Assembly (NCBI GenBank): GCA_021787665.1
Contig: JAJYLN010000002.1
Span: 124,001-188,000, forward strand
Direction: 5' to 3'
DNA: 64,000 nucleotides
From: a bacterium
GTDB taxonomy: Bacteria; JAMCPX01
How positions within the stretch are numbered: the first letter of the stretch is position 1; the number at the start of each line of letters is the position of its first letter. The position numbers were made by a program, and so were the translations under genes. The notes beneath the pieces are model-generated. The model ran no database searches. It was not told where the DNA came from and was given only the letters and a program-made list of their open reading frames with translations. Shown piece after piece: positions 1 to 64,000 of this stretch.

Positions 1-1
1 C

Positions 2-259
2 ATCCTGGCTGACGAAAAGGTGCAGGGCATCCTCGTCAATATATTCGGCGGCATCATGAAGTGCGACGTCATAGCGGACGGTATCATCGCCGCGGCAAAA
101 GAGGTCAACATCCGTGTTCCCCTTGTCGTACGGCTCGAAGGTACGAACGTGGAGCTCGGACAGGAGAAGCTCGCGAGGTCCGGGCTGAACATCATAACTG
201 CCAAGGGCATGGCGGAGGCAGCACAGAAAGTTGTCAGGGCAGTGAGAGGTGAGCTATGA
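2..259 (+). CDS. sucC: Succinyl-CoA synthetase beta subunit, C-terminal end (5' truncated by window)
   Basis: The reading frame is open from the window edge and ends at TGA 257-259. The 85 visible residues match the C-terminal end of the ADP/GDP-forming succinyl-CoA ligase beta subunit, with the motif NIFGGI near the start and RLEGTN about 25 residues later. These belong to the CoA-ligase domain that packs on the alpha subunit. With SucD it interconverts succinyl-CoA and succinate while making or using a nucleoside triphosphate. It overlaps sucD by four bases (ATGA), so translation is probably coupled. The N-terminal ATP-grasp domain lies outside the window. Confidence 0.95.
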
Positions 260-1203
260 GTATTTTCGTAGACAGGAATACACGGGTAATAGTGCAGGGC
301 ATAACCGGGAAAGACGGCATGTTCCATACGAAGCAGTGCCGCGATTACGGAACGAAGATCGTCGGCGGCGTGACCCCTGGAAAAGGCGGCACCGACGTGG
401 AAGGCATTCCGGTCTTTAACACGGTGGTTGATGCGGTTGTCGCCACGAGGCCGAATGCATCGATGATCTTTGTACCGCCCCCGTTTGCAGCGGACTCCAT
501 CATGGAGGCAGTTGACGCAGGCATCGAGCTCGTGGTGTGCATTACCGAGGGTATCCCCACGCTTGATATGCTGAAGGTCTCGTCCTATCTTAAGGGTAAG
601 AGGACACGGCTTATCGGTCCAAACTGTCCCGGTATCATCACCCCCGGGGAGGCGAAGCTGGGCATCATGCCAGCCAAGATCCATAGCCCCGGGAAGGTGG
701 GTATCATTTCGAGGAGTGGGACCCTGACATATGAGGCCGTTTACCAGATCACCGTACTTGGACTGGGCCAGTCTACCGCCCTCGGCATCGGCGGCGATCC
801 AATCATTGGGACCAGCTTCATCGATGCGCTAGAAGCGTTCAACGATGATCCAAAGACGGAAGCAATCATTATGATAGGGGAGATCGGAGGGACCGCGGAA
901 GACGATGCCGCTCGGTATATCAAGAAGTATGTTGAGAAGCCCGTGGTAGCATTCATAGCAGGTCAGACGGCACCAAAAGGCAAGAGGATGGGACATGCCG
1001 GGGCCATCATAACGGGCGGTAAGACAACGGCACAGGACAAGATCGAGGTGCTCGAGTCCGTGGGTATCAAGGTCTCGAGGAGCCCGGCTGAGATTGGACA
1101 AACCATGTACGATCTGCTAAAAAAAGTGAAGGCGAAAACAATGACGAAGAGAAAGACAGGTAAGGCTGCCAGGAAGTCAAAACCATCTGCCAAAAAAAGA
1201 TGA
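256..1203 (+). CDS. sucD: Succinyl-CoA synthetase alpha subunit
   Basis: This is the CoA-binding alpha subunit of succinyl-CoA ligase. The N-terminal Rossmann CoA-binding region contains QGITGKDG (residues 14-21), the middle has GPNCPGII, and the active-site phosphohistidine lies in GHAGAI at about residue 248. It starts inside the sucC stop codon. The protein has 315 residues, longer than the usual 290 or so; the excess is a Lys/Arg-rich C-terminal tail of about 25 residues after the conserved end. The following korDABC genes make succinyl-CoA from 2-oxoglutarate or the reverse, so the two enzymes form consecutive steps of an oxidative or reductive TCA cycle. Confidence 0.96.
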
Positions 1204-1223
1204 TCCGAAAGGGGAAAAAGTAA

Positions 1224-1457
1224 ATGGCTGAGGCGCAAACAGTGGAGAAAAAACCACAACAAAAACACAACATAAAAATTATAGAAGAACGCTGTAAGAC
1301 ATGTGAATTGTGTGTAGTTTACTGTCCAGAGGACGTTCTTGCCATGAAAGAGCTGGTCGTTACGGTTAAAAATCTAGACAAGTGTACCGGTTGTATGAGG
1401 TGCGAGCTGTTCTGTCCGGATTTTGCTATCTACGTCGACTTGCCGGAAAAACCTTAA
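1224..1457 (+). CDS. korD: 2-oxoglutarate:ferredoxin oxidoreductase, delta (ferredoxin-like) subunit
   Basis: A 77-residue protein with two [4Fe-4S] motifs: CKTCELCVVYCP (residues 24-35) and CTGCMRCELFCP (residues 54-65). This is the bacterial-type ferredoxin fold used as the delta subunit of four-subunit 2-oxoacid:ferredoxin oxidoreductases. It would carry electrons from the thiamine diphosphate centre of the beta subunit to free ferredoxin. It is 20 bases after sucD and directly before korA, a common gene order (D-A-B-C). A Shine-Dalgarno-like AAGGGGAAA precedes the ATG. It could also be a stand-alone ferredoxin, but the position makes the subunit role more likely. Confidence 0.9.
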   Translation: MAEAQTVEKKPQQKHNIKIIEERCKTCELCVVYCPEDVLAMKELVVTVKNLDKCTGCMRCELFCPDFAIYVDLPEKP

Positions 1458-1506
1458 GACAGTCGATTCTCACCTGAAAAACGATGAAAATTCTCGAGGA
1501 GGAATG

Positions 1507-2658
1507 ATGGAGAAAAAGGCTTTACTCATATCGGGCAATGAGTCATGTGTTGAGGGCGCCCTGTATGCCGGTGTGCAGTTTTATGCGGGCTATCCTATAA
1601 CACCTTCGTCCGAGATAGCAGAAGGGCTCGCCAAGAAATTACCGAAGTACGGCGGCGTTATGATACAGATGGAGGATGAGATTGCATCGATGGGTGCCAT
1701 TATCGGAGCTTCCCTTACAGGCAAGAAGTCCATGACCGCGACGAGCGGTCCGGGGTTTTCCCTCAAGCAGGAAAACCTCGGCTTCGCTTCTTTCAATGAG
1801 ATACCGTGTGTGATCGTCAATGTCATGAGAGGAGGACCGAGCACGGGTGCCCCGACCGGCCCCTCCCAAGGAGACGTGATGCAGGCACGGTGGGGTACGC
1901 ATGGGGATCACCCCATCGTGGCCCTTGCACCGAACTCTATCCCCGAGATATTTACAGAAACGGTCCGGGCGTTCAATATCTCGGAGAAGTACAGGATCCC
2001 GGTCGTGCTGCTGCTCGATGAGATCATAAGCCACATGAGAGAGAAGATAACCTTTCCGGAGAAGGGCGAGCTTGAAGTCATAGATCGCATGAAGCCGACC
2101 GTCCCGCCGGACCAGTACAAGCCGTTCGATGTATCCAACTCTCCCTTGCCCCTCGTTCCACCGATGGCGGCGTACGGGACAGGGTACCGGTTTCATGTTA
2201 CGGGACTGAACCACCGGACCGATGGCTTTCCCACGAACAACGGCGAGCTTATAGAAAAGGAGCTCCACCGTATTATGGGGAAGCTTGATCTCTACAAGAA
2301 AGACATGTTCAGGACCGAGGCGTACATGCTCGAGGACGCGGAGATAGGTATCGTGGCCTTCGGTTCTTCCGCGAGGGCAGCAAAGTATGCTGTGAATGAG
2401 TTGAGGAAGCAGGGTATCAAGGCGGGCATGTTGCGGTACATCACCCTATGGCCTTTCGAAGGCGCCGCTATCGAGATGCTGGCGCAGAAGGTCAAGTTCA
2501 TCGTTGTGCCGGAGCTCAATATGGGACAACTCATACTCGAGGTCGAGCGCGCCGCACAAGGCAGGACGAAGGTGTACGGTGTCAACAGGGTCAATATAGA
2601 GATTATCCACCCGCACGATATCATGGAAAAGGTAAAGGAGCTTTCACATGGCATTTGA
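1507..2658 (+). CDS. korA: 2-oxoglutarate:ferredoxin oxidoreductase, alpha subunit
   Basis: The 383-residue alpha subunit holds the pyrimidine-binding half of the thiamine diphosphate site. Visible family features are GYPITPSSEI near residue 27, the QMEDE motif near residue 55, and TATSGPGFSLK near residue 77. The enzyme converts 2-oxoglutarate, CoA and oxidised ferredoxin to succinyl-CoA and CO2, or runs in reverse. Two ATG codons stand in tandem at 1504 and 1507; AGGAGG at 1497-1502 is better spaced for 1507. The gene overlaps korB by 11 bases. Specificity for 2-oxoglutarate is inferred from sucCD next door; another 2-oxoacid cannot be excluded from sequence alone. Confidence 0.93.
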   Translation: MEKKALLISGNESCVEGALYAGVQFYAGYPITPSSEIAEGLAKKLPKYGGVMIQMEDEIASMGAIIGASLTGKKSMTATSGPGFSLKQENLGFASFNEIPCVIVNVMRGGPSTGAPTGPSQGDVMQARWGTHGDHPIVALAPNSIPEIFTETVRAFNISEKYRIPVVLLLDEIISHMREKITFPEKGELEVIDRMKPTVPPDQYKPFDVSNSPLPLVPPMAAYGTGYRFHVTGLNHRTDGFPTNNGELIEKELHRIMGKLDLYKKDMFRTEAYMLEDAEIGIVAFGSSARAAKYAVNELRKQGIKAGMLRYITLWPFEGAAIEMLAQKVKFIVVPELNMGQLILEVERAAQGRTKVYGVNRVNIEIIHPHDIMEKVKELSHGI

Positions 2659-3466
2659 ATATGAAAAGTATATACGGAAGGGCACCCTCCCTCATATATG
2701 GTGCCCGGGGTGCGGTCATGGCATCGTCATGAAGTCGCTCCTCAGGGCCATCGATGGACTGAAGCTCGACAAGAACGATATCGCTGTCGTGTCCGGCATC
2801 GGCTGTGCATCGCGTCTGCCGGGCTACCTCGACATGAACACGCTCCACACGACGCATGGCAGGGCTCTTGCGTTTGCGACCGGCATAAGGCTCGCCAACC
2901 CCAAACTCAAGGTCATCGTGGTGAGCGGCGACGGCGATGCTGCCGCGATAGGCGGAAACCATCTCATCCATGCCGCAAGGAGGAACATAGAGATCACGCT
3001 CATCGTATTCAATAACTCGATCTACGGTATGACCGGCGGGCAGGTCGCCCCGACGACGCCACTGGGCGCCATCGCCACGACCATGCCCTATGGCAACATA
3101 GACCCTCCGTTCGATCTCGTAAAGCTCGTGGAAGGAGCCGGCGCGACCTTCGTTGCGCGGACCACGTCGTACCACACGGCCCAATGCGAGCAGTTGTTCA
3201 AACAGGCGATCATGCATAAAGGTTTTTCGGTCGTCGACGTCATTGATGCGTGTCCGGTGCAGTACGGCAGGAGAAACAAGCCCAGGGAGGCGCCGGACAT
3301 GATGCAGATCCAGAAGGACAATTCGATACCGGTACAGTTGGCGCAGAAAAAAAAGCCCGAGGAACTCGTCGGAAAGATCATTACTGGTATCTTCGTCAAG
3401 AAGGAGCTGCCGTCCTATACCGATACGTACTACAACACCATTATACCCAGGGCCCAGGCCAAATAA
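2648..3466 (+). CDS. korB: 2-oxoglutarate:ferredoxin oxidoreductase, beta subunit
   Basis: The 272-residue beta subunit binds the diphosphate of thiamine diphosphate and a [4Fe-4S] cluster. WCPGCGHG near residue 18 supplies cluster cysteines, SGIGC follows near residue 47, and GDGDAAAIGGNH near residue 95 with NNSIYGMTGGQ is the Mg-ThDP motif. It starts 11 bases inside korA, so the two subunits are probably translationally coupled. It lacks the long extension of pyruvate:ferredoxin oxidoreductase beta subunits, in keeping with a Kor-type enzyme. Confidence 0.94.
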   Translation: MAFEYEKYIRKGTLPHIWCPGCGHGIVMKSLLRAIDGLKLDKNDIAVVSGIGCASRLPGYLDMNTLHTTHGRALAFATGIRLANPKLKVIVVSGDGDAAAIGGNHLIHAARRNIEITLIVFNNSIYGMTGGQVAPTTPLGAIATTMPYGNIDPPFDLVKLVEGAGATFVARTTSYHTAQCEQLFKQAIMHKGFSVVDVIDACPVQYGRRNKPREAPDMMQIQKDNSIPVQLAQKKKPEELVGKIITGIFVKKELPSYTDTYYNTIIPRAQAK

Positions 3467-3485
3467 AGAGAGATAGGAGTGATCA

Positions 3486-4037
3486 ATGAGTAAAAACACA
3501 GAGATCAGGCTAAGCGGCGAAGGTGGTCAGGGGCTTATCCTTGCGGGCGTTATCCTTGCATCAGCGGCCCTTCTGGAGGGAAAGAATGCGGCACAGTCGC
3601 AGTACTATGGCCCGGAGTCAAGGGGCGGTATAAGCAAATCCGAGGTCGTGATCAGCGACGGCGAGATCATCTATCCCGAAGTTGCTGACCCGGACCTCGT
3701 GCTGGTGCTCTCGGACGTGGCGAGTATTCCTTATACCAAGGACGTCCGGCGCGACGATACCCTCGTGATATTTGATTCCGGTACCGTCAAGAAGTTCCCG
3801 GACCTCAAGCATGGCAGGATCTATAAATTGCCGTTCACGATGACCGCGCACGACAAGCTGGGGAAGCCCTTTATAGCGAACATCATAGCCCTGGGCACGA
3901 TCGTGGGTCTGATAGGCGTTGTCAGCAAGGAATCGATAGAGAAGGCGGTTCTCGCAAGGGTACCGAAGGGCACCGAGGAACTGAACAAGACGGCCTTGCT
4001 GGAGGGCTTCGAGCTCGCAAAGACTATAAAAAAATAG
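3486..4037 (+). CDS. korC: 2-oxoglutarate:ferredoxin oxidoreductase, gamma subunit
   Basis: A 183-residue gamma subunit of the 2-oxoacid:acceptor oxidoreductase family. It begins with the typical RLSGEGGQGLILAG segment (residues 8-21), followed by QSQYYGPESRGG near residue 38. This domain binds CoA and closes over the active site. It is preceded by the Shine-Dalgarno-like GATAGGAG and lies 19 bases after korB. With korD, korA and korB it completes a four-subunit enzyme. The second oxidoreductase in this window instead has this domain fused to its alpha subunit (39476-41332). Confidence 0.94.
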   Translation: MSKNTEIRLSGEGGQGLILAGVILASAALLEGKNAAQSQYYGPESRGGISKSEVVISDGEIIYPEVADPDLVLVLSDVASIPYTKDVRRDDTLVIFDSGTVKKFPDLKHGRIYKLPFTMTAHDKLGKPFIANIIALGTIVGLIGVVSKESIEKAVLARVPKGTEELNKTALLEGFELAKTIKK

Positions 4038-4046
4038 AAAGGAAAA

Positions 4047-5186
4047 ATGGTTATGAAAAAGTATCTTTTGACACCAGGTCCGACTGAACTTCCGCCGAGG
4101 GTCCTGCTCGCCATGGCACACCCGATAATCCACCACAGAGCTCCGGAATTTCTGCCGGTGATCGAGCAGGCGAGAGAAGGGTTGAAATGGCTCTTCAAGA
4201 CGAAAAACGAAGTGCTCATTCTTGCGTCGTCCGGTACGGGTGCCATGGAGGGCGCTGTTACGAACTTCCTGTCAAAAGGGGACAGGGCCGTGACCGTGAA
4301 CGGCGGGAAGTTTGGCGAGCGGTGGGGACAAATCTGCAAGGCCTACGGCGTCGAGGCGGATGTCGTCAATGTCGAATGGGGCCAGGCCGTGGATCCGGAG
4401 AAGATAAAGGCAGAGCTGAAAAAGTACCCCGATACAAAGGCCATCTACATCCAAGCGACGGAGACATCAACCGGGGTGGTCCACCCGGTGCGGGAGATAG
4501 CACAGATCGTTCATGACAACAGCAAGGCCATCCTCGTCGTCGACGGTATCACCGGCGTCGGTGTGTTCGACCTGCCCATGGACGAATGGGGGATCGATAT
4601 CCTTCTGACGGGCTCACAGAAAGCCCTCATGCTCCCTCCCGGGCTTGCCTTCATAGGTATCAGCGACAGGGCGTGGAAACTTGCCGAGACGTCTACCCTT
4701 CCGAAGTTCTATTTCAACTTCAGCAAGGAGCTCAAGAACATCGTGAAGAACCAGACCGCGTATACACCAGCGATATCGCTCATCATAGGGCTCGGTGAAT
4801 CCCTGAAGATGATGAAGGAAGAGGGTATCGAGAACGTCTACCGGCGGCACACGCTGCTTGCCGATGCAACGAGGAAGGGCGTGCAGGCTATGGGGCTGAG
4901 GCTGTATGCGTCTCAGGCGCCTTCCAATTCCCTGACGGCCGTGTTTGCCCCGGAGGGCATCGATTCGGGCAAGATCATAAGTGCGATCGAGAAAGACTTC
5001 GGCATCAGGATAGCGAACGGGCAGGACCAGGCAAAGGGCAAGATATTCAGGGTCGCGCACATGGGATACTACGACAAGTCAGATATCCTTTTTGCGCTAG
5101 CCGCGCTCGAGATCGTTCTCAATAAGATCGGTCACAAAGTTACGCCCGGTATCGGAGTCGGCGCGGCAGAGGGCGTTTTCATGTAA
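4047..5186 (+). CDS. Class V aminotransferase (serine/alanine-glyoxylate type; candidate phosphoserine aminotransferase)
   Basis: A 379-residue PLP-dependent aminotransferase of fold type I, class V. LTPGPTELP near the N-terminus and the Schiff-base lysine in TGSQKA (K192) are diagnostic of the alanine/serine-glyoxylate aminotransferase family; SSGTGAMEG (residues 61-69) is the cofactor phosphate loop. It lies immediately before serA, and no classical serC is visible. The plausible role is therefore transamination of 3-phosphohydroxypyruvate in serine synthesis, as is known for some class V enzymes in archaea and other bacteria; serine or alanine:glyoxylate transamination is the alternative. 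The start at 4047 follows GAAAGGA; a second ATG at 4053 is also possible. Confidence 0.88.
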   Translation: MVMKKYLLTPGPTELPPRVLLAMAHPIIHHRAPEFLPVIEQAREGLKWLFKTKNEVLILASSGTGAMEGAVTNFLSKGDRAVTVNGGKFGERWGQICKAYGVEADVVNVEWGQAVDPEKIKAELKKYPDTKAIYIQATETSTGVVHPVREIAQIVHDNSKAILVVDGITGVGVFDLPMDEWGIDILLTGSQKALMLPPGLAFIGISDRAWKLAETSTLPKFYFNFSKELKNIVKNQTAYTPAISLIIGLGESLKMMKEEGIENVYRRHTLLADATRKGVQAMGLRLYASQAPSNSLTAVFAPEGIDSGKIISAIEKDFGIRIANGQDQAKGKIFRVAHMGYYDKSDILFALAALEIVLNKIGHKVTPGIGVGAAEGVFM

Positions 5187-5266
5187 GGACCGGAAGCTCG
5201 CCGGAAGGGATAGGGGGTTTCGTAGTGCGTGGCTCGGAGTAAAAAAACGTGACAGGGAGAATATAT

Positions 5267-6850
5267 ATGCCAAAGGTGCTTATCGCAGACGGTATAGCGG
5301 ACGAGGGCCTCAAGATACTGACGACGTCGAACATGCAGGTCGACGTCAGGAAGAAGACAACTGCCGAGGAACTCGCATCGCTCATAGCGGACTATGAAGG
5401 TCTGGTGGTGAGGAGCGCGAGCAAAGTGACGAAAGAGGTCATAGCCAAGGCCGCGAAGCTGAAGATCATCGGCAGGGCGGGCATCGGCGTGGACAATGTC
5501 GATGTCTCGGCTGCGACCAAGAAAGGCATCGTCGTCATGAATACGCCCGGCGGCAACAGTGTCACGACCGCTGAGCACACTCTTGCCATGATCATGGCGA
5601 TGGCCCGGCGCATACCGCAGGCTACGGCGTCCCTGAAGGCAGGCAAATGGGAAAAAAGCAAGTTCGAGGGCGTTGAGCTCTATAACAAGACGCTCGGCGT
5701 CATAGGATTCGGCAATATCGGAGGCATCCTCGCGGACAGGGCGTTGGGGCTGAAAATGCACGTGATCGTGTTCGATCCCTTTATCTCCGAAGAGAAGGCC
5801 ATGAACCTTGGCGTGAAAAAGGGTTCTCTCGATGAGTTATACGCCACCGCAGACATCATAACCGTCCATACGCCCAAGACGAAAGAGACTGCAGGTATGC
5901 TGAACAAGACGGCGTTCGATAAGATGAAAAAGGGTGTCATGGTGGTCAACTGTGCGCGGGGCGGCATCATCAGCGAGGCGGATCTGCTCGATGCCCTGCA
6001 GTCCGGCAAGGTAGCCAGTGCGGCGCTCGACGTGTACGAGACCGAGCCTCCGGTCGACAACCCCCTCCTGAAGCTGGACAATGTCGTGGTGACGCCCCAC
6101 CTCGGAGCGTCGACTCACGAGGCGCAGGTGAACGTGTCGGTCGATATCGCGAAGCAGTTCGTGGACTATTTCACCCGGGGCACGATCAAGAATGCAGTAA
6201 ATTATCCATCGATAAGCGTCGAGATGTACCCGTTCCTCGAGCCGTACATACGACTCGTGGAGAAGCTCGGCAGATTCATGGGACAGCTCTACAAGGGCGA
6301 CCACATCGAGGAGATTACGATAGAGTACGGCGGAGAGATCACAGAGCTCAACACCCAGCCCGTGACGCTCGCGGGCCTGAAGGGGTTCCTTCAGCACATG
6401 TACGGTGAGGATGTGAACTACATCAATGCGAGTATCATCGCGAAGGAGAACGGCATCAATGTCGTCGAGACGAAAACCGGTCAACTGGTTGACTTTACCA
6501 ATCTGATAACGATCCGGTCGCGATCCGGGACCACGGCGAGGCGGGTATCCGGAGCGGTCTTCGGCAGGAAGCACATACGGCTCACCATGATTGATAATTT
6601 TTATATAGAGGCAATCCCGGAGGGCAACATACTTGTCCTGAGAAATATCGATAAGCCAGGAGTCATCGGCAGGCTCGGCACCTACCTCGGCAAGCACAAT
6701 ATCAATATCGCGAGAATGGAACTTGGCAGAGAATCGGCAGGCAGCGAGGCCATAGCGCTGCTGAACATAGACGATGAGCCTTCCGACGAGGTGATGCAGG
6801 GACTCAGGGGCCTCGAGAACATCATCTCTGCAGAGAAGGTCGCGCTTTAG
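5267..6850 (+). CDS. serA: D-3-phosphoglycerate dehydrogenase
   Basis: A 527-residue long-form phosphoglycerate dehydrogenase that makes 3-phosphohydroxypyruvate, the first step of serine synthesis. The NAD-binding loop GFGNIGG is at 147-153, and the catalytic Arg, Glu and His are at R231 (CARGG), E260 (ETEPP) and H278 (PHLGAS). After about residue 310 come the allosteric-substrate-binding domain and a C-terminal ACT domain (ILVLRNIDKPGVIGRLG near residue 450), which usually mediates serine feedback. The ATG at 5267 follows AGGGAGA with good spacing; an ATG 18 bases upstream in frame lacks this. Its stop abuts the next start with no gap. Confidence 0.96.
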   Translation: MPKVLIADGIADEGLKILTTSNMQVDVRKKTTAEELASLIADYEGLVVRSASKVTKEVIAKAAKLKIIGRAGIGVDNVDVSAATKKGIVVMNTPGGNSVTTAEHTLAMIMAMARRIPQATASLKAGKWEKSKFEGVELYNKTLGVIGFGNIGGILADRALGLKMHVIVFDPFISEEKAMNLGVKKGSLDELYATADIITVHTPKTKETAGMLNKTAFDKMKKGVMVVNCARGGIISEADLLDALQSGKVASAALDVYETEPPVDNPLLKLDNVVVTPHLGASTHEAQVNVSVDIAKQFVDYFTRGTIKNAVNYPSISVEMYPFLEPYIRLVEKLGRFMGQLYKGDHIEEITIEYGGEITELNTQPVTLAGLKGFLQHMYGEDVNYINASIIAKENGINVVETKTGQLVDFTNLITIRSRSGTTARRVSGAVFGRKHIRLTMIDNFYIEAIPEGNILVLRNIDKPGVIGRLGTYLGKHNINIARMELGRESAGSEAIALLNIDDEPSDEVMQGLRGLENIISAEKVAL

Positions 6851-9129
<2,279 letters not shown>

Positions 9130-9242
9130 CTCCTTGATGAAGTTGTCGCCGTTGGCGGAGTAATAAACGGCATGAACAGGCTTGGCATCTTTACCTATGA
9201 CTTCACCGGCACGCATCCCTATTTTACATGAGTAGAGGTATA

Positions 9243-9255
9243 TGTTCCGGGAACA
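9243..9255. promoter_or_regulatory. Perfect 13-base palindrome, candidate operator of the efflux operon
   Basis: TGTTCC-G-GGAACA is a perfect inverted repeat in the 163-base gap before the efflux operon. A TATAGT box at about 9276 lies just downstream, so the palindrome falls in the -35 area. A repressor of the pump would be expected to bind here. No regulator gene is adjacent, so the assignment is inference. Confidence 0.4.
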
Positions 9256-9292
9256 AAAAGCACGGCGCCTCGTTTATAGTAGTTAAGGAAAT

Positions 9293-10801
9293 GTGCATCC
9301 ATTCATGCAGACACTGAAAAAACAGGTTACAGTCCTGCTGGTGACCCTTCTCACAGGGTGCACCGCGCTGCCGGGCATACGATCCAACACTTCTCCGTCA
9401 CCGGGGGCTCAATGGATGCAGGTACCACAGGAGCTCACGACCGGTTACGCAGTACCAGCTACCTCTACGACGATTGCATCGTTGTTCGAGAAGAAGGGGC
9501 AGGACCTTACCCTTGCTGACATTCTTGACATAGCCCTCGGGAACAGCACCATCACGAGAGCTGCATGGTTCCAGGCACAGGGTGCTGCGGCCAACGTCGG
9601 CAGCGCCCGGTCCCTGTTCTTCCCCACGATCAATGCGGGCGCAGATTATTCGCGGAACGAGTACTCGATAGTGGGTACAGCCATCAAGACGCTGTATACC
9701 ACGTACGGTATGAATGGCAGCCTGAACTATATATTGTTCAACTTCGGCGGAAGGGTGTCGCAGGCGGATGAGGCGAAATACAACATGATCGCCGCTAACC
9801 TCGGCCAAAACACGGCGATACAGAACGTGATCCTGCAGACCGAATCGGTTTATTACCAGTATCTTGCCGCAAAGGCCCTGCTCGCAGCAGAAGAGGCGAG
9901 CCACAGGGAAGCGCAGGAAGCACTCGATGCTGCCCAGGCAAGGCACGACTCAGGGGTCTCGACCATTGCCGACGTGCTTCAGGCAAAAACTGCCTTCTCG
10001 CAGGCACAGCTTGCCCTCGATAATACCAAAGGACAGCTCGAGACGATACGCGGCGGACTTGCAGCAACCATGGGTCTGCCCGCAAACGTACATTTCAGTG
10101 TGGCGGACATTCTTCCGGAGAGCATACCTGTTGAAAAAATCTCCGGGACTGTCGACACGTTGATTAAAGAAGCGGAAGCCAGCAGGCCTGACCTTGCCGC
10201 TGCGAGAGCGCAGGTCAAGAGCTCTGAATACCATATTCATTCCGTATGGGCACAGGGACTGCCGAGTTTTACTCTCAATGGCTCGGCATCGAGGACGTAT
10301 CTTTACGGTATACCCGGAAATCCTTATTATGATAGCTATTCTGCAGCGGTCCTCCTGCAAGTACCGCTTTTCTCTGGCTTCTCGACAGCTTATAATGTGT
10401 TTGCAGCTAAAAGTTCTGAACGGGCCGCAAGGGAGCAGGCGGAAAGTATGCGGCAGTCTGTCATACTCGAGGTATGGAATAGCTACTATAACCTCAGGAC
10501 GGCCACGCAAGCCGTAAAGACGAGCGAAGACCTGCTTACGAGCGCACAGCAGTCCGAGGACGTGGCGCTTGCGCGCTATAGAGCAGGGGTCGGCAGCATC
10601 ATAGACCTGCTGACGGCACAGAGCGCACTCGCTTCTGCGAGGGCGCAGGAGATCCAGGCAAGGGCCGGCTGGTTTATCGCGATGGCACAACTTGCACACG
10701 ACACCGGGACGCTGGAGCCCGGATCACCGGGGCTCAACGAGCCCATCATAAAATCCAGCATCGGGAAGAAGAACGGAGGTAACGATACCAATGGTAAATG
10801 A
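9293..10801 (+). CDS. TolC-family outer-membrane efflux lipoprotein
   Basis: A 502-residue outer-membrane efflux protein, the exit duct of a tripartite pump. The N-terminus is a lipoprotein signal with lipobox LLTGC (Cys at about residue 23). The body shows the two homologous helical-hairpin repeats of the family, each with the GAD/GSIIDLLTAQSAL-type signature (first near residue 220, second near residue 440). The start is GTG at 9293 behind AAGGAA; an ATG at 9305 is the alternative. It overlaps the adaptor gene by 11 bases. Confidence 0.92.
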   Translation: MHPFMQTLKKQVTVLLVTLLTGCTALPGIRSNTSPSPGAQWMQVPQELTTGYAVPATSTTIASLFEKKGQDLTLADILDIALGNSTITRAAWFQAQGAAANVGSARSLFFPTINAGADYSRNEYSIVGTAIKTLYTTYGMNGSLNYILFNFGGRVSQADEAKYNMIAANLGQNTAIQNVILQTESVYYQYLAAKALLAAEEASHREAQEALDAAQARHDSGVSTIADVLQAKTAFSQAQLALDNTKGQLETIRGGLAATMGLPANVHFSVADILPESIPVEKISGTVDTLIKEAEASRPDLAAARAQVKSSEYHIHSVWAQGLPSFTLNGSASRTYLYGIPGNPYYDSYSAAVLLQVPLFSGFSTAYNVFAAKSSERAAREQAESMRQSVILEVWNSYYNLRTATQAVKTSEDLLTSAQQSEDVALARYRAGVGSIIDLLTAQSALASARAQEIQARAGWFIAMAQLAHDTGTLEPGSPGLNEPIIKSSIGKKNGGNDTNGK

Positions 10802-11966
10802 TCATGGAGCCCACGCATATCGTACGAGTTCCTTCAGGTTCGGAGCACTGGCCACGGGAATACCGTTGCTCATGCTGGTGCTATCCTCGTGCTCGAAGAG
10901 CAGCGGCATGCACAGGAAGGAAACCGCAAGTCCCGTCACGGTTGCGACGGCAGCGAAGGAGACGGTGCCCATACGGGTGAGCACGATAGGCAACGTCGAG
11001 GCCTACTCGACGGTTTCCATAAAGGCATTGGTCGGAGGAGAGCTCAAGCAGATCTATTTCAAGGAAGGGCAGGATGTCGAGAAGGGTGAGAAACTGTTTC
11101 TGATAGACCCGCGACCTTATGAGGCAGCGCTCGAGCAGGCGAAGGCAACCCTCCAGCGCGACAGGGCCCAGTATAAAAACGCGGAACAGGACGTCCATCG
11201 TTACCAAGGCCTTGCAAAGAATGATTATGTCACGCAGGAGCAGTACGAGCAGATCAGGACGAACGCCGCAGCCCTGAGCGCGACCGTCATGGCGGACGAC
11301 GCTATGGTAAAGACCGCGCAGCTCCAGCTCGGATACTGCTCTATAGACGCCCCGATATCGGGCAGGACCGGCGATATCCTCATGAAGGCGGGGAACATCG
11401 TCAAGGCAAACGACTCGAGCCCGCTCGTTACGATTCAGCAAATACGGCCCATCTACGTCAGCTTCGCACTGCCACAGCATTACGTGCCTGATATACGGGA
11501 GTACTCGCGGCATTACAGGCTCAGGGTATCGGTCGTCCCCTCCTCGATAGCGGCTGCCAGGCCTGCCGCCGGCACCGGGAGACGTGACGCTTACAAGCCG
11601 CAGACCGGTGAGCTCACCTTCATGGACAATACCGTCGACACGACAACGGGTACTATTGCGCTGAAGGCGACCTTCCGCAACAAGCGGGAGCTGCTCTGGC
11701 CGGGGGAGTCCATCAATGTCACGCTGACGCTCACTGACCTGCCGGATGCTGTCGTTGTCCCGACGAAGGCGATCCAGGTATCGCAGCAGGGACAGTACGT
11801 TTTCGTTGTTGGGCCGGATAACACCGTCGAGACACGGCCGATCGTCTCGAATTACAGCTATAAACACGAGAGTATCATCGAACGTGGTGTCTCGTCCGGG
11901 GAGACGGTCGTAACGGACGGTCAGCTCGGGCTCGTGAATGGATCGAAGATCGAGATAAAGCAATAG
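10791..11966 (+). CDS. RND efflux periplasmic adaptor lipoprotein (HlyD/AcrA family)
   Basis: A 391-residue membrane-fusion protein. The N-terminus carries a hydrophobic segment ending in lipobox VLSSC (Cys at about 34), so it is probably a lipoprotein anchored on the periplasmic side. The biotinyl-lipoyl-like half motif KALVGGELKQIYFKEGQ is near residue 80, followed by a helical hairpin with coiled-coil character (about 110-170), a second lipoyl half (GYCSIDAPISGRTG near 183) and beta-barrel domains. It bridges the RND permease downstream and the TolC-like protein upstream. Confidence 0.93.
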   Translation: MVNDHGAHAYRTSSFRFGALATGIPLLMLVLSSCSKSSGMHRKETASPVTVATAAKETVPIRVSTIGNVEAYSTVSIKALVGGELKQIYFKEGQDVEKGEKLFLIDPRPYEAALEQAKATLQRDRAQYKNAEQDVHRYQGLAKNDYVTQEQYEQIRTNAAALSATVMADDAMVKTAQLQLGYCSIDAPISGRTGDILMKAGNIVKANDSSPLVTIQQIRPIYVSFALPQHYVPDIREYSRHYRLRVSVVPSSIAAARPAAGTGRRDAYKPQTGELTFMDNTVDTTTGTIALKATFRNKRELLWPGESINVTLTLTDLPDAVVVPTKAIQVSQQGQYVFVVGPDNTVETRPIVSNYSYKHESIIERGVSSGETVVTDGQLGLVNGSKIEIKQ

Positions 11967-11989
11967 GGCACGGTACAGAGAAGACAGCC

Positions 11990-14900
11990 ATGAACATGTC
12001 CGAGCTATTTATCCGCAGGCCTGTTATGACGACCCTGGTCATGCTGGCAATACTCCTGTTCGGCATCATCAGCTACAGGATGCTGGCGGTCAGCGACCTG
12101 CCGAACGTGGATTTTCCGGTAATCGTTGTCTCTGCCGAGCTCCCCGGCGCAAGCGCGGACACCATGGCGTCCGCTGTCGCGACACCGCTCGAAAAGCAGT
12201 TTACGACCATAGCCGGGCTCGACGCATTATACTCCTCGAACATGCTGGGTGCTACGACCATAACCCTCATGTTCGATCTGGACAAGAACATCGACGCTGC
12301 TGCGCAGGACGTGCAGTCGGCCATAACCGCAGCTTCGCCGTTCCTGCCACAGGGCATGCCGACGCCCCCGGTATATCAGAAGGTGAACCCGGCAGACCAG
12401 CCCATCGTGTATATCGCCTTGACGTCGAAAACCATGCCACTCTACACGGTCGACTACTACGGCGAGACCATCATGGCTGAGCGTATGTCCATGCTGAGCG
12501 GCGTATCGCAGGTGCTGGTTTATGGATCGCAGAAATACGCTGTCCGGGTACAGGTGAACCCCAATATGCTTGCCGGCCTCGGTATCGGGATAGACCAGGT
12601 CGCCAGCGCCATACAGTCGGCCAATGTCGAGCTGCCCACAGGCGTGCTCGACGGCGAACACGCTGCGTACACGATCCAGGCGAACGGCCAACTCACGGAC
12701 GCGAGCCTGTACAGGCCCCTGATCGTCGCCTACCACAACGGCAGTCCGGTACGTATCGAGGACATAGGAAGAGCTATCGATAGCGTCCAGAACGATAAAA
12801 CCGCTGCATGGTACGTGAATAACAGAGAACATGCGCTCGACAGATCTGTTATCCTTGCTGTAGAGCGGCAGCCCGGCAGCAATGTCGTTAATGTCGCGGG
12901 CAGGGTGAGGAAGCTGCTCCCGGAGTTTAAACGGGATCTTCCCGCTGCGATCTCCATGCACCTGCTCTTCGACAGGTCGGAGTCTATCAGGGAATCCATA
13001 AACGACGTCAAGCTGACTCTCGTTATCGCCCTCGTCCTCGTGGTTCTCGTCATCTTTATGTTCCTGAGGAATCTCTCTGCCACTATTATTCCGAGTCTGT
13101 CCCTGCCGCTGTCGATCTTCGGCACCTTTGGGATCATGTACCTTCTCGGGTATACGATAGACAACCTTTCCATGATGGCATTGGTGCTGGCCATCGGCTT
13201 CGTTATCGACGATGCGATAGTCATGCTCGAAAACATCGTCAGGCACATAGAGATGGGAGAAGCGACGCTCGAGGCTGCGCTGAACGGCTCCAGGGAAATA
13301 GGCTTTACGATCCTGTCCATGACCCTGTCCCTTGCGGCCGTGTTTATCCCCATCATCTTCATGGGCGGCATCATCGGCAAACTGTTCCATGAGTTTGCGG
13401 TGACGATAGGCGTGGCGATACTTGTCTCGGGCTTTGTGTCCCTGACTCTGACGCCCATGCTGACCAGCAGGTTCATCAGACACGTCGATCCTTCGACATA
13501 CGGAAGGCTCTACCGGATGTCGGAACGCGCGTTCGATGCGATGTTGAACGCCTATAAGACAAGCCTTCGGTGGGTCATTGACCACAAGAGGATCGCCCTG
13601 CTGTTCTCTCTTGTCGTGCTGCTGCTTATGGCGGTGCTGTTCAAGGTGGTACCGAAGGGTTTTATGCCGAGCGAGGACCAGAACATGATCTTCGGTGTGA
13701 CCGAGGCCGCGCAGGGGATATCGTTCAAGTCCATGGTCCACCACCAGCTCGAGGTGGCGAATATCGTAAAGCAGAACCCCAATGTATCTTCTTTTATGTC
13801 GAGCTGCGGTGCGAGGGGCGGCATCACGGGCAGCAATTCCGGCGTCATGTTCATGAAGCTGCTGCCACGATCAAAGCGGGTAGGCGAGGTGACCCCGGAA
13901 CAGATCATACAACAGCTCCAGGCGAAGATCGCAAACATCCCCGGTATCCGCGTATTCCTCCAGAATCCTCCCCCGATCCAGTTGAGCGGGAGGTTCGCAA
14001 AGAGCCTCTACCAGTACACGCTCCAGGGTTCCGGCTCCAACACCGGTGATCTTTACCGGTACGCACAGATCTTGGAAGCGAAGATGAAGGTACTGCCCGG
14101 GCTGCAGGACGTCAACTCGGACCTCGAGATCTCGAACCCCCAGATTAACCTCGCCATCGAAAGGGACAAGGCATCCCAGCTCGGGGTCTCTGCGTACCAG
14201 ATAGAGCATGCTCTTGCCTACGCGTACAGCTCCGCGCAGGTGTCCACTATATACGCCGCGGATAATGAATACGACGTCATCCTCGAGCTCGAGCCGCAGT
14301 ACCAAAAAAACCCATCCGCGCTGTCCATGCTGTACGTCAGGTCATCGTCCGGCACGCTCGTCCCCCTCGATAGCGTCGTGAGTATGGAAAAGACGGTCGG
14401 TCCGCTTCAGGTAAACCACACAGACCAGTTCCCGTCCGTTACGATATCCTTCAACCTGAAGCCGGGCGTATCGCTCGGCGAAGTGGTGAGCGAGATCGAC
14501 GGGCTCGCACGTAAGACCATCCCGCCAACTATCCTCACGAGCTTCCAGGGCACCGCCCAGGCGTTCGAGTCGTCTATGAAGGGGCTTGGTATGCTTCTGA
14601 TTATGACGGTACTTATCATATATTTGGTGCTCGGTGTCCTGTACGAGAGCTTTATCCATCCGGTGACGATACTTTCGGCGCTGCCGTTCGCAGGGTTCGG
14701 TGCGCTGCTAACACTCTTGATTTTCCGCGTCGACCTGAACATATACTCCTTCGTCGGCATCATTATGCTTGTCGGCCTGGTGAAGAAAAACGGTATCATG
14801 ATGATCGATTTCGCGATCGAGGCCGGGAGAAAAGAAGGGAAGGGCACGGCGGACGCCATCTACGAAGCGTGTCTTATACGGTTCAGGCCCATCATGATGA

Positions 14901-15121
14901 CGACCTTTGCTGCCATCATCGGAACCCTGCCCATAGCCATAGGGCTCGGTGCCGGGGCTGGCTCCCGCAAGCCGCTGGGGCTCGCGGTGGTCGGTGGACT
15001 CATATTCTCCCAGTTCCTCACGCTGTATATCACGCCGGTCTTCTATATCTATATGGACTCGTTCAGCAAGAGGCTCTCGAAAGCCTTAACGCGGAAATGG
15101 GCGCATGAGCCGGAGAACTGA
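11990..15121 (+). CDS. RND-family multidrug efflux permease (AcrB/MdtB type)
   Basis: A 1043-residue inner-membrane proton antiporter with the twelve-helix architecture of the hydrophobe/amphiphile efflux family. The N-terminal helix carries FIRRPVMTTLVML. The proton-relay Asp pair is in GFVIDDAIVMLEN near residue 405 and the partner Lys in GLVKKNGIMMID near residue 925. Two large periplasmic loops (about 40-335 and 560-870) form the substrate-binding porter domain. It is the third component after the TolC-like and adaptor genes. Substrates cannot be predicted from sequence; no dedicated regulator lies next to it. Confidence 0.94.
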   Translation: MNMSELFIRRPVMTTLVMLAILLFGIISYRMLAVSDLPNVDFPVIVVSAELPGASADTMASAVATPLEKQFTTIAGLDALYSSNMLGATTITLMFDLDKNIDAAAQDVQSAITAASPFLPQGMPTPPVYQKVNPADQPIVYIALTSKTMPLYTVDYYGETIMAERMSMLSGVSQVLVYGSQKYAVRVQVNPNMLAGLGIGIDQVASAIQSANVELPTGVLDGEHAAYTIQANGQLTDASLYRPLIVAYHNGSPVRIEDIGRAIDSVQNDKTAAWYVNNREHALDRSVILAVERQPGSNVVNVAGRVRKLLPEFKRDLPAAISMHLLFDRSESIRESINDVKLTLVIALVLVVLVIFMFLRNLSATIIPSLSLPLSIFGTFGIMYLLGYTIDNLSMMALVLAIGFVIDDAIVMLENIVRHIEMGEATLEAALNGSREIGFTILSMTLSLAAVFIPIIFMGGIIGKLFHEFAVTIGVAILVSGFVSLTLTPMLTSRFIRHVDPSTYGRLYRMSERAFDAMLNAYKTSLRWVIDHKRIALLFSLVVLLLMAVLFKVVPKGFMPSEDQNMIFGVTEAAQGISFKSMVHHQLEVANIVKQNPNVSSFMSSCGARGGITGSNSGVMFMKLLPRSKRVGEVTPEQIIQQLQAKIANIPGIRVFLQNPPPIQLSGRFAKSLYQYTLQGSGSNTGDLYRYAQILEAKMKVLPGLQDVNSDLEISNPQINLAIERDKASQLGVSAYQIEHALAYAYSSAQVSTIYAADNEYDVILELEPQYQKNPSALSMLYVRSSSGTLVPLDSVVSMEKTVGPLQVNHTDQFPSVTISFNLKPGVSLGEVVSEIDGLARKTIPPTILTSFQGTAQAFESSMKGLGMLLIMTVLIIYLVLGVLYESFIHPVTILSALPFAGFGALLTLLIFRVDLNIYSFVGIIMLVGLVKKNGIMMIDFAIEAGRKEGKGTADAIYEACLIRFRPIMMTTFAAIIGTLPIAIGLGAGAGSRKPLGLAVVGGLIFSQFLTLYITPVFYIYMDSFSKRLSKALTRKWAHEPEN

Positions 15122-15122
15122 G

Positions 15123-15150
15123 GGAGGGGCGAATGACTGTTCGCCCCTCC
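15123..15150 (+). terminator. Perfect 11-bp hairpin over the start of the TonB-dependent receptor
   Basis: GGAGGGGCGAA (15123-15133) pairs perfectly with TTCGCCCCTCC (15140-15150) around a six-base loop. It begins two bases after the permease stop. There is no U-tract, so it is not a standard intrinsic terminator. The left arm contains the Shine-Dalgarno sequence and the first base of the receptor's ATG at 15133, so it may instead control translation or stabilise the upstream mRNA end. Confidence 0.5.
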
Positions 15151-17541
15151 AGAATGGATGGCTTGCCAGCCGCCCGGGTTTGTTCCATACTAGGCGATGT
15201 CATGGCGACGACGATACAGGGTTTTATAGTTACGCTTATGGTTTTATCGGGCGTTCGTGTGGCCTTGGCTGCGTCCGTGTCCGGGCATATCGGCGATGCC
15301 TCGACGGGTAAGCCGCTGTCCGGCGCCGAGATCTCAGTCACAGCAGGGAACAGGGTCGTGGCAAAGTCCGTGGCCAGTACCGGCGGAGCGTATACGGTGG
15401 AGGACATCACTGCCGGCACCTATGCGATCGATATACGGTATTCAGGCTACGAGCCTGCTCAAGAGACCGTCTCGCTCCATGACAACGAAGCGCTGAAGCT
15501 GGACGTCCGTCTCGTGCCGGTGTCTGTCATCGAAGGCAGGGAGTTCATCGTTACCTCGAGCAGGATCGAGCAGAAGCACATCAATAAGGTCGAGCTGAGT
15601 AAGCCCTCGACGGAGTATGTCATAGGCGGTCATGAGGCAAAGCGTATCGCAGCGGGCATCGAGAACCCGGTCCAGGCCATTGTGACCCTGCCGGGTGTGT
15701 CCGATGCAGGAGAGCTCTCATCCTATATGTACGTGCTCGGTGGAGGGGCCGACGAGAACATCTATTACCTCGATGGCATACCGCTGTTCGACCCCACTCA
15801 CCTCGGAGGGGCGGAGAGCGTGTACAACGATGATATGGTCGGCGTGATGCGTTTTTATCCGGGCGGCTACCCGTCGTGGTACGGGAACGCTCTGCGCGGT
15901 ATCCTCGACGTGGGTTACAACGACGGAGACATGAAGAAGTACAACGGTAAAGTCGACGCCAGCCTGATAGACGCCTCCCTGCTCGCCCAGGGCCCCATCG
16001 AGAAAGATAAGGCGTCCTTCATCGTCACCGCACGCAGGACCTACTACGACTGGCTTGTAAAGGCCCTGGGTCTTGCAAGCGGCACCGTGATACCGAGCTT
16101 CTACGACGTGCAGGCGAAGCTCTCCTATGTGCCGAGCAGCAGGCTGAAGGTCTTCGCCGATTATCTCCTCGCGGGTGACAATGTCTCCGGGTACCTGAAG
16201 CAGTCTGGCCAATATAACCAGCCGGGGTACGGCAACGTCTACTGGCTGCACCGGCAAAACGTTCTCGGGATAGGCCTACACTACACCCCCGGGAGACTCC
16301 TCAAGTATGATCAGGTCGTATATGGAGCGACGGATACCAACGACGCGTCGCTGATCGGGTCGAGCTCGAACATAGCGGACACACTCATCCAGCAGGTGGG
16401 TACGAGAGGGACCCTAAATCTCTACCCGTCGTCGTGGGACAATCTGTTTCTCGGATTCGAGGTGGAATATGCTCCGATTGCGGCATCCGCATCCCTGATG
16501 AGCTCACTCATCGTCGGGTCTGCCCAGAACCAGACGACGAACTTCAATACGAGGAACCAGGGCCAGGCAAACCTCGCCTTCCATGAGATCTTTCGGCTCT
16601 ACAGCGGGTTCATCGGCAACCGGTTCACCATAGCAAAGAAATTCTTCTTTACGCCGTCGCTGCGCTACGACTATTTCCAGTTGAACGACCAGATGACCTA
16701 CAGCCCGAGGGTGGAGGTAGGCTATCAGATCGACAAGCAGCAGACGATCAAATTTGTGACCGGGCAATACCACCAGGTCCCGCTCGCGCAGATTGCGATG
16801 ACAACCAACCAGTCTCTTATACCGGAGCGGTCAATGCACTATATACTCACCTACGAGGTAAACAGCGACAACTATTATGCAAGAGCCGACGCCTTTTACA
16901 TACTCGATAATGACCTTGTCTATACGTACATCGACCCGGCGGACATCCGCTTCGTGACCCCGTGCCAACCCGTCGTTACCATTAGCTCCGCAAATTCCGG
17001 CAGGAGGATGACCTACGGTGGCGACATCATGATCCAGAGGTACGTCACCGGAAAATGGGACGGGTGGATAAGCTATACGTACCTGTTTACCAAGCAGCAG
17101 GATCAGGCCGGCGGTCCGTGGTACTTCCCCCAGCAGGACCAGCGGCACACCATCAACGTCGTGGCGGACTACCGGCCGTTTACCGACTGGGAGTTTTCGT
17201 GGAGGTGGAGCATGCACTCCGGTAATCCATACACGCCGATCATCGGCACCACGGTGGTTCCCAACCCCCTGTCGCAATGCCCGGACGAGCCCAAAACAGT
17301 CATATTCCCGCTCCAGGGATACCCCGATTCTGCACGTTTTCCGTTCTATAACCGTCTCGACATCAGGGTGCAGAGGAGCTTTACCTACGGGGGATCGACG
17401 CTCAGGGTATACCTCGATATCATCAACATGCTCTACGACCAGAACGTCGTCGGGTACTTCTATAACGCCGATTACACGCAGCGTAAGACCATTTATTCAC
17501 TGCCCATCATACCGTACGTCGGCGTAGAGTACGACTTTTGA
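15133..17541 (+). CDS. TonB-dependent receptor with N-terminal carboxypeptidase-regulatory-like domain
   Basis: Up to 802 residues. A hydrophobic signal segment ends near VALAASV (residues 45-51), followed by an immunoglobulin-like CarboxypepD_reg domain (about 50-130). Next come a plug domain (TEYVIGG to about 280, with YYLDGIPLFDP) and a 22-strand-type beta-barrel ending in VEYDF with a terminal Phe. It should import a scarce ligand across the outer membrane using TonB energy; the ligand is unknown. The ATG at 15133 follows GGAGG but leaves a long N-terminal extension; ATG 15202 gives a more usual signal peptide. The stop overlaps the start of the TonB gene by one base. Confidence 0.9.
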   Translation: MTVRPSRMDGLPAARVCSILGDVMATTIQGFIVTLMVLSGVRVALAASVSGHIGDASTGKPLSGAEISVTAGNRVVAKSVASTGGAYTVEDITAGTYAIDIRYSGYEPAQETVSLHDNEALKLDVRLVPVSVIEGREFIVTSSRIEQKHINKVELSKPSTEYVIGGHEAKRIAAGIENPVQAIVTLPGVSDAGELSSYMYVLGGGADENIYYLDGIPLFDPTHLGGAESVYNDDMVGVMRFYPGGYPSWYGNALRGILDVGYNDGDMKKYNGKVDASLIDASLLAQGPIEKDKASFIVTARRTYYDWLVKALGLASGTVIPSFYDVQAKLSYVPSSRLKVFADYLLAGDNVSGYLKQSGQYNQPGYGNVYWLHRQNVLGIGLHYTPGRLLKYDQVVYGATDTNDASLIGSSSNIADTLIQQVGTRGTLNLYPSSWDNLFLGFEVEYAPIAASASLMSSLIVGSAQNQTTNFNTRNQGQANLAFHEIFRLYSGFIGNRFTIAKKFFFTPSLRYDYFQLNDQMTYSPRVEVGYQIDKQQTIKFVTGQYHQVPLAQIAMTTNQSLIPERSMHYILTYEVNSDNYYARADAFYILDNDLVYTYIDPADIRFVTPCQPVVTISSANSGRRMTYGGDIMIQRYVTGKWDGWISYTYLFTKQQDQAGGPWYFPQQDQRHTINVVADYRPFTDWEFSWRWSMHSGNPYTPIIGTTVVPNPLSQCPDEPKTVIFPLQGYPDSARFPFYNRLDIRVQRSFTYGGSTLRVYLDIINMLYDQNVVGYFYNADYTQRKTIYSLPIIPYVGVEYDF

Positions 17542-18209
17542 TGACACCGTCGAGGCTCGGGTACAGGGGGGACAAATGGTTCGGCTATTTCCTCGCGGGA
17601 TCGATCCTCGCCCATACGCTTTTTGTGTCCTTACTGTTTTTATATCCGTTCATGTGGCCCCATGAGCAGCTATCGAGCATCGTCATCAACTTTGCCATGC
17701 AGGGCGGTGGCGGTGCATCCCGGCAGCAGGCCAGAAAGAGGAATCCCCCTACCGTGGTCGTGCACAGGCCGGAGAACAGAATGGCCGTGCCGAAGAGGCA
17801 GGCTGTGAAGGAGCAAGCTGCAGAGTCTGTGACCACCAGGACAGCCGTCAGTGGCCAGACCAGCACGGCCGTGTCAGGCATCGGGACCGGCGGCCGGGGG
17901 ACAGGTACCGGAGCAGGACCGGGGGTCGTCTCCTCGAACGAGCTCGATAGCCAGCCGGAGCTCGTCAAGTTCAAGGACCCGGTCTATCCGGTCGAAGCGA
18001 GGAGGCAGGGAAGGGAAGGCGTTGTGGTGCTCAAGGCGCTCATAGCGCCGGACGGCAGGGTAAAAGAAGTGAGAGTTCTGAAACCGGTCCCGCTATTCGA
18101 CGAGTCCGCCATCGATGCGGTCAGGCAGTGGCGTTTTACGCCGCTATCCTCGCACGGCAACCCTGTGTATGTGTGGATGATCATACCGATACGCTTCAGG
18201 CTCAGGTAG
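17541..18209 (+). CDS. TonB-family energy transducer
   Basis: A 222-residue protein with one N-terminal transmembrane helix (about residues 14-38). A glycine- and threonine-rich linker of roughly 80 residues replaces the usual proline-rich stretch. The C-terminal TonB domain has DPVYPVEARRQGREG and ESAIDAVRQWRF. It begins in the receptor's stop codon (TGATG), so the two are very likely made together and work together. No exbB or exbD is visible, so proton-motive-force coupling must come from genes elsewhere. Confidence 0.9.
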   Translation: MTPSRLGYRGDKWFGYFLAGSILAHTLFVSLLFLYPFMWPHEQLSSIVINFAMQGGGGASRQQARKRNPPTVVVHRPENRMAVPKRQAVKEQAAESVTTRTAVSGQTSTAVSGIGTGGRGTGTGAGPGVVSSNELDSQPELVKFKDPVYPVEARRQGREGVVVLKALIAPDGRVKEVRVLKPVPLFDESAIDAVRQWRFTPLSSHGNPVYVWMIIPIRFRLR

Positions 18210-18266
18210 TGTCGGGCGGATCAGCCGCTGGCTCAAGCCTTTGGACGAGACGCTGGATCGGGGAAG

Positions 18267-19667
18267 TCAGGGCGGGGGCTTTATCCGCTCACAGTAGTCG
18301 AGATAGTGCGGCCTGTAGTAGAACACATTGTAGTCGAGCCCCTGTAAGATACCGGCCCATGCCGATACGGCCTGTGGTAGCGGGTACAACTCCGCAAGTG
18401 CTTGCCGGGGCTCGGATTGATAGTCGTACAGTATGCAGGCTTCCCTCTCCCGCAGGGACCTATCCTTTTTACCGATCTTGTAGCCATAGAAGAATGAGAG
18501 CGGAATGCTGATTGCTATCATGATCATCGTGGCGAACATCATGGGCTTTATGGTCCTGCTCATAAACGCTCGATGGACTTCCTTATGCATGAGCAGCCCC
18601 ATAAGCATGGCATACAGCGAAACGACCATGAGCACCGACAGGCTCACGTACCGTGAGCTCATCGCCTCCTGAACGCCGTAGGCGTACCTCCCGACCGTTA
18701 TCAGACTCAGGGAGAACAGCGAGAACATGCCCGTGCCTATCCAGGGCAGGCTTTCATCGAGGATATCTAACTGGTACGTCATGAACAAACAGGCGAGAAA
18801 CAGGGACACCGTGAGAGAGCCTGCGATCATGGACAGCGCGCTGTTCCATGAGAACCACCCGCCGCAGACCGCAAGGAAGTAGACGGCGACCTTCCCTGGT
18901 TCGAGTAAGAAATGAAAAATCCCCGGGGAAACAGGGGTATGGAATCCTGCAAAGTAGATAAGCCATGCGATCGATCCGGCGAGAAGCCATACCGGCAGCG
19001 GCCATCCGGTCCGCCGGCCGTGCTTCAGACCGTGTATCGCAAGCATAAGGAGCCCGGCCATCCATACCGCAAGCCCCATGGCAGAGGAGTAGGACGCGAC
19101 AACAGCGGAAAGCATCGAAAAAGAAAGGTATGCGGCCTTCCTGCCGTTGCCGTTCATTTGCGTAAATCTGGAGAGGAGATACACGGAGATCAGGCCGAAG
19201 GTTTGTACGAACGCATACGTGATCTGGAAGCCTGCGAGCATGTTCGTGCTCTGCCTCCAGGTAAACATGAGAAAAGAAAACGGGATAAGGACCCTTGTGG
19301 TCCCTCCAGGCACCGTGTGGAACTGCCTCCGGGCCCTTGCTATCAGCATAGCCCAGCTTGCTGTAAAGAGCGCAACAATGCTATACATCTCCACCACATT
19401 GTTGTAGTGGGTCACCTCTGCGAGCAACAGCATGCATAGCAGGGGGAAGAAGATCCGGTGCTCGTTGTGCTGGGTAAAGAGGTCTGCAAGGGTGAGCCTG
19501 CCAGTAGAGAGTTTCTGGAAGAGATACACGATGTTCCACTGATCCCCGAACACGCCATTGACCCCGAACAGGAAAACATAGAGGAATGCCAGGAATACCG
19601 GGAGGAAAATCAAGAACAGGATCCAGATCAAGGCAGCTCTGTTTTCCGCTTGATTCTGTATCTGCAT
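18267..19667 (-). CDS. Polytopic membrane protein of unknown function, possibly GT-C-like
   Basis: A 466-residue integral membrane protein with about ten hydrophobic segments. After the first helix comes an extracytoplasmic loop with GDQW (41-44) and TQHNEHRIFFP (65-75). Acidic residues in this first loop, together with a C-terminal soluble stretch, resemble lipid-sugar-dependent GT-C glycosyltransferases and related uncharacterised surface-polysaccharide proteins. The upstream epimerase gene, nine bases away on the same strand, supports a role in glycan synthesis. The function is not established from sequence. Confidence 0.7.
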   Translation of the reverse strand: MQIQNQAENRAALIWILFLIFLPVFLAFLYVFLFGVNGVFGDQWNIVYLFQKLSTGRLTLADLFTQHNEHRIFFPLLCMLLLAEVTHYNNVVEMYSIVALFTASWAMLIARARRQFHTVPGGTTRVLIPFSFLMFTWRQSTNMLAGFQITYAFVQTFGLISVYLLSRFTQMNGNGRKAAYLSFSMLSAVVASYSSAMGLAVWMAGLLMLAIHGLKHGRRTGWPLPVWLLAGSIAWLIYFAGFHTPVSPGIFHFLLEPGKVAVYFLAVCGGWFSWNSALSMIAGSLTVSLFLACLFMTYQLDILDESLPWIGTGMFSLFSLSLITVGRYAYGVQEAMSSRYVSLSVLMVVSLYAMLMGLLMHKEVHRAFMSRTIKPMMFATMIMIAISIPLSFFYGYKIGKKDRSLREREACILYDYQSEPRQALAELYPLPQAVSAWAGILQGLDYNVFYYRPHYLDYCERIKPPP

Positions 19668-19675
19668 CTTTTGAC

Positions 19676-20626
19676 TCAGAACTTGATGTGTTTTCTTATG
19701 AATCCGATGGTATCGGCTATCATATCATCGATGGTACGCCGCGGCTCCCAGCCGAGCTTTTCTCTCGCCTTCTCATACGTCCCTTGCATCGATCTGACGT
19801 CCGTAGCTGGCGCAGGGATATATAGCTGTATCGGGAATTCGATGTCTGCATGCACGCTCTTCCATACCCTGCGGGCAAGGGAACCGATGGTCAGATGCTC
19901 CTTGCCGCATAGATCGAAATCGTCGTTCTTCGTTCCCTGTTCGATCATGAGCACGACCGCATCGGCGATGTCGTCGACGTGGGTGAATGTCCTTACCTGA
20001 TCCCCGTCCCCGAGTATCTCGAAGGGCGTCTGCCGTAGTATCGCCTTATACACGAAATCAGGCAGTACGTGAGACATCCCGTATTCTACTTTCCCGTCTG
20101 ATCCGGGCACCACCATTTCTCCGGCGCCGACCGCATTGAATGGCCTGACGATCACGTAGCTCAGCCCCTGCTGCGCGTACGACGATTTTACCAGGAACTC
20201 TCCGTAGAGCTTCTGCAGTCCGTAACTGGTGGACGGCGCCATCCTGCCTCCATCGTATACCATCGACGACGAGAAAAAATAGAACACCGCGTGCGGGGAC
20301 GATGTGTGTGCCGAGTTGATAGCGTGGAGCAGTATCTCAGTATTGTCTTTCATAACGCTAAAAGCGTTCGTATCGAGATACCTGACGCCGCCGGCACGTG
20401 CTGCCAGGCACAAAATACAATCGTAGCCCGTGAACTTTCCGGCCGGCAGGTCCCTGACATCTTTCTTGACGAGCGTGAGTCTCTCAGAGGCATAAAAATC
20501 ATAGGACAGATAACCGTACCTCGAAAAGTCGTCAACGACAGTCACGGTGTGGCCCAGTCCGAGGAGCGACCTTACGATGTGCGAGCCGATAAACCCCGCG
20601 CCGCCTATGGCCAATACTTTTGCCAT
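19676..20626 (-). CDS. NAD-dependent nucleotide-sugar epimerase/dehydratase (extended SDR)
   Basis: A 316-residue extended short-chain dehydrogenase/reductase. The Rossmann motif GGAGFIGSH is at residues 8-16, the Asp for NAD ribose in VVDDFSRYG near 36, and the catalytic YxxxK in SYGLQKLYGE near 140. Such enzymes epimerise, dehydrate or reduce UDP-, GDP- or dTDP-sugars; the particular sugar cannot be told. It precedes the polytopic membrane protein in an apparent two-gene operon and is divergent from a small membrane protein gene. Confidence 0.88.
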   Translation of the reverse strand: MAKVLAIGGAGFIGSHIVRSLLGLGHTVTVVDDFSRYGYLSYDFYASERLTLVKKDVRDLPAGKFTGYDCILCLAARAGGVRYLDTNAFSVMKDNTEILLHAINSAHTSSPHAVFYFFSSSMVYDGGRMAPSTSYGLQKLYGEFLVKSSYAQQGLSYVIVRPFNAVGAGEMVVPGSDGKVEYGMSHVLPDFVYKAILRQTPFEILGDGDQVRTFTHVDDIADAVVLMIEQGTKNDDFDLCGKEHLTIGSLARRVWKSVHADIEFPIQLYIPAPATDVRSMQGTYEKAREKLGWEPRRTIDDMIADTIGFIRKHIKF

Positions 20627-20652
20627 TGTCTTTCCATGTAAAATCCTGTTAA

Positions 20653-20681
20653 GGCATAGCTTCAGATTGTAAATTTGTCAA
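20653..20681 (-). promoter_or_regulatory. Candidate sigma-70 promoter of the epimerase gene
   Basis: On the minus strand TTGACA (20676-20681) is followed after 17 bases by TATGCC (20653-20658). The -35 box is perfect and the -10 box is weak. It faces the epimerase start at 20626. Confidence 0.4.
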
Positions 20682-20710
20682 TTATGGTATAGTGGTACCA
20701 GCAGGAGGAC

Positions 20711-21136
20711 ATGGTGGGCATCAGGTCTCAGTACAGACATTTTCGCCGCAGGCTCGAAGAGATGGACGACTATGAACGGACGAGGTTCTTCACGGTTACC
20801 GGGATCGCTGCCCTCGCCTGCATCGTCTTCGTGGTGCTGGTCGTGTTCGTCTCTCTGAGTAACATGCAGGTGGTCATCGGCGTCGATACGACCGGCCTGC
20901 TCGGGAGGCCCGCCGTGTTCATCAATAACAGGTCTGCTTATACGTTAAAGCGTGTCTCCGTCGTGATGGATGGGACCTACAGGGCTCGGGTCGATAAGAT
21001 TCGGCCGAAGCTGTCTGTGGTCGTATATTTCACGGTCTTCAGGCCTGTACCGCCGAAAAACTACAGGCCCCGGGAAGTAACGGTGAGGTCCGGCCTGCGT
21101 TCTATGACCAAGCATATATCGCCCGTGTCCCGGTAA
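20711..21136 (+). CDS. Small single-pass membrane protein of unknown function
   Basis: A 141-residue protein: a basic, arginine-rich cytoplasmic start (about 30 residues), one strong transmembrane helix (about 30-55) and an extracytoplasmic beta-rich domain of about 85 residues. I do not recognise the family. The ATG is preceded by a very good Shine-Dalgarno GCAGGAGG at seven bases, and a TATAGT box lies at 20688-20693 in the gap shared with the divergent epimerase gene. The gene stands alone between two minus-strand genes. Confidence 0.75.
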   Translation: MVGIRSQYRHFRRRLEEMDDYERTRFFTVTGIAALACIVFVVLVVFVSLSNMQVVIGVDTTGLLGRPAVFINNRSAYTLKRVSVVMDGTYRARVDKIRPKLSVVVYFTVFRPVPPKNYRPREVTVRSGLRSMTKHISPVSR

Positions 21137-21148
21137 GCGGCTGGTATT

Positions 21149-21895
21149 CTACTCCTGCTTCCGAATCGTCCAGAAGTCGTCCGCAAGGACCTGGAGGTAG
21201 CGGTACGGCATGGTGAAATAGCCGTTGATACCCCAGTCCTTTCCCCAGGAATTTCTTACGAAGATCCTCTCTATCCTGTCGTCGTAGCCGACGGCCATCA
21301 CGGCATGACCGCCGAGCATCCGCTCCGACTTTGCGGGCATGTTGACGATGCCGGTCCTTGCGACCAACTGGCTCTCGAAGCCCTCATATACAGCGAAGCC
21401 GAACACGAACGGGAATCCCTCGGCGAGGCAGGCCCGCATCTCGTCGAGTGTGGCGATCCTGTGATACGAGGTAATCAGGTGCCTTCTCCCGTCAGAGTAG
21501 GCGTCACTGCCGGGTTTCGCGGCGAACTCTTTAATGTCGTACGGCCACACGCGCTCGTCGCATGCGCCGTACTGTGCACATACCTTTATCCCGTCTCTCA
21601 GCGTGGCACCGCTGTCCTCGCTGACATGCCCCTCGAGTGCCCTTTCGTTATAGTAGATAAAAAGTCGGCTCCTGTCCTCGAAGATCTGGTCCGACCTATT
21701 TTCGAGGTACTCGATGTTCCCGGCGATTGCATTGGCGGTGCAGCTCCCCAGATCGCCCTGATCCTCCACAGCGGAGCAGCCTGCGGAAATATCGGTCCTC
21801 CGCGGCAGCTTCCTCGGTATCCTGGCGATCGCTGCGTACCGCAGGTCCCTCTGGTCCGGTAGGTCAGGCCTCCATCCATACTTTCTTTTCAGCAT
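21149..21895 (-). CDS. Papain-like (C1 family) cysteine peptidase, apparently cytoplasmic
   Basis: A 248-residue protein with a complete C1A peptidase triad: Gln46 and Cys52 in EDQGDLGSC, His197 in GGHAVMAVGYDD and Asn215 in RNSWG. It begins with GWRPDLPDQRD, the start seen in bacterial C1 peptidases of this compact type. No signal peptide or propeptide is visible, so it may act in the cytoplasm or lack zymogen control. A strong Shine-Dalgarno (AGGGAGGA) precedes the ATG. It is divergent from the Fur-family gene. Substrate unknown. Confidence 0.88.
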   Translation of the reverse strand: MLKRKYGWRPDLPDQRDLRYAAIARIPRKLPRRTDISAGCSAVEDQGDLGSCTANAIAGNIEYLENRSDQIFEDRSRLFIYYNERALEGHVSEDSGATLRDGIKVCAQYGACDERVWPYDIKEFAAKPGSDAYSDGRRHLITSYHRIATLDEMRACLAEGFPFVFGFAVYEGFESQLVARTGIVNMPAKSERMLGGHAVMAVGYDDRIERIFVRNSWGKDWGINGYFTMPYRYLQVLADDFWTIRKQE

Positions 21896-21985
21896 AAGTC
21901 CTCCCTTTCTTTCGCTCTAAACGAACCAATGCTGTATGTCAATGGTTATCAACGAACAAGATCTGCAATCGCCGCTCTCCGTGTG

Positions 21986-22013
21986 TTGACATAATCCGTA
22001 TATCTGATAGCAT
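21986..22013 (+). promoter_or_regulatory. Candidate promoter of the Fur-family gene, placed for a leaderless mRNA
   Basis: TTGACA (21986-21991), a 16-base spacer and TAGCAT (22008-22013). The GTG start codon at 22020 lies exactly six bases after the -10 box and has no Shine-Dalgarno sequence, so transcription would begin at or next to the start codon. Confidence 0.5.
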
Positions 22014-22019
22014 ACCGGC

Positions 22020-22478
22020 GTGTATAACAGGGCAGTTCTTAAAAGAAAGATTATCTCGACGTTCGGTAAAAGCGGGCTGCGCAACAGCTCGAAAAGGAAC
22101 GCCGTCATCGATGCCTTCGTATCGAGTAATACGCACCTGAACACGGAGGAGTTGTACAGCATCGTGAAGAGCAAGGCAGGCATCGGCCTCGTCACGGTCT
22201 ACAGGACCATGAGGCTGCTCGTCCAGTACGGCTTCGCACAGGAGGTCGATTTTCAGGACGGCTTTACTCGGTACGAGATAAACGACGATCTGTCGGGCCA
22301 GCACGAGCACCTCATCTGTATCAGGTGCGGACACATAACGGAGTTCAAGGATGGCGCGATACAGAATATAGAGAGACGAGCGAGAACGAAGACCGGGTTC
22401 AGTCCCCTGCACCATAGACTCGAGATATTTGGTGTTTGTAAGCTGTGTCGTGAAAAGGAAGGCCATGAGGCTGAATAG
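22020..22478 (+). CDS. Fur-family metal- or peroxide-responsive repressor
   Basis: A 152-residue member of the ferric uptake regulator superfamily. The winged helix covers about residues 20-85, with the recognition-helix region GLVTVYRTMRLL. The dimerisation domain contains the HEHLICIRCG metal-binding segment and a second pair CKLC, giving the CxxC...CxxC structural zinc site. Whether it is Fur, PerR or Zur cannot be told. It heads a run of thirteen closely spaced genes and its last bases overlap the first DUF507 gene. The start codon is GTG with no Shine-Dalgarno; see the promoter entry. Confidence 0.88.
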   Translation: MYNRAVLKRKIISTFGKSGLRNSSKRNAVIDAFVSSNTHLNTEELYSIVKSKAGIGLVTVYRTMRLLVQYGFAQEVDFQDGFTRYEINDDLSGQHEHLICIRCGHITEFKDGAIQNIERRARTKTGFSPLHHRLEIFGVCKLCREKEGHEAE

Positions 22479-22746
22479 CGACGAGATCCAGGGCCTGAGC
22501 GAATTCCTTGTTCATCTGCTGGCAGACAAGAAGCTGATCTTGAAGGACGTCAGGACCGAGGATGTCCGTACGGGTATCTACAATAGCATCTACCAGGACA
22601 TGGTACACGAAGACAGGCTCAATGAGGAAGTCAGAGACATCATGGAAAGATACGATGCGGAGCTGAAGGATGGGAGGCTGGACTACAACAAGCTTTTCAA
22701 CATGATAAAGCAACAGCTCATAAAAGAGAGGAAGCTGATAATATGA
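22465..22746 (+). CDS. DUF507 family protein (first of two)
   Basis: A 93-residue protein of the DUF507 family, known from Nitrospirae, Aquificae and delta-proteobacteria but without assigned function. It is highly charged and predicted mostly helical, with MRLNSDEIQGLSEFLVHLL at the start. The ATG at 22465 lies 14 bases inside the Fur-family gene. It overlaps the next DUF507 gene by four bases (ATGA). The two neighbours differ in sequence but share length and layout, suggesting an old tandem duplication and perhaps a heteromer. Confidence 0.8.
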   Translation: MRLNSDEIQGLSEFLVHLLADKKLILKDVRTEDVRTGIYNSIYQDMVHEDRLNEEVRDIMERYDAELKDGRLDYNKLFNMIKQQLIKERKLII

Positions 22747-23030
22747 GCCGTCTGAGCGAGGAGAGGATCAGCTTCCTGGCCCACGGCATCGTCGGCGATC
22801 TCGTCGGGAGGCGCTGTATAGACCCGACTAGAAGAGGAGAGGTGCTGGCGGTCCTGAAGGCCGGTTTCTCGGATTTCGAGGCGTTCAACGACCGCATCGA
22901 CGAGGAGGTCAGGCTGAAGATAGCTTCGCTATCGAAGAAAGTGCCTGAGGGCAGCGACGAATGGAAGATACTCTACCGGAAGTACAGGACAGAAGGCATG
23001 GGAAAACACAGGGGGCCGACTGTAAAATAG
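22743..23030 (+). CDS. DUF507 family protein (second of two)
   Basis: A 95-residue charged, helical protein with MSRLSEERISFLAHGIVGDL at its start, matching the layout of the preceding DUF507 protein (basic-acidic N-terminal helix, then an RxDE-rich middle). Function unknown. It overlaps its neighbour by four bases and stops two bases before the J-domain gene. The fixed association with the chaperone genes downstream suggests a linked role, but that is inference. Confidence 0.75.
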   Translation: MSRLSEERISFLAHGIVGDLVGRRCIDPTRRGEVLAVLKAGFSDFEAFNDRIDEEVRLKIASLSKKVPEGSDEWKILYRKYRTEGMGKHRGPTVK

Positions 23031-23032
23031 AG

Positions 23033-23989
23033 ATGGATTTTGTAAAAGGAATACCAAAGCTGAATCCCTCAGTGTCGTACGATGCTCTCCAGCTCACGCC
23101 GATAGAGGGCTTTTTTCTATCGAGGATAGACGGGTTCAGCTCGGCCGAGGACATTGCGTGCCTGAGCGGCCTCTCATACGAGCAGTCAATAGAAGTACTG
23201 CATTCATTGTGGAGTAAGAAGGTCTTAATCATGGAGGGTATGGAGCAGGACAGCGCGGATGCCGGCATCGAATTGAACGAAGATGAGAGGGGGGCGATCG
23301 AGAAAATGGCGGGGATGGTCGAACGCGGAACATACTATCAAATACTCTCCCTGCCCATCGATACGAAACCGGAACAGGTAAAGGCACGATTCTTCGAGCT
23401 CTCGAAGAGCTTCCATCCGGACAGGTACTTCAGGAGGAACATCGGCAGATACGAAAACATGCTCACCCTGATCTTCAAGAAGATTTCCGAGGCCTTCAAC
23501 GTCCTGTACGACCCGCAAAAAAAAAGGCACTATGACAGGGAGCTCGCACGGCCACCCGCAGCCCCGGCCCCGCCTGCTCCGGCTGTGACCGTAAGGAAGG
23601 CACCGAAGCAGGAGAAGAAGCCGTCTGCAGGAGAGACGCTTGAACAGAAGGTCGCCGCTATCAGGGAAAAGCTCGACAGCGGTATGACGGATCAAGCTCT
23701 GAAGGAGGCTGAGGCCTTGCGAGATGTGAGGGATCCAAGAATACCTTTACTATTGGCGAATTATTATTTAAAAGAGAACAATGCCCTTCGTGCCAGGGAC
23801 CATGCGCAGAAGGCCATCGAATATGACGGGAAGAACGTGAAAGCGCACGAGCTGCTCGGTAACGTATACATGAGGTTTAAGCTATACAGGAACGCATTAA
23901 AGGTGTATGAGACGATAGTAACTATTGAGCCGGACAATAGGGATGCTGTAGAGATGATACGACAGATAAAATCGTTAATAGAGGACTAA
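23033..23989 (+). CDS. J-domain co-chaperone with N-terminal winged-helix-like module and C-terminal TPRs
   Basis: A 318-residue protein. Residues 1-70 form a helical module with IEGFFLSRIDGFSSAEDI and a last strand KVLIM, like winged-helix segments in DUF4388 proteins. Residues 101-170 are a J domain with the HPD tripeptide at 128-130, needed to stimulate Hsp70 ATPase. A proline/alanine linker (about 172-190) leads to at least two TPR units (about 240-310). No zinc-finger or Gly/Phe region is present, so this is a class C J protein. It lies three bases before an Hsp70 gene, its likely partner. Confidence 0.87.
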   Translation: MDFVKGIPKLNPSVSYDALQLTPIEGFFLSRIDGFSSAEDIACLSGLSYEQSIEVLHSLWSKKVLIMEGMEQDSADAGIELNEDERGAIEKMAGMVERGTYYQILSLPIDTKPEQVKARFFELSKSFHPDRYFRRNIGRYENMLTLIFKKISEAFNVLYDPQKKRHYDRELARPPAAPAPPAPAVTVRKAPKQEKKPSAGETLEQKVAAIREKLDSGMTDQALKEAEALRDVRDPRIPLLLANYYLKENNALRARDHAQKAIEYDGKNVKAHELLGNVYMRFKLYRNALKVYETIVTIEPDNRDAVEMIRQIKSLIED

Positions 23990-23991
23990 GT

Positions 23992-25569
23992 ATGGGTAAA
24001 GTTATAGGAATAGATCTCGGAACAACAAACTCGTGCGTGGCGGTGATGATCAACAAGCAGCCAGTCGTTATAGCGAACAAGGCGGGCTACCGGATAACCC
24101 CCTCGTTCTTTGCGATAACCAAAGACAACAAGAAGCTCGTGGGAAACCTCGCAAAGCGCCAGGCCGTCATCAATCCGGAGAACACGGTGTTCGCCTTCAA
24201 GAGGCTCATAGGCAGGAGGTTCGACTCCCACGAGGTCGAGGTGGCTCAGAAGAGCGTGGCGTACCATCTCGTGAAGGGGCCGAACGACGACGTGAGAATC
24301 ACCATCGCCGGGAAGGACTACAGTATTCCTGAGGTGTCTGCCATGATCCTCATCGAGATGAAAAAGGTCGCCGAAGAGTATCTTTCAGAGGAGGTAACGG
24401 AGGCCATCATCACGGTGCCTGCCTACTTCAACGACAACCAGCGGCAGGCCACGAAAGACGCCGGTAAGATAGCGGGACTCGACGTTCTGAGGATTGTAAA
24501 CGAGCCCACTGCGGCGGCGATAGCCTACGGACTGAACAGGCATGTCGAGAGTGAGAAGGTGCTGATTTACGACTTCGGCGGCGGCACGTTCGATGTGTCC
24601 ATACTCGAGATACACAAGGGTGTCTTCGAGGTCATATCGACTGCAGGTGATACGTACCTGGGTGGAGAGGACATCGACAACAGGCTCATCCAACTCTTCA
24701 TAAAGGAGATCCGAGACTCCCTCGGTGTGGATCTCGGCTCGGACCGGATGGCGCTCCAGAGGCTGAAGGAGGCCGCAGAGAAGGCCAAGATTGAGCTTTC
24801 TGGCGGACAGGAGTCCATCGTCAATCTACCGTTCATTGCTTATGACAAGTCCGGACCGAGGCACTATACCCGCAGAATCACGCGGCACGAGCTCGAGCAG
24901 CTCTCGGAGGACATGGTGGACAAGACCATCGGTATCGTGAAGCAGGCGATCGAGAACGCGAAGCTCGCCACTGCCGATATCAACGAGATCGTACTCGTGG
25001 GCGGCCAGACGAGGATGCCCCTGATCGCTGAGAAGGTTAAGAAGTTTTTCGGCAGAGCCTCGCACAAGGGTGTAAATCCGGACGAGGTGGTCGCTATAGG
25101 AGCTGCGATAGACGCCGTCTCCCTGACTGCTGGCTCGAGCGACATGCTGCTCCTCGACGTGACCCCCCTCTCGCTCGGCATCGAGACCCACGGCGGCCAG
25201 TTCGCAAAGGTCATCGAGAGGAACACGACGATCCCGGTGAAGAAGAGCCACACTTTTACCACATCGTACGAAAACCAGACTGCTGTGCGGATACGGGTAT
25301 ACCAGGGTGAGAACGATACCGCGGAGGAGAACGAGCTGCTCGGAGAGTTCATCCTTTCCGGGATCAGGATGACGAAGAAGGGCGAGCCTCGTATCGAGGT
25401 CAGCTTCGATATCGACAATAACGGGATCGTGAACGTTTCTGCGGTGGACCTCGATACGGGACTCGAAAACAAGATCGAGATCGTGTCGAGCAGCAAACTG
25501 ACGGATGAAGAAATCAAGGTCATGTCTGACGAGGCCCATCTCTACGAGGTCGACCTGAGAGACGAGTAA
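23992..25569 (+). CDS. Hsp70-family chaperone lacking the C-terminal lid
   Basis: A 525-residue Hsp70. The nucleotide-binding domain is complete (GIDLGTTNS at 5-13, DFGGGTFDVSI near 190, GGQTRMP near 335), as is the beta-sandwich substrate-binding domain (LDVTPLSLGIET near 385). The protein ends soon after SSSKLTDEEI, about 110 residues short of DnaK, so the alpha-helical lid is missing. It therefore should not trap clients as DnaK does. Next to a dedicated J protein and a helical-repeat protein it is probably a specialised paralogue rather than the housekeeping DnaK; no grpE is nearby. Confidence 0.92.
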   Translation: MGKVIGIDLGTTNSCVAVMINKQPVVIANKAGYRITPSFFAITKDNKKLVGNLAKRQAVINPENTVFAFKRLIGRRFDSHEVEVAQKSVAYHLVKGPNDDVRITIAGKDYSIPEVSAMILIEMKKVAEEYLSEEVTEAIITVPAYFNDNQRQATKDAGKIAGLDVLRIVNEPTAAAIAYGLNRHVESEKVLIYDFGGGTFDVSILEIHKGVFEVISTAGDTYLGGEDIDNRLIQLFIKEIRDSLGVDLGSDRMALQRLKEAAEKAKIELSGGQESIVNLPFIAYDKSGPRHYTRRITRHELEQLSEDMVDKTIGIVKQAIENAKLATADINEIVLVGGQTRMPLIAEKVKKFFGRASHKGVNPDEVVAIGAAIDAVSLTAGSSDMLLLDVTPLSLGIETHGGQFAKVIERNTTIPVKKSHTFTTSYENQTAVRIRVYQGENDTAEENELLGEFILSGIRMTKKGEPRIEVSFDIDNNGIVNVSAVDLDTGLENKIEIVSSSKLTDEEIKVMSDEAHLYEVDLRDE

Positions 25570-26147
25570 TGAAAGGCCCGGAAGACATCCTGAAGAACGA
25601 GGAAGTGCTCCATACGTTCGAGGCCGGCCTCGACAACTTTGCCCTGGGCAACTTCGTAGCGGCCCAGAAGCTGTGGGAAAAGGTGCTGAAGTTCGATCCT
25701 GACAACGAACTCGCGATAGACTACATCCGCTCCATGAAGGAGGAGATGCCATTCGAAGACAAGAAGCTCGCGAACAAGGAGATGCTCGACGAGGCGATCC
25801 GGATGATAGGCAAGGATCAGATCGAGCCGGCGTACGAGCTGCTGGTGATGGTCCAGAGAGACGACCCGGAGAACAAGAAGGTACAGAAGTTCCTCGATAC
25901 GGCGAAAGGCCTGCTTCTGAAGGACTATGTGAGCGAGATCGGGAGCACCGACTCCACGGTACGACTGAAGAAGGACATGGGCGAGATCATGAAGATGAAC
26001 CTGACGAAAGAAGCAGCATTCATTTTGTCGACGGTAGACGGCAGCCTGAGCGTCGACGAAATGCATGCCCTCAGTAACATCGACAGATTTGTTTTTATGA
26101 GGAGCCTCGTTATGCTATTGAGGAACAATATTGTGAGTATAGCTTAG
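25569..26147 (+). CDS. Helical-repeat (TPR-like) protein with C-terminal winged-helix-like module
   Basis: A 192-residue protein that begins inside the Hsp70 stop codon (TAATG). TPR-like helices cover about residues 10-50 and 75-110. The C-terminal 50 residues contain [17 protein letters not shown] and a hydrophobic helix pair, the same layout as the N-terminus of the J protein two genes upstream. I do not recognise a named family. The tight coupling suggests it is a client adaptor or third component of the J-protein/Hsp70 pair. Confidence 0.72.
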
Positions 26148-26158
26148 AGGAGGTTGGT

Positions 26159-27343
26159 GTGAAGGAGATCAAGAAGGTCGTGGTCGCGTATTCAGGCGGA
26201 CTGGATACATCGGTCATCGTGAGCTGGCTGAAGGAGAAATACCACTGCGAGGTCATTGCGTTTATAGCCGATGTGGGGCAGGGGGAAGACCTCGAGGCGA
26301 TAAAGGCGAAGGCGCTCGCGACCGGGGCACGACAGGCCTTGATAAAGGACGTGAAGGACGCGTTCGTAGCCGACTACCTATTCCCCATGCTGCGCGCGAA
26401 CGCCGTGTACGAGGGAGCATATTTGCTCGGGACGTCCATCGCCCGACCGCTGATAGCAAAGACCCAGATGGAGGTCGTCCGTGAAACTGGTGCAGACGCG
26501 GTGGCGCACGGAGCGACAGGAAAGGGGAATGACCAGGTGCGGTTCGAGCTCACCTATTATACGATCGACCCCAGGATTCGCGTGATTGCCCCGTGGCGGG
26601 AATGGGAGTTCAAATCGAGGACGCACCTCATCGAGTATTCCCGCAAACATGGCATCCCGGTCTCGGCAACGAAGGACAAGCCCTACTCGAGCGACAGAAA
26701 CATATTCCACATAAGCTACGAGGGCGGCATACTCGAAGACCCGTGGTCCGAGCCCCCGCCTGACATGTATACGCTGATAGTGCCGGCAGAGAAGGCGCCG
26801 GACAGGCCGGTCTATGTCGAAGTCTCCTATGAGAAGGGCGACCCGGTGGCCGTCGACGGGAAGAGGATGCGGCCGCTCGAGCTGCTCCAGACGCTGAACG
26901 GGATAGGTGGGGAGAACGGTATCGGGAGGGTTGACCTTGTCGAGAACAGATACGTCGGCATCAAGTCCAGGGGCGTCTATGAGACACCTGGCGGCACGAT
27001 ACTCCACTATGCGCACAGAGCCATTGAATCGATAACCCTCGATAGGGAGGTCTACCACATGAAGGATAGCATGGTTACGAGGTATGCAGAGATGGTGTAC
27101 TACGGCTACTGGTTCTCGCCGGAAAGGACGGCACTCCAGAAGCTCATCGACGAGACGCAGGCCAGCGTCACCGGCGACGTGAGGCTGAAGCTGTACAAGG
27201 GCAATGTTTCCGTTACGGGCAGGCAGTCGCCGTACTCGCTGTACAACACTTCACTTGCGACGTTCGAGGAAGAATATGTGTACAACCAGAAGGATGCCGA
27301 GGGCTTCATAAAGATAAACGCCCTCAGGCTGAAGAGATATTAG
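26159..27343 (+). CDS. argG: Argininosuccinate synthase
   Basis: A 394-residue enzyme of standard length that joins citrulline and aspartate using ATP. The pyrophosphatase P-loop AYSGGLDTS is at residues 9-17, and [13 protein letters not shown] near 117 with [14 protein letters not shown] near 178 are the family signatures. The start is GTG at 26159 behind AGAGGAGG. Its location between the chaperone genes and mreB has no clear functional meaning; other arginine genes are absent from the window. Confidence 0.97.
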
Positions 27344-27351
27344 GCGCGCAG

Positions 27352-28386
27352 ATGGCAGGATTTTTTGTAAGTCTGTTATCGAACGATCTGAGCATCGATC
27401 TCGGCACCGCGAATACGCTCGTCTACGTAAAAGGGAAGGGCATCGTAGCGAACGAGCCGTCAGTCGTTGCTATCTACACCGACAGCCACGGGATCAAGAG
27501 GATACTCGCTGTGGGCAACGAGGCGAAGAAGATGCTCGGGAGAACGCCCGGCAATATATCCGCTATACGCCCCCTGCGTGAGGGTGTCATAGCAGACTTC
27601 TATGTCACGGAGCAGATGCTGAAATACTTCATCAACAAGGCGCAAAACAACCGCTACACGCTCATGCGGCCTCGGATCATCGTTTGCATCCCTCTCGGAC
27701 TGACGCCTGTCGAGAAGAAGGCCGTGAAGGAATCCGCGGAATCGGCCGGGGCAAAAGACGTCTTCCTTATCGAAGAGCCCATGGCAGCTGCGATCGGGGC
27801 CGGGCTCGACATTACTAAGCCGTCCGGTAACATGATCGTGGACATAGGAGGGGGCACGACCGGCGTTGCCGTCATCTCCCTGTCCGGTATCGTCTACTCT
27901 CGGTCGATAAAGGTGGGCGGGGACAAGATGGACGATGCCATCGTCAACTATCTGAAGAGGAAATATAACATGCTCATCGGTGAATCCACGGCCGAGGAGA
28001 TAAAGATAGCCATCGGGAGCGCGTACCCGCTCAATACGCCGCTGAAGTACGACGTTCGGGGCAGGGACCTGCTCACGGGCATACCGAAGATGCTCGAGAT
28101 CACGGACGAGGAAATACGCGAGGCCCTGCAGGAGCCTCTCGAGCTGGTCATCGACGTCATCAAGGAGGCATTGGAGCATACCCCGCCGGAGCTTGCCGCA
28201 GACATCGTTGAGAAAGGCATCGTGCTGTCCGGTGGTGGGTCCATGCTCAAGAACCTCGACGTGCTCATACGGGAGCATACCGGGCTGCCTGTTATCACCG
28301 TTGACGATCCTCTAACCAGCGTCGTAAAAGGGAGCGGGAAGGTACTCGATGAGCTTGTAAAACTCGGCAAGGTACTGGTAACTTAG
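27352..28386 (+). CDS. mreB: Rod shape-determining actin homologue MreB
   Basis: A 344-residue bacterial actin. The phosphate-1 loop is SIDLGTANT (residues 14-22), phosphate-2 VDIGGGTTGV near 163, and the adenosine motif LSGGGSML near 290. It polymerises on the inner membrane face and guides the elongation machinery encoded downstream. It starts the classic mreB-mreC-mreD-mrdA-rodA order, nine bases after argG. Confidence 0.97.
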   Translation: MAGFFVSLLSNDLSIDLGTANTLVYVKGKGIVANEPSVVAIYTDSHGIKRILAVGNEAKKMLGRTPGNISAIRPLREGVIADFYVTEQMLKYFINKAQNNRYTLMRPRIIVCIPLGLTPVEKKAVKESAESAGAKDVFLIEEPMAAAIGAGLDITKPSGNMIVDIGGGTTGVAVISLSGIVYSRSIKVGGDKMDDAIVNYLKRKYNMLIGESTAEEIKIAIGSAYPLNTPLKYDVRGRDLLTGIPKMLEITDEEIREALQEPLELVIDVIKEALEHTPPELAADIVEKGIVLSGGGSMLKNLDVLIREHTGLPVITVDDPLTSVVKGSGKVLDELVKLGKVLVT

Positions 28387-28392
28387 CAAAAA

Positions 28393-29220
28393 ATGTGGGA
28401 CTGGCTCGTTAAGCACCATAGGCACGTCATCGTCGTGCTGATCCTCATTATCACCTTTCAGCTCGCCTACTCGGATATTTTTTCCCGTGGACCCCTCTGG
28501 GGACCGTCGAAGTTTCTTTTCGCAGCGGGCTCTTCTGTCCTGTCCGGCATAGCCGGGGGCGTGAACGGCGTACGGGGGCTTTGGAACGACTATATCGCAC
28601 TCGTTCATGTCAAGAGAAAGAACATCGCATTGAAAAACCAGCTCGCGGTGCTCCAGATGAGGGTGAAGGTACTCGAAGATGTCGAGATCAAGTACAGAAA
28701 CATCCTGAACGTCCTGAGCCTCCCGGTCCCCCAGAAGAATTTCTCCTACGTCACTGCCATGGTGTCCGGACGGGATATGAACAGCATATTCAGGTCCATG
28801 ATAGTGGACAAGGGTGTGATCGACGGCATCAAGAGGGGCGACGGAGTCATATCCACCGCAGGCGTCGTAGGGAGGATCATCAGGCTGACGCAGCACGCTG
28901 CCGATGTACTCCTGCTAACGGATGGCGGGAGCTACATCGATGGTATCGATGAGCAGACGCGGGTGCGGGGGATAGCGAACGGTACCGGTCGGGACAAGCT
29001 TGAGTTCATGTACATTCTTTCCGGCGATCGGATAGGCGTCGGAGACACCATCATCACGGGCGGGAAAGACGGGGTGTTTCCGGAAGGGCTCATACTCGGC
29101 ACGGTAACAAAGGTCAAGCCCACGCCGCGGGGCTGGCTGTTCAAGGACGTCTCCATACGCCCAGCAGTGGATATAAACAAGCTCAATTATGTCATGATCA
29201 TAACCGGCGGGAGACCATGA
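28393..29220 (+). CDS. mreC: Rod shape-determining protein MreC
   Basis: A 275-residue bitopic membrane protein: a short cytoplasmic start, one transmembrane helix (about 10-30), a coiled coil (about 60-95) and a periplasmic double beta-barrel with SGRDMNSIFRSMIVDKG near 118. It scaffolds the elongasome and activates PBP2/RodA. It overlaps mreD by four bases. Confidence 0.94.
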   Translation: MWDWLVKHHRHVIVVLILIITFQLAYSDIFSRGPLWGPSKFLFAAGSSVLSGIAGGVNGVRGLWNDYIALVHVKRKNIALKNQLAVLQMRVKVLEDVEIKYRNILNVLSLPVPQKNFSYVTAMVSGRDMNSIFRSMIVDKGVIDGIKRGDGVISTAGVVGRIIRLTQHAADVLLLTDGGSYIDGIDEQTRVRGIANGTGRDKLEFMYILSGDRIGVGDTIITGGKDGVFPEGLILGTVTKVKPTPRGWLFKDVSIRPAVDINKLNYVMIITGGRP

Positions 29221-29714
29221 AGTACGCTGTATGGGCAGTCGGCGTCTTCATCCTGGCGCTGCTGCAGGTAGCGCTCAACAACTATCTGCCTGCATATCTT
29301 GCCCCTGACCTGTTCCTGATGTTAATTATGTACATGACCCTTTACTACGGGTACTACACGACGTTGTTGGGTATCGTTGTCCTCTCCTATATCAGCTCCG
29401 TGTTCAGCAGCGGGAGCGTTTGGTTCTTTATGTTCTCGTACGTGTCGGTCTTCTACCTCTTGAATTTCTTTAAGAAATATTTTGACAGGAAGCAGATCCC
29501 CGCGATCGTGACACTCTCTCTCCTGACGACGCTGGCCTACTCCCTGTTCGTGCTTCCCCTGTCGGTGTTTGCCGGAAAAACCGCACTGTTCGGGGCCGCC
29601 ATCCGACTCGGTCTCATCCAGGCGATCGCCAATATTGCAGCGGCGTGTCTGATATTCAAGTACGTCCCCCGCATCGACCGCAGGATCGAGACAGGGGTAC
29701 ATGCAGCACCATAG
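29217..29714 (+). CDS. mreD: Rod shape-determining protein MreD
   Basis: A 165-residue, very hydrophobic protein with five or six transmembrane helices. The family is weakly conserved, but length, topology and position between mreC and the PBP2 gene make the assignment secure. It overlaps mreC by ATGA and is followed eight bases later by mrdA. Confidence 0.9.
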   Translation: MKYAVWAVGVFILALLQVALNNYLPAYLAPDLFLMLIMYMTLYYGYYTTLLGIVVLSYISSVFSSGSVWFFMFSYVSVFYLLNFFKKYFDRKQIPAIVTLSLLTTLAYSLFVLPLSVFAGKTALFGAAIRLGLIQAIANIAAACLIFKYVPRIDRRIETGVHAAP

Positions 29715-29722
29715 GTTTTGCT

Positions 29723-31543
29723 ATGAGTTACAACGGCGAATTCAATGCATACGACCCGGAAGACTTAAAGACCAGGAGGACATACAGGATCCTGTTCATC
29801 ATGATGGCAGCCCTCATCTCCATTATTGTCATCAGGCTCTGGTACCTGCAGATATACATGGGCACCCAACTCGAATATTATTCACAGAACAACCATCTCA
29901 GGAGAATAGACATCATTGCGCCGCGCGGCGATATATACGACAGAAACGGTGTGCTGCTCGCAAGCAACAATGTGAGCTATTCCCTCTATATAACGCCACC
30001 CCAGTTCAAGGACCGGGAGACAAAAAGGCTCTCCGACATAACGGGCATGTCCGTGACAGACATCAGCTCACGGCTGTCCACGTGGGACGGGTTTTCCTAT
30101 ACACCCATCCTCGTGGATCCGTACCTTTCATGGGAGCAGGTCTCGGAGGTGCTCGCCAATAAGCCGTTCCTCCCCGGCATATCCGTTCAGTGGCAGACCA
30201 GGAGATACTATGTCAACGGAAAGGACATGTCGCATGTGCTGGGTTACGTGCGGGAGATAAGCGGCGGGGAGCTCGCTTCGATCGACGGGAAACGCCCGGG
30301 GCGGTACGTGAGCGGTGACTTCATAGGCAAGTACGGCATAGAGAGGGCTTACGAGGACGAACTGCGGGGCCGCGACGGTGCGATCGTGAAGCTCGTGGAT
30401 GCATCAGGAAGGGAGATAAGGACGTACACCTCGATAAACCCGGTACAGGGCGAATCGATATCGCTGACGATAGACGCCGGTCTCCAGAGCTATACAGCTA
30501 GCCTCATGAAAGACTATGTCGGCTGCGCTATCGCGATGGACCCGTCTACCGGGGCCGTGCTTGCCATGGTGAGCGTGCCGTCCTTCGATATCAATGACTT
30601 CTCGTCCTATCTAACGCCGGACCAATGGATGAAGGTCGCCAGTAATCCGGACCATCCCATGGAGAACAAGTGTATCCAGGGTACGTTCGCACCAGGTTCG
30701 ACGTACAAACCGGTCCTGGCGATAGCGGGCCTGAACGAGCACGTCATCACGCCGGAGAAGACGATACACGACCCCGGGTTCTTCGTCCTCGGAAATAGGA
30801 TATACCATGACTGGAAGAAGGGTGGGCACGGGACGGTCGATATGCACAAGGCCATCGTACAGTCGTGCGATACCTATTTCTACAGGCTCGGTACGCTGCT
30901 CGGCGTCGATACGATAGCGAAGTATGCCAACCTGCTCGGTTTTGGGAAACTCACGGGAATCGATCTGCCGTCCGAGAAGCCGGGGCTTGTACCGACTTCT
31001 GCATGGAAAGAACAAACCTTCCACGAGCAATGGTACCCCGGAGATACCCCGTCCATCTCGATAGGGCAGGGGTACGACCTTGTCACTCCCCTCCAACTGC
31101 TCGTCGCATATTCCGCGATAGCAAACGGTGGAAGCATTATGAGGCCGCACGTCGTGCTCTACCCGACGGCGACGACCGGTGACTACACGGTATCAAGATT
31201 GGGGATAAGCAAGAAGATACTCGATGTCGTACGGGCGGGCTTGCTCGGTGTCGTGAACGAGCCCGGTGGTACGGCCCCCGGGGCGAGGATCAAGGGCATT
31301 CTGGTTGCCGGAAAGACAGGCACCGCACAGGTCATCAGGGAAAGCAAATTTAAAGACACCCCGGAGTCCATGATCCCGGTAAAGTACAGGGACAATGCGT
31401 GGTTCGTCGCCTTCGCCCCCTACAGCGCGCCGCGAATCGCTGTCGTCGTCCTCGTCGAGCACGGCGGGCACGGAGGCTTTGCAAGCTCGCCCATAGCGAG
31501 AAACATGATAGACTACTACCTCAGGGGAGTCAGGCCGCAATGA
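29723..31543 (+). CDS. mrdA: Penicillin-binding protein 2 (elongasome transpeptidase)
   Basis: A 606-residue class B PBP. One transmembrane helix (about 22-43) is followed by the non-penicillin-binding domain with RGDIYDRNG (68-76). The transpeptidase domain has the active-site Ser326 in GSTYKP, the SCD variant of the SxN motif near 388 and KTGTA near 530. It cross-links lateral-wall peptidoglycan with RodA. The ATG at 29723 gives a normal N-terminus; earlier in-frame starts lie inside mreD. The stop overlaps rodA by four bases. Confidence 0.96.
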   Translation: MSYNGEFNAYDPEDLKTRRTYRILFIMMAALISIIVIRLWYLQIYMGTQLEYYSQNNHLRRIDIIAPRGDIYDRNGVLLASNNVSYSLYITPPQFKDRETKRLSDITGMSVTDISSRLSTWDGFSYTPILVDPYLSWEQVSEVLANKPFLPGISVQWQTRRYYVNGKDMSHVLGYVREISGGELASIDGKRPGRYVSGDFIGKYGIERAYEDELRGRDGAIVKLVDASGREIRTYTSINPVQGESISLTIDAGLQSYTASLMKDYVGCAIAMDPSTGAVLAMVSVPSFDINDFSSYLTPDQWMKVASNPDHPMENKCIQGTFAPGSTYKPVLAIAGLNEHVITPEKTIHDPGFFVLGNRIYHDWKKGGHGTVDMHKAIVQSCDTYFYRLGTLLGVDTIAKYANLLGFGKLTGIDLPSEKPGLVPTSAWKEQTFHEQWYPGDTPSISIGQGYDLVTPLQLLVAYSAIANGGSIMRPHVVLYPTATTGDYTVSRLGISKKILDVVRAGLLGVVNEPGGTAPGARIKGILVAGKTGTAQVIRESKFKDTPESMIPVKYRDNAWFVAFAPYSAPRIAVVVLVEHGGHGGFASSPIARNMIDYYLRGVRPQ

Positions 31544-32637
31544 ACAGAAAGACGTCACTTCTCGATTACAACCTCCTCGTGCCGTTTGGTCTCCTGATGA
31601 TCGTCTCAGTCATGAATCTCTACAGCGCCACCAAAGGAATACACGGGGTATCGGATGCTTTCTACAGACAGTTAATCTGGTTCGGTTTGGGTATACCCGT
31701 GATGTTCTTCTTCGCGTATGTTGACTACCGGATGCTGAAGAAGCTCTCGTTCGCCTTCTATGTCCTGACGCTGGTGCTCGTCGTCCTAACGGTGATCAGG
31801 GGCAGATCTGCGTATGGCGCGCAGCGTTGGTTTTCACTCGGAATATTCTCGTTCCAGCCATCGGAGCTCGCGAAGTTTTCGATACTGCTCATACTGGCGA
31901 ACTACTTCGATGATCACTGGCTCGAGCACGGCTTCGGGCTGAGACAGCTTCTGGTACCGCTGACGTATATCCTGATCCCGTTCGTCCTGATCCTGAAGCA
32001 GCCGGACCTCGGCACAGCGATCATCGTCGCGCTTATCGGTATCTCGATAATCCTCTTCTCAAAGATAAAGATAAGGACGTTCTTTCTCCTGCTCACCGCG
32101 CTCATCGTCATAATGCCTGTAGGGTGGCACTTCATGAAGGGCTACCAGAAGACGAGGCTGCTCGCCTTCGTCGATCCGTACAAGGACCCCCTTGGCTCCG
32201 GTTACCACCTGCTCCAGTCGAGGATAGCTATCGGGTCCGGCAGACTTACCGGCGTCGGCTACCTGAAAGGTACCCAGAGCCATCTGAATTTTCTGCCTGA
32301 GAGCCACACGGACTTCATCTTTTCCGTGCTAGCGGAGGAGTGGGGCTTCATAGGCTCGATGGTCGTCATCGCCTTATTCACCTTCATTTTTATCGAAGGC
32401 TTTACCATAGCGAGGTATGCAAAGGACAGGTTCGGTGTCATACTCGCGTTCGGTATTACCGCGTCCCTGACCCTGCAGTTTTTTATAAACATCGGTATGA
32501 GTACCGGGATACTGCCTGTCGTTGGTATAACCCTGCCTTTTATGAGCTACGGGGGGACGTCGTTGTTGCTATTCATGGCCGAATTCGGGATACTGCTCAG
32601 TATCCACGCACGGAGATCGAGGTTCGAGGAGGTATAA
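31540..32637 (+). CDS. rodA: Rod shape-determining peptidoglycan glycosyltransferase RodA
   Basis: A 365-residue SEDS-family polymerase with about ten transmembrane helices. The family motifs QRWFSLG near 92, QPSELAKFS just after it and the C-terminal FMSYGGTS near 335 are present. It makes glycan strands from lipid II in complex with PBP2. It begins in the mrdA stop (ATGA). Confidence 0.96.
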   Translation: MNRKTSLLDYNLLVPFGLLMIVSVMNLYSATKGIHGVSDAFYRQLIWFGLGIPVMFFFAYVDYRMLKKLSFAFYVLTLVLVVLTVIRGRSAYGAQRWFSLGIFSFQPSELAKFSILLILANYFDDHWLEHGFGLRQLLVPLTYILIPFVLILKQPDLGTAIIVALIGISIILFSKIKIRTFFLLLTALIVIMPVGWHFMKGYQKTRLLAFVDPYKDPLGSGYHLLQSRIAIGSGRLTGVGYLKGTQSHLNFLPESHTDFIFSVLAEEWGFIGSMVVIALFTFIFIEGFTIARYAKDRFGVILAFGITASLTLQFFINIGMSTGILPVVGITLPFMSYGGTSLLLFMAEFGILLSIHARRSRFEEV

Positions 32638-32638
32638 G

Positions 32639-34093
32639 ATGAGAAACAAAACCATCGTTGAAGAGAAAGCCATCTTTGAGTACGGTGTTGGCAGGGGAGC
32701 TGTGCAGCATACCACTGTCGGAGACATCGATGATACGTATTTGCGGCACGACATAGAAGGCATGACCGATCCAGGCGAGCCTGAGGTCGTGCGGCATTTC
32801 ACGAGGCTATCTACTATGAACCACAGCCTCGATGTCGGCATGTACCCCCTTGGCTCATGCACGATGAAGTACAATCCCAAGGTCATGGAGAGCGCGGCCG
32901 GGGAAAAGAGCTTCTCCTCGGTACATCCCGCAGCACCCCAGTCCATGACCCAGGGCGTCCTCGAGCTCATGTATGGTGTTGAGCAGTACCTCAAGACAAT
33001 GACCGGGATGCACAGCTTCTCCCTCCAGCCGGCAGCGGGCGCTCACGGAGAGCTTGCGGGCATGCTCATCGCTGCAAAGTACCACAGGGCGAACAAGACG
33101 GGCAGACACACGATACTTGTCCCGGACACAGCGCATGGCACCAATCCGGCGAGCGCTGCGATGGCCGGGTTCAGGGTCGTGAATATACCGTCGGGCCGTC
33201 ATGGTATGATAGAGGCCGACACACTGAAAAAGATCATCGACGGCGAAACGGCAGGCATCATGCTCACGGTACCGAACACGCTCGGTATCTTCGAAGAGCA
33301 GATCGTCGCTATCGCCGGGCTCGTGCACGACGCCGGGGGAGTCGTCTATGTGGACGGGGCCAACTTCAATGCCCTGCTCGGTAAGGCGAGGTACGGGGAT
33401 ATGGGGGTGGACATTGTCCATCTGAACCTCCATAAGACATTCGCCACGCCGCACGGGACCGGCGGGCCAGGCGCCGGAGCAATCGGCGTGTCGTCTGCGC
33501 TGAGGGAATTTCTGCCCGTCCCGGTCGTTGAAAAGCGGGGACATAAGATCGTCATGAACTATGGCCTGAAGAACACGATAGGGAGGATGACAGGCTTTTA
33601 CGGCAACATCGGAATTCTTATACGAGCGTACACCTACATGCGTATGCTCGGCGTACGGGGAGCAGGGCAGGTCGCAGCGATTGCGACACTGAACGCGAAC
33701 TACCTTCGGTCGCTCCTCAAAGACCGCTACAACCTGCCGTACGCCACCCCCACTCTACACGAGGTCGTGTTCGACGACACGCTGCAGAACGCCTTCGGCG
33801 TAAAGACCATCGATATCGCTAAGCGTCTGATCGACTACGGTTTCCACCCGCCCACCATCTATTTCCCGCTCATTGTCCACGGGGCGATCATGATCGAGCC
33901 CACAGAGACCGAGTCGAAGGATGAGATAGACAGGTTCGTTGCTGCTATGAGAGCAATTGCGGACGAGGCACAAAGTATGCCGCAGACCGTCATCGGTGCG
34001 CCGCAGTCGGCACCAGTCGCGAGGGTCAACGAAGTAAAGGCCGCCCGCGAACCCGTGCTGGTCTACCGTCCGCAGGAGGGGCCGCGACGATAA
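32639..34093 (+). CDS. gcvPB: Glycine dehydrogenase (decarboxylating), subunit 2
   Basis: A 484-residue PLP-dependent C-terminal half of the split P-protein of the glycine cleavage system. The PLP lysine lies in LNLHKTFATPHG near residue 270, and DTAHGTNPASA near 165 is conserved. It decarboxylates glycine and passes the aminomethyl group to GcvH. It starts one base after rodA, so it shares the cell-shape transcript, yet its obligate partner gcvPA and gcvT/gcvH are not in the window. The C-terminal 25 residues (rich in Ala, Val, Pro) extend past the usual end. Confidence 0.94.
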   Translation: MRNKTIVEEKAIFEYGVGRGAVQHTTVGDIDDTYLRHDIEGMTDPGEPEVVRHFTRLSTMNHSLDVGMYPLGSCTMKYNPKVMESAAGEKSFSSVHPAAPQSMTQGVLELMYGVEQYLKTMTGMHSFSLQPAAGAHGELAGMLIAAKYHRANKTGRHTILVPDTAHGTNPASAAMAGFRVVNIPSGRHGMIEADTLKKIIDGETAGIMLTVPNTLGIFEEQIVAIAGLVHDAGGVVYVDGANFNALLGKARYGDMGVDIVHLNLHKTFATPHGTGGPGAGAIGVSSALREFLPVPVVEKRGHKIVMNYGLKNTIGRMTGFYGNIGILIRAYTYMRMLGVRGAGQVAAIATLNANYLRSLLKDRYNLPYATPTLHEVVFDDTLQNAFGVKTIDIAKRLIDYGFHPPTIYFPLIVHGAIMIEPTETESKDEIDRFVAAMRAIADEAQSMPQTVIGAPQSAPVARVNEVKAAREPVLVYRPQEGPRR

Positions 34094-34360
34094 GTAGAGC
34101 GGCATATTCTATGCAATCGTTCCAGATGTTATGAATAGAAATCCAATGTCCTTCATCGCTGCCTCGTGTCACAAGCGAATACATCCGCTCGGAAAGATAA
34201 TCGGTAGTAGTAAAGGACTGGCTCTGTAGCCATGAAACGGCATTGCTGTAGAGCGCCGTGTTCGTCTGACTCAAAGCCTGCAAGGGTGAAACCGTAAATT
34301 TCTGTTCAAATGCCCCCGTCTGGTCCAAGGCGGTCCTTAGCGTACGATTTTTTCCGAATT
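34094..34360 (-). other. Unassigned coding-like remnant on the minus strand
   Basis: The 279 bases between gcvPB and the small partner gene at 34373 are AT-richer than the core. A minus-strand frame is open across them and reads plausibly as the tail of a protein (FTVSPLQALSQTNTALYSN, then GHWISIHNIWNDCIEYAAL), but has no good start and runs into the back of gcvPB. It may be a decayed gene fragment. I do not recognise the family and no other feature is visible here. Confidence 0.25.
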
Positions 34361-34372
34361 CTGCGACTACCC

Positions 34373-34582
34373 TTACTTATGCGCCTTCGATTTCTTCCTT
34401 AATTGCATGGCTGCATGACTGAGTTCCACAACCGATTTATTAGCCCAAAGGGTTCTTTGCCATTGAGTGTAATCAAACGGCTCTCTTATCAATAACGCAA
34501 TAAATCTTTCGGCCTCGACTTCTCCCAATGTATTGATAAGAGCCTCTATACCTTTGATTTTTATTTCTGTGTCAGTAATCAT
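34373..34582 (-). CDS. Small helical protein, putative antitoxin partner of the PIN protein
   Basis: A 69-residue protein, mostly helical, with an acidic N-terminal half (GIEALINTLGEVEAERFIAL) and a lysine-rich C-terminus. It overlaps the PIN-domain gene by four bases (ATGA) and is second in the operon. Position and size suggest an antitoxin, but no DNA-binding fold is obvious. Its AT-rich codons differ from those of the flanking genes. Confidence 0.6.
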   Translation of the reverse strand: MITDTEIKIKGIEALINTLGEVEAERFIALLIREPFDYTQWQRTLWANKSVVELSHAAMQLRKKSKAHK

Positions 34583-35013
34583 TTGGCTGTCTCCTTTATA
34601 AAGGATATCGGATCGATAACCTTTATTTTCATGATACCTAATGCTTTTTTAATCAAGTCATCGTCTGTTGTTATAAAATAGGTGCATCTCATGGCTATTG
34701 CACAAGCAAGATGAATCGAATCTTTGCTCTGGATACCTATGAGATGGAATCTTTTTGCTTTCTCAAGTATTTCTTTTGTCTCACCTGTATCTACCATGGC
34801 ATGTTTTTTCCACTCTCTAATGGCAAGTCTTCTTTGATCAAATGGATTCGCTTCATTTTCAAAATCCAGCATGTACGACCATGTGAGTTCGAGGTTTCTT
34901 TGAGAAATCTGCCGTTGAATATCTAATTTGGCTTCAGTCTCAAGTTTAATGCGGAGTTGTTTCTGGTCATCAAAAGGTCGATTAAAACAGCTATTATCAA
35001 GGTATATTCTCAT
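34579..35013 (-). CDS. PIN-domain protein, putative toxin (VapC-like ribonuclease)
   Basis: A 144-residue PIN-like nuclease domain. Acidic residues expected to bind Mg lie in IYLDNSCF (N-terminal Asp), DFENEANP (Glu near 50), KDSIHLACA (Asp near 98) and TTDDDL (near 116). Such proteins cleave RNA. The chosen ATG at 35013 lies eight bases after a good -10 box; a TTG at 35022 is the alternative. The gene precedes its small partner, the reverse of the usual antitoxin-first order. AT-rich composition suggests recent acquisition. Confidence 0.8.
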   Translation of the reverse strand: MRIYLDNSCFNRPFDDQKQLRIKLETEAKLDIQRQISQRNLELTWSYMLDFENEANPFDQRRLAIREWKKHAMVDTGETKEILEKAKRFHLIGIQSKDSIHLACAIAMRCTYFITTDDDLIKKALGIMKIKVIDPISFIKETAK

Positions 35014-35021
35014 TGAATCCA

Positions 35022-35050
35022 ATTAAAATATTAAATTACTAACTTGTCAA
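35022..35050 (-). promoter_or_regulatory. Strong sigma-70-type promoter of the PIN pair
   Basis: On the minus strand TTGACA (35045-35050), a 17-base spacer and TTTAAT (35022-35027). The ATG at 35013 is eight bases further on with no Shine-Dalgarno, so the mRNA would have almost no leader. Confidence 0.6.
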
Positions 35051-35207
35051 ATGTCGTATCGAATAACTCTTATGTGTGGCAGGCCTACGGATGCAAAAGA
35101 TGGTCTGTCCGGACAAATCGACTTCCGTAGTTCGATTCTGCGGGTTGATCCTTTGGTGATTGATGGTATATTTGGCCTTTTTCTTCCCCTGCCTGATAAT
35201 CCGCTGT

Positions 35208-35485
35208 TTATACGGGTCTGTTGTCGGGGGCCATTTTTTGCATGCCGAGGCCCGGGTAAACTTGGCCGTTGTCCTTGAGCTCGTGGATGTCCGCTTCGCG
35301 AGCTGGGGCCAGTATATATGGAACATGAACCCCAGCTTGAAGTTTACGCTCTGTGCGCCGTTACCACCGAATCTGTCAAAGAGGGGGGCATAGTTTACCT
35401 GCACGAACAGGCGGGTCCTCGACGTTCTGAAGAACAAGACGACTCCTCCTACGGACATGCCGAAATCGGTGTAGTTGACGTCTAA
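35208..35485 (-). pseudogene. Decayed outer-membrane beta-barrel-like gene fragment with a frameshift
   Basis: A minus-strand frame opening after TGA 35486-35488 reads like the end of a beta-barrel protein (LFVQVNYAPLFDRFGG, then NFKLGFMFHIYW). It then degenerates, while a neighbouring frame from about 35312 continues sensibly (ADIHELKDNGQVYPGLG) to TAA 35208-35210. This points to a frameshift between two once-joined parts. No start or signal peptide remains. Bases 35051-35207 contain nothing else I can support. Confidence 0.45.
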
Positions 35486-35504
35486 TCACAATTCCACCTC
35501 ATTG

Positions 35505-35523
35505 TTCCCTGTCTGACAGGGAA
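35505..35523. other. Perfect 8-bp hairpin
   Basis: TTCCCTGT and ACAGGGAA pair around a three-base loop, between the decayed beta-barrel fragment and the ABC ATPase gene. There is no U-tract. It may be the relic of a terminator or a binding site. Confidence 0.3.
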
Positions 35524-35560
35524 ACCTGCTATGTAGCAAGCGACATTGAAAAAGGAAGGC

Positions 35561-35589
35561 TTGCCTGAGGACGGGCCGGATGATATGCT
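35561..35589 (+). promoter_or_regulatory. Candidate promoter of the LolD-like ATPase gene
   Basis: TTGCCT (35561-35566), 17 bases, TATGCT (35584-35589). The -10 box overlaps the first in-frame ATG at 35580, which argues that translation starts further downstream. Confidence 0.35.
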
Positions 35590-35627
35590 TTATGAATGAA
35601 CTATTTTCAGAGGACGATGGAAAGGGT

Positions 35628-36287
35628 ATGGACGGAGCATTGGTATCGCTGAGGGGGATCAGCAGGTTTTACGAGGGCGGCAGCATCCATGCGCTGGAGG
35701 GCATAGACCTCGATATAGCTGACGGCGATTTCATCGCTGTGACCGGCCCCTCGGGCTCCGGCAAGTCGACGCTGTTGAGCATTATCGGTGGCCTTGAGCT
35801 GCCGACGAGCGGTACCATGCTGGTGGACCGGGAGCCCCTGTCCTCGGGGCGGATAGACACGTATCGGCAAAAATTTATCGGGTTTGTATTTCAGGCATTC
35901 TACCTGATACCGACGCTCACGGCGCTCGAGAATGTACAGCTCCCCATGTTTGGCGTCGTACGGAGCAGAAAACAGCGTGCCGACAAGGCGCTGGCACTGC
36001 TCGATACCGTAGGGCTATCGCACCGGCGTCATCACCTGCCGCAGAACATGTCCGGAGGGGAGAGGCAGAGGGTAGCCATCGCAAGGAGCCTTGCCAATGA
36101 CCCTTCCCTGATACTCGCAGACGAGCCGACCGGCAACCTCGATTCTGCATCGTCTACAGCGGTGCTCGATACCCTGGAAAGGATAAACTCGAGCAACCGT
36201 ACGGCGATCGTCCTCGTTACCCATGAGGCTTCCATCGCACAGCATGCGCACAAGATCGTGAAGATGAAAGACGGGAAACTGCAATAG
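35628..36287 (+). CDS. ABC transporter ATPase, LolD/MacB type
   Basis: A 219-residue nucleotide-binding subunit: Walker A GPSGSGKST near 40, Q-loop FVFQAF near 88, signature MSGGERQRVAIARS near 140, Walker B LILADEPTGNLDS near 160, switch His in VTHE near 195. It belongs to the LolD/MacB/FtsE group that works with FtsX-like permeases in lipoprotein release or export. No permease is adjacent, so it is orphaned here. Upstream ATGs at 35580 and 35592 would add 16 or 12 residues but overlap a likely promoter; 35628 follows AAAGGG. Confidence 0.88.
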   Translation: MDGALVSLRGISRFYEGGSIHALEGIDLDIADGDFIAVTGPSGSGKSTLLSIIGGLELPTSGTMLVDREPLSSGRIDTYRQKFIGFVFQAFYLIPTLTALENVQLPMFGVVRSRKQRADKALALLDTVGLSHRRHHLPQNMSGGERQRVAIARSLANDPSLILADEPTGNLDSASSTAVLDTLERINSSNRTAIVLVTHEASIAQHAHKIVKMKDGKLQ

Positions 36288-36391
36288 AGGCGACGACCGA
36301 GATTGAAAATATGTTTTACCGCAGCAAAAATGGAGCTTCCCCTCCCATCGTTGTATTATAATGGACTAAGAAATAAATAGGATTGTCAGGA

Positions 36392-36407
36392 TGGTATAGT
36401 AATTGCA
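36392..36407 (+). promoter_or_regulatory. Candidate sigma-54 promoter upstream of the second oxidoreductase operon
   Basis: TGG (36392-36394) and TTGCA (36403-36407) fit the -24/-12 consensus, with exactly ten bases between the GG and GC pairs. Initiation would fall near 36418, before a 32-codon ORF and the GltD-like gene. The 36288-36461 stretch is otherwise gene-free; a TATAAT at 36357-36362 lacks a good -35 box. Confidence 0.45.
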
Positions 36408-36461
36408 GGATATACATCATGCAGGGTGTTAACATTTATAGACGGTGCCGAGGGAGAAATC

Positions 36462-36560
36462 ATGCCAAGTACTACCAAACGACGTGTTACGTTTATTTGC
36501 GGGGTCAATCAGGAGAAGCACGCCGGGGAGGCCGTCCTCGAAGGGGTATTCCGTTACTAA
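36462..36560 (+). CDS. Possible 32-residue leader or truncated gene
   Basis: ATG 36462 follows GAGGGAG with good spacing, giving a 32-residue peptide that ends at TAA 36558-36560. Its middle (FICGVNQEKHAGEAVLEG) faintly recalls the start of carboxypeptidase/aspartoacylase-like proteins, which have GxHGxE at this point; the zinc ligands are not conserved. It could be a truncated gene or a leader peptide of the operon downstream. Bases 36561-36655 contain nothing else I can see. Confidence 0.3.
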   Translation: MPSTTKRRVTFICGVNQEKHAGEAVLEGVFRY

Positions 36561-36655
36561 CTTGACTATCGGCATCATGCTTGCTTTCGAACAGTCGGAA
36601 TGATACATTCACTAGTACATGTACGTTATGCGAAAAAATGGGGTGGTAGGATACT

Positions 36656-38449
36656 ATGAAAGAGGAAAAGACCTATCTGTCATCTGAGAGGGAGTCCTTC
36701 GATCATCTTACCGCGGCGAGGCGGGTCGAGAGGACTGTTTTCTTCTCGACCAACAAGAAAGATTTCGCGTGGATGAGGGAGAACGTTCCCTGCCAGACGG
36801 TGTGTCCTGCGCTGACCAATGTCCCCGGCTATATATATGCAGACTATCAGGATAGGTACGGCAGGTCATACGAGATCAACCGCTATGTCAACATACTACC
36901 CGGCGTACTCGGTAGGATCTGTTCGAGACCGTGTGAGCTCGCGTGCAGACATGGGTGGCCGGGCTTTGGCGAGCCGGTCGCGATATGCCACCTGAAAAGG
37001 GTCGCGAGCGATTTCAAGCCCGAGGGTCACCGCATAGAGGAGTTCATGTTCGGACCTTCGGGAAAGAAGGTCGCAATCATCGGATCCGGTCCTGCCGGAC
37101 TCGGTGCGGCTCACGACCTCGCCATATTCGGCCACAAAGTGACCATATACGAGGCACTCGATCGTCCGGGCGGCATGCTCAGATACGGCATACCCGAGTT
37201 CAGGCTCCCGAGGAGCATCCTCGATGTAGAGATCTCGAATATCCTGAGGCTCGGGGTAGACCTGCATGCAGGGGTCCGCGTGGGCAAAGACATAAAACTC
37301 GAAGAGCTCCTCCGGTCCCATGATGCCGTCCTGCTCGCGGCCGGAACGTACAGGCCGAACAGACTGGGGATAAAAGGCGAGGTGACGGACCACGTCTATT
37401 CCGGACTCGACTTCATGATGGACGTCAATGCCGGCAAGGATATGTTCGTGGGCAGTAAGGTCCTTGTCATAGGAGGCGGGTATACGGCGATGGACTGTGC
37501 GAGGGCCTCCCTGCGACTCGGCGCTAAAAGGGTCATCATAAATATCCTTACTACGGAGGATTACATAACCGTTAACAGGGATGAGCTCAGCGAGGTCAAG
37601 ACCGAGAACGTTGAGATACGGGGGCTCGTCTCAATCGAGCATATCGATCGCTCTGGGGCCGGTCTGGCCGTGAGGTTCAGGAGAAACAGGCTCGGCGGGT
37701 ACGGCGAGAAGGGCGAGAGGCTCGCCGTACCCATAAAAGGGTCAGATTTTACCGACGATACGGAGAGCGTGATTTACGCCATCGGGCAGAGGCCTGAGAC
37801 AGAGTTTATGAAAGACATCGCACCGATTGGGAAAAACGGCATGGTGGAGTTCGACAGGACCAGCTCCGCGACGGGAGTCAGGGGGCTTTTTGTTGCAGGC
37901 GATTTCGGGACCGGCGCCTCCACCGTGATAGAGTCTGTAGCGTCCGGACGCGGGGCTGCATGGTCCATCGACCGGTTCCTGATGGATCGTACCAGGAGGA
38001 AGAAGGTCGTGAGGTTCGAGAAGTATACCGAGCTGCAGAGAGAGCGCGCGTGGGATTTCATCCCGAGACAGACCATGCCTACGTTGCCGGTGAAGGAGCG
38101 CATCGATCAGGCGGAGGTCGAGATGGGTCTCAGCATGACATTCGGCAAAGAGGAGGCAAAGCGGTGCTACCTGTGCTACCTGAAGTTCGAGATAGATGTC
38201 GCGAGGTGCATTTACTGCCGCTACTGCATAGACGTCTGCCCCACGAACTGCATCCACACGACCAAAGACGTCATGACAGAGGAGGATGGACGAGAGGAGC
38301 TGGCAACTACGGAAAACTGGAACGAGGTAAGCGCGATCGTTATTGATAACAACAATTGCATACGGTGCGGGAACTGCAAGAAGGTATGTCCTGTCGAGTG
38401 TATAGATGTCGTGAAAGTCGAACATATAGAGCAGGACGTGGAGGCCTGA
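36656..38449 (+). CDS. GltD-like NAD(P)-linked flavoprotein with N- and C-terminal iron-sulfur motifs
   Basis: A 597-residue protein. The N-terminal region has the cysteine pattern of glutamate-synthase small subunits (CQTVCPALTNVPGY near 46, CSRPCELACRHG near 85). The FAD motif IIGSGPAGLG is near 142 and the NAD(P) motif VIGGGYTAMDCARA near 270. The C-terminus adds two [4Fe-4S] motifs, CIYCRYCIDVCP near 523 and CIRCGNCKKVCP near 570. It should move electrons between NAD(P)H and ferredoxin-type centres. Downstream are a flavoprotein and both catalytic subunits of a 2-oxoacid oxidoreductase, so it is probably their electron-transfer subunit rather than a glutamate synthase. Confidence 0.88.
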   Translation: MKEEKTYLSSERESFDHLTAARRVERTVFFSTNKKDFAWMRENVPCQTVCPALTNVPGYIYADYQDRYGRSYEINRYVNILPGVLGRICSRPCELACRHGWPGFGEPVAICHLKRVASDFKPEGHRIEEFMFGPSGKKVAIIGSGPAGLGAAHDLAIFGHKVTIYEALDRPGGMLRYGIPEFRLPRSILDVEISNILRLGVDLHAGVRVGKDIKLEELLRSHDAVLLAAGTYRPNRLGIKGEVTDHVYSGLDFMMDVNAGKDMFVGSKVLVIGGGYTAMDCARASLRLGAKRVIINILTTEDYITVNRDELSEVKTENVEIRGLVSIEHIDRSGAGLAVRFRRNRLGGYGEKGERLAVPIKGSDFTDDTESVIYAIGQRPETEFMKDIAPIGKNGMVEFDRTSSATGVRGLFVAGDFGTGASTVIESVASGRGAAWSIDRFLMDRTRRKKVVRFEKYTELQRERAWDFIPRQTMPTLPVKERIDQAEVEMGLSMTFGKEEAKRCYLCYLKFEIDVARCIYCRYCIDVCPTNCIHTTKDVMTEEDGREELATTENWNEVSAIVIDNNNCIRCGNCKKVCPVECIDVVKVEHIEQDVEA

Positions 38450-38451
38450 GC

Positions 38452-39486
38452 ATGGCGAAGAAAGCCCTGAAATACGTTATCATCGGCGACGGGCATGCGG
38501 GTAATAGTGCCGCAGAGACATTGAGGAGGGGCAGTCCGGACGCCGATATAGCGATCATATCTGCGAAGCCGACCCACTACTTCGATCACAGCATGCTCGC
38601 ATCTTTCCTTCTGGATAAGAAAGACATAACCTCGTTATACCTTTATCCGTATACATGGTATAAGGAACATACTATCAGGTTGAGGCTCAACCAGACCGTT
38701 ATCAGGGTAGATCCGGGCAAACACGAGCTCATGCTTGCACACAACGAGCGTATGCATTATGACAGGCTCCTTGTTGCGTCCGGAGCAAAACCGAAGCTGC
38801 CTGAGTCCCTGTCGAGGTACAAGGGCTTGCTGACTATGTTTACAGATGCTGTCGATGCAATGAAACTCAGGGAGCGGCTCGGGAAGCTGAAGCACGTCAC
38901 GATGGTCGGAGGAGATTGTATCGGGCTGCATCTCGCTGGTTCTATGCTAAAGCTTGGGAAATCAATTACTTGTATATTAAATGAATATAGTTTCTGGCCT
39001 CTTGAATATGATACATCGGTAAAGGATAAATTGATAGAGGGCCTTAAAAAGAAGCACATCGAGGTACTAGCGGACGATATAACAACGGAGATTGTTAAGG
39101 AAGGAACAGGTCTTACTGTCATGACAAAGAACGGCAAAATCATAAAAACGGACCTTGCTTTCCTGACATCAGGCATGATCCCGAATATAGATTTTCTCGA
39201 TGGAAGCGGGATAGATGTCCAGACCGGCATACTCGTGGATGAATACATGCATACCAGTGCCCAGGACGTTTGGGCCGCAGGAGAATGTGCGACTGTGTAT
39301 TATCCGGAACTAAAGGATTACCGGCAATCGACCGGCGAAGTCAATGCAAAGATGCTCGGAAACATATCTGCGAGGAACATGCTCGATGAAAAAAAGGCCG
39401 TAAGCCTTGCCGAGCCTGGGAAGATCACTATCGGGGGCGAGGATTTTATCACCTATGGGTGGAAAGGGTTCTCCATTGACGTATGA
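38452..39486 (+). CDS. FAD-dependent pyridine nucleotide-disulfide-type oxidoreductase
   Basis: A 344-residue two-dinucleotide-binding flavoprotein. FAD motif VIIGDGHAGNSAA is at 9-21, the second Rossmann motif near 150 is VGGDCIGLHLA, and the C-terminal FAD motif DVWAAGECA is near 272. No redox disulfide is present, as in ferredoxin and rubredoxin reductases or NADH oxidases. It starts two bases after the GltD-like gene and overlaps the fused alpha-gamma gene by 11 bases. The central part (about 38940-39250) is AT-richer than its flanks. The electron partner is unknown. Confidence 0.85.
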   Translation: MAKKALKYVIIGDGHAGNSAAETLRRGSPDADIAIISAKPTHYFDHSMLASFLLDKKDITSLYLYPYTWYKEHTIRLRLNQTVIRVDPGKHELMLAHNERMHYDRLLVASGAKPKLPESLSRYKGLLTMFTDAVDAMKLRERLGKLKHVTMVGGDCIGLHLAGSMLKLGKSITCILNEYSFWPLEYDTSVKDKLIEGLKKKHIEVLADDITTEIVKEGTGLTVMTKNGKIIKTDLAFLTSGMIPNIDFLDGSGIDVQTGILVDEYMHTSAQDVWAAGECATVYYPELKDYRQSTGEVNAKMLGNISARNMLDEKKAVSLAEPGKITIGGEDFITYGWKGFSIDV

Positions 39487-41332
39487 AAAAAGCCTGACAA
39501 TCGAGATATGCGGCAGTTCCGGTGACAGGGCGCTTGCAGCGGGCGAGATACTGATAAAGACCCTGTCTGATATCGGCTACCACGTCATCTCGTTCGATGC
39601 CTACCCTGCAGAGATCCGGGGGTTCGGAAAGACTGTTGCCCACATGAGAGCGGGCAGGGAATTTATGCTCAGCCTGAGCCGCAAGGTCGACATCCTGATA
39701 TCGCTCAGCGACCGATATGCTATCGAGCAGCTCAGGAACTTGAACGATGAAGGGGTGGTACTTTTTGATAACAGGCCGAACAACGTTGTTTATGAAGACC
39801 TCCCCCATGATGCAGATCAGACCGAGGCGCACAGGCTTGGCCCCGGCGTATATACTGAAAAAGAAGGATGGAAGACTCCGACGAAGGACGATGTCAGTAT
39901 TGCAGGGCATCTCGGTCCGGGCATGTATTTGTACGGCATACCGCTATACCAGCTCAGTCAGAAGACGACGAATGAATCCAGGTCTCGGAACATCGTGGTT
40001 CTGGGGGCGGTTGCTGCACTGTTCAACGTACCGGAGAAGGAATTTATCAATAACCTCACCGCAAAGCTCGGGAAAAAAGACAAGAGTATAGAGTCGATCA
40101 TTGCCGCATTCGAAGAAGGTCGCCGGTACGTGATCGAAAACATCGTGAAGCTCGATCCGTACAGCTTCGAGAAGCTCTCCGTTGATAGGAAAAGCTATAG
40201 GCTGATGGACGGGAACAAGGCGGTCGCACAGGCAGCCATCGATATGGGATGCAAGCTGTACGCGGGATATCCCATCACGCCGGCCACGAAGATCATGGAG
40301 ATACTGTCCGATGAGCTGCCCCGGCACGGAGGTGTCGTCGTACAGACCGAGGACGAGATATCCGCGATAGGGCATGTGACCGGGGCGGGGTTTGCCGGCG
40401 TAAGGGCGATGACCGCGACGTCAGGACCGGGCTTCTGTCTCATGACAGAGTTCATCGGGTACAATGTGATGTCCGAGAATCCGATCGTCGTCGTCGATAG
40501 TCAGAGGGGAGGGCCGGCTACCGGGCTTCCGACGAAGACAGAGCAGTCCGACCTCAATCATGCGCTGTTTGCGGGAAACGGCGATACGCCGAGAATCGTC
40601 GTCGCTCCTACGAGCGCCAAGGAATGTTACCAGTGGACAGCCGAGGCTTTCTACCTTGCGGAGAAATACCAGACGCCGGTCATCGTGCTCATGGACCTGT
40701 TCCTGTCGTTGTCGGTGAGGAACGTTTCTCTTGATCCCATCCCGGACTACAAGAAGGGCGGCAATAAATTCCCGACTCAGGAGGACATGAAGCTCTATCT
40801 CCGACAGAAGATAACTGACGACGGCGTATCCCCGCGCGCACTGCCGGGACTGGAAAACGGGTATCAGGCTGTCTCAGGCCTCGAGCAGAACGAGTATGGG
40901 ACCCCGGTCTATGACGAACTTTCGCATACCAGGATGACAGAGAAGAGGTTCAGGAAGATACAGACCGCCCTTGAGAACGATGTCCCGCTGCCCCAGAGGA
41001 TCGGCGTGTCCGGAAGGGTAAAAGTCGGCGTCATATCATGGGGATCCACGACAGGTGCGGTCATGGATGCGCTTGACAGTATTTTGAAACAAGGCAAGAG
41101 CGTGGCTATGCTCAAGGTCATCGTGATAAACCCGCTCAGAGAAAAGGAGATACAGGCGTTCTTTGATGACTGCGAGAAAGTGCTGGTGCCGGAGCTCAAC
41201 TACGAAGGACAGTTCGCAAACTGGCTTTCCATGCATTTTCAGAAGAAGTTATACCGGTATAACAAGGTAGCGGCAAGACCCATCACGCACGACGAGATAG
41301 AGGAAGAGATCAACAGGCTGTTGGAGGAATAG
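39476..41332 (+). CDS. 2-oxoacid:ferredoxin oxidoreductase, fused gamma-alpha subunit
   Basis: About 619 residues. Residues 1-190 are the gamma (CoA-binding) domain, although the usual GEGGQG motif is altered to CGSSGDRALAAGE. From about 235 the alpha subunit follows, with GYPITPATK, QTEDE and TATSGPGF. The fusion contrasts with the separate korA and korC at 1507-4037. The start is uncertain: TTG 39476 follows GGAAAGG, and ATG 39455 lies in frame further up. Substrate not determined: another 2-oxoglutarate, an indolepyruvate-like or branched 2-oxoacid are possible. Confidence 0.9.
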   Translation: MTYEKSLTIEICGSSGDRALAAGEILIKTLSDIGYHVISFDAYPAEIRGFGKTVAHMRAGREFMLSLSRKVDILISLSDRYAIEQLRNLNDEGVVLFDNRPNNVVYEDLPHDADQTEAHRLGPGVYTEKEGWKTPTKDDVSIAGHLGPGMYLYGIPLYQLSQKTTNESRSRNIVVLGAVAALFNVPEKEFINNLTAKLGKKDKSIESIIAAFEEGRRYVIENIVKLDPYSFEKLSVDRKSYRLMDGNKAVAQAAIDMGCKLYAGYPITPATKIMEILSDELPRHGGVVVQTEDEISAIGHVTGAGFAGVRAMTATSGPGFCLMTEFIGYNVMSENPIVVVDSQRGGPATGLPTKTEQSDLNHALFAGNGDTPRIVVAPTSAKECYQWTAEAFYLAEKYQTPVIVLMDLFLSLSVRNVSLDPIPDYKKGGNKFPTQEDMKLYLRQKITDDGVSPRALPGLENGYQAVSGLEQNEYGTPVYDELSHTRMTEKRFRKIQTALENDVPLPQRIGVSGRVKVGVISWGSTTGAVMDALDSILKQGKSVAMLKVIVINPLREKEIQAFFDDCEKVLVPELNYEGQFANWLSMHFQKKLYRYNKVAARPITHDEIEEEINRLLEE

Positions 41333-41335
41333 ATT

Positions 41336-42151
41336 ATGGACCACTATGTAAAACCAGAAGTGTATTATCCGGACGAGGACATCCGGCAGGTCAGGGAGAA
41401 GGGCATCCTCCAGTACAGGTCTGAGCGGCTCCCTACCTGGTGCCCCGGGTGTGGTTATTTTGGCATAGAGACGGCTTTGACCAATGCGCTGAGCAGCCTC
41501 GGCATAATGCCCAAAGACCTGATCATCGTTTCCGGCATCGGCTGTGTAGGCAGGTATCCCTTTTTTGTCAGGGGGTATGGCATGCACACCCTTCACGGCA
41601 GGGCCCTGCCGGTGGCGTCCGGCGCGAAGCTCGCAAGGCAGGAGCTGACCGTCCTCGCTTTGATCGGCGACGGCGACGGACTCGGTATCGGTGCGGGACA
41701 TCTGCCCCATACGATACGGAGGAACCCGGACATCACGTGCGTGCTCTTCGATAATGCGATATATGGCCTCACCAAGGGACAGACGAGTCCCATGACGCCT
41801 CAGCACCAGGTAACCAGGTCGCACCCGCAGGGTAACCCGGACCCCAGGATGAACCCTGTGCTCCTCGCGCTCTCGTATGGCGCGACGTATGTCGCACGCG
41901 GGTTTGCCGGTGCTCCTGATGAGATGCAGAACTTGTACGAAGAGGGCATAAAGCACAAGGGATTCTCTTTTATACATATCATGAGCCCCTGTGTGACGTT
42001 CGACAAGGTCAATTATCTCTACGAGAACCTGCGGAAGTGGGTAAGGCCCCTGCCGCAGGGCTATGACAGCGGCAGCCTTGACCGGGCATTCGATGTCGCC
42101 CGGGGAACGGAGGTATTTACCGGGGTCATTTACAACAAGCCTTTCCTCTGA
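41336..42151 (+). CDS. 2-oxoacid:ferredoxin oxidoreductase, beta subunit
   Basis: A 271-residue thiamine-diphosphate-binding subunit: WCPGCGYFG near 35, SGIGCVGRYP near 65, and GDGDGLGIGAGH with DNAIYGLTKGQ near 117-143. It pairs with the fused gamma-alpha subunit three bases upstream. It ends the operon; the next gene converges 13 bases later. Compared with KorB at 2648 it has a longer N-terminal lead, which supports a separate complex rather than a duplicate. Confidence 0.92.
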   Translation: MDHYVKPEVYYPDEDIRQVREKGILQYRSERLPTWCPGCGYFGIETALTNALSSLGIMPKDLIIVSGIGCVGRYPFFVRGYGMHTLHGRALPVASGAKLARQELTVLALIGDGDGLGIGAGHLPHTIRRNPDITCVLFDNAIYGLTKGQTSPMTPQHQVTRSHPQGNPDPRMNPVLLALSYGATYVARGFAGAPDEMQNLYEEGIKHKGFSFIHIMSPCVTFDKVNYLYENLRKWVRPLPQGYDSGSLDRAFDVARGTEVFTGVIYNKPFL

Positions 42152-42164
42152 TCCGGCCGCGGAC

Positions 42165-43820
42165 TTACTCGTCCATCTGGAAATACTGCTTGAGCCTCTT
42201 TCGTATGGGCTGCGGGATGGGGATATCGAGATCGATCAGCCGTGCCTCGTATTTCCTGAACGACTCAAAGTGCCTCGATGTCCTTATCAGAATATTGATG
42301 ACCTCCCTCATCGAGGCCTCCATCTCTTTCCGATAATGTTCCTTGCTGTCGAGCAGCGCCTCGTAGCTCCGTATGAGGCGGTGGTGGACCGGCCTGCAGA
42401 TGGCCCGGTAGAATATGAACCTGCCGGTCACCGTGGATTGAAAGTTCTGCTCCAGGATAGCCTTTTCGACGTCCTTGAGGTTGATGACGTCCACGATCTC
42501 GACCTGGTACTGGTCGCTGCCGAACTCCCGAAGCAGCCTGCTGAACTCTTCTATCCTGTTTTCTATGGCACGGTCCGCATCGTCGACGGAAGGCCTGTCG
42601 ACATAGTAGACCACGATATCGATGTCCGAGCCCTTTTCGGCCATACCGAAGAGTGTCGAGCCCACCAGATCGAAAGCGATGGGACGTCCCCTGTCCTCCA
42701 TCGTGAGTGCTACCCTCTTCAGGAACTTTATTCGCTCGTTCGTTTCCTTCGACTCGTATTGCCTGAAAAAGTGCTTTACTGCATTGAAAAGCTTTATCTC
42801 CTCGACATGCGAGACCGGGACAGGCTTCGATGGGTGGTCGTGGATGTTCGTCCTGAGGCCGTCGTACCTCGCCTCGTCCAGTACGACTGTCTTCAGCCCT
42901 CCGTTGAAGGGGATGTAGTCCACGATATCGTACGGCCTGTACTCCTCTACGCGTTTGAGGATGACTTTCTGGACGCTCCTGCCCTCAATGGTCACCTTCG
43001 CGTAGTAGCCGCCGTCCATGAACTTGCCCTCTATTGTTTCCACGGTCCCGAAATTCGACGGGTTCACGAAGAACGTTCTGTTCGTGTATTCGCAGCCATA
43101 GTCCTCGTGCACATGGCCGCTCAGTACCAGGAGCGGCGGCACTTCTTCTATGGCCCTTTCCATGCCGGTGCTGCCTATGGAGCCGTAGGAAGATATGCGG
43201 TCGAAATGTCCGTACGGAGGCTGGTGGCAGACAATAATGTCCGGCTTCTCGCGCATGAGGAATTCGAACGGCTCTGAGTAGTCGTTGCTTTCAATGAACC
43301 GCACCATGCCCTCTTCCGGGATGCCCGCGGTCCTCGTGTTTGCGCCGCCATAGCCAGCTATTCTCAGTCCCTCGAACTCGAAGACCTTCTTGTGGATCTG
43401 CCGATGGCCGATCGCGGTACCGGACAGGTCCATGTCATAGTTGCCCGGCAGGACGATGATCGGTGCCTTCTTTACCATCGAGAAGAGGTGCTCCATCTGT
43501 TCGTATTTCTCGTTCATCACATACCGTGCCCTTTCGGAGAGCTTCAGGTATTCCTCGGCCCTGGTTTTGAGATCAACGCGCAGTCCGTCCTTGATAAGCG
43601 TGCGCACATAGTCTTCGATCACCATACCCGGCGCGTCTTTCTGCCTCATCAGGTGGAAGGAGTCCTGCAGCTCGAGGAACCTCATTCCGGTGTTGGGAGA
43701 GTAGAAGGGCGAGTATATCAGATCCCCGCTCACGATGTAGAGGTCCGCGAACGTGACCTCCAGCAGCTTCTCGAGCTGAGCCCGTGCCCCATGAACGTCC
43801 GTTACGTATATGATCTCCAT
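42165..43820 (-). CDS. Metallophosphoesterase fused to a nucleotidyltransferase domain
   Basis: A 551-residue protein. Residues 1-290 are a calcineurin-like phosphoesterase with Asp8 and His10 (DVHG), Asp33 (SGDL), Asn127 (GNYD), His199 (CHQPP) and His236/His238 (GHVH). Residues about 340-480 hold a Pol-beta-type nucleotidyltransferase: Gly387-Ser388 and Asp399/Asp401 (GSDIDI), third acid probably Glu441. The last 70 residues are helical and charged. I know no common family with both activities on one chain. It is divergent from a receiver-DUF4388 gene. The ATG lies seven bases after a perfect TATAAT, without Shine-Dalgarno. Confidence 0.85.
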   Translation of the reverse strand: MEIIYVTDVHGARAQLEKLLEVTFADLYIVSGDLIYSPFYSPNTGMRFLELQDSFHLMRQKDAPGMVIEDYVRTLIKDGLRVDLKTRAEEYLKLSERARYVMNEKYEQMEHLFSMVKKAPIIVLPGNYDMDLSGTAIGHRQIHKKVFEFEGLRIAGYGGANTRTAGIPEEGMVRFIESNDYSEPFEFLMREKPDIIVCHQPPYGHFDRISSYGSIGSTGMERAIEEVPPLLVLSGHVHEDYGCEYTNRTFFVNPSNFGTVETIEGKFMDGGYYAKVTIEGRSVQKVILKRVEEYRPYDIVDYIPFNGGLKTVVLDEARYDGLRTNIHDHPSKPVPVSHVEEIKLFNAVKHFFRQYESKETNERIKFLKRVALTMEDRGRPIAFDLVGSTLFGMAEKGSDIDIVVYYVDRPSVDDADRAIENRIEEFSRLLREFGSDQYQVEIVDVINLKDVEKAILEQNFQSTVTGRFIFYRAICRPVHHRLIRSYEALLDSKEHYRKEMEASMREVINILIRTSRHFESFRKYEARLIDLDIPIPQPIRKRLKQYFQMDE

Positions 43821-43826
43821 GACCTT

Positions 43827-43854
43827 ATTATAGATACATTACTGAATAGTTCAA
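43827..43854 (-). promoter_or_regulatory. Promoter of the phosphoesterase-nucleotidyltransferase gene
   Basis: On the minus strand TTGAAC (43849-43854), 16 bases, TATAAT (43827-43832). The start codon begins at 43820, so the transcript would be leaderless or nearly so. Confidence 0.55.
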
Positions 43855-43931
43855 GCCGCGCCAGAGGTGCCTTCACCGAGCGAGGGTTGACCGCAATGAG
43901 GTAATCATGTATGCTTTTGTTCAGTAATGTA
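43835..43931. repeat. 12-bp inverted pair flanking the divergent promoters
   Basis: TACATTACTGAA (43835-43846) and its exact reverse complement TTCAGTAATGTA (43920-43931), 73 bases apart. Each gene therefore has TTCAGTAATGTA in the same orientation 11 to 14 bases before its start. On the minus side it lies inside the promoter spacer; on the plus side it lies just after the -10 box. This is a good candidate for a shared regulatory site. Confidence 0.55.
43887..43915 (+). promoter_or_regulatory. Promoter of the receiver-DUF4388 gene
   Basis: TTGACC (43887-43892), 17 bases, TATGCT (43910-43915), giving a leader of about 20 bases before ATG 43943. Confidence 0.5.
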
Positions 43932-43942
43932 AAAGATAACAT

Positions 43943-45622
43943 ATGAGAAAGCACCAGCTTTTAATAGTTGCCTGGCTGCCTGATATTACGAGCAGCATCA
44001 ATCAGATACTGAAGGATAATAACTATGTGTCCGACAGTGTATCGACGCCGATAGAGGCCATGAATGCGGTCGGCAAGACGACGTACAAGGTTGTTGTTCT
44101 CGATAGTCTGTTGCCGGGGGTAAACGGGTACCAGCTCGTCAAACGTCTGAGGAACGAGCCCCACGGTGAGCATACGAAGTTCATCGTCCTTATGCGCGAT
44201 CTGCCGAAGGATAAGTATGAAGAGGTAAACAGACGCTGGGGTACCTATGCCCTGTTGAAGAAACCACTGAAATCTGAGGAACTGCTGCGGGTCATTCAGG
44301 ACGCAGAGGCTTGCGATCTGCCGAGCGAAAAATTGGAGATACGAAAGTCGGAGTCGGTAGAGGCTATCCTTTCCGAACTTGCAAGTGGTCTTTGGACCGG
44401 AAAAACGACCTGTTACGGTAAGAACGGTGCCGTAAAGGAGATTTACTGGGACAGGGGCAATCCTGTCTTCGCGATGAGCAGCGATGAGAACGAGAGACTC
44501 GATCTGTGGCTCTTGAGAACGGGGCAGGTGACGGAAAGTGTCATGACGTCAGCCTACGAAATCATGGACAAGCGGAGCATAAGGCTCGAGGACGCTCTCA
44601 TAATGGTGGGAGCCCTCAGCGAAGACAGTCTTGAAGCGGCTGTTTCCGACAACATGATGGCCATGATTGTCGACATGTTTTCATGGGACGGTATGGAGTA
44701 CACAAAGGAAGAAAAAGATGCGGGCACGAAGGTGCTCGCTTCGATAAAGGACCCGTTCCCCATCATCCTGTTCGAGGGCATAAAGAAAAAAACGGACATC
44801 GAGGGCTTGAGGAGCAGATTGGAATCAGAAGGTGAGATCGCGAGCTTCATACCGGACAACATCTTGAAGGTAGAGGACTTCAAATTCCCTCACGCCTATA
44901 ACAGACTCATCAACCTGATCAACGAGAAGAGAACGATAAACGAATTGATCGCCAAGAGCGGCCTGAGCCAGGACGACGCATACCGGTTCCTGTACACGTT
45001 GTTTCTCTTGAAACTTGTAAGGCTGAGCAGACCCGATAAAAAAGAGGCCAGCGCCGTGATCAGTATGCCCACGATACAGAGTGACGCCAGCAAGAAGACC
45101 AGGTTTATGGGTACCCTGCACGATATCTCGATCGTTGAACTCATCCAGATGCTCGAGCTCAACAGGAAGTCCGGCACGCTCCAGATCAACGATGCCAACG
45201 AGATCGGATGGATCCTGTTCAACAGGGGCAGAATCGTGGACGCCTATTACGGAGAACTGACACGACTCACTGCAGTCTACAGGATATTGTTCCTTACCGA
45301 AGGTGAGTTCGAGATAACATTCAAGGACATAGTCGGTGAATCGAGGATAGATACGGATGTTCAGGTATTATTGATGGAAGGACTGAGGATCGTCGACGAG
45401 GTCAAGAGGATTGAGCCGATATTTGGGGGACTCAAGAAGAGCTACATCGTCAATACGTCGCACACGTTCAATACCGAAGAGGAGAAGGAAGAGCTGATGC
45501 GCGTATTCAATGGCAGGAACGATCTCGTCACCTCGGCGTTCATGCTTAACCCGGACCCGCAGATAGGGTTCGACATTATGAGTTCACTGTTAAAAGACAA
45601 CGTGATTAAGGAAGTGAAGTGA
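43943..45622 (+). CDS. Atypical receiver domain protein with two DUF4388 domains
   Basis: A 559-residue soluble protein. Residues 1-120 are a receiver fold with the phosphorylatable Asp54 (VLDSLLPG) and Lys106 (LLKKP). The acidic pair after strand 1 is missing (IVAWLPD in place of a DD pair) and the switch Thr is Met84, so normal phosphorylation is doubtful. A DUF4388 (PATAN) domain covers about 135-260, a winged-helix-like segment about 318-365, and a second DUF4388 about 390-475. Such proteins occur in gliding and delta-proteobacterial signalling. No kinase gene is adjacent. Confidence 0.85.
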   Translation: MRKHQLLIVAWLPDITSSINQILKDNNYVSDSVSTPIEAMNAVGKTTYKVVVLDSLLPGVNGYQLVKRLRNEPHGEHTKFIVLMRDLPKDKYEEVNRRWGTYALLKKPLKSEELLRVIQDAEACDLPSEKLEIRKSESVEAILSELASGLWTGKTTCYGKNGAVKEIYWDRGNPVFAMSSDENERLDLWLLRTGQVTESVMTSAYEIMDKRSIRLEDALIMVGALSEDSLEAAVSDNMMAMIVDMFSWDGMEYTKEEKDAGTKVLASIKDPFPIILFEGIKKKTDIEGLRSRLESEGEIASFIPDNILKVEDFKFPHAYNRLINLINEKRTINELIAKSGLSQDDAYRFLYTLFLLKLVRLSRPDKKEASAVISMPTIQSDASKKTRFMGTLHDISIVELIQMLELNRKSGTLQINDANEIGWILFNRGRIVDAYYGELTRLTAVYRILFLTEGEFEITFKDIVGESRIDTDVQVLLMEGLRIVDEVKRIEPIFGGLKKSYIVNTSHTFNTEEEKEELMRVFNGRNDLVTSAFMLNPDPQIGFDIMSSLLKDNVIKEVK

Positions 45623-45699
45623 AGCCCCCGTACCGGATCTGCGGCGATGGCTTACCGTGGCGGTGCGACCCTGATAGCATAAGGTGAAATTCTCCTTCC

Positions 45700-46497
45700 A
45701 TGGACAGCTACAGAAACGCCGTCGCACGCCATCTCAAGTCATTGGGCTTTATCAACGATGTCATCTATGGTGATTCCGTAGGCTCGACCAATGCCGTTAT
45801 CTCCGAACTGTCACGGAAGGGTGCCGGTGAATGGACGGTCGTGGTTGCAGACTCGCAGAGCGAAGGACGGGGCAGGCAGGGGAGGATATGGCATTCTCCG
45901 GCCAACACCAATATTTACACTTCATTCATCGTGAGGCCAGCTCTTTCCTACGAGTATATACCGGCGATCAGCCTGCTCGCGGGTATGGTCGTTGCTTTGC
46001 TCGTCGAGCAGTGTACGGGCGTCCCTGCGGAGATACGATGGCCCAACGACGTCATGGTTCGTGGCAAGAAGATAAGCGGTATACTGCTCGAGTTCCTGAA
46101 CGAAGGCCACGGCAGAAACGGCGTCGTTGTCGGCATCGGTATCAATGTAAATGCCGATGCATCCGCTTATCCCGTTGAACTTGCTGCGACGTCAACTTCG
46201 CTCACGTTGCTGACGGGCAGGACATTCGATCGGGCAGAAGTGCTCGCCTCTCTGTACTCTTCATTCCATACGTGGTATGAGGTGTATGTTGGTCATCCAG
46301 GCTTCGATGGCATACGGGAACAGTTTATGCAGAGGTTCAAAATGAACGGGGAGCGCATTCGTGTTATGAGCGGTGCTGAGACATTGACCGGCGTCGTTAA
46401 AGATGTTGATAGGTATGGTGGGCTGGTGCTAAGGGATCAGGGGGGTAGGATGGTTGCGATAAAGTCAGGAGATGTTCATCTGTTGTATGGTAACTGA
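45700..46497 (+). CDS. birA: Biotin-[acetyl-CoA-carboxylase] ligase
   Basis: A 265-residue biotin protein ligase. The biotinyl-AMP loop GRGRQGR lies in the SEGRGRQGRIW stretch near 52-62, RWPNDV near 108 and KISGILLE near 117. The N-terminal DNA-binding domain of bifunctional BirA is absent, so this is a group I ligase without repressor function. The C-terminal SH3-like domain is present. It precedes coaX by 21 bases, a frequent pairing of cofactor genes. Bases 45623-45699 contain a TAGCAT box (45674-45679) but no convincing -35. Confidence 0.93.
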   Translation: MDSYRNAVARHLKSLGFINDVIYGDSVGSTNAVISELSRKGAGEWTVVVADSQSEGRGRQGRIWHSPANTNIYTSFIVRPALSYEYIPAISLLAGMVVALLVEQCTGVPAEIRWPNDVMVRGKKISGILLEFLNEGHGRNGVVVGIGINVNADASAYPVELAATSTSLTLLTGRTFDRAEVLASLYSSFHTWYEVYVGHPGFDGIREQFMQRFKMNGERIRVMSGAETLTGVVKDVDRYGGLVLRDQGGRMVAIKSGDVHLLYGN

Positions 46498-46518
46498 CGA
46501 GATGGGAGAAGAGGAGCC

Positions 46519-47295
46519 ATGTTCCTCGCGATAGACGTGGGTAACACGAACATCGTTTTCGGCGTGTTCGATGGGAACAAGCTGCTTACCCATTGGAGGA
46601 TCGTGACTTCACGTGAGCGGACGGTAGACGAATACCGTCTGTTGCTGAAAGAACTGTTCGCTTTGGACGGCGTCAAGGTTTCCTCTGTCGACGGTGTCGC
46701 AGTTTCATGTGTCGTCCCCCCGGTGATTATGCCCCTCGAGAGGGCGTGCGAGGAGTTGTACCATAAGAGACCCGTCGTGATAGGTCCCGGCACCAGGACG
46801 GGCATCAGCATTCTCTACGATAATCCGCGAGAGGTGGGCGCCGACAGGATAGTGAACGCGGTCGCTGGGTACGATAAATATAAGAAGGGCATCATTATCG
46901 TGGACTTTGGGACAGCCACAACATTCGACTGTGTGAGCAGAAGGGGCGAATATCTCGGGGGCGTGATAGCACCGGGTATCGGTATCTCTCTCGAGGCCCT
47001 GTTTACACACGCCTCCAAGCTACCCAGAATCGAGATAGCTTCGCCGCCGAGCGTGATTGGCTCGAATACCGTCAACAGCATGCAGTCAGGGATCTTTTAT
47101 GGGTACAGGGCGCTCGTCGAAGGTATCATAGGGCTCATCACGAAGGAAATGAAGGATGACAAACCCGTGGTCATAGCGACCGGGGGATTCGCCGAACTGA
47201 TAGGCAATTCTTCCCCGTTCATAAACGAAGTGGATGAATTCTTGACATTGAGAGGGTTAAAGATAATATATGAAAATAACATCACAAAGAGATAA
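46519..47295 (+). CDS. coaX: Type III pantothenate kinase
   Basis: A 258-residue ASKHA-fold kinase that phosphorylates pantothenate, the first step of CoA synthesis, and needs a monovalent cation. Motifs: IDVGNTNIVFG at 4-14 (phosphate), GADRIVNA near 109, and VDFGTATTFD near 130. An AGAAGAGG Shine-Dalgarno precedes the ATG. Confidence 0.95.
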   Translation: MFLAIDVGNTNIVFGVFDGNKLLTHWRIVTSRERTVDEYRLLLKELFALDGVKVSSVDGVAVSCVVPPVIMPLERACEELYHKRPVVIGPGTRTGISILYDNPREVGADRIVNAVAGYDKYKKGIIIVDFGTATTFDCVSRRGEYLGGVIAPGIGISLEALFTHASKLPRIEIASPPSVIGSNTVNSMQSGIFYGYRALVEGIIGLITKEMKDDKPVVIATGGFAELIGNSSPFINEVDEFLTLRGLKIIYENNITKR

Positions 47296-47309
47296 GAAGA
47301 GGAGATTTC

Positions 47310-47789
47310 ATGGCTTCCGGAAGCACTGAAGACCTGTTCGATAAAGTACTCGGGCTGATGAAGGATGGTAAGGAGCGTGAAGCCTTCGAGGTGCTCAAGA
47401 AGATTGTGGACAACATACCTTCGTCCATCTACGAGATAGAGGCGCGTTACCTTTCGTACTACGGCTACCTGATGGGGAAAGTTGGGCATGATTATCAGCG
47501 CGGTATAGAGTTGTGCAACGAGGCGATAAAGAAGGAGTTCTTCCACCCGGACTTCTACCTAAATCTTGGCAGGCTCTACCTGGCGGTGAACAATAGGGGT
47601 ATGGCTGTAAAGGCCTTTTATAAGGGCCTTCGGATCGACAGAACGGATCAGGGGCTCTTGAAAGAGGTACAGAAACTCGGTATAAGGAAACAGCCCATTT
47701 TTTCATTCATGAGGAGAGAGAACCTTGTCAATAAGTCGTTCGGCAGGATAAGGGCCCTGCTGGGCAGAATGATGAAGGGAGAAAAATGA
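47310..47789 (+). CDS. TPR-like protein of unknown function
   Basis: A 159-residue helical protein with two or three tetratricopeptide-like units (DYQRGIELCNEAIKKE and NLGRLYLAVNNRGMAVKA). The C-terminus is short and basic. It overlaps the EF-G-like gene by four bases, so it is likely made with it and may bind it. Not assigned to a named family. Confidence 0.75.
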   Translation: MASGSTEDLFDKVLGLMKDGKEREAFEVLKKIVDNIPSSIYEIEARYLSYYGYLMGKVGHDYQRGIELCNEAIKKEFFHPDFYLNLGRLYLAVNNRGMAVKAFYKGLRIDRTDQGLLKEVQKLGIRKQPIFSFMRRENLVNKSFGRIRALLGRMMKGEK

Positions 47790-49873
47790 CCGGGAGCGCT
47801 GAACGGACGAGGAATATAGCGATCATCGGTATTGGGACGAGCGGAAAGACGCAGCTTGCGGACACGTTGCTCTTCAATGCGAAGGTCGTACCGGCGATCG
47901 GCAAGGTCATCGACAGGACGTCGAACATGGTCCTCGAGCAGGAGGAGTTCGAGCACCTGACGACCATAACGGCGTCCCTTGCCACCATCGAGTTGAGTGG
48001 CGTAAAGCTCAATATGGTCGATACGCCCAGTCAGGACGGCTTTATTGCAGAGACGATCAATACCCTGCAGGCTGTTGACGGGGCCATCTTTGTGATGAGC
48101 GCACAGACAGACATAAAGCAGGAGGCTGAGACGCTCATCAAGTATGCGGGCCTATGCAACCTTCCCCTCATCTTCCTCATCAACAAGATGGACGCTGAGA
48201 ACGCTGATTTTTATAAGGCACGGGACGAGTATAGCAGCTATTTAAACACCAGGATGACACCGGTCGCCGTACCGATAGGGAGCGGCGAGACATTCGCCGG
48301 CATCTACAGCATCGCCGACAGGAAGACGTACCTCTATTCACGGGACGCCTCCGGACGTGCCAGACAAGCGGGCGATGTGCCAGGCGAGGCCGCGGCTTTC
48401 GAGAAGGAATTTATAGAAGCGGTTGCGGAGAACGATGACACTCTGCTCGAGAAGTATCTCAACAACCAGAAGCTGGATGCCGGGGAGCTGCTTGAATCCA
48501 CGCGAAAGGCAGTCCTGTCCAGAAGCATATTTCCGGTCATCCCGGGATCGGCGCTATTGAATATAGGAATGGACAAGCTGGCGGAGTTTTGTTCTCTCTG
48601 GATGCCTCCCCATAACGGCGTGAGCGACCGGGTGCCCTTGCAGTCTTCGGACCGGGACGGAAAAGGGACGTCGGAATTAAGACGCGATGCTTCCGGGAAG
48701 CCCGTCCTCTTCATATTCAAGACGGTGATAGACCCTTACGCTGGCAAGATGAGTTATGCAAGGGTCTTTTCGGGCAGCATCACTCAGGACACCGTCCTCT
48801 TCAATGCCTCGACCGGGACGGAAGAGAGGACGAACCATATCTATACGATGATGGGGAACAAGAGCAAGCCGATCGATGCGGCGGAGAGCGGTGACATGAT
48901 AGCCCTCGCAAAGCTCCAGACGAGCAGGACTGGCGACACGTTGAAGGCATGGAAGGACGCGCTTGCCGTGCCCCATGTGTACCGGCCAAAGAAGCTCGTC
49001 GCGTACGCGGTAAAGCCGAGGGGAAAGAGTGACGAAGACAAAATAACGCAGACCCTGAACAAGATCATAGAGGAAGACACGTCCCTTTCCCTGCGAAGGG
49101 ACTCGCAGATTAAGGAGCTCATTCTCGAGGGCGTGTCCAAGGAGCATCTCGAGATCGTGATGCACAAGACGAAGAGGAAGTACGGTATAGACCTCGAGCT
49201 CGTCCTGCCGGACATACCGTATAAAGAGACTATCAAGGCGAAGGCGGAAGCGCAGGGCAAGTATAAGAAGCAGTCCGGCGGGAGGGGGCAGTACGGCGAT
49301 GTGTGGATAAAGATCGAACCTCTACCGAGGGGGAAGGGCATAGAGTTCGTGGACAGCATCGTGGGCGGTGCCATACCGAGACAGTATATACCGGCCGTCG
49401 AAAAGGGGATCCGGGAGGCTGCGGTAGAGGGTTTCGTCGCGGGCTTTCCAGTCGTTGACTTTGCCGCGGCGGCATACGATGGTTCGTATCACGTCGTAGA
49501 CTCTTCGGAACTCGCGTTCAAGATCGCGGGCTCCTTTGCGTTCAAAAAGTGTATGGAGCTCGCAAGTCCCGTATTGCTCGAGCCGATCATGCTTATTACC
49601 GTGGAAGCCCCGGAATCGTTTACCGGGGAAGTCATAGGCGGGCTGAACTCGAAGCGGTCGAAGATACTCGGTATGGATCAGGGCGAAGGGAAGAAGCAGG
49701 TCATAAGGGCGCATGTGCCTCTGTCAGAGGTGCAGACATACGGAGATGAGTTGCGCTCCATCACGAAAGGTATGGGTACATTCGATATAGAGTATTTCGG
49801 GTATGAGGAGGTTCCTGCACACATAGCGGAGAAGATCATCAGCAGCAGGAATAAAAAAGAAGTAAAGGTATAG
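47786..49873 (+). CDS. Elongation factor G-like GTPase with altered G3 motif
   Basis: A 695-residue protein with full EF-G architecture: G domain (P-loop GIGTSGKT 15-22, NKMD 133-136), domain II, and domains III-V (GGRGQYGDVWIKIEP near 492). The G3 motif reads DTPSQ (79-83) where EF-G has DTPGH, so the catalytic histidine is Gln83. Switch I also lacks the usual RGIT. It is therefore unlikely to be the housekeeping translocase; the EF-G-like (FusA2-type) paralogues have uncertain roles. It sits in an operon with SPOR, repeat and MglA-like proteins. Confidence 0.88.
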   Translation: MTGSAERTRNIAIIGIGTSGKTQLADTLLFNAKVVPAIGKVIDRTSNMVLEQEEFEHLTTITASLATIELSGVKLNMVDTPSQDGFIAETINTLQAVDGAIFVMSAQTDIKQEAETLIKYAGLCNLPLIFLINKMDAENADFYKARDEYSSYLNTRMTPVAVPIGSGETFAGIYSIADRKTYLYSRDASGRARQAGDVPGEAAAFEKEFIEAVAENDDTLLEKYLNNQKLDAGELLESTRKAVLSRSIFPVIPGSALLNIGMDKLAEFCSLWMPPHNGVSDRVPLQSSDRDGKGTSELRRDASGKPVLFIFKTVIDPYAGKMSYARVFSGSITQDTVLFNASTGTEERTNHIYTMMGNKSKPIDAAESGDMIALAKLQTSRTGDTLKAWKDALAVPHVYRPKKLVAYAVKPRGKSDEDKITQTLNKIIEEDTSLSLRRDSQIKELILEGVSKEHLEIVMHKTKRKYGIDLELVLPDIPYKETIKAKAEAQGKYKKQSGGRGQYGDVWIKIEPLPRGKGIEFVDSIVGGAIPRQYIPAVEKGIREAAVEGFVAGFPVVDFAAAAYDGSYHVVDSSELAFKIAGSFAFKKCMELASPVLLEPIMLITVEAPESFTGEVIGGLNSKRSKILGMDQGEGKKQVIRAHVPLSEVQTYGDELRSITKGMGTFDIEYFGYEEVPAHIAEKIISSRNKKEVKV

Positions 49874-49874
49874 C

Positions 49875-51035
49875 ATGGACGACAGGAAAGACAAAGGAAC
49901 AAAGAAAACGATAGCCGATGAGCTCTTCGAGGATAATTTCTTTAAGCCCCCGATAGACGAGGTAATCGGCAAGGCAGAGCCGGAGAAGCCGGGCGCTGCG
50001 GCAAAGACGAAGGGGCCCGAAGAAAAAGAGGAAAGCCTGCTCTTCGACGAGTTCCTGAAGTCTCCTTTGGAGGTAACGCCGGATGAGGGGCCGGGGTTGA
50101 CGGTGGAAGAAGCACCGGTACGGATACCGACACCAGCTCAGGACGTACGACCTCCCGGCGCAGCACCGAGGTCTGCCATGGTCATCAAAACCGTGGAGGA
50201 ACCCACAGGCAACAGGAAGGGCATGCTCATGGGGATCGTCATAGGGGTCGCTTCGGTAGCGCTGCTTGCGGCCGGGTATATGTTCTTTAGCCGTGGGTCC
50301 GGCAGCACCCGGCACCGTACCGGTGCAAAGGGCTCCCAGACGATCGTGATGAAGCACGGGTCTCCTGAGCCGCGGCCGTCTGCCGCTGCCCAGAGCGTTC
50401 CCCCGCCTTCACAGAGTAAGGCGGCGACTGTACCGGCGCCTCCTGCTGCTCCAGAAACCGCGCCGGCGGCACAGGAGCAAACCCCAAAGCCGGCCCCAAC
50501 TGCGCAGGTTGCGGCAAATATACCGCCGGCGCCAAAGCCACGTCCAGTAAAGCCCGTGCATGTCGCCGCGAAGCAATTCGAGGTCATGCTCGATACGATC
50601 AGGACAAAAGCAGCCCTGCAGGATGCTCAGCGGATAGGGGGACGGATGGACCATGCGCTGAAATTCGATGTCAAAAAAAATACAACGAGTTCTGTCACGT
50701 ACAGCCTCGTCGTCGACAAGGTTTACTCTTCTGAGGGCGAGGCAACGGCAGACAACCTCAAGCTCATGGTTGCCAACGTATCGAATGCCTCTATTGTAAA
50801 GGAGGACGGCGGGTACAGGATACTGATTGGCAAATACCGGTCGAAGGCAGCCGCTGTCCGGGACAAAAAGAACATCGAAGCTGCGGGCCTGAAAGGGCTG
50901 ATAAAGGAGACCGCGACGAAGACCATCACGTACAATGTCAAGGTCTATCCCTTCAGATCGTCCCATGATGCGAACGTGTATCGGTCGAAAGTCAGGAGAT
51001 TTGCAGCACGGACGACCTCTTCAGAACTGAAGTAA
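49875..51035 (+). CDS. SPOR-domain membrane protein
   Basis: A 386-residue bitopic protein: a charged cytoplasmic region (1-115), one transmembrane helix (about 118-138), a long Pro/Ala-rich periplasmic linker (about 150-230), and C-terminal SPOR-like repeats (YSLVVDKVYSSEGEA near 277, ITYNVKVYPFRS near 350). SPOR domains bind denuded septal peptidoglycan, so a division or envelope role is likely. It starts one base after the EF-G-like gene and ends one base before the next. Confidence 0.8.
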   Translation: MDDRKDKGTKKTIADELFEDNFFKPPIDEVIGKAEPEKPGAAAKTKGPEEKEESLLFDEFLKSPLEVTPDEGPGLTVEEAPVRIPTPAQDVRPPGAAPRSAMVIKTVEEPTGNRKGMLMGIVIGVASVALLAAGYMFFSRGSGSTRHRTGAKGSQTIVMKHGSPEPRPSAAAQSVPPPSQSKAATVPAPPAAPETAPAAQEQTPKPAPTAQVAANIPPAPKPRPVKPVHVAAKQFEVMLDTIRTKAALQDAQRIGGRMDHALKFDVKKNTTSSVTYSLVVDKVYSSEGEATADNLKLMVANVSNASIVKEDGGYRILIGKYRSKAAAVRDKKNIEAAGLKGLIKETATKTITYNVKVYPFRSSHDANVYRSKVRRFAARTTSSELK

Positions 51036-51036
51036 T

Positions 51037-52269
51037 ATGTTCGAAAATTTATCCGAAAATGCACGACTGTACCTCAAGGAGTCACTTCCCAAGCAACTTG
51101 TCTCCGCTGTAGTAAAGGGGCTGGTCCCCCTCGAGCCAAAGGAAATGCTCGTTGTCCTTGCCTTCCACTATACGAAAGGTGACGAACAGACGCGGGCCGA
51201 TGCGGTGACTACTCTCAGGTCACTGCCCCCGGCGATCGTGGAGGCGGCGGTCCGCGAAGACGTGCCGGACTTCGTACTGAGATTTATCTATGCCAATCAG
51301 AAACTGTCCCATGGCTCCGTCTATTCCTTCGTAACCAACAAAAACCTGTCGGACGATACCTTCATTGAGCTTGCGCAGAGTGACGATGAGTCGGTCCTTG
51401 AGCTCGTGGCGAAGAACCAGATGAGGATCCTGAAGAACGAGAAGATCTTCGACGCGATCATTACGAATCCGCATCTACCGAAGGTGGCGAAAGACCAGCT
51501 CCTCGAGTTTTTCACGACGGCGGCCAGCAGACAGCTCGGCAGGTTACAGATCAAGGTCGAAAAAAAAGAAGATGCCCTTAAGCCGACCGCCGAACCGTCT
51601 AGGAAGTCTGCCGGTGTGCAGCCATCGGCCGACGGGGCAGTCGGACTCCCGACGGTACTCGAGAGCACGGGTCTTCCCGCTGATGCCCAGTGTGCGGAGC
51701 TTCCCTCGGATGCGGCCATGCTTCCGGCGGGCCTGTCGGAAGCGGCCTCTGGTTTGCCGTCTGAGGCGCTTGACAACCTGCCGCTAAACTTTATGATGGA
51801 AGGCCTGCCGGCGGAGCTGATAGTAGAGCAGGAAGGGACAGGGTCACAGGAAGAGAACGCCAAGCTTACCCTCTATCAGCGTATACAGAAGATGACCGTG
51901 TCACAAAAGATAAAGCTCGCACTGCTGGGCAATAAGGAGGCGCGTGCGATACTTTTGAGGGACTCCAACAGGGTCGTCATAGAATCGGTCATGAAGAGCC
52001 CCCGCATCACCGACGGCGAGGTCCTGAGCATAGCCAACTCGCGCACCGTGAGCGAAGACCTCATACGCATGATCGCCGGCAACAGAGAGTGGCAGAAGAG
52101 CTACCGGATACGACAGGCGCTCGCAGGCAATTCAAAGACCCCGGTGCCGATAGCGCTGAAATTGCTTGAAACGATTTCGAAACAGGACTTAAAGATCCTG
52201 AGTAATAGCAAGAATATTTCTTCCGTGATCGCGACGGCAGCAAAACGGAAGACAGGAGATGTGAAATAA
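51037..52269 (+). CDS. Helical-repeat protein with an LP-repeat linker
   Basis: A 410-residue soluble protein. The N-terminal part (1-175) and C-terminal part (about 285-400) are helical repeats of HEAT or leucine-rich-variant type, with recurrent short pairs such as LSDDTFIELAQSDDESV and ITDGEVLSIANSRTVSE. Between them, residues about 200-265 form a low-complexity linker with seven Leu-Pro dipeptides. I do not recognise a named family. The stop overlaps the MglA-like GTPase start (TAATG), which suggests they act together. Confidence 0.75.
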   Translation: MFENLSENARLYLKESLPKQLVSAVVKGLVPLEPKEMLVVLAFHYTKGDEQTRADAVTTLRSLPPAIVEAAVREDVPDFVLRFIYANQKLSHGSVYSFVTNKNLSDDTFIELAQSDDESVLELVAKNQMRILKNEKIFDAIITNPHLPKVAKDQLLEFFTTAASRQLGRLQIKVEKKEDALKPTAEPSRKSAGVQPSADGAVGLPTVLESTGLPADAQCAELPSDAAMLPAGLSEAASGLPSEALDNLPLNFMMEGLPAELIVEQEGTGSQEENAKLTLYQRIQKMTVSQKIKLALLGNKEARAILLRDSNRVVIESVMKSPRITDGEVLSIANSRTVSEDLIRMIAGNREWQKSYRIRQALAGNSKTPVPIALKLLETISKQDLKILSNSKNISSVIATAAKRKTGDVK

Positions 52270-53090
52270 TGGCACTGCTCAATTCGAACAAGAAAGAGAT
52301 CAATGCAAAGATCGTCTACTACGGCCCGGGGCTTTCGGGCAAGACCTCCAATATCCAGTTCATCTACAAGAAGCTCAAGCCGGAACACAAGGGAAAGCTC
52401 ATGACACTCGCGACGCAGACAGACAGGACACTGTTCTTCGACTTCCTCCCGGTAGAGCTCGGCGAGATAAAGGGCATGAAGATACGGTTCCAGTTGTACA
52501 CCGTTCCGGGACAGGTCTTCTACAACGCAACGAGGAGGCTCGTGCTGAAGAACGTCGACGGAATAGTATTCGTGGCGAGTGCGGAAAAGGACAAGATGTA
52601 CGACAATGGTGAGAGCTTCAAGAACCTCGAAGAGAATATCCAGCACTACGGCCGGTCATTGGCCGATATTCCGCTTGTGATACAGTACAACAAGATGGAC
52701 CTACCGAACATCGCTACGGTCGAAGAGATGCAGAATGAGCTGAACAGGCTCAATGCCCCCTACTACGAAGCATCGGCAAATACCGGAGGCGGTGTGTTGC
52801 AGACGCTTACGGGCATCACGAAGCTGGTTGTCCACAGGTTAAAGGTCCAGGCATCGATGGGTGAGGCAGAAAAGCCACAGCAGGACAGCGAGCTCAAGGA
52901 GATACCGATAGAGCAGCCGGCCGCCCAGAGCCAGACGAAACAGGCGGTCCAGCCCCAGAAAAAGAAGGCCCTGAGCGTTATTGAAGTGGGCAGGCCGGAG
53001 GTCATCAGTGGCAATGTCGTCATTGTTCCGGTGGTTGCCGTCGATGAAGACAGGGTGCAGTACGAACTGAAGGTGACGATAAAATTCTGA
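52269..53090 (+). CDS. MglA-like small GTPase with C-terminal extension
   Basis: A 273-residue member of the bacterial MglA/Ras-like group. P-loop GPGLSGKT (19-26), G3 TVPGQ (78-82), NKMD (141-144) and SANTGGG near 169. After residue 196 a Gln/Pro-rich linker and a basic-hydrophobic beta-like segment add about 75 residues over MglA (about 195). MglA sets cell polarity and motility with its GAP MglB, which is absent here. The overlap with the repeat protein and the SPOR gene nearby suggest a membrane or cell-pole function. Confidence 0.88.
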   Translation: MALLNSNKKEINAKIVYYGPGLSGKTSNIQFIYKKLKPEHKGKLMTLATQTDRTLFFDFLPVELGEIKGMKIRFQLYTVPGQVFYNATRRLVLKNVDGIVFVASAEKDKMYDNGESFKNLEENIQHYGRSLADIPLVIQYNKMDLPNIATVEEMQNELNRLNAPYYEASANTGGGVLQTLTGITKLVVHRLKVQASMGEAEKPQQDSELKEIPIEQPAAQSQTKQAVQPQKKKALSVIEVGRPEVISGNVVIVPVVAVDEDRVQYELKVTIKF

Positions 53091-53125
53091 GCGAAGCCGC
53101 AGCTTCGTCATGTAAGGGAGGAGTC

Positions 53126-54271
53126 ATGGAAAGGACTATTTTTCAGTCTGAACACGATATATTCAGGCAGGGATTCAGGAAATTCCTGGAGCGCGAAATC
53201 GTTCCGCATCAGGCGGAATGGAAGAAAAACGGCATCGTTTCCAGGGAAGCATGGAAGAAAGCGGGCAGTGCCGGCTATCTCTGTCCCTGGGCCGAGGAGA
53301 AATACGGAGGATCGGGCGTGGATTTCACGTACGCAGTCGTGATTATGGAGGAGATGACGAGGATAATGGAGTCCGGGTTCGCCATCAACCTCCACAGCGA
53401 CATCGTCGTGCCGTATATCGCCTCGTTCGGGAGTGAGGAGCAGAAGCAGCGGTGGCTGCCCGGCTGCGTAAGCGGAGACTTTGTGACCGCGGTGGCGATG
53501 ACTGAGCCTGGCACCGGCAGTGATCTGCAGGCGATCAAGACCACCGCTGTAAGAGAAGGCGGCTCCTATATCGTCAATGGACAGAAGACGTTCATATCGA
53601 ACGGACAGCTCTGCGATCTGGTCGTTGTGGCGTGCAAGACCGACCCGAAGGCGGACCCCCCGTACACAGGCATCAGTCTGATCGTGGTGGAAGACAAGAC
53701 TCCTGGCTTTGAAAAGGGCCGGAAGCTTGAAAAGATAGGCATGAAAGCACAGGACACGTCGGAATTATATTTCTCTGATTGCAGAGTGCCAGAGGGAAAC
53801 CTGCTCGGCAAAGAAGGGGAGGGGTTTTTTCAGCTTATGCAGAAACTGCAGCAGGAGAGGCTGGTAAGCGCGATCATGGCGCAGACCGGCGCGGAGAAGG
53901 CAATCGAGGAAACCATCGAATATACGAAAACGAGGACCGCATTTGGAAAACCAATAGCGAAATTCCAGAACACGCGCTTCAAGCTGGTCGAGATGGCAAC
54001 GGAGATAGAGCTCGGCAGGGTATTCATCGACCGTCTGATCCGTGAGCACATTGCGGGTGTCAGCATCATAAAAGAGACGTGCATGGCCAAGTGGTGGTGC
54101 ACCGAGATGCTCAAGAGGACCATCGACCAGTGTCTCCAGTTTTTCGGGGGCTACGGATACATGCTCGAGTACCCCATAGCGCAGGCGTACCTCGATGCGC
54201 GGGTACAGACCATATTCGCAGGTACGACCGAGATAATGAAGGAGATCATCGGGAAGCAGATGGGGCTATAA
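53126..54271 (+). CDS. Acyl-CoA dehydrogenase
   Basis: A 381-residue FAD enzyme of standard length. FAD/substrate motifs AMTEPGTGSDLQ near 130 and TFISNGQLCD near 157 are present, with YTKTRTAFGKPI near 265 and QFFGGYGYMLEYP near 337. The usual catalytic Glu before the C-terminal AGTTEIMKEI segment is near 359. It oxidises an acyl-CoA at the alpha-beta bond; chain length cannot be judged. No etfAB or other beta-oxidation gene is adjacent. AAGGGAGGAG precedes the ATG. Confidence 0.94.
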   Translation: MERTIFQSEHDIFRQGFRKFLEREIVPHQAEWKKNGIVSREAWKKAGSAGYLCPWAEEKYGGSGVDFTYAVVIMEEMTRIMESGFAINLHSDIVVPYIASFGSEEQKQRWLPGCVSGDFVTAVAMTEPGTGSDLQAIKTTAVREGGSYIVNGQKTFISNGQLCDLVVVACKTDPKADPPYTGISLIVVEDKTPGFEKGRKLEKIGMKAQDTSELYFSDCRVPEGNLLGKEGEGFFQLMQKLQQERLVSAIMAQTGAEKAIEETIEYTKTRTAFGKPIAKFQNTRFKLVEMATEIELGRVFIDRLIREHIAGVSIIKETCMAKWWCTEMLKRTIDQCLQFFGGYGYMLEYPIAQAYLDARVQTIFAGTTEIMKEIIGKQMGL

Positions 54272-54476
54272 TGCTTGCAAACGGGACGGTGAGACAGTAT
54301 AGAACTGAGGCCATCACGGTCACGGCGGACATCTGCAGCTGAAGGGCTTTTCGCAGGTGGTTAAGGTCAAGGTGATAGCCTCTATGGAGCAGCGCATCAG
54401 GTTTACGATGGAGCGTAACAAGTTCATCAGAAAGAACTTCACGGCCGGCGTGCGACCGTGGAGTGTACGATGCTGA
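54271..54476 (+). pseudogene. Small frameshifted gene between the acyl-CoA dehydrogenase and ClC genes
   Basis: An ATG at 54271 starts in the acyl-CoA dehydrogenase stop and runs to TGA 54340-54342. Another frame then reads sensibly (LQLKGFSQVVKVKVIAS, then RFTMERNKFIRKNF) to TGA 54474-54476, which overlaps the ClC start ATG at 54470. Both ends are coupled to neighbours, yet the total (206 bases) is not a multiple of three. One frameshift would restore a protein of about 68 residues. The family is not recognised. Confidence 0.3.
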
Positions 54477-55816
54477 AAGACAGGCTGAAATCATGGTATA
54501 ACGAGGCGATGACGGGCACGACGAGGGACATCGTCCTGGCGGTGCTTATCGGCGCGCTTGCAGGGCTGTCCAGCGCCTTCATTATAAAGACCGAAGGCCT
54601 GATTGAAGGCTTGCTCTATTCCACCCATACACAGGGGATGAGCCTGCAGCATATCTTCAGGCTGAAAAACCTTGTCATTCTGTTCCTGCCCCTGACCGGG
54701 GCAATCTTCTACATCGTTATCAAGTCCATCTTTTTTAAAGAGCAGAAGATGGGCTACAGCTTTCCGGACTTCATCGTCAATGTGAACAGGCGGGAAGCGA
54801 AGATCGACCCCATGAGCATCATCTATCTTCTCCTGTTCACGCCCATCATCATAGGGACGGGCAATATGGCGGGCGTCGAGGGCCCCATAGCGCAGATAGG
54901 AGGAGGGTTCGGATCGTTCATGTCAGGGATACTGGGTGATGAGGACAGAAAAAAACGGAAGCTCCTTATTGCGAGCGGCACCGCGGCCGGTATTGCATCC
55001 ATATTCAATGCACCTATCACCGGCGTGTTTTTTGCCGTAGAGATCGTCCTGCTCGGAGAGTACGAGCTTACCGCCATAAGCGTGATCGTCATATCCGCCG
55101 TGACCGCGACCCTCGTCACCCGGACGTTTATAGGCAACCGACCGATGCTCGGCACGCCCCTGTATGTGTATGCGGGAGTACACGAGTTCATAGGCTATAT
55201 CTTCCTCGGGATGTTCGTGGGTGCCTTTTCCGTGCTGTTCGAACGATGGTTTTTCAAGGCGGCTGACTATTTCAAGGCGATGCGCGTGCGGGCTATGACG
55301 AAGCCTCTCCTGGGGAGTATCGTCGTCGGCATTATCGGGGTCTTGCTGCCGATGTCCCTCGGTAACGGGTACCCGGTGATACGGATGGCACTCCTCGGTA
55401 AGATAAGTTTTGTACTTATAGGGTTTTTGTTCATCGCGAAGTTCATAGGCACAGGGATAACGATAGGCTCCGGCCTGCCGGGTGGCATCTACGCGCCCTC
55501 GCTCTACATCGGCGCCATGCTCGGTGGGACGATAGGCTATGCGTTCCGGTATCTCTTTCCCGGCAGTCTCGTTTCGGTCGGCGTGTATTCGACCCTCGGT
55601 ATGGCGGCGTTCCTTGCATCCCTCACCCACGCTCCGTTTACCGGGATATTCCTCGTCTTCGAGCTCACCAATGACTACAGGATGATACTGCCCTTCATGA
55701 TAACGGCCATCATCGCCATGCTGATAAAAGCAAGACTGTTCCCGGACTCTATAGAGCACTTTCCGATACGGGAGTACATCAAACGCATTGAGCAGAAGGA
55801 TGGCCATGGCTCCTGA
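54470..55816 (+). CDS. ClC-family chloride channel/antiporter
   Basis: A 448-residue integral membrane protein with the ClC helix pattern. Signatures are GVEGP near 129 (the selectivity-filter GxEGP motif), GIASIFNAPITGVFFA near 173, and GSGLPGGIYAP near 333 (GxFxP region). The first of these carries the gating Glu. No C-terminal CBS pair is present. It moves chloride or nitrate, possibly as a proton antiporter. The ATG at 54470 is favoured over GTG 54458. Confidence 0.92.
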   Translation: MLKDRLKSWYNEAMTGTTRDIVLAVLIGALAGLSSAFIIKTEGLIEGLLYSTHTQGMSLQHIFRLKNLVILFLPLTGAIFYIVIKSIFFKEQKMGYSFPDFIVNVNRREAKIDPMSIIYLLLFTPIIIGTGNMAGVEGPIAQIGGGFGSFMSGILGDEDRKKRKLLIASGTAAGIASIFNAPITGVFFAVEIVLLGEYELTAISVIVISAVTATLVTRTFIGNRPMLGTPLYVYAGVHEFIGYIFLGMFVGAFSVLFERWFFKAADYFKAMRVRAMTKPLLGSIVVGIIGVLLPMSLGNGYPVIRMALLGKISFVLIGFLFIAKFIGTGITIGSGLPGGIYAPSLYIGAMLGGTIGYAFRYLFPGSLVSVGVYSTLGMAAFLASLTHAPFTGIFLVFELTNDYRMILPFMITAIIAMLIKARLFPDSIEHFPIREYIKRIEQKDGHGS

Positions 55817-55866
55817 GCAGGGACCGTTTTTACGGATGAGGGCCTCCGGAATTGTCCGCTGGGTAT

Positions 55867-57015
55867 ATGAAGATCGCCGATAGATACATAACGAAAGAGA
55901 TAGCGACGCCCTTTATCGTGAGCCTTCTTTCAACGACTGCGCTGATGCTCATCGGGAGGATGGTGCGGTTCTTCGACCTCATCATCGCTAAGGGTGTATC
56001 GGTGAAGGAGGTGGGCCTTCTATTCCTGTACATGTCGCCCTTTATTCTGGCGCTGGCGATACCGATTTCCGTCCTTGTATCGGTCGTCCTCGCGTTCAAC
56101 AGGCTCTCCACGGATAGCGAGATCATCGCCATGAAGGCGATAGGGATGGACCTGATCAAATTATCCAGGGCGCCGTTGTATTTCGGACTGCTGTGTTATG
56201 TTCTGACGAGCTTCGTTTCTTTCTATCTGCTCCCCACGGCCAACGTCGCTTTGAGAAACGAGTTCTTCGACATCATCATCAGGAAGACTACGGTCGGGAT
56301 AAACGAAAAGTCGTTCAATACGCTGTCAAGGGACATAACCTTTTATGTCGACAGCCTCTCGGCTGACAGAAAAGTCATGCACAACATCCTCATCTACGAT
56401 ACCAGGAACCCCGGCTTCTCCAATACGATAGTGGCACGGCGGGGCAGGTTTGTGGTGGACAAAAAGGATAATTCGATAGTCCTGGTCATGAACGACGGTA
56501 CGATCCAGCAGATGGGTCATGACAGAGAGACCCTGAGGATCATAAACTTCCACGAGTATGACCTCACGTTCTCCCAGAGCGAAATAAGCCCGGCCATGAC
56601 GAACTATAACAAGACGACTTTCGAGATGACGATTCCGGAACTGATACGGATGTACGAGAAATGGAAGCAGCAGCACAAGCGCACGAACTCGCTGCTGACG
56701 GACATTGCGGAGCGTTTCGCCATACCGTTCACGGCGATCATCTTTTCAATAATCGGTATTCCGCTCGGTATACGGTCTCCTAGGTCCGGCCGGGCGTACG
56801 GCATAACGATAGCCGTGATAATCGTACTTTTCTACTACATCGTACTGAGCGGTGCCGAGACGGTCGGCAAGCTCAACATACTCAACCCGGTCATTGCGAT
56901 TTCGCTCGTCGATCTTTTTTTCCTGATCGTTGCCGTGGCCCTTTTTTCGCTGGTTGCGCGGGAAAAGGACCTGCGGTCTATGAACCCCCTTAGCTATATA
57001 CGGAAGTATCGATGA
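55867..57015 (+). CDS. lptF: LPS export ABC permease LptF
   Basis: A 382-residue YjgP/YjgQ-family permease with six transmembrane helices (three at each end) and a periplasmic beta-jellyroll domain (about 125-255). It works with LptG and LptB to extract lipopolysaccharide from the inner membrane. It overlaps the next permease gene by four bases. Which of the two is LptF and which LptG is inferred from order only. Confidence 0.9.
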   Translation: MKIADRYITKEIATPFIVSLLSTTALMLIGRMVRFFDLIIAKGVSVKEVGLLFLYMSPFILALAIPISVLVSVVLAFNRLSTDSEIIAMKAIGMDLIKLSRAPLYFGLLCYVLTSFVSFYLLPTANVALRNEFFDIIIRKTTVGINEKSFNTLSRDITFYVDSLSADRKVMHNILIYDTRNPGFSNTIVARRGRFVVDKKDNSIVLVMNDGTIQQMGHDRETLRIINFHEYDLTFSQSEISPAMTNYNKTTFEMTIPELIRMYEKWKQQHKRTNSLLTDIAERFAIPFTAIIFSIIGIPLGIRSPRSGRAYGITIAVIIVLFYYIVLSGAETVGKLNILNPVIAISLVDLFFLIVAVALFSLVAREKDLRSMNPLSYIRKYR

Positions 57016-58097
57016 AGATACTGAACAGGTACCTGCTGAAGGAGTTCGCATGGACGTACGCCACCTCATTGAGCGTCCTGTCCGGACTCTATATCATCGT
57101 CAATATATTCGAGAGCCTGAAAGACCTGCTCTCGCAGCAGCCCCCGATCTATCCGGTCGTCATCTTCTATCTTTCGCAGATCCCCGGTATTGTGTATCAG
57201 ACTATCCCGATGGCAGCACTGCTCACCGTCATCATCATCTATACGGTGATGTCAAGGCACAACGAGACGGGCTCACTCCTGTCTTCGGGTATAAGTCCCC
57301 TGACGATAGTAAAGCCGCTGCTGGGTACGGTGCTCTTCTTGTCCCTCATCCATCTCCTGATCGGTGAGTATATCGTACCCGGCGCGAACAGGAGGAACGA
57401 TATGATGGATTCCCTGATACGTCATACCCAGTCGAGGTTTTACCGGGGCACCAGGGTCAGTAACGTCTGGTTCAAAGTGAACAACTCGATAATCAAGACC
57501 GGGCTGTTCGTGCCGTGGCTCGATACGATCAAGGATGTCACCATCTACAAAGTATCGAAGTCAGGCGGTTTACTCGAGAGCAGGACGGACGTGGGGACCG
57601 CGAGATGGGTCGGTAACGGCTGGGATCTGAGCAACGTCTATACAAGGAAGTTTGACAACGGGTATCAGACCGGGTACCTGTTCTCGGCATCTGCCGAGGC
57701 GCTCCTGCCCTTCACAGTCTCCGATTTCCAGCACACGGGCAAGGCACCCAACGAGATGAACTATCCAGAGCTCAGTTCGTACATACAGAAATTGAAGCAG
57801 GAGGGCTATACCTATGCCCCGTACGACGTCGATCTGAACACCAAGCTCTCGTATCCATTCTCTTCCCTGTTCGTGATCCTGCTCGTGATCCCGTTTTCGC
57901 TCAGGAAGAGGAAGACTTCCGGCATGATGCTCGCCTTCGGGATGTCACTCGCTGTCGGGTTCAGCTACTGGATACTCATGGCCCTGTCCCTATCGATGGG
58001 CAACTCGGGTATTGTCAGCCCTGTCGTGGCGGCATGGATGCCCAACGTGGTGACCCTCCTCATAGCGCTTGCGATGAACGGTCTCACGAAGTGGTGA
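57012..58097 (+). CDS. lptG: LPS export ABC permease LptG
   Basis: A 361-residue second YjgP/YjgQ permease with the same three-plus-three helix layout and a central periplasmic domain. It starts in the lptF stop (ATGA). The pair confirms an outer membrane with lipopolysaccharide. The ATPase LptB and the rest of the Lpt bridge are not in the window. Confidence 0.9.
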   Translation: MKILNRYLLKEFAWTYATSLSVLSGLYIIVNIFESLKDLLSQQPPIYPVVIFYLSQIPGIVYQTIPMAALLTVIIIYTVMSRHNETGSLLSSGISPLTIVKPLLGTVLFLSLIHLLIGEYIVPGANRRNDMMDSLIRHTQSRFYRGTRVSNVWFKVNNSIIKTGLFVPWLDTIKDVTIYKVSKSGGLLESRTDVGTARWVGNGWDLSNVYTRKFDNGYQTGYLFSASAEALLPFTVSDFQHTGKAPNEMNYPELSSYIQKLKQEGYTYAPYDVDLNTKLSYPFSSLFVILLVIPFSLRKRKTSGMMLAFGMSLAVGFSYWILMALSLSMGNSGIVSPVVAAWMPNVVTLLIALAMNGLTKW

Positions 58098-58105
58098 TAC
58101 GCCGC

Positions 58106-59035
58106 TTATTCTTGAATGTAGCTCATCAGGGGGCCGGGAGAAAGGACGATCCTCGTATCCTCGTACATGTCTCCGTCGATCGTGTACCTGAGCGGTGAGC
58201 TCGACGTGATCTCGACAAGTCGGGCAAGCGTGTCGACCAGATGTTTAAAGTTCGGCTGGCGACCCACGTAGAGCTTCCGCAGCCTCCTGATGACCTCGAA
58301 AGCGGTAGCCTGTCCTGCGAATAAATGTATCTTGTCCGGAAGCTCTTCAGCCCGGTATATTGCCCTGAAGTTGAGGCCCACATTTCTAATCGCCGAGGAC
58401 ACGATGATGGAGTATCTGCTGTAATCCAGTTTGAGGCCGTCGATGATGACTTCCGCCATGATGGGGTTGAACAGCCGGTCCACATAGTCTGTTCTGATGA
58501 TTGCCGATGCGATAGCCTTGTAGATGATCTGCAGCGCCTTTATCGGTCCGGGGTCCCCGCCTTCATAGTACAGGTCCATGAGGTTTGAGACAAAGCCGGT
58601 GCCGAACATAAACCCGTACCTCCCATTGATGTTCAGTACCTTGTTCGTCCTGGTCTTGAACGGCCTGTCGTACTTGTAGTGCTCGACAAGCTTCTGGGTT
58701 ATACCGATGACAGACCCGGTTATGCCGTTGAGGGCGTTCGAAATGGTGTTCATCGTCCCGCCCCTGAGGTGCGCGATAAGGGGGAAGCGGTCGTCGTTGT
58801 AGACGTCGATGATGCGCGTTATGATCTGGTGGTTTGTCCCATCTCCTCCGTTCACGCCGACTATCTCGTAGTGGTCTTTCTTTATCTCCTGTGCGACTTC
58901 GGTCAGTTCCTCGTACGAAGACGGCACAAAGACAGTGCCGTACCTGCCAATGATGTCCCGCACCATGTCGAGGATGTGCGGATACTTCATGTTCTTCTTG
59001 GACCTCGGGTTATGGATAATACCGATCGTCTTCAT
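58106..59035 (-). CDS. Diacylglycerol/sphingosine kinase-like lipid kinase (YegS/DgkB type)
   Basis: A 309-residue DAGK catalytic-domain protein. The ATP-binding VNGGDGTNHQI motif is near 76 and a second conserved GGTMNTISNAL near 97. The C-terminal half is a beta-sandwich typical of the family. Substrate may be diacylglycerol or an isoprenoid or sphingoid lipid; unresolved. The ATG at 59035 follows GGAGGGG. Convergent with lptG, eight bases between stops. Confidence 0.87.
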   Translation of the reverse strand: MKTIGIIHNPRSKKNMKYPHILDMVRDIIGRYGTVFVPSSYEELTEVAQEIKKDHYEIVGVNGGDGTNHQIITRIIDVYNDDRFPLIAHLRGGTMNTISNALNGITGSVIGITQKLVEHYKYDRPFKTRTNKVLNINGRYGFMFGTGFVSNLMDLYYEGGDPGPIKALQIIYKAIASAIIRTDYVDRLFNPIMAEVIIDGLKLDYSRYSIIVSSAIRNVGLNFRAIYRAEELPDKIHLFAGQATAFEVIRRLRKLYVGRQPNFKHLVDTLARLVEITSSSPLRYTIDGDMYEDTRIVLSPGPLMSYIQE

Positions 59036-59092
59036 AGCGCCCCTCCACAAATATTGTTTGCACGATCCTTACTTGCTTGATAAGCACAGTAT

Positions 59093-59776
59093 ATGAAAAT
59101 TGGCAAGTTTCTCAGGGAAAGGCTCGATAGGAAGACGGTGATAAAGGTCCTGATCCTCGTCGTCATCTTTTCAGTGGCCACGGTGGTGGTCTATGTTACC
59201 CCTCTGAAGCGGTACACGGACCCCCGGAAGCTCAAAGCCTTCTTCGTCGCGTGGGGCTATTGGGCGCCGGTCATATTTATAGCTGCCTTCGCGGTGAAGT
59301 CCGTCGTACCGTTTCCGTCCACGGTCCTTGCGCTCGCCGGGGGGCTTGTCTTCGGACCGTTCTACGGAGCCGTTTATTCGATCATAGGCTCTACAGTCAG
59401 TGGATCGATCGCGTACCAGGTCTCGCGGAGGCTGGGTCGGGACTTCGTGAACAAGGTGCTCGGTTCAAAGGCAAGGGTGCTTGACAGGATGACGCATGCC
59501 CACGGGCTCGCGGTCGTACTGTTCTTCAGGATCGTACCTTCGTTGCCCTTCGATGTGTTCAATCTCGGGGCCGGGCTGTCGGACATCACATTCAGGGATT
59601 TTGTCATCGGGACGGCCATCGGCATGGCGCCGTGGTCGTTCGTGTTCAGCTATTTGGGCGACCGTATGGTGAACCTGAAGCTGAACTTCATATCGATTCT
59701 CTCGCTCTTTCTCATCGTCGCGATAATCGTTTTGCCCTTGCTTATCAAGAAGTTCAAGGGCAACAAGATGAGGTAA
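59093..59776 (+). CDS. TVP38/TMEM64-family (SNARE-associated, DedA-like) membrane protein
   Basis: A 227-residue membrane protein with about six hydrophobic segments and the family core (FGPFYGAVYSIIGST near 85, FRIVPSLPFDVFNLGAGLS near 143). DedA/TVP38 proteins act as lipid or undecaprenyl-phosphate flippases or scramblases. No Shine-Dalgarno precedes the ATG; a GATAAG box lies eight bases upstream, so a leaderless mRNA is possible. Confidence 0.87.
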   Translation: MKIGKFLRERLDRKTVIKVLILVVIFSVATVVVYVTPLKRYTDPRKLKAFFVAWGYWAPVIFIAAFAVKSVVPFPSTVLALAGGLVFGPFYGAVYSIIGSTVSGSIAYQVSRRLGRDFVNKVLGSKARVLDRMTHAHGLAVVLFFRIVPSLPFDVFNLGAGLSDITFRDFVIGTAIGMAPWSFVFSYLGDRMVNLKLNFISILSLFLIVAIIVLPLLIKKFKGNKMR

Positions 59777-59818
59777 AGGAGTGCTTCGATCGTCCCGGTG
59801 AGCGCGCGCGTTGATTTG

Positions 59819-59848
59819 TTGCATAGTTTAAAGGTACGGAGTTATACT
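59819..59848 (+). promoter_or_regulatory. Candidate promoter of typA
   Basis: TTGCAT (59819-59824), 18 bases, TATACT (59843-59848), with a leader of about 55 bases to ATG 59911. Confidence 0.45.
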
Positions 59849-59910
59849 TATAAATTCTATCAAGTCACGTTGTGTTGTGTGCTATAGAGGTACAGGAGGA
59901 AGGGAAACGT

Positions 59911-61752
59911 ATGCTATCGCCGGACAGGATCAGGAACATAGGGATCATCGCCCATATCGACCATGGGAAAACCACGCTCGTCGACGCGATGCTCAAGCAG
60001 GCAGGGATATTCAGGGCCAATGAGCAGGTCGTGGAGCGCGTGCTCGACTCGTTCGATCTCGAGCGGGAGCGGGGCATCACGATCCTTGCCAAGAACACCT
60101 CGATCCGGTACGGCGAGTACAAGATCAACATCGTGGACACGCCCGGGCATGCAGACTTTAGCGGCGAGGTGGAGAGGGCGCTCTCGATGGTCGACGGTGT
60201 GCTGCTGCTGGTCGATGCGATCGACGGGCCCATGCCGCAGACGCGGTTTGTGCTGAGGAAGGCGCTCGAGAGCAAGCTGAAGGCGGTGGTCATCATCAAC
60301 AAGATCGACAGGCCGGAGGCGAGGCCGGCGGAAGTGCTGAACGCCGTGTCCGAGCTGTTTCTCGATCTGGTGGTCGATCCCTCCCAGCTCGACTTCCCGG
60401 TCGTATACACCTCTGCGAGGAACGGCACCTCATCGCTCTCGCCGGACGGTGTCCAGGGGAATCTCCAGCCGCTGTTCGAGATGATCGTCTCCCATATACC
60501 GGGCCCGGCAGTACTCGAAGACGACAGGTTCGAGATGATGATAAGTCAGCTCGCGTACGACCAATACATGGGTCCGCTGGTTATTGGGAAGGTCCGCAGT
60601 GGGAGACTACACCCCGGCGATGAGGTCTACATACATCCCAGGGACCGTCAGCCTGTTGTCAAAAAGGTGTTGAAGCTGTTCACCTTCGAGGGCTTGCAGC
60701 GGCTCGATATCGACGAGACGTCGCCCGGGGACATCATCGCGATCGCCGGGATAGATACGCAGGACATCGGCACGGTCGTTGCACAGAAAGAGGAGGTCGA
60801 CTTCGCCGTCGGCCTGAAGATAGAGGAGCCCACGATATTCGTGCAGATGCTCGTGAACAACAGCCCCTTCTCCGGCAGGGAGGGCAGGTTCTTTACCTCG
60901 CGTCATATCAACGACAGACTGCACCGGGAGGTAAAATCGAATCTGTCGCTGCGGGTGACAGCCACCGATAATCCGGACGTATTCGATGTGGCGGGCCGCG
61001 GCGAGTTGCACCTCACGATCCTGTTCGAGACGATGCGCAGGGAAGGCTACGAGTTCCAGGTCGGCATGCCCAGGGCAATCTTGAAACATACCGAGGCCGG
61101 ACTAACGGAGCCGATGGAGGAACTGACCATCGAGGTCACGGACGAATACTTTGGCAGGGTCATGGAGAAGATAGGGCCGAGGAGGGGAGAATTGCTCCAT
61201 TCCGACAAGACGCCATCCGGTCTCACCAGACTCATCTTCTCGATACCGTCCCGCGGTATCATCGGGCTGCGCTCCGAGCTGCTGCTCGAGACGAAGGGCA
61301 ACATCGTCATGCACCACCAATTCAGCCGCTACGATCTGTACCGTGGCGATCTGCCGTCGCGCAAGAAGGGCGTACAGATCGCAAAGGAACAGACGATGGC
61401 GGTTGCCTACGCCCTGTGGTTCCTCCAGGAGCGGGGACCCCTGTTCATAGTCCCGGGTGACAAGGTGTACGGTGGCGAGATCGTGGGCGTTCACAACAAG
61501 GAGACGGACATCGTCGTCAACCCGGGCAAGAAGAAGCACCTTTCCAACGTCAGGGCGGCCGGCTCGGACGATGCCATACGGCTCGTGCCGGTGATGAGAC
61601 TAACGCTCGAGTACGGTCTCGGGTTCATCGAAGACGATGAGCTACTCGAGGTCACCCCGCTCTCGATACGGCTGCGGAAGAAGGTTCTCGACCACATCGA
61701 CCGCAAGAGGTCCGAGAGGCGATTGGGACAGGAGATCGAGAGCGATGAATAA
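59911..61752 (+). CDS. typA: Translational GTPase TypA/BipA
   Basis: A 613-residue ribosome-associated GTPase. P-loop AHIDHGKTT near 14, G3 DTPGHADF near 78, NKID near 132, and the C-terminal TypA-specific domain (GDLPSRKKG near 487). It acts in ribosome assembly and stress adaptation. The ATG at 59911 follows AGGAGGAAGGG; an earlier ATG at 59872 lacks a ribosome site. It overlaps the response-regulator gene by eight bases. Confidence 0.96.
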   Translation: MLSPDRIRNIGIIAHIDHGKTTLVDAMLKQAGIFRANEQVVERVLDSFDLERERGITILAKNTSIRYGEYKINIVDTPGHADFSGEVERALSMVDGVLLLVDAIDGPMPQTRFVLRKALESKLKAVVIINKIDRPEARPAEVLNAVSELFLDLVVDPSQLDFPVVYTSARNGTSSLSPDGVQGNLQPLFEMIVSHIPGPAVLEDDRFEMMISQLAYDQYMGPLVIGKVRSGRLHPGDEVYIHPRDRQPVVKKVLKLFTFEGLQRLDIDETSPGDIIAIAGIDTQDIGTVVAQKEEVDFAVGLKIEEPTIFVQMLVNNSPFSGREGRFFTSRHINDRLHREVKSNLSLRVTATDNPDVFDVAGRGELHLTILFETMRREGYEFQVGMPRAILKHTEAGLTEPMEELTIEVTDEYFGRVMEKIGPRRGELLHSDKTPSGLTRLIFSIPSRGIIGLRSELLLETKGNIVMHHQFSRYDLYRGDLPSRKKGVQIAKEQTMAVAYALWFLQERGPLFIVPGDKVYGGEIVGVHNKETDIVVNPGKKKHLSNVRAAGSDDAIRLVPVMRLTLEYGLGFIEDDELLEVTPLSIRLRKKVLDHIDRKRSERRLGQEIESDE

Positions 61753-62434
61753 ACATATCGTCGTGATAGAGGACGATAAGGACATAGCCGGCCTCGTTTC
61801 CCTTTACCTCGAGAAGGAGGGCTACGTCCCGGTCACGGCCCCGGACGGCGAGGAGGGACTGTGGCAGGTCCAGTCAAGGTCCCCGGCTCTCGTCATACTC
61901 GATCTCATGCTGCCGAGGAAGAGCGGCGAGGAAGTCATCAAGCATCTGAAGGCCCAGAAGGCCACCGCGGACATCCCGGTCATCATCCTTACCGCGAAGT
62001 CCGACGAGATCGACCGGGTCCTCGGGCTCGAGCTCGGAGCAGACGACTACATAACTAAGCCGTTCAGCCCGAGGGAGCTGATCGCGCGGGTCAGGGCCGT
62101 CATGAGGCGCACCGTGCGCGAGGAGCAGACCGGCAGGTCGAAGAGGATCGTTTACGGCAAGCTCGAGGTTGACGACCTCAGGCACGAGGTAAAGTACGAC
62201 GACAGTGTGGTACCCCTCACCTCGAAGGAGTACAGCCTCCTCAGGTATCTTCTCGAGCACAGGGGCGTGGTGCTGTCCAGAGAAGTCCTCCTGCAGGACA
62301 TCTGGGGATACAACTATTTCGGGACCACGAGAACGGTGGACGTGCACGTGTCCAGGCTCAGGAAAAAGCTGCCGCATCTCGACGCGCATATACAGAACAT
62401 CAAGGACATAGGGTACAAGCTTACCGATGAATAA
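61745..62434 (+). CDS. OmpR/PhoB-family response regulator
   Basis: A 229-residue two-domain regulator. Receiver domain: acidic pair EDD near 9-11, phosphorylated Asp53 (LDLMLPRKSG), switch Thr in ILTAKS and Lys in TKPFSP. The C-terminal winged helix has LTSKEYSLLRYLLEH and the recognition part TRTVDVHVSRLRKKL. It overlaps its sensor kinase by eight bases. PhoB is the closest named type; the signal is not proven. Confidence 0.95.
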   Translation: MNKHIVVIEDDKDIAGLVSLYLEKEGYVPVTAPDGEEGLWQVQSRSPALVILDLMLPRKSGEEVIKHLKAQKATADIPVIILTAKSDEIDRVLGLELGADDYITKPFSPRELIARVRAVMRRTVREEQTGRSKRIVYGKLEVDDLRHEVKYDDSVVPLTSKEYSLLRYLLEHRGVVLSREVLLQDIWGYNYFGTTRTVDVHVSRLRKKLPHLDAHIQNIKDIGYKLTDE

Positions 62435-63782
62435 GCCGGTGTTCCTCGTATCCTTTCTGTTCTCTGCGCTGACCGGAGCGGTCGTGCTGGTCGCCGAGAG
62501 AGAAGGTGTCGAGACGTCCATCGTCATGGGCCTGATCGTATCGATAGTCATAGGCGCTGCCGTTGCCCGTATCTATGCGGCCCGGGTCAAAGCGTTGCTG
62601 AAGCGGATAACCGACACGGCGCGCAGCGAGCTCGGTGTCTATAACCTGCCGTTCTCGTCTTCGCCCGGCATGGATGAGGCCTGGTCCGTCGTGAAACTCC
62701 TCATTGCTAAAGTAAGGGAGTCTTCCGACACGCTGGGCCGCACCGTTGAAGATACGCGGAAGATCTTGGACGCCGTGGACATGGGCGTCCTCGTCATAAA
62801 CAGGCGGGGCAGTGTCGTGTACGGGAACAGGTACATCAGGGAGTTGGCAGGGATCGGGGGAGACGTTACCGGCATGTACTTCCTCGATATCGTGAGAAGC
62901 TATGAGGCGGAGGCGCTGTTCAATGCAGTGCTGTCCGGCGGGCCGACACGGCAGCAGGAGATATCCATCTTTATGCCGCAGGAACGAAAATTCAGCCTGA
63001 GCATAGGCAGAATCGACTACTGCACGAGCGACCGCTGCTACCTGCTGACGATCAGGGACGTCACCGAACTGAGACGGATGGAGGAGATAAGACAGGACTT
63101 CGTCACGAATGCATCGCACGAACTGAAGACGCCGCTGACATCGATCATCGGCTACCTCGAGGCCCTGAAGGAAGGCCCCAACCGTGAATTCGTGGACACG
63201 GCATCAAGGAATGCAAAAAGGATGCAGCGGATCGTGGAGGACATGCTCGTACTCTCGAAAGCTGACCGGGGGCCGTCCGTTCTTGCCGTGCGGGACGTCA
63301 ATCTGCAGGACATCGTGGGAGAGGTCCGGACGCTGTTGGAAAGCGAGATGGCCAGGAAGCACCAGCGGCTCGCGGTCGATATACCGGTCGATGCAGGAAC
63401 CGTGCAGGGGGACCGCGAGGCACTGTTCCACATCGTTTTGAACCTCGTAGACAACGCAGTGAAGTATAGCGGTACGGACCGGGAGATAGGCATCATGGCC
63501 GTGATCAAGGGAAGCGAGGTCGAGGTGTCCGTGCGGGACAGCGGCGCCGGTATTCCCTCGAACGAACTCGATCGGGTGTTCGAGAGGTTCTACACGGTGG
63601 ATAAGGCACGATCGCGAGCGCTCGGTGGCACGGGCCTCGGTCTGTCTATCGTCAGGCACTTCGTGCTCGCACACGGCGGCAGGGTGTGGGCCGAGAGCGA
63701 ACTCAACAAGGGAAGCGTATTCCGCTTCACGATTCCACTAAAGCGGCCTGACGCGTCGCCGGCAGAAACTACCGCTGGTTGA
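62427..63782 (+). CDS. Sensor histidine kinase, PhoR type
   Basis: A 451-residue membrane kinase: two close N-terminal helices (about 5-22 and 30-48) with almost no periplasmic loop, a PAS domain (about 110-210), HisKA with the phosphorylated His in SHELKTPLTS near 230, and HATPase with N box NLVDNAVKYS near 342 and G boxes SGAGIP and GGTGLGLSIV. Lack of a sensory loop suggests it senses through the membrane, the PAS domain or a partner such as PhoU. It overlaps pdxJ convergently by 14 bases. Confidence 0.95.
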   Translation: MNKPVFLVSFLFSALTGAVVLVAEREGVETSIVMGLIVSIVIGAAVARIYAARVKALLKRITDTARSELGVYNLPFSSSPGMDEAWSVVKLLIAKVRESSDTLGRTVEDTRKILDAVDMGVLVINRRGSVVYGNRYIRELAGIGGDVTGMYFLDIVRSYEAEALFNAVLSGGPTRQQEISIFMPQERKFSLSIGRIDYCTSDRCYLLTIRDVTELRRMEEIRQDFVTNASHELKTPLTSIIGYLEALKEGPNREFVDTASRNAKRMQRIVEDMLVLSKADRGPSVLAVRDVNLQDIVGEVRTLLESEMARKHQRLAVDIPVDAGTVQGDREALFHIVLNLVDNAVKYSGTDREIGIMAVIKGSEVEVSVRDSGAGIPSNELDRVFERFYTVDKARSRALGGTGLGLSIVRHFVLAHGGRVWAESELNKGSVFRFTIPLKRPDASPAETTAG

Positions 63783-64000
63783 TCCTTTCTTTCATCTCTG
63801 CGACAGCCTGCCCGATCCCCACGAACACGGCCCTCGCTATAATGGTGTGGCCTATGTTGTACTCCGTTATCGCGTCTATGCGCGTTATCGGCTCGACATT
63901 GATGTAAGTGAGCCCGTGGCCCGCGGCTATGCCGAGCTTCAGCTTCTCGGCGGTCGTGACCGCGTTTATGATCTGCTGGACGTTGGTTTCCTGCTCCTGC
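63769..64000 (-). CDS. pdxJ: Pyridoxine 5'-phosphate synthase, C-terminal end (cut by window edge)
   Basis: On the minus strand 76 complete codons run from the window edge to TAG 63769-63771. The residues LGIAAGHGLTYINVEPIT and EYNIGHTIIARAVFVGIG match the phosphate-binding end of PdxJ, which condenses aminoacetone phosphate and deoxyxylulose phosphate to make vitamin B6. The stop lies inside the histidine kinase gene, a tail-to-tail overlap of 14 bases. Confidence 0.92.
   Translation of the reverse strand, partial: QEQETNVQQIINAVTTAEKLKLGIAAGHGLTYINVEPITRIDAITEYNIGHTIIARAVFVGIGQAVAEMKERINQR

Follow-up and report, generated by a model that had tools for sequence, protein, structure and literature searches.

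Layout of the locus

Four genes in the 64,000-nt window (the whole stretch of DNA that was analyzed) form a run on the + strand, in the order GltD-like flavoprotein, FAD oxidoreductase, fused gamma-alpha subunit, and beta subunit. We call this run the cassette; its genes, and the motifs within them, are as follows.

36656..38449, + strand: GltD/NfnB-like iron-sulfur flavoprotein, 597 aa (Pfam Fer4_20, Pyr_redox_2, and Fer4_10/16)
38162..38176, + strand: RCYLC motif of the GltD-like protein, a Cys pair after the FAD/NAD domain
38207..38401, + strand: C-terminal 2[4Fe-4S] ferredoxin-like domain of the same protein, with conserved cysteines
38452..39486, + strand: PadH/AIF/rubredoxin-reductase-like FAD protein, 344 aa (Pyr_redox_2, 154 bits)
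38908..38916, + strand: GGD, residues 153-155 of the FAD protein; its NAD-binding loop (GxGxxG) has Asp where the second Gly would be
39476..41332, + strand: fused gamma-alpha subunit of a 2-oxoacid:acceptor oxidoreductase (POR, POR_N, and PFOR_II; TIGR03710)
41336..42151, + strand: beta subunit, with thiamine diphosphate and [4Fe-4S] (TIGR02177)

Two nucleotides separate the GltD-like and FAD genes, the FAD and gamma-alpha genes overlap by 11 nt, and 3 nt lie between gamma-alpha and beta. The open reading frames and domain matches bear out the initial annotation, which had listed these four proteins with small gaps or overlaps; its operon start at 36392 had to be moved, as no gene begins there, the frame from that position holds two stop codons, and the GltD-like gene begins with the ATG at 36656. 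The gamma-alpha gene most likely starts with the TTG at 39476, to judge from its sequence: this codon is kept in five relatives and follows a GGAAAGG-like ribosome site. A further in-frame TTG is at 39407. A promoter and terminator scan upstream of the cassette gave nothing above chance level. The korDABC genes, whose coexistence with the cassette had been noted before, are indeed in the window, at 1224-4037, adjoining sucD.

Conservation and neighbors of the cassette

A search for the same four-gene order in other genomes had been proposed as a check, and the order recurred at all cassette loci that were read, within the limits set by contig ends, in ~43 distinct genomes; this speaks against a chance arrangement. 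The genes of these relatives mostly overlap or are a few nucleotides apart. The cassette occurs in distant bacteria, being patchy in its spread and invariant inside, and its gamma-alpha sequences form a single clade (SH-aLRT 99). Because the class- and family-level surveys scored five to seven candidates per genome, their counts are lower bounds: the seed genome alone out of 369 in the former, and 22 out of 297 in the latter. A fifth conserved gene was sought in the cassette loci and none was found.

In four relatives, an aconitase gene is immediately upstream of the cassette. A 100-aa gene sits between aconitase and GltD in the relatives; by eye, the 32-codon ORF at 36462-36560 of the window had no similarity to it. 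In one genome (L126/L068), the cassette is inserted in a sucA-sucB-lpd operon, the order being sucA-sucB-lpd-[cassette]-AFG1. The identified neighbors at most proteobacterial loci are unrelated, e.g., relA/spoT and dnaJ. A 730-aa downstream neighbor at eight proteobacterial loci, which was expected to be isocitrate dehydrogenase, proved to be a RelA/SpoT protein, and it therefore gives no information on the substrate of the cassette. No TCA gene adjoins the copy in the window itself, and aconitase is elsewhere on the same contig; sucA was sought in the window's genome and in three others (G003, G004, and G047) and was not found.

The catalytic core and its predicted substrate

Gamma-alpha scores 546.8 bits against TIGR03710 (cut-off 482.75) and beta 266.1 bits against TIGR02177 (cut-off 261.9). 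Both curated cut-offs are thus passed, which, together with the conserved YPITP motif and the conserved pattern of the beta [4Fe-4S] cysteines (Cys36, 39, 70, and 219), places the pair among the fused gamma-alpha OFORs. The closest solved structure for the pair is PDB 6n2n (profile E of 4.3e-139 for gamma-alpha against 6n2n_A; E of 3.5e-70 for beta against 6n2n_B). The glycine-rich motif of gamma is altered, as had been observed earlier; it reads GSSGDR, and the change is family-wide, as G-[SA]-[AS]-G-[DE]-[GR].

Where aligned, beta Arg73 (Lys49 of StOFOR1) is present in 33/33 sequences and alpha Leu474 (Asp468 of StOFOR1) in 37/37; 6n2n carries the same Arg and Leu, and YPITP, Arg349, beta Leu145, and Lys147 are also kept in the core. 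An Arg and a Leu at these two positions suggest a 2-oxoglutarate-type pocket. The K49R mutant of StOFOR1 prefers pyruvate (PMC5020499), and Arg73 alone therefore leaves the substrate unsettled. Taken together, the pocket residues, the upstream aconitase of four relatives, and the sucA-sucB-lpd insertion point to 2-oxoglutarate. The initial annotation had inferred a different job or substrate from that of korDABC; pocket and neighbors instead indicate 2-oxoglutarate, for which korDABC is annotated too, and it is more likely that the cassette differs by its electron acceptor.

The FAD protein could be taken to indicate an enzyme related to PadEFGHI of aromatic degradation, which would oxidize phenylglyoxylate or another aryl-2-oxoacid with NAD+, as the protein's top-scoring NCBIfam family, jointly with HcaD, is PadH. 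However, the PadH score of 148.5 bits is under the cut-off of 475, and the scores for PadG (50.8 bits) and PadI (32.1 bits) do not reach their cut-offs of 700 each; the FAD protein is also shorter than PadH (344 aa against 416 positions); the PadEFGHI system was rejected on the family cut-offs. The cassette also has no separate gamma and delta genes, the pocket appears to be of the 2-oxoglutarate type, and the identified neighbors include no aromatic-degradation genes, making this assignment scarcely credible.

Two flavoproteins and the proposed path of the electrons

The GltD-like protein consists of an N-terminal Fe-S domain, an FAD domain with an embedded NAD(P) fold, a linker, and the C-terminal 2[4Fe-4S] ferredoxin-like domain. 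In its AF2 model (pLDDT 86.4), the best structural matches are the large subunits of NfnABC/StnABC (VIA Z 37-40). The Cys pair that is N-terminal in NfnB and DPD has here moved to the RCYLC motif, within a stretch that aligns with the N-terminus of NfnB chains; the pair is present in 40/40 four-gene cassettes and, as RCLNC, in 20/20 three-gene relatives. Cysteines 518, 521, 524, 532, 568, 571, 574, 578, and 582 are likewise conserved in 40/40, and this C-terminal domain probably replaces the absent delta subunit, judging by its sequence. Since the nucleotide fold is also intact, with its NAD(P) motif retained, the GltD-like protein is probably the wire that joins the core to NAD(P)+. The YRR motif for NADP in NfnB (PMC7596348) is absent, being I-L-T here and I-L-T or I-R-T among the cassettes; proteobacterial cassettes and three-gene relatives retain one Arg in this region. 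NAD+ would be a likelier partner than NADP+ in the window's own lineage.

We consider it probable that the products of all four genes form a single CoA-acylating complex, a 2-oxoglutarate:NAD(P)+ oxidoreductase; how it assembles, which substrate and nucleotide it uses, and the route and direction of the reaction's electrons are what we infer. The 6n2n-like core would bind thiamine diphosphate and cleave 2-oxoglutarate to give succinyl-CoA, the electrons leaving through the beta [4Fe-4S] cluster. The GltD-like protein would receive them on its C-terminal 2[4Fe-4S] domain, which would fill the role of a delta ferredoxin; from there they would pass by way of the N-terminal Fe-S domain to FAD and finally to NAD(P)+, with no free ferredoxin involved. 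The net direction is most likely oxidative, so that the enzyme would parallel the 2-oxoglutarate dehydrogenase complex while being NAD-linked and independent of oxygen. The proposal made at the outset, that a dedicated flavoprotein couples this second 2-oxoacid oxidoreductase directly to NAD(P)(H), is probably correct, given the invariant linkage, the C-terminal ferredoxin domain, and the intact nucleotide fold.

The same genes might specify an ordinary ferredoxin-dependent 2-oxoglutarate oxidoreductase alongside an independent NAD(P)H:ferredoxin reductase, the two enzymes being transcribed together without forming one complex. The core has all the parts of a two-subunit OFOR, and StOFOR, itself of two subunits, works with free ferredoxin (PMC5020499). 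Nevertheless, we regard two separate enzymes as unlikely: the gene order is invariant, with overlapping genes, the ferredoxin domain is a permanent part of the GltD-like protein, and a 2-oxoglutarate:NADP+ oxidoreductase with a GltD-family subunit is already documented (PMC10134865).

Bifurcation through the two flavins had also been suggested. The GltD-like FAD would then bifurcate or confurcate electrons of NAD(P)H between the core, in reductive carboxylation of succinyl-CoA, and the PadH-like FAD with a higher-potential acceptor. Every copy does have two conserved flavoproteins, the bifurcating NfnABC/StnABC complexes provide the subunits that give the best superposition with the GltD-like protein, R201 of NfnB, the Arg touching FAD N5, is conserved as R183, and a second flavin free of NAD could conceivably act as a dedicated one-electron acceptor. 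However, Lys114 of the GltD-like protein (40/40) aligns with the Glu ligand of the FAD-proximal cluster in NfnB, as does a Lys in StnC; the GltD-like domain of StnABC is not its bifurcating part; the HydBC-like bifurcating module is missing from the cassette; and one genome has the cassette within an oxidative sucAB-lpd operon. Oxidation of 2-oxoglutarate by NAD+ has no thermodynamic need of bifurcation, which we judge quite improbable here. StnC is reported to have lost bifurcation even though the Arg is kept (PMC10482914).

The AF2 model of the PadH-like FAD protein (pLDDT 91.1) matches 9li3, 1q1r, and AIF in Foldseek (TMq 0.79-0.87). Asp155 of its GGD is present in 40/40 FAD proteins, whereas the NAD-binding PDB relatives shown carry GGG; 26 residues beyond GGD is a conserved (F)WP, with W182 and P183 both in 40/40. 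The GxGxxG loop of NAD(P)H-dependent Pyr_redox_2 reductases is thus not retained, and the protein is therefore probably no second NAD(P) enzyme. Of the two NAD(P)-linked proteins initially annotated, the GltD-like one is supported, by its intact fold, and the FAD protein is not. The PadH-like protein has kept its FAD site and lost the usual NAD loop; most likely, it is a bound flavoprotein that transfers electrons or has a structural role, or else it lets electrons out to another acceptor. It is rather unlikely that its NAD-free flavin site serves a third redox partner (quinone, another ferredoxin, or other acceptor), such that one enzyme would couple NAD(H) and low-potential electrons to chemistry that fixes or releases CO2 at 2-oxoglutarate, possibly by a bifurcation other than that of NfnAB.

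A simple-wire model does not account for the extra, PadH-like flavoprotein.

Comparison with known systems

The 2-oxoglutarate step and its electron carrier largely set whether a TCA cycle is oxidative or reductive. If the proposed complex is real, the cassette provides an NAD-linked route that needs no oxygen and can replace the 2-oxoglutarate dehydrogenase complex, including in lineages with no detectable sucA, and genome-based reconstruction of carbon metabolism should be cautious, as korAB-like genes are then not all ferredoxin-dependent. The altered NAD site of an obligate flavoprotein poses a concrete, testable question on electron handling in such complexes.

PDB 6n2n/6n2o is the OGOR of Magnetococcus marinus; the 6n2n chains listed are the two-subunit core only, without an NAD(P)-linked subunit, whereas the cassette has the GltD-like protein. 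PadEFGHI, the phenylglyoxylate:NAD+ oxidoreductase, resembles the cassette in combining an OFOR core with an FAD subunit (NCBIfam PadH), and the two FAD proteins belong to one superfamily. Its gamma and delta are separate subunits, however, it is not known to have a GltD-like subunit, and its FAD subunit is annotated as NADH-dependent, in contrast to the altered NAD loop of the cassette protein. The OGOR of 6n2n/6n2o is from Chen et al. 2019, as cited in PMC12137691.

The bifurcating transhydrogenases NfnABC/StnABC give the best whole-length structural match for the GltD-like protein and share the Lys at the proximal-cluster position; unlike them, the cassette is without a HydBC-like module and is linked to an OFOR core. 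The cassette also departs from NfnAB in that Lys replaces Glu, YRR is missing, and the Pyr_redox_2 partner is not NfnA-like. DsrL, the NAD(P)H:acceptor oxidoreductase of dissimilatory sulfur metabolism (PMC7596348), has a domain order identical to that of the GltD-like protein, with a linker of ~100 aa, but its partner is DsrAB rather than an OFOR core, and the RCxxC pair is in the linker region of the GltD-like protein. The DsrL study excluded homologues linked to 2-oxoacid:ferredoxin oxidoreductase genes (PMC7596348), and such linkage is found in every cassette.

The 2-oxoglutarate:NADP+ oxidoreductase (KGOR) of Azoarcus evansii (Ebenau-Jehle, Boll and Fuchs 2003, via PMC8163825 and PMC10134865) is, like the proposed cassette enzyme, tied to a pyridine nucleotide, and it has a subunit of the GltD/NfnB/DsrL family, according to PMC10134865. 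A three-gene GltD-gamma-alpha-beta operon was found in 20/20 second-class loci read (one proteobacterial family), and we infer that it may be the A. evansii KGOR. The cassette likewise has a GltD-like protein, a fused gamma-alpha, and beta in one operon; with the three-gene set as a proxy, however, the gamma-alpha clades are separate (SH-aLRT 99 and 100 for cassette and three-gene operons, respectively). The cassette further differs in the PadH-like gene between GltD and gamma-alpha, in sequence (gamma-alpha ~29% identity, GltD-like ~34%), in the YRR region, and in the pocket (Arg73/Leu474 against Lys/Thr). An NADP-linked 2-oxoglutarate oxidoreductase with a GltD-family subunit is thus known already; what is new is the distinct gamma-alpha clade of the cassette, and its obligate PadH-like fourth flavoprotein with an altered NAD loop (GGD, not GGG).

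Gene content and distribution of the cassette

The four neighbouring oxidoreductase genes reported in the initial annotation are all present in the window; however, no gene begins at 36392, the start it had proposed, where the frame contains two stops.

Genes of the cassette, all in the same direction
36656-38449, GltD/NfnB-like Fe-S flavoprotein
38452-39486, small FAD oxidoreductase (PadH-like)
39476-41332, fused gamma-alpha 2-oxoacid oxidoreductase subunit
41336-42151, beta subunit

The TTG start of the gamma-alpha gene is kept in five relatives. A gene for a 235-aa ABC-transporter ATPase ends 369 bases upstream, and the downstream phosphoesterase gene is convergent; the unit thus consists of these four genes. 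The phosphoesterase (42165-43820, minus strand) is a fusion of calcineurin-like phosphoesterase and nucleotidyltransferase-like domains (Metallophos, NTP_transf_2), and beyond it (43943-45622, plus strand) lies a fusion of a response regulator receiver domain with DUF4388.

The four-gene order recurs in the loci read from other genomes, a search for which had been proposed at the outset, with genes mostly overlapping or a few nucleotides apart. Nine genomes, all of one family, were sampled from the window's phylum, and eight carry the FAD gene, the ninth being ~82% complete; the cassette loci read in this family have identical gene order and ~85% identity, some being divided by contig ends. 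A gamma-alpha genome scan yielded 21 loci, 20 of them cassettes and one (L076) a distant match, under record titles including Desulfotignum, Desulfobacterales, Rhodospirillales, Kiloniellales, Rhodobiaceae, Rhodocyclales, Burkholderiales, Myxococcales, and unclassified bacteria. By our count, ~43 cassette genomes remain once duplicates are taken out. The FAD gene occurs in at least 22/297 genomes of one proteobacterial family, where the order is whole, up to contig limits, in all 20 regions fetched, and at least one genome in 369 was positive across the class containing that family; such patchy presence suggests horizontal spread. The beta gene at 7876-8689 of L056 (a record of genome G001) looks frameshifted, with two overlapping tblastn pieces, perhaps through an error in the assembly. 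In L120 the cassette is directly flanked by another GltD-like protein (L120:13787-15412, minus strand; PRK12771, 772 bits).

Substrate of the gamma-alpha/beta core

The best-supported substrate, by inference, is 2-oxoglutarate, given structural kinship, pocket residues, neighbouring genes, and the gene content of the window genome. The closest solved relative of the core is the OGOR structure 6n2n. In the reference enzyme StOFOR1, 2-oxoglutarate use is influenced by Lys49-beta and Asp468-alpha; the cassette has Arg73 and Leu474 there, invariant where aligned and identical to 6n2n, with the caveat that a K49R mutant of StOFOR1 favoured pyruvate (PMC5020499). Aconitase lies directly upstream of the cassette in four relatives, with one 100-aa gene in between, and one proteobacterium has the order sucA-sucB-lpd-[cassette]-AFG1. 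The window genome carries citrate synthase, aconitase, and a canonical korDABC beside sucD:

256-4037, sucD then korD-korA-korB-korC, canonical ferredoxin-type 2-oxoglutarate oxidoreductase

Counting both korDABC and the cassette, this genome seems to possess two 2-oxoglutarate oxidoreductases. sucA was not found in the window genome or in genomes G003, G004, and G047, where it was sought, and is present in eight other cassette genomes. The intervening ~100-aa protein is Cys-rich (L039:4301-4603, L037:3781-4089, L057:2185-2493, and L058:2872-3174); at the thresholds applied, the L039 copy matched nothing in Pfam or NCBIfam, and no such gene was found at the window's cassette locus.

Flavoproteins and electron path

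No delta ferredoxin gene is found in the cassette operon. Across 40 GltD-like sequences, nine cysteines of the C-terminal 2[4Fe-4S] domain are invariant, as are six N-terminal cysteines and a relocated RCYLC pair, and the NAD(P) loop GxGxTAxDCAR is retained. The modelled protein superposes over nearly its full length on subunits of the transhydrogenases NfnABC and StnABC (Z 37-40), followed by NfnB, GltD, and DPD. The NADP motif YRR of NfnB is missing, being I-L-T in the window's family and I-R-T in most others; judged by the DsrL criterion (PMC7596348), its absence argues for NAD+ as the probable nucleotide partner, the case being clearest for the window's family.

The modelled FAD protein (pLDDT 91) resembles AIF and rubredoxin/putidaredoxin reductases and retains its FAD motifs. 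In its NAD loop, however, the second Gly is Asp in 40/40 sequences, followed by an invariant WP, whereas the loop reads GGG in the NAD-binding PDB relatives compared and in the sole non-cassette homologue of the FAD protein among the fetched loci; from these residues, binding of NAD(H) in the usual way appears unlikely.

With NAD+ (-0.32 V) as acceptor, the oxidation of 2-oxoglutarate (~-0.5 V) runs downhill and has no need of bifurcation, but the reverse reaction driven by NADH alone would need it. The FAD-proximal cluster ligand is Glu in NfnB and Lys or Cys in StnC, where bifurcation is reported to be lost (PMC10482914); the cassette protein has Lys114 at that position in 40/40. The Arg contacting FAD N5 in NfnB is also conserved but non-discriminating, because StnC has the same Arg. 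With Lys114 as in StnC and a downhill oxidation, the two-flavin bifurcation raised in the initial annotation is possible but unsupported.

Relation to known enzymes

A subunit of 2-oxoglutarate:NADP+ oxidoreductase has been placed in the GltD/NfnB/DsrL family, citing the A. evansii enzyme (PMC10134865), and the wiring principle is therefore already known. Three-gene GltD-gamma-alpha-beta operons lacking the FAD gene, seen at all 20 loci read in the second score class (L158-L177, one proteobacterial family), may represent that enzyme; their gamma-alpha proteins and those of the cassette form separate clades. Linkage of DsrL-like genes to 2-oxoacid:ferredoxin oxidoreductase genes was seen and set aside by the DsrL authors (PMC7596348). 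As far as shown here, what is new is the four-gene form, with its own gamma-alpha clade, wide spread, and a conserved flavoprotein with an altered NAD loop.
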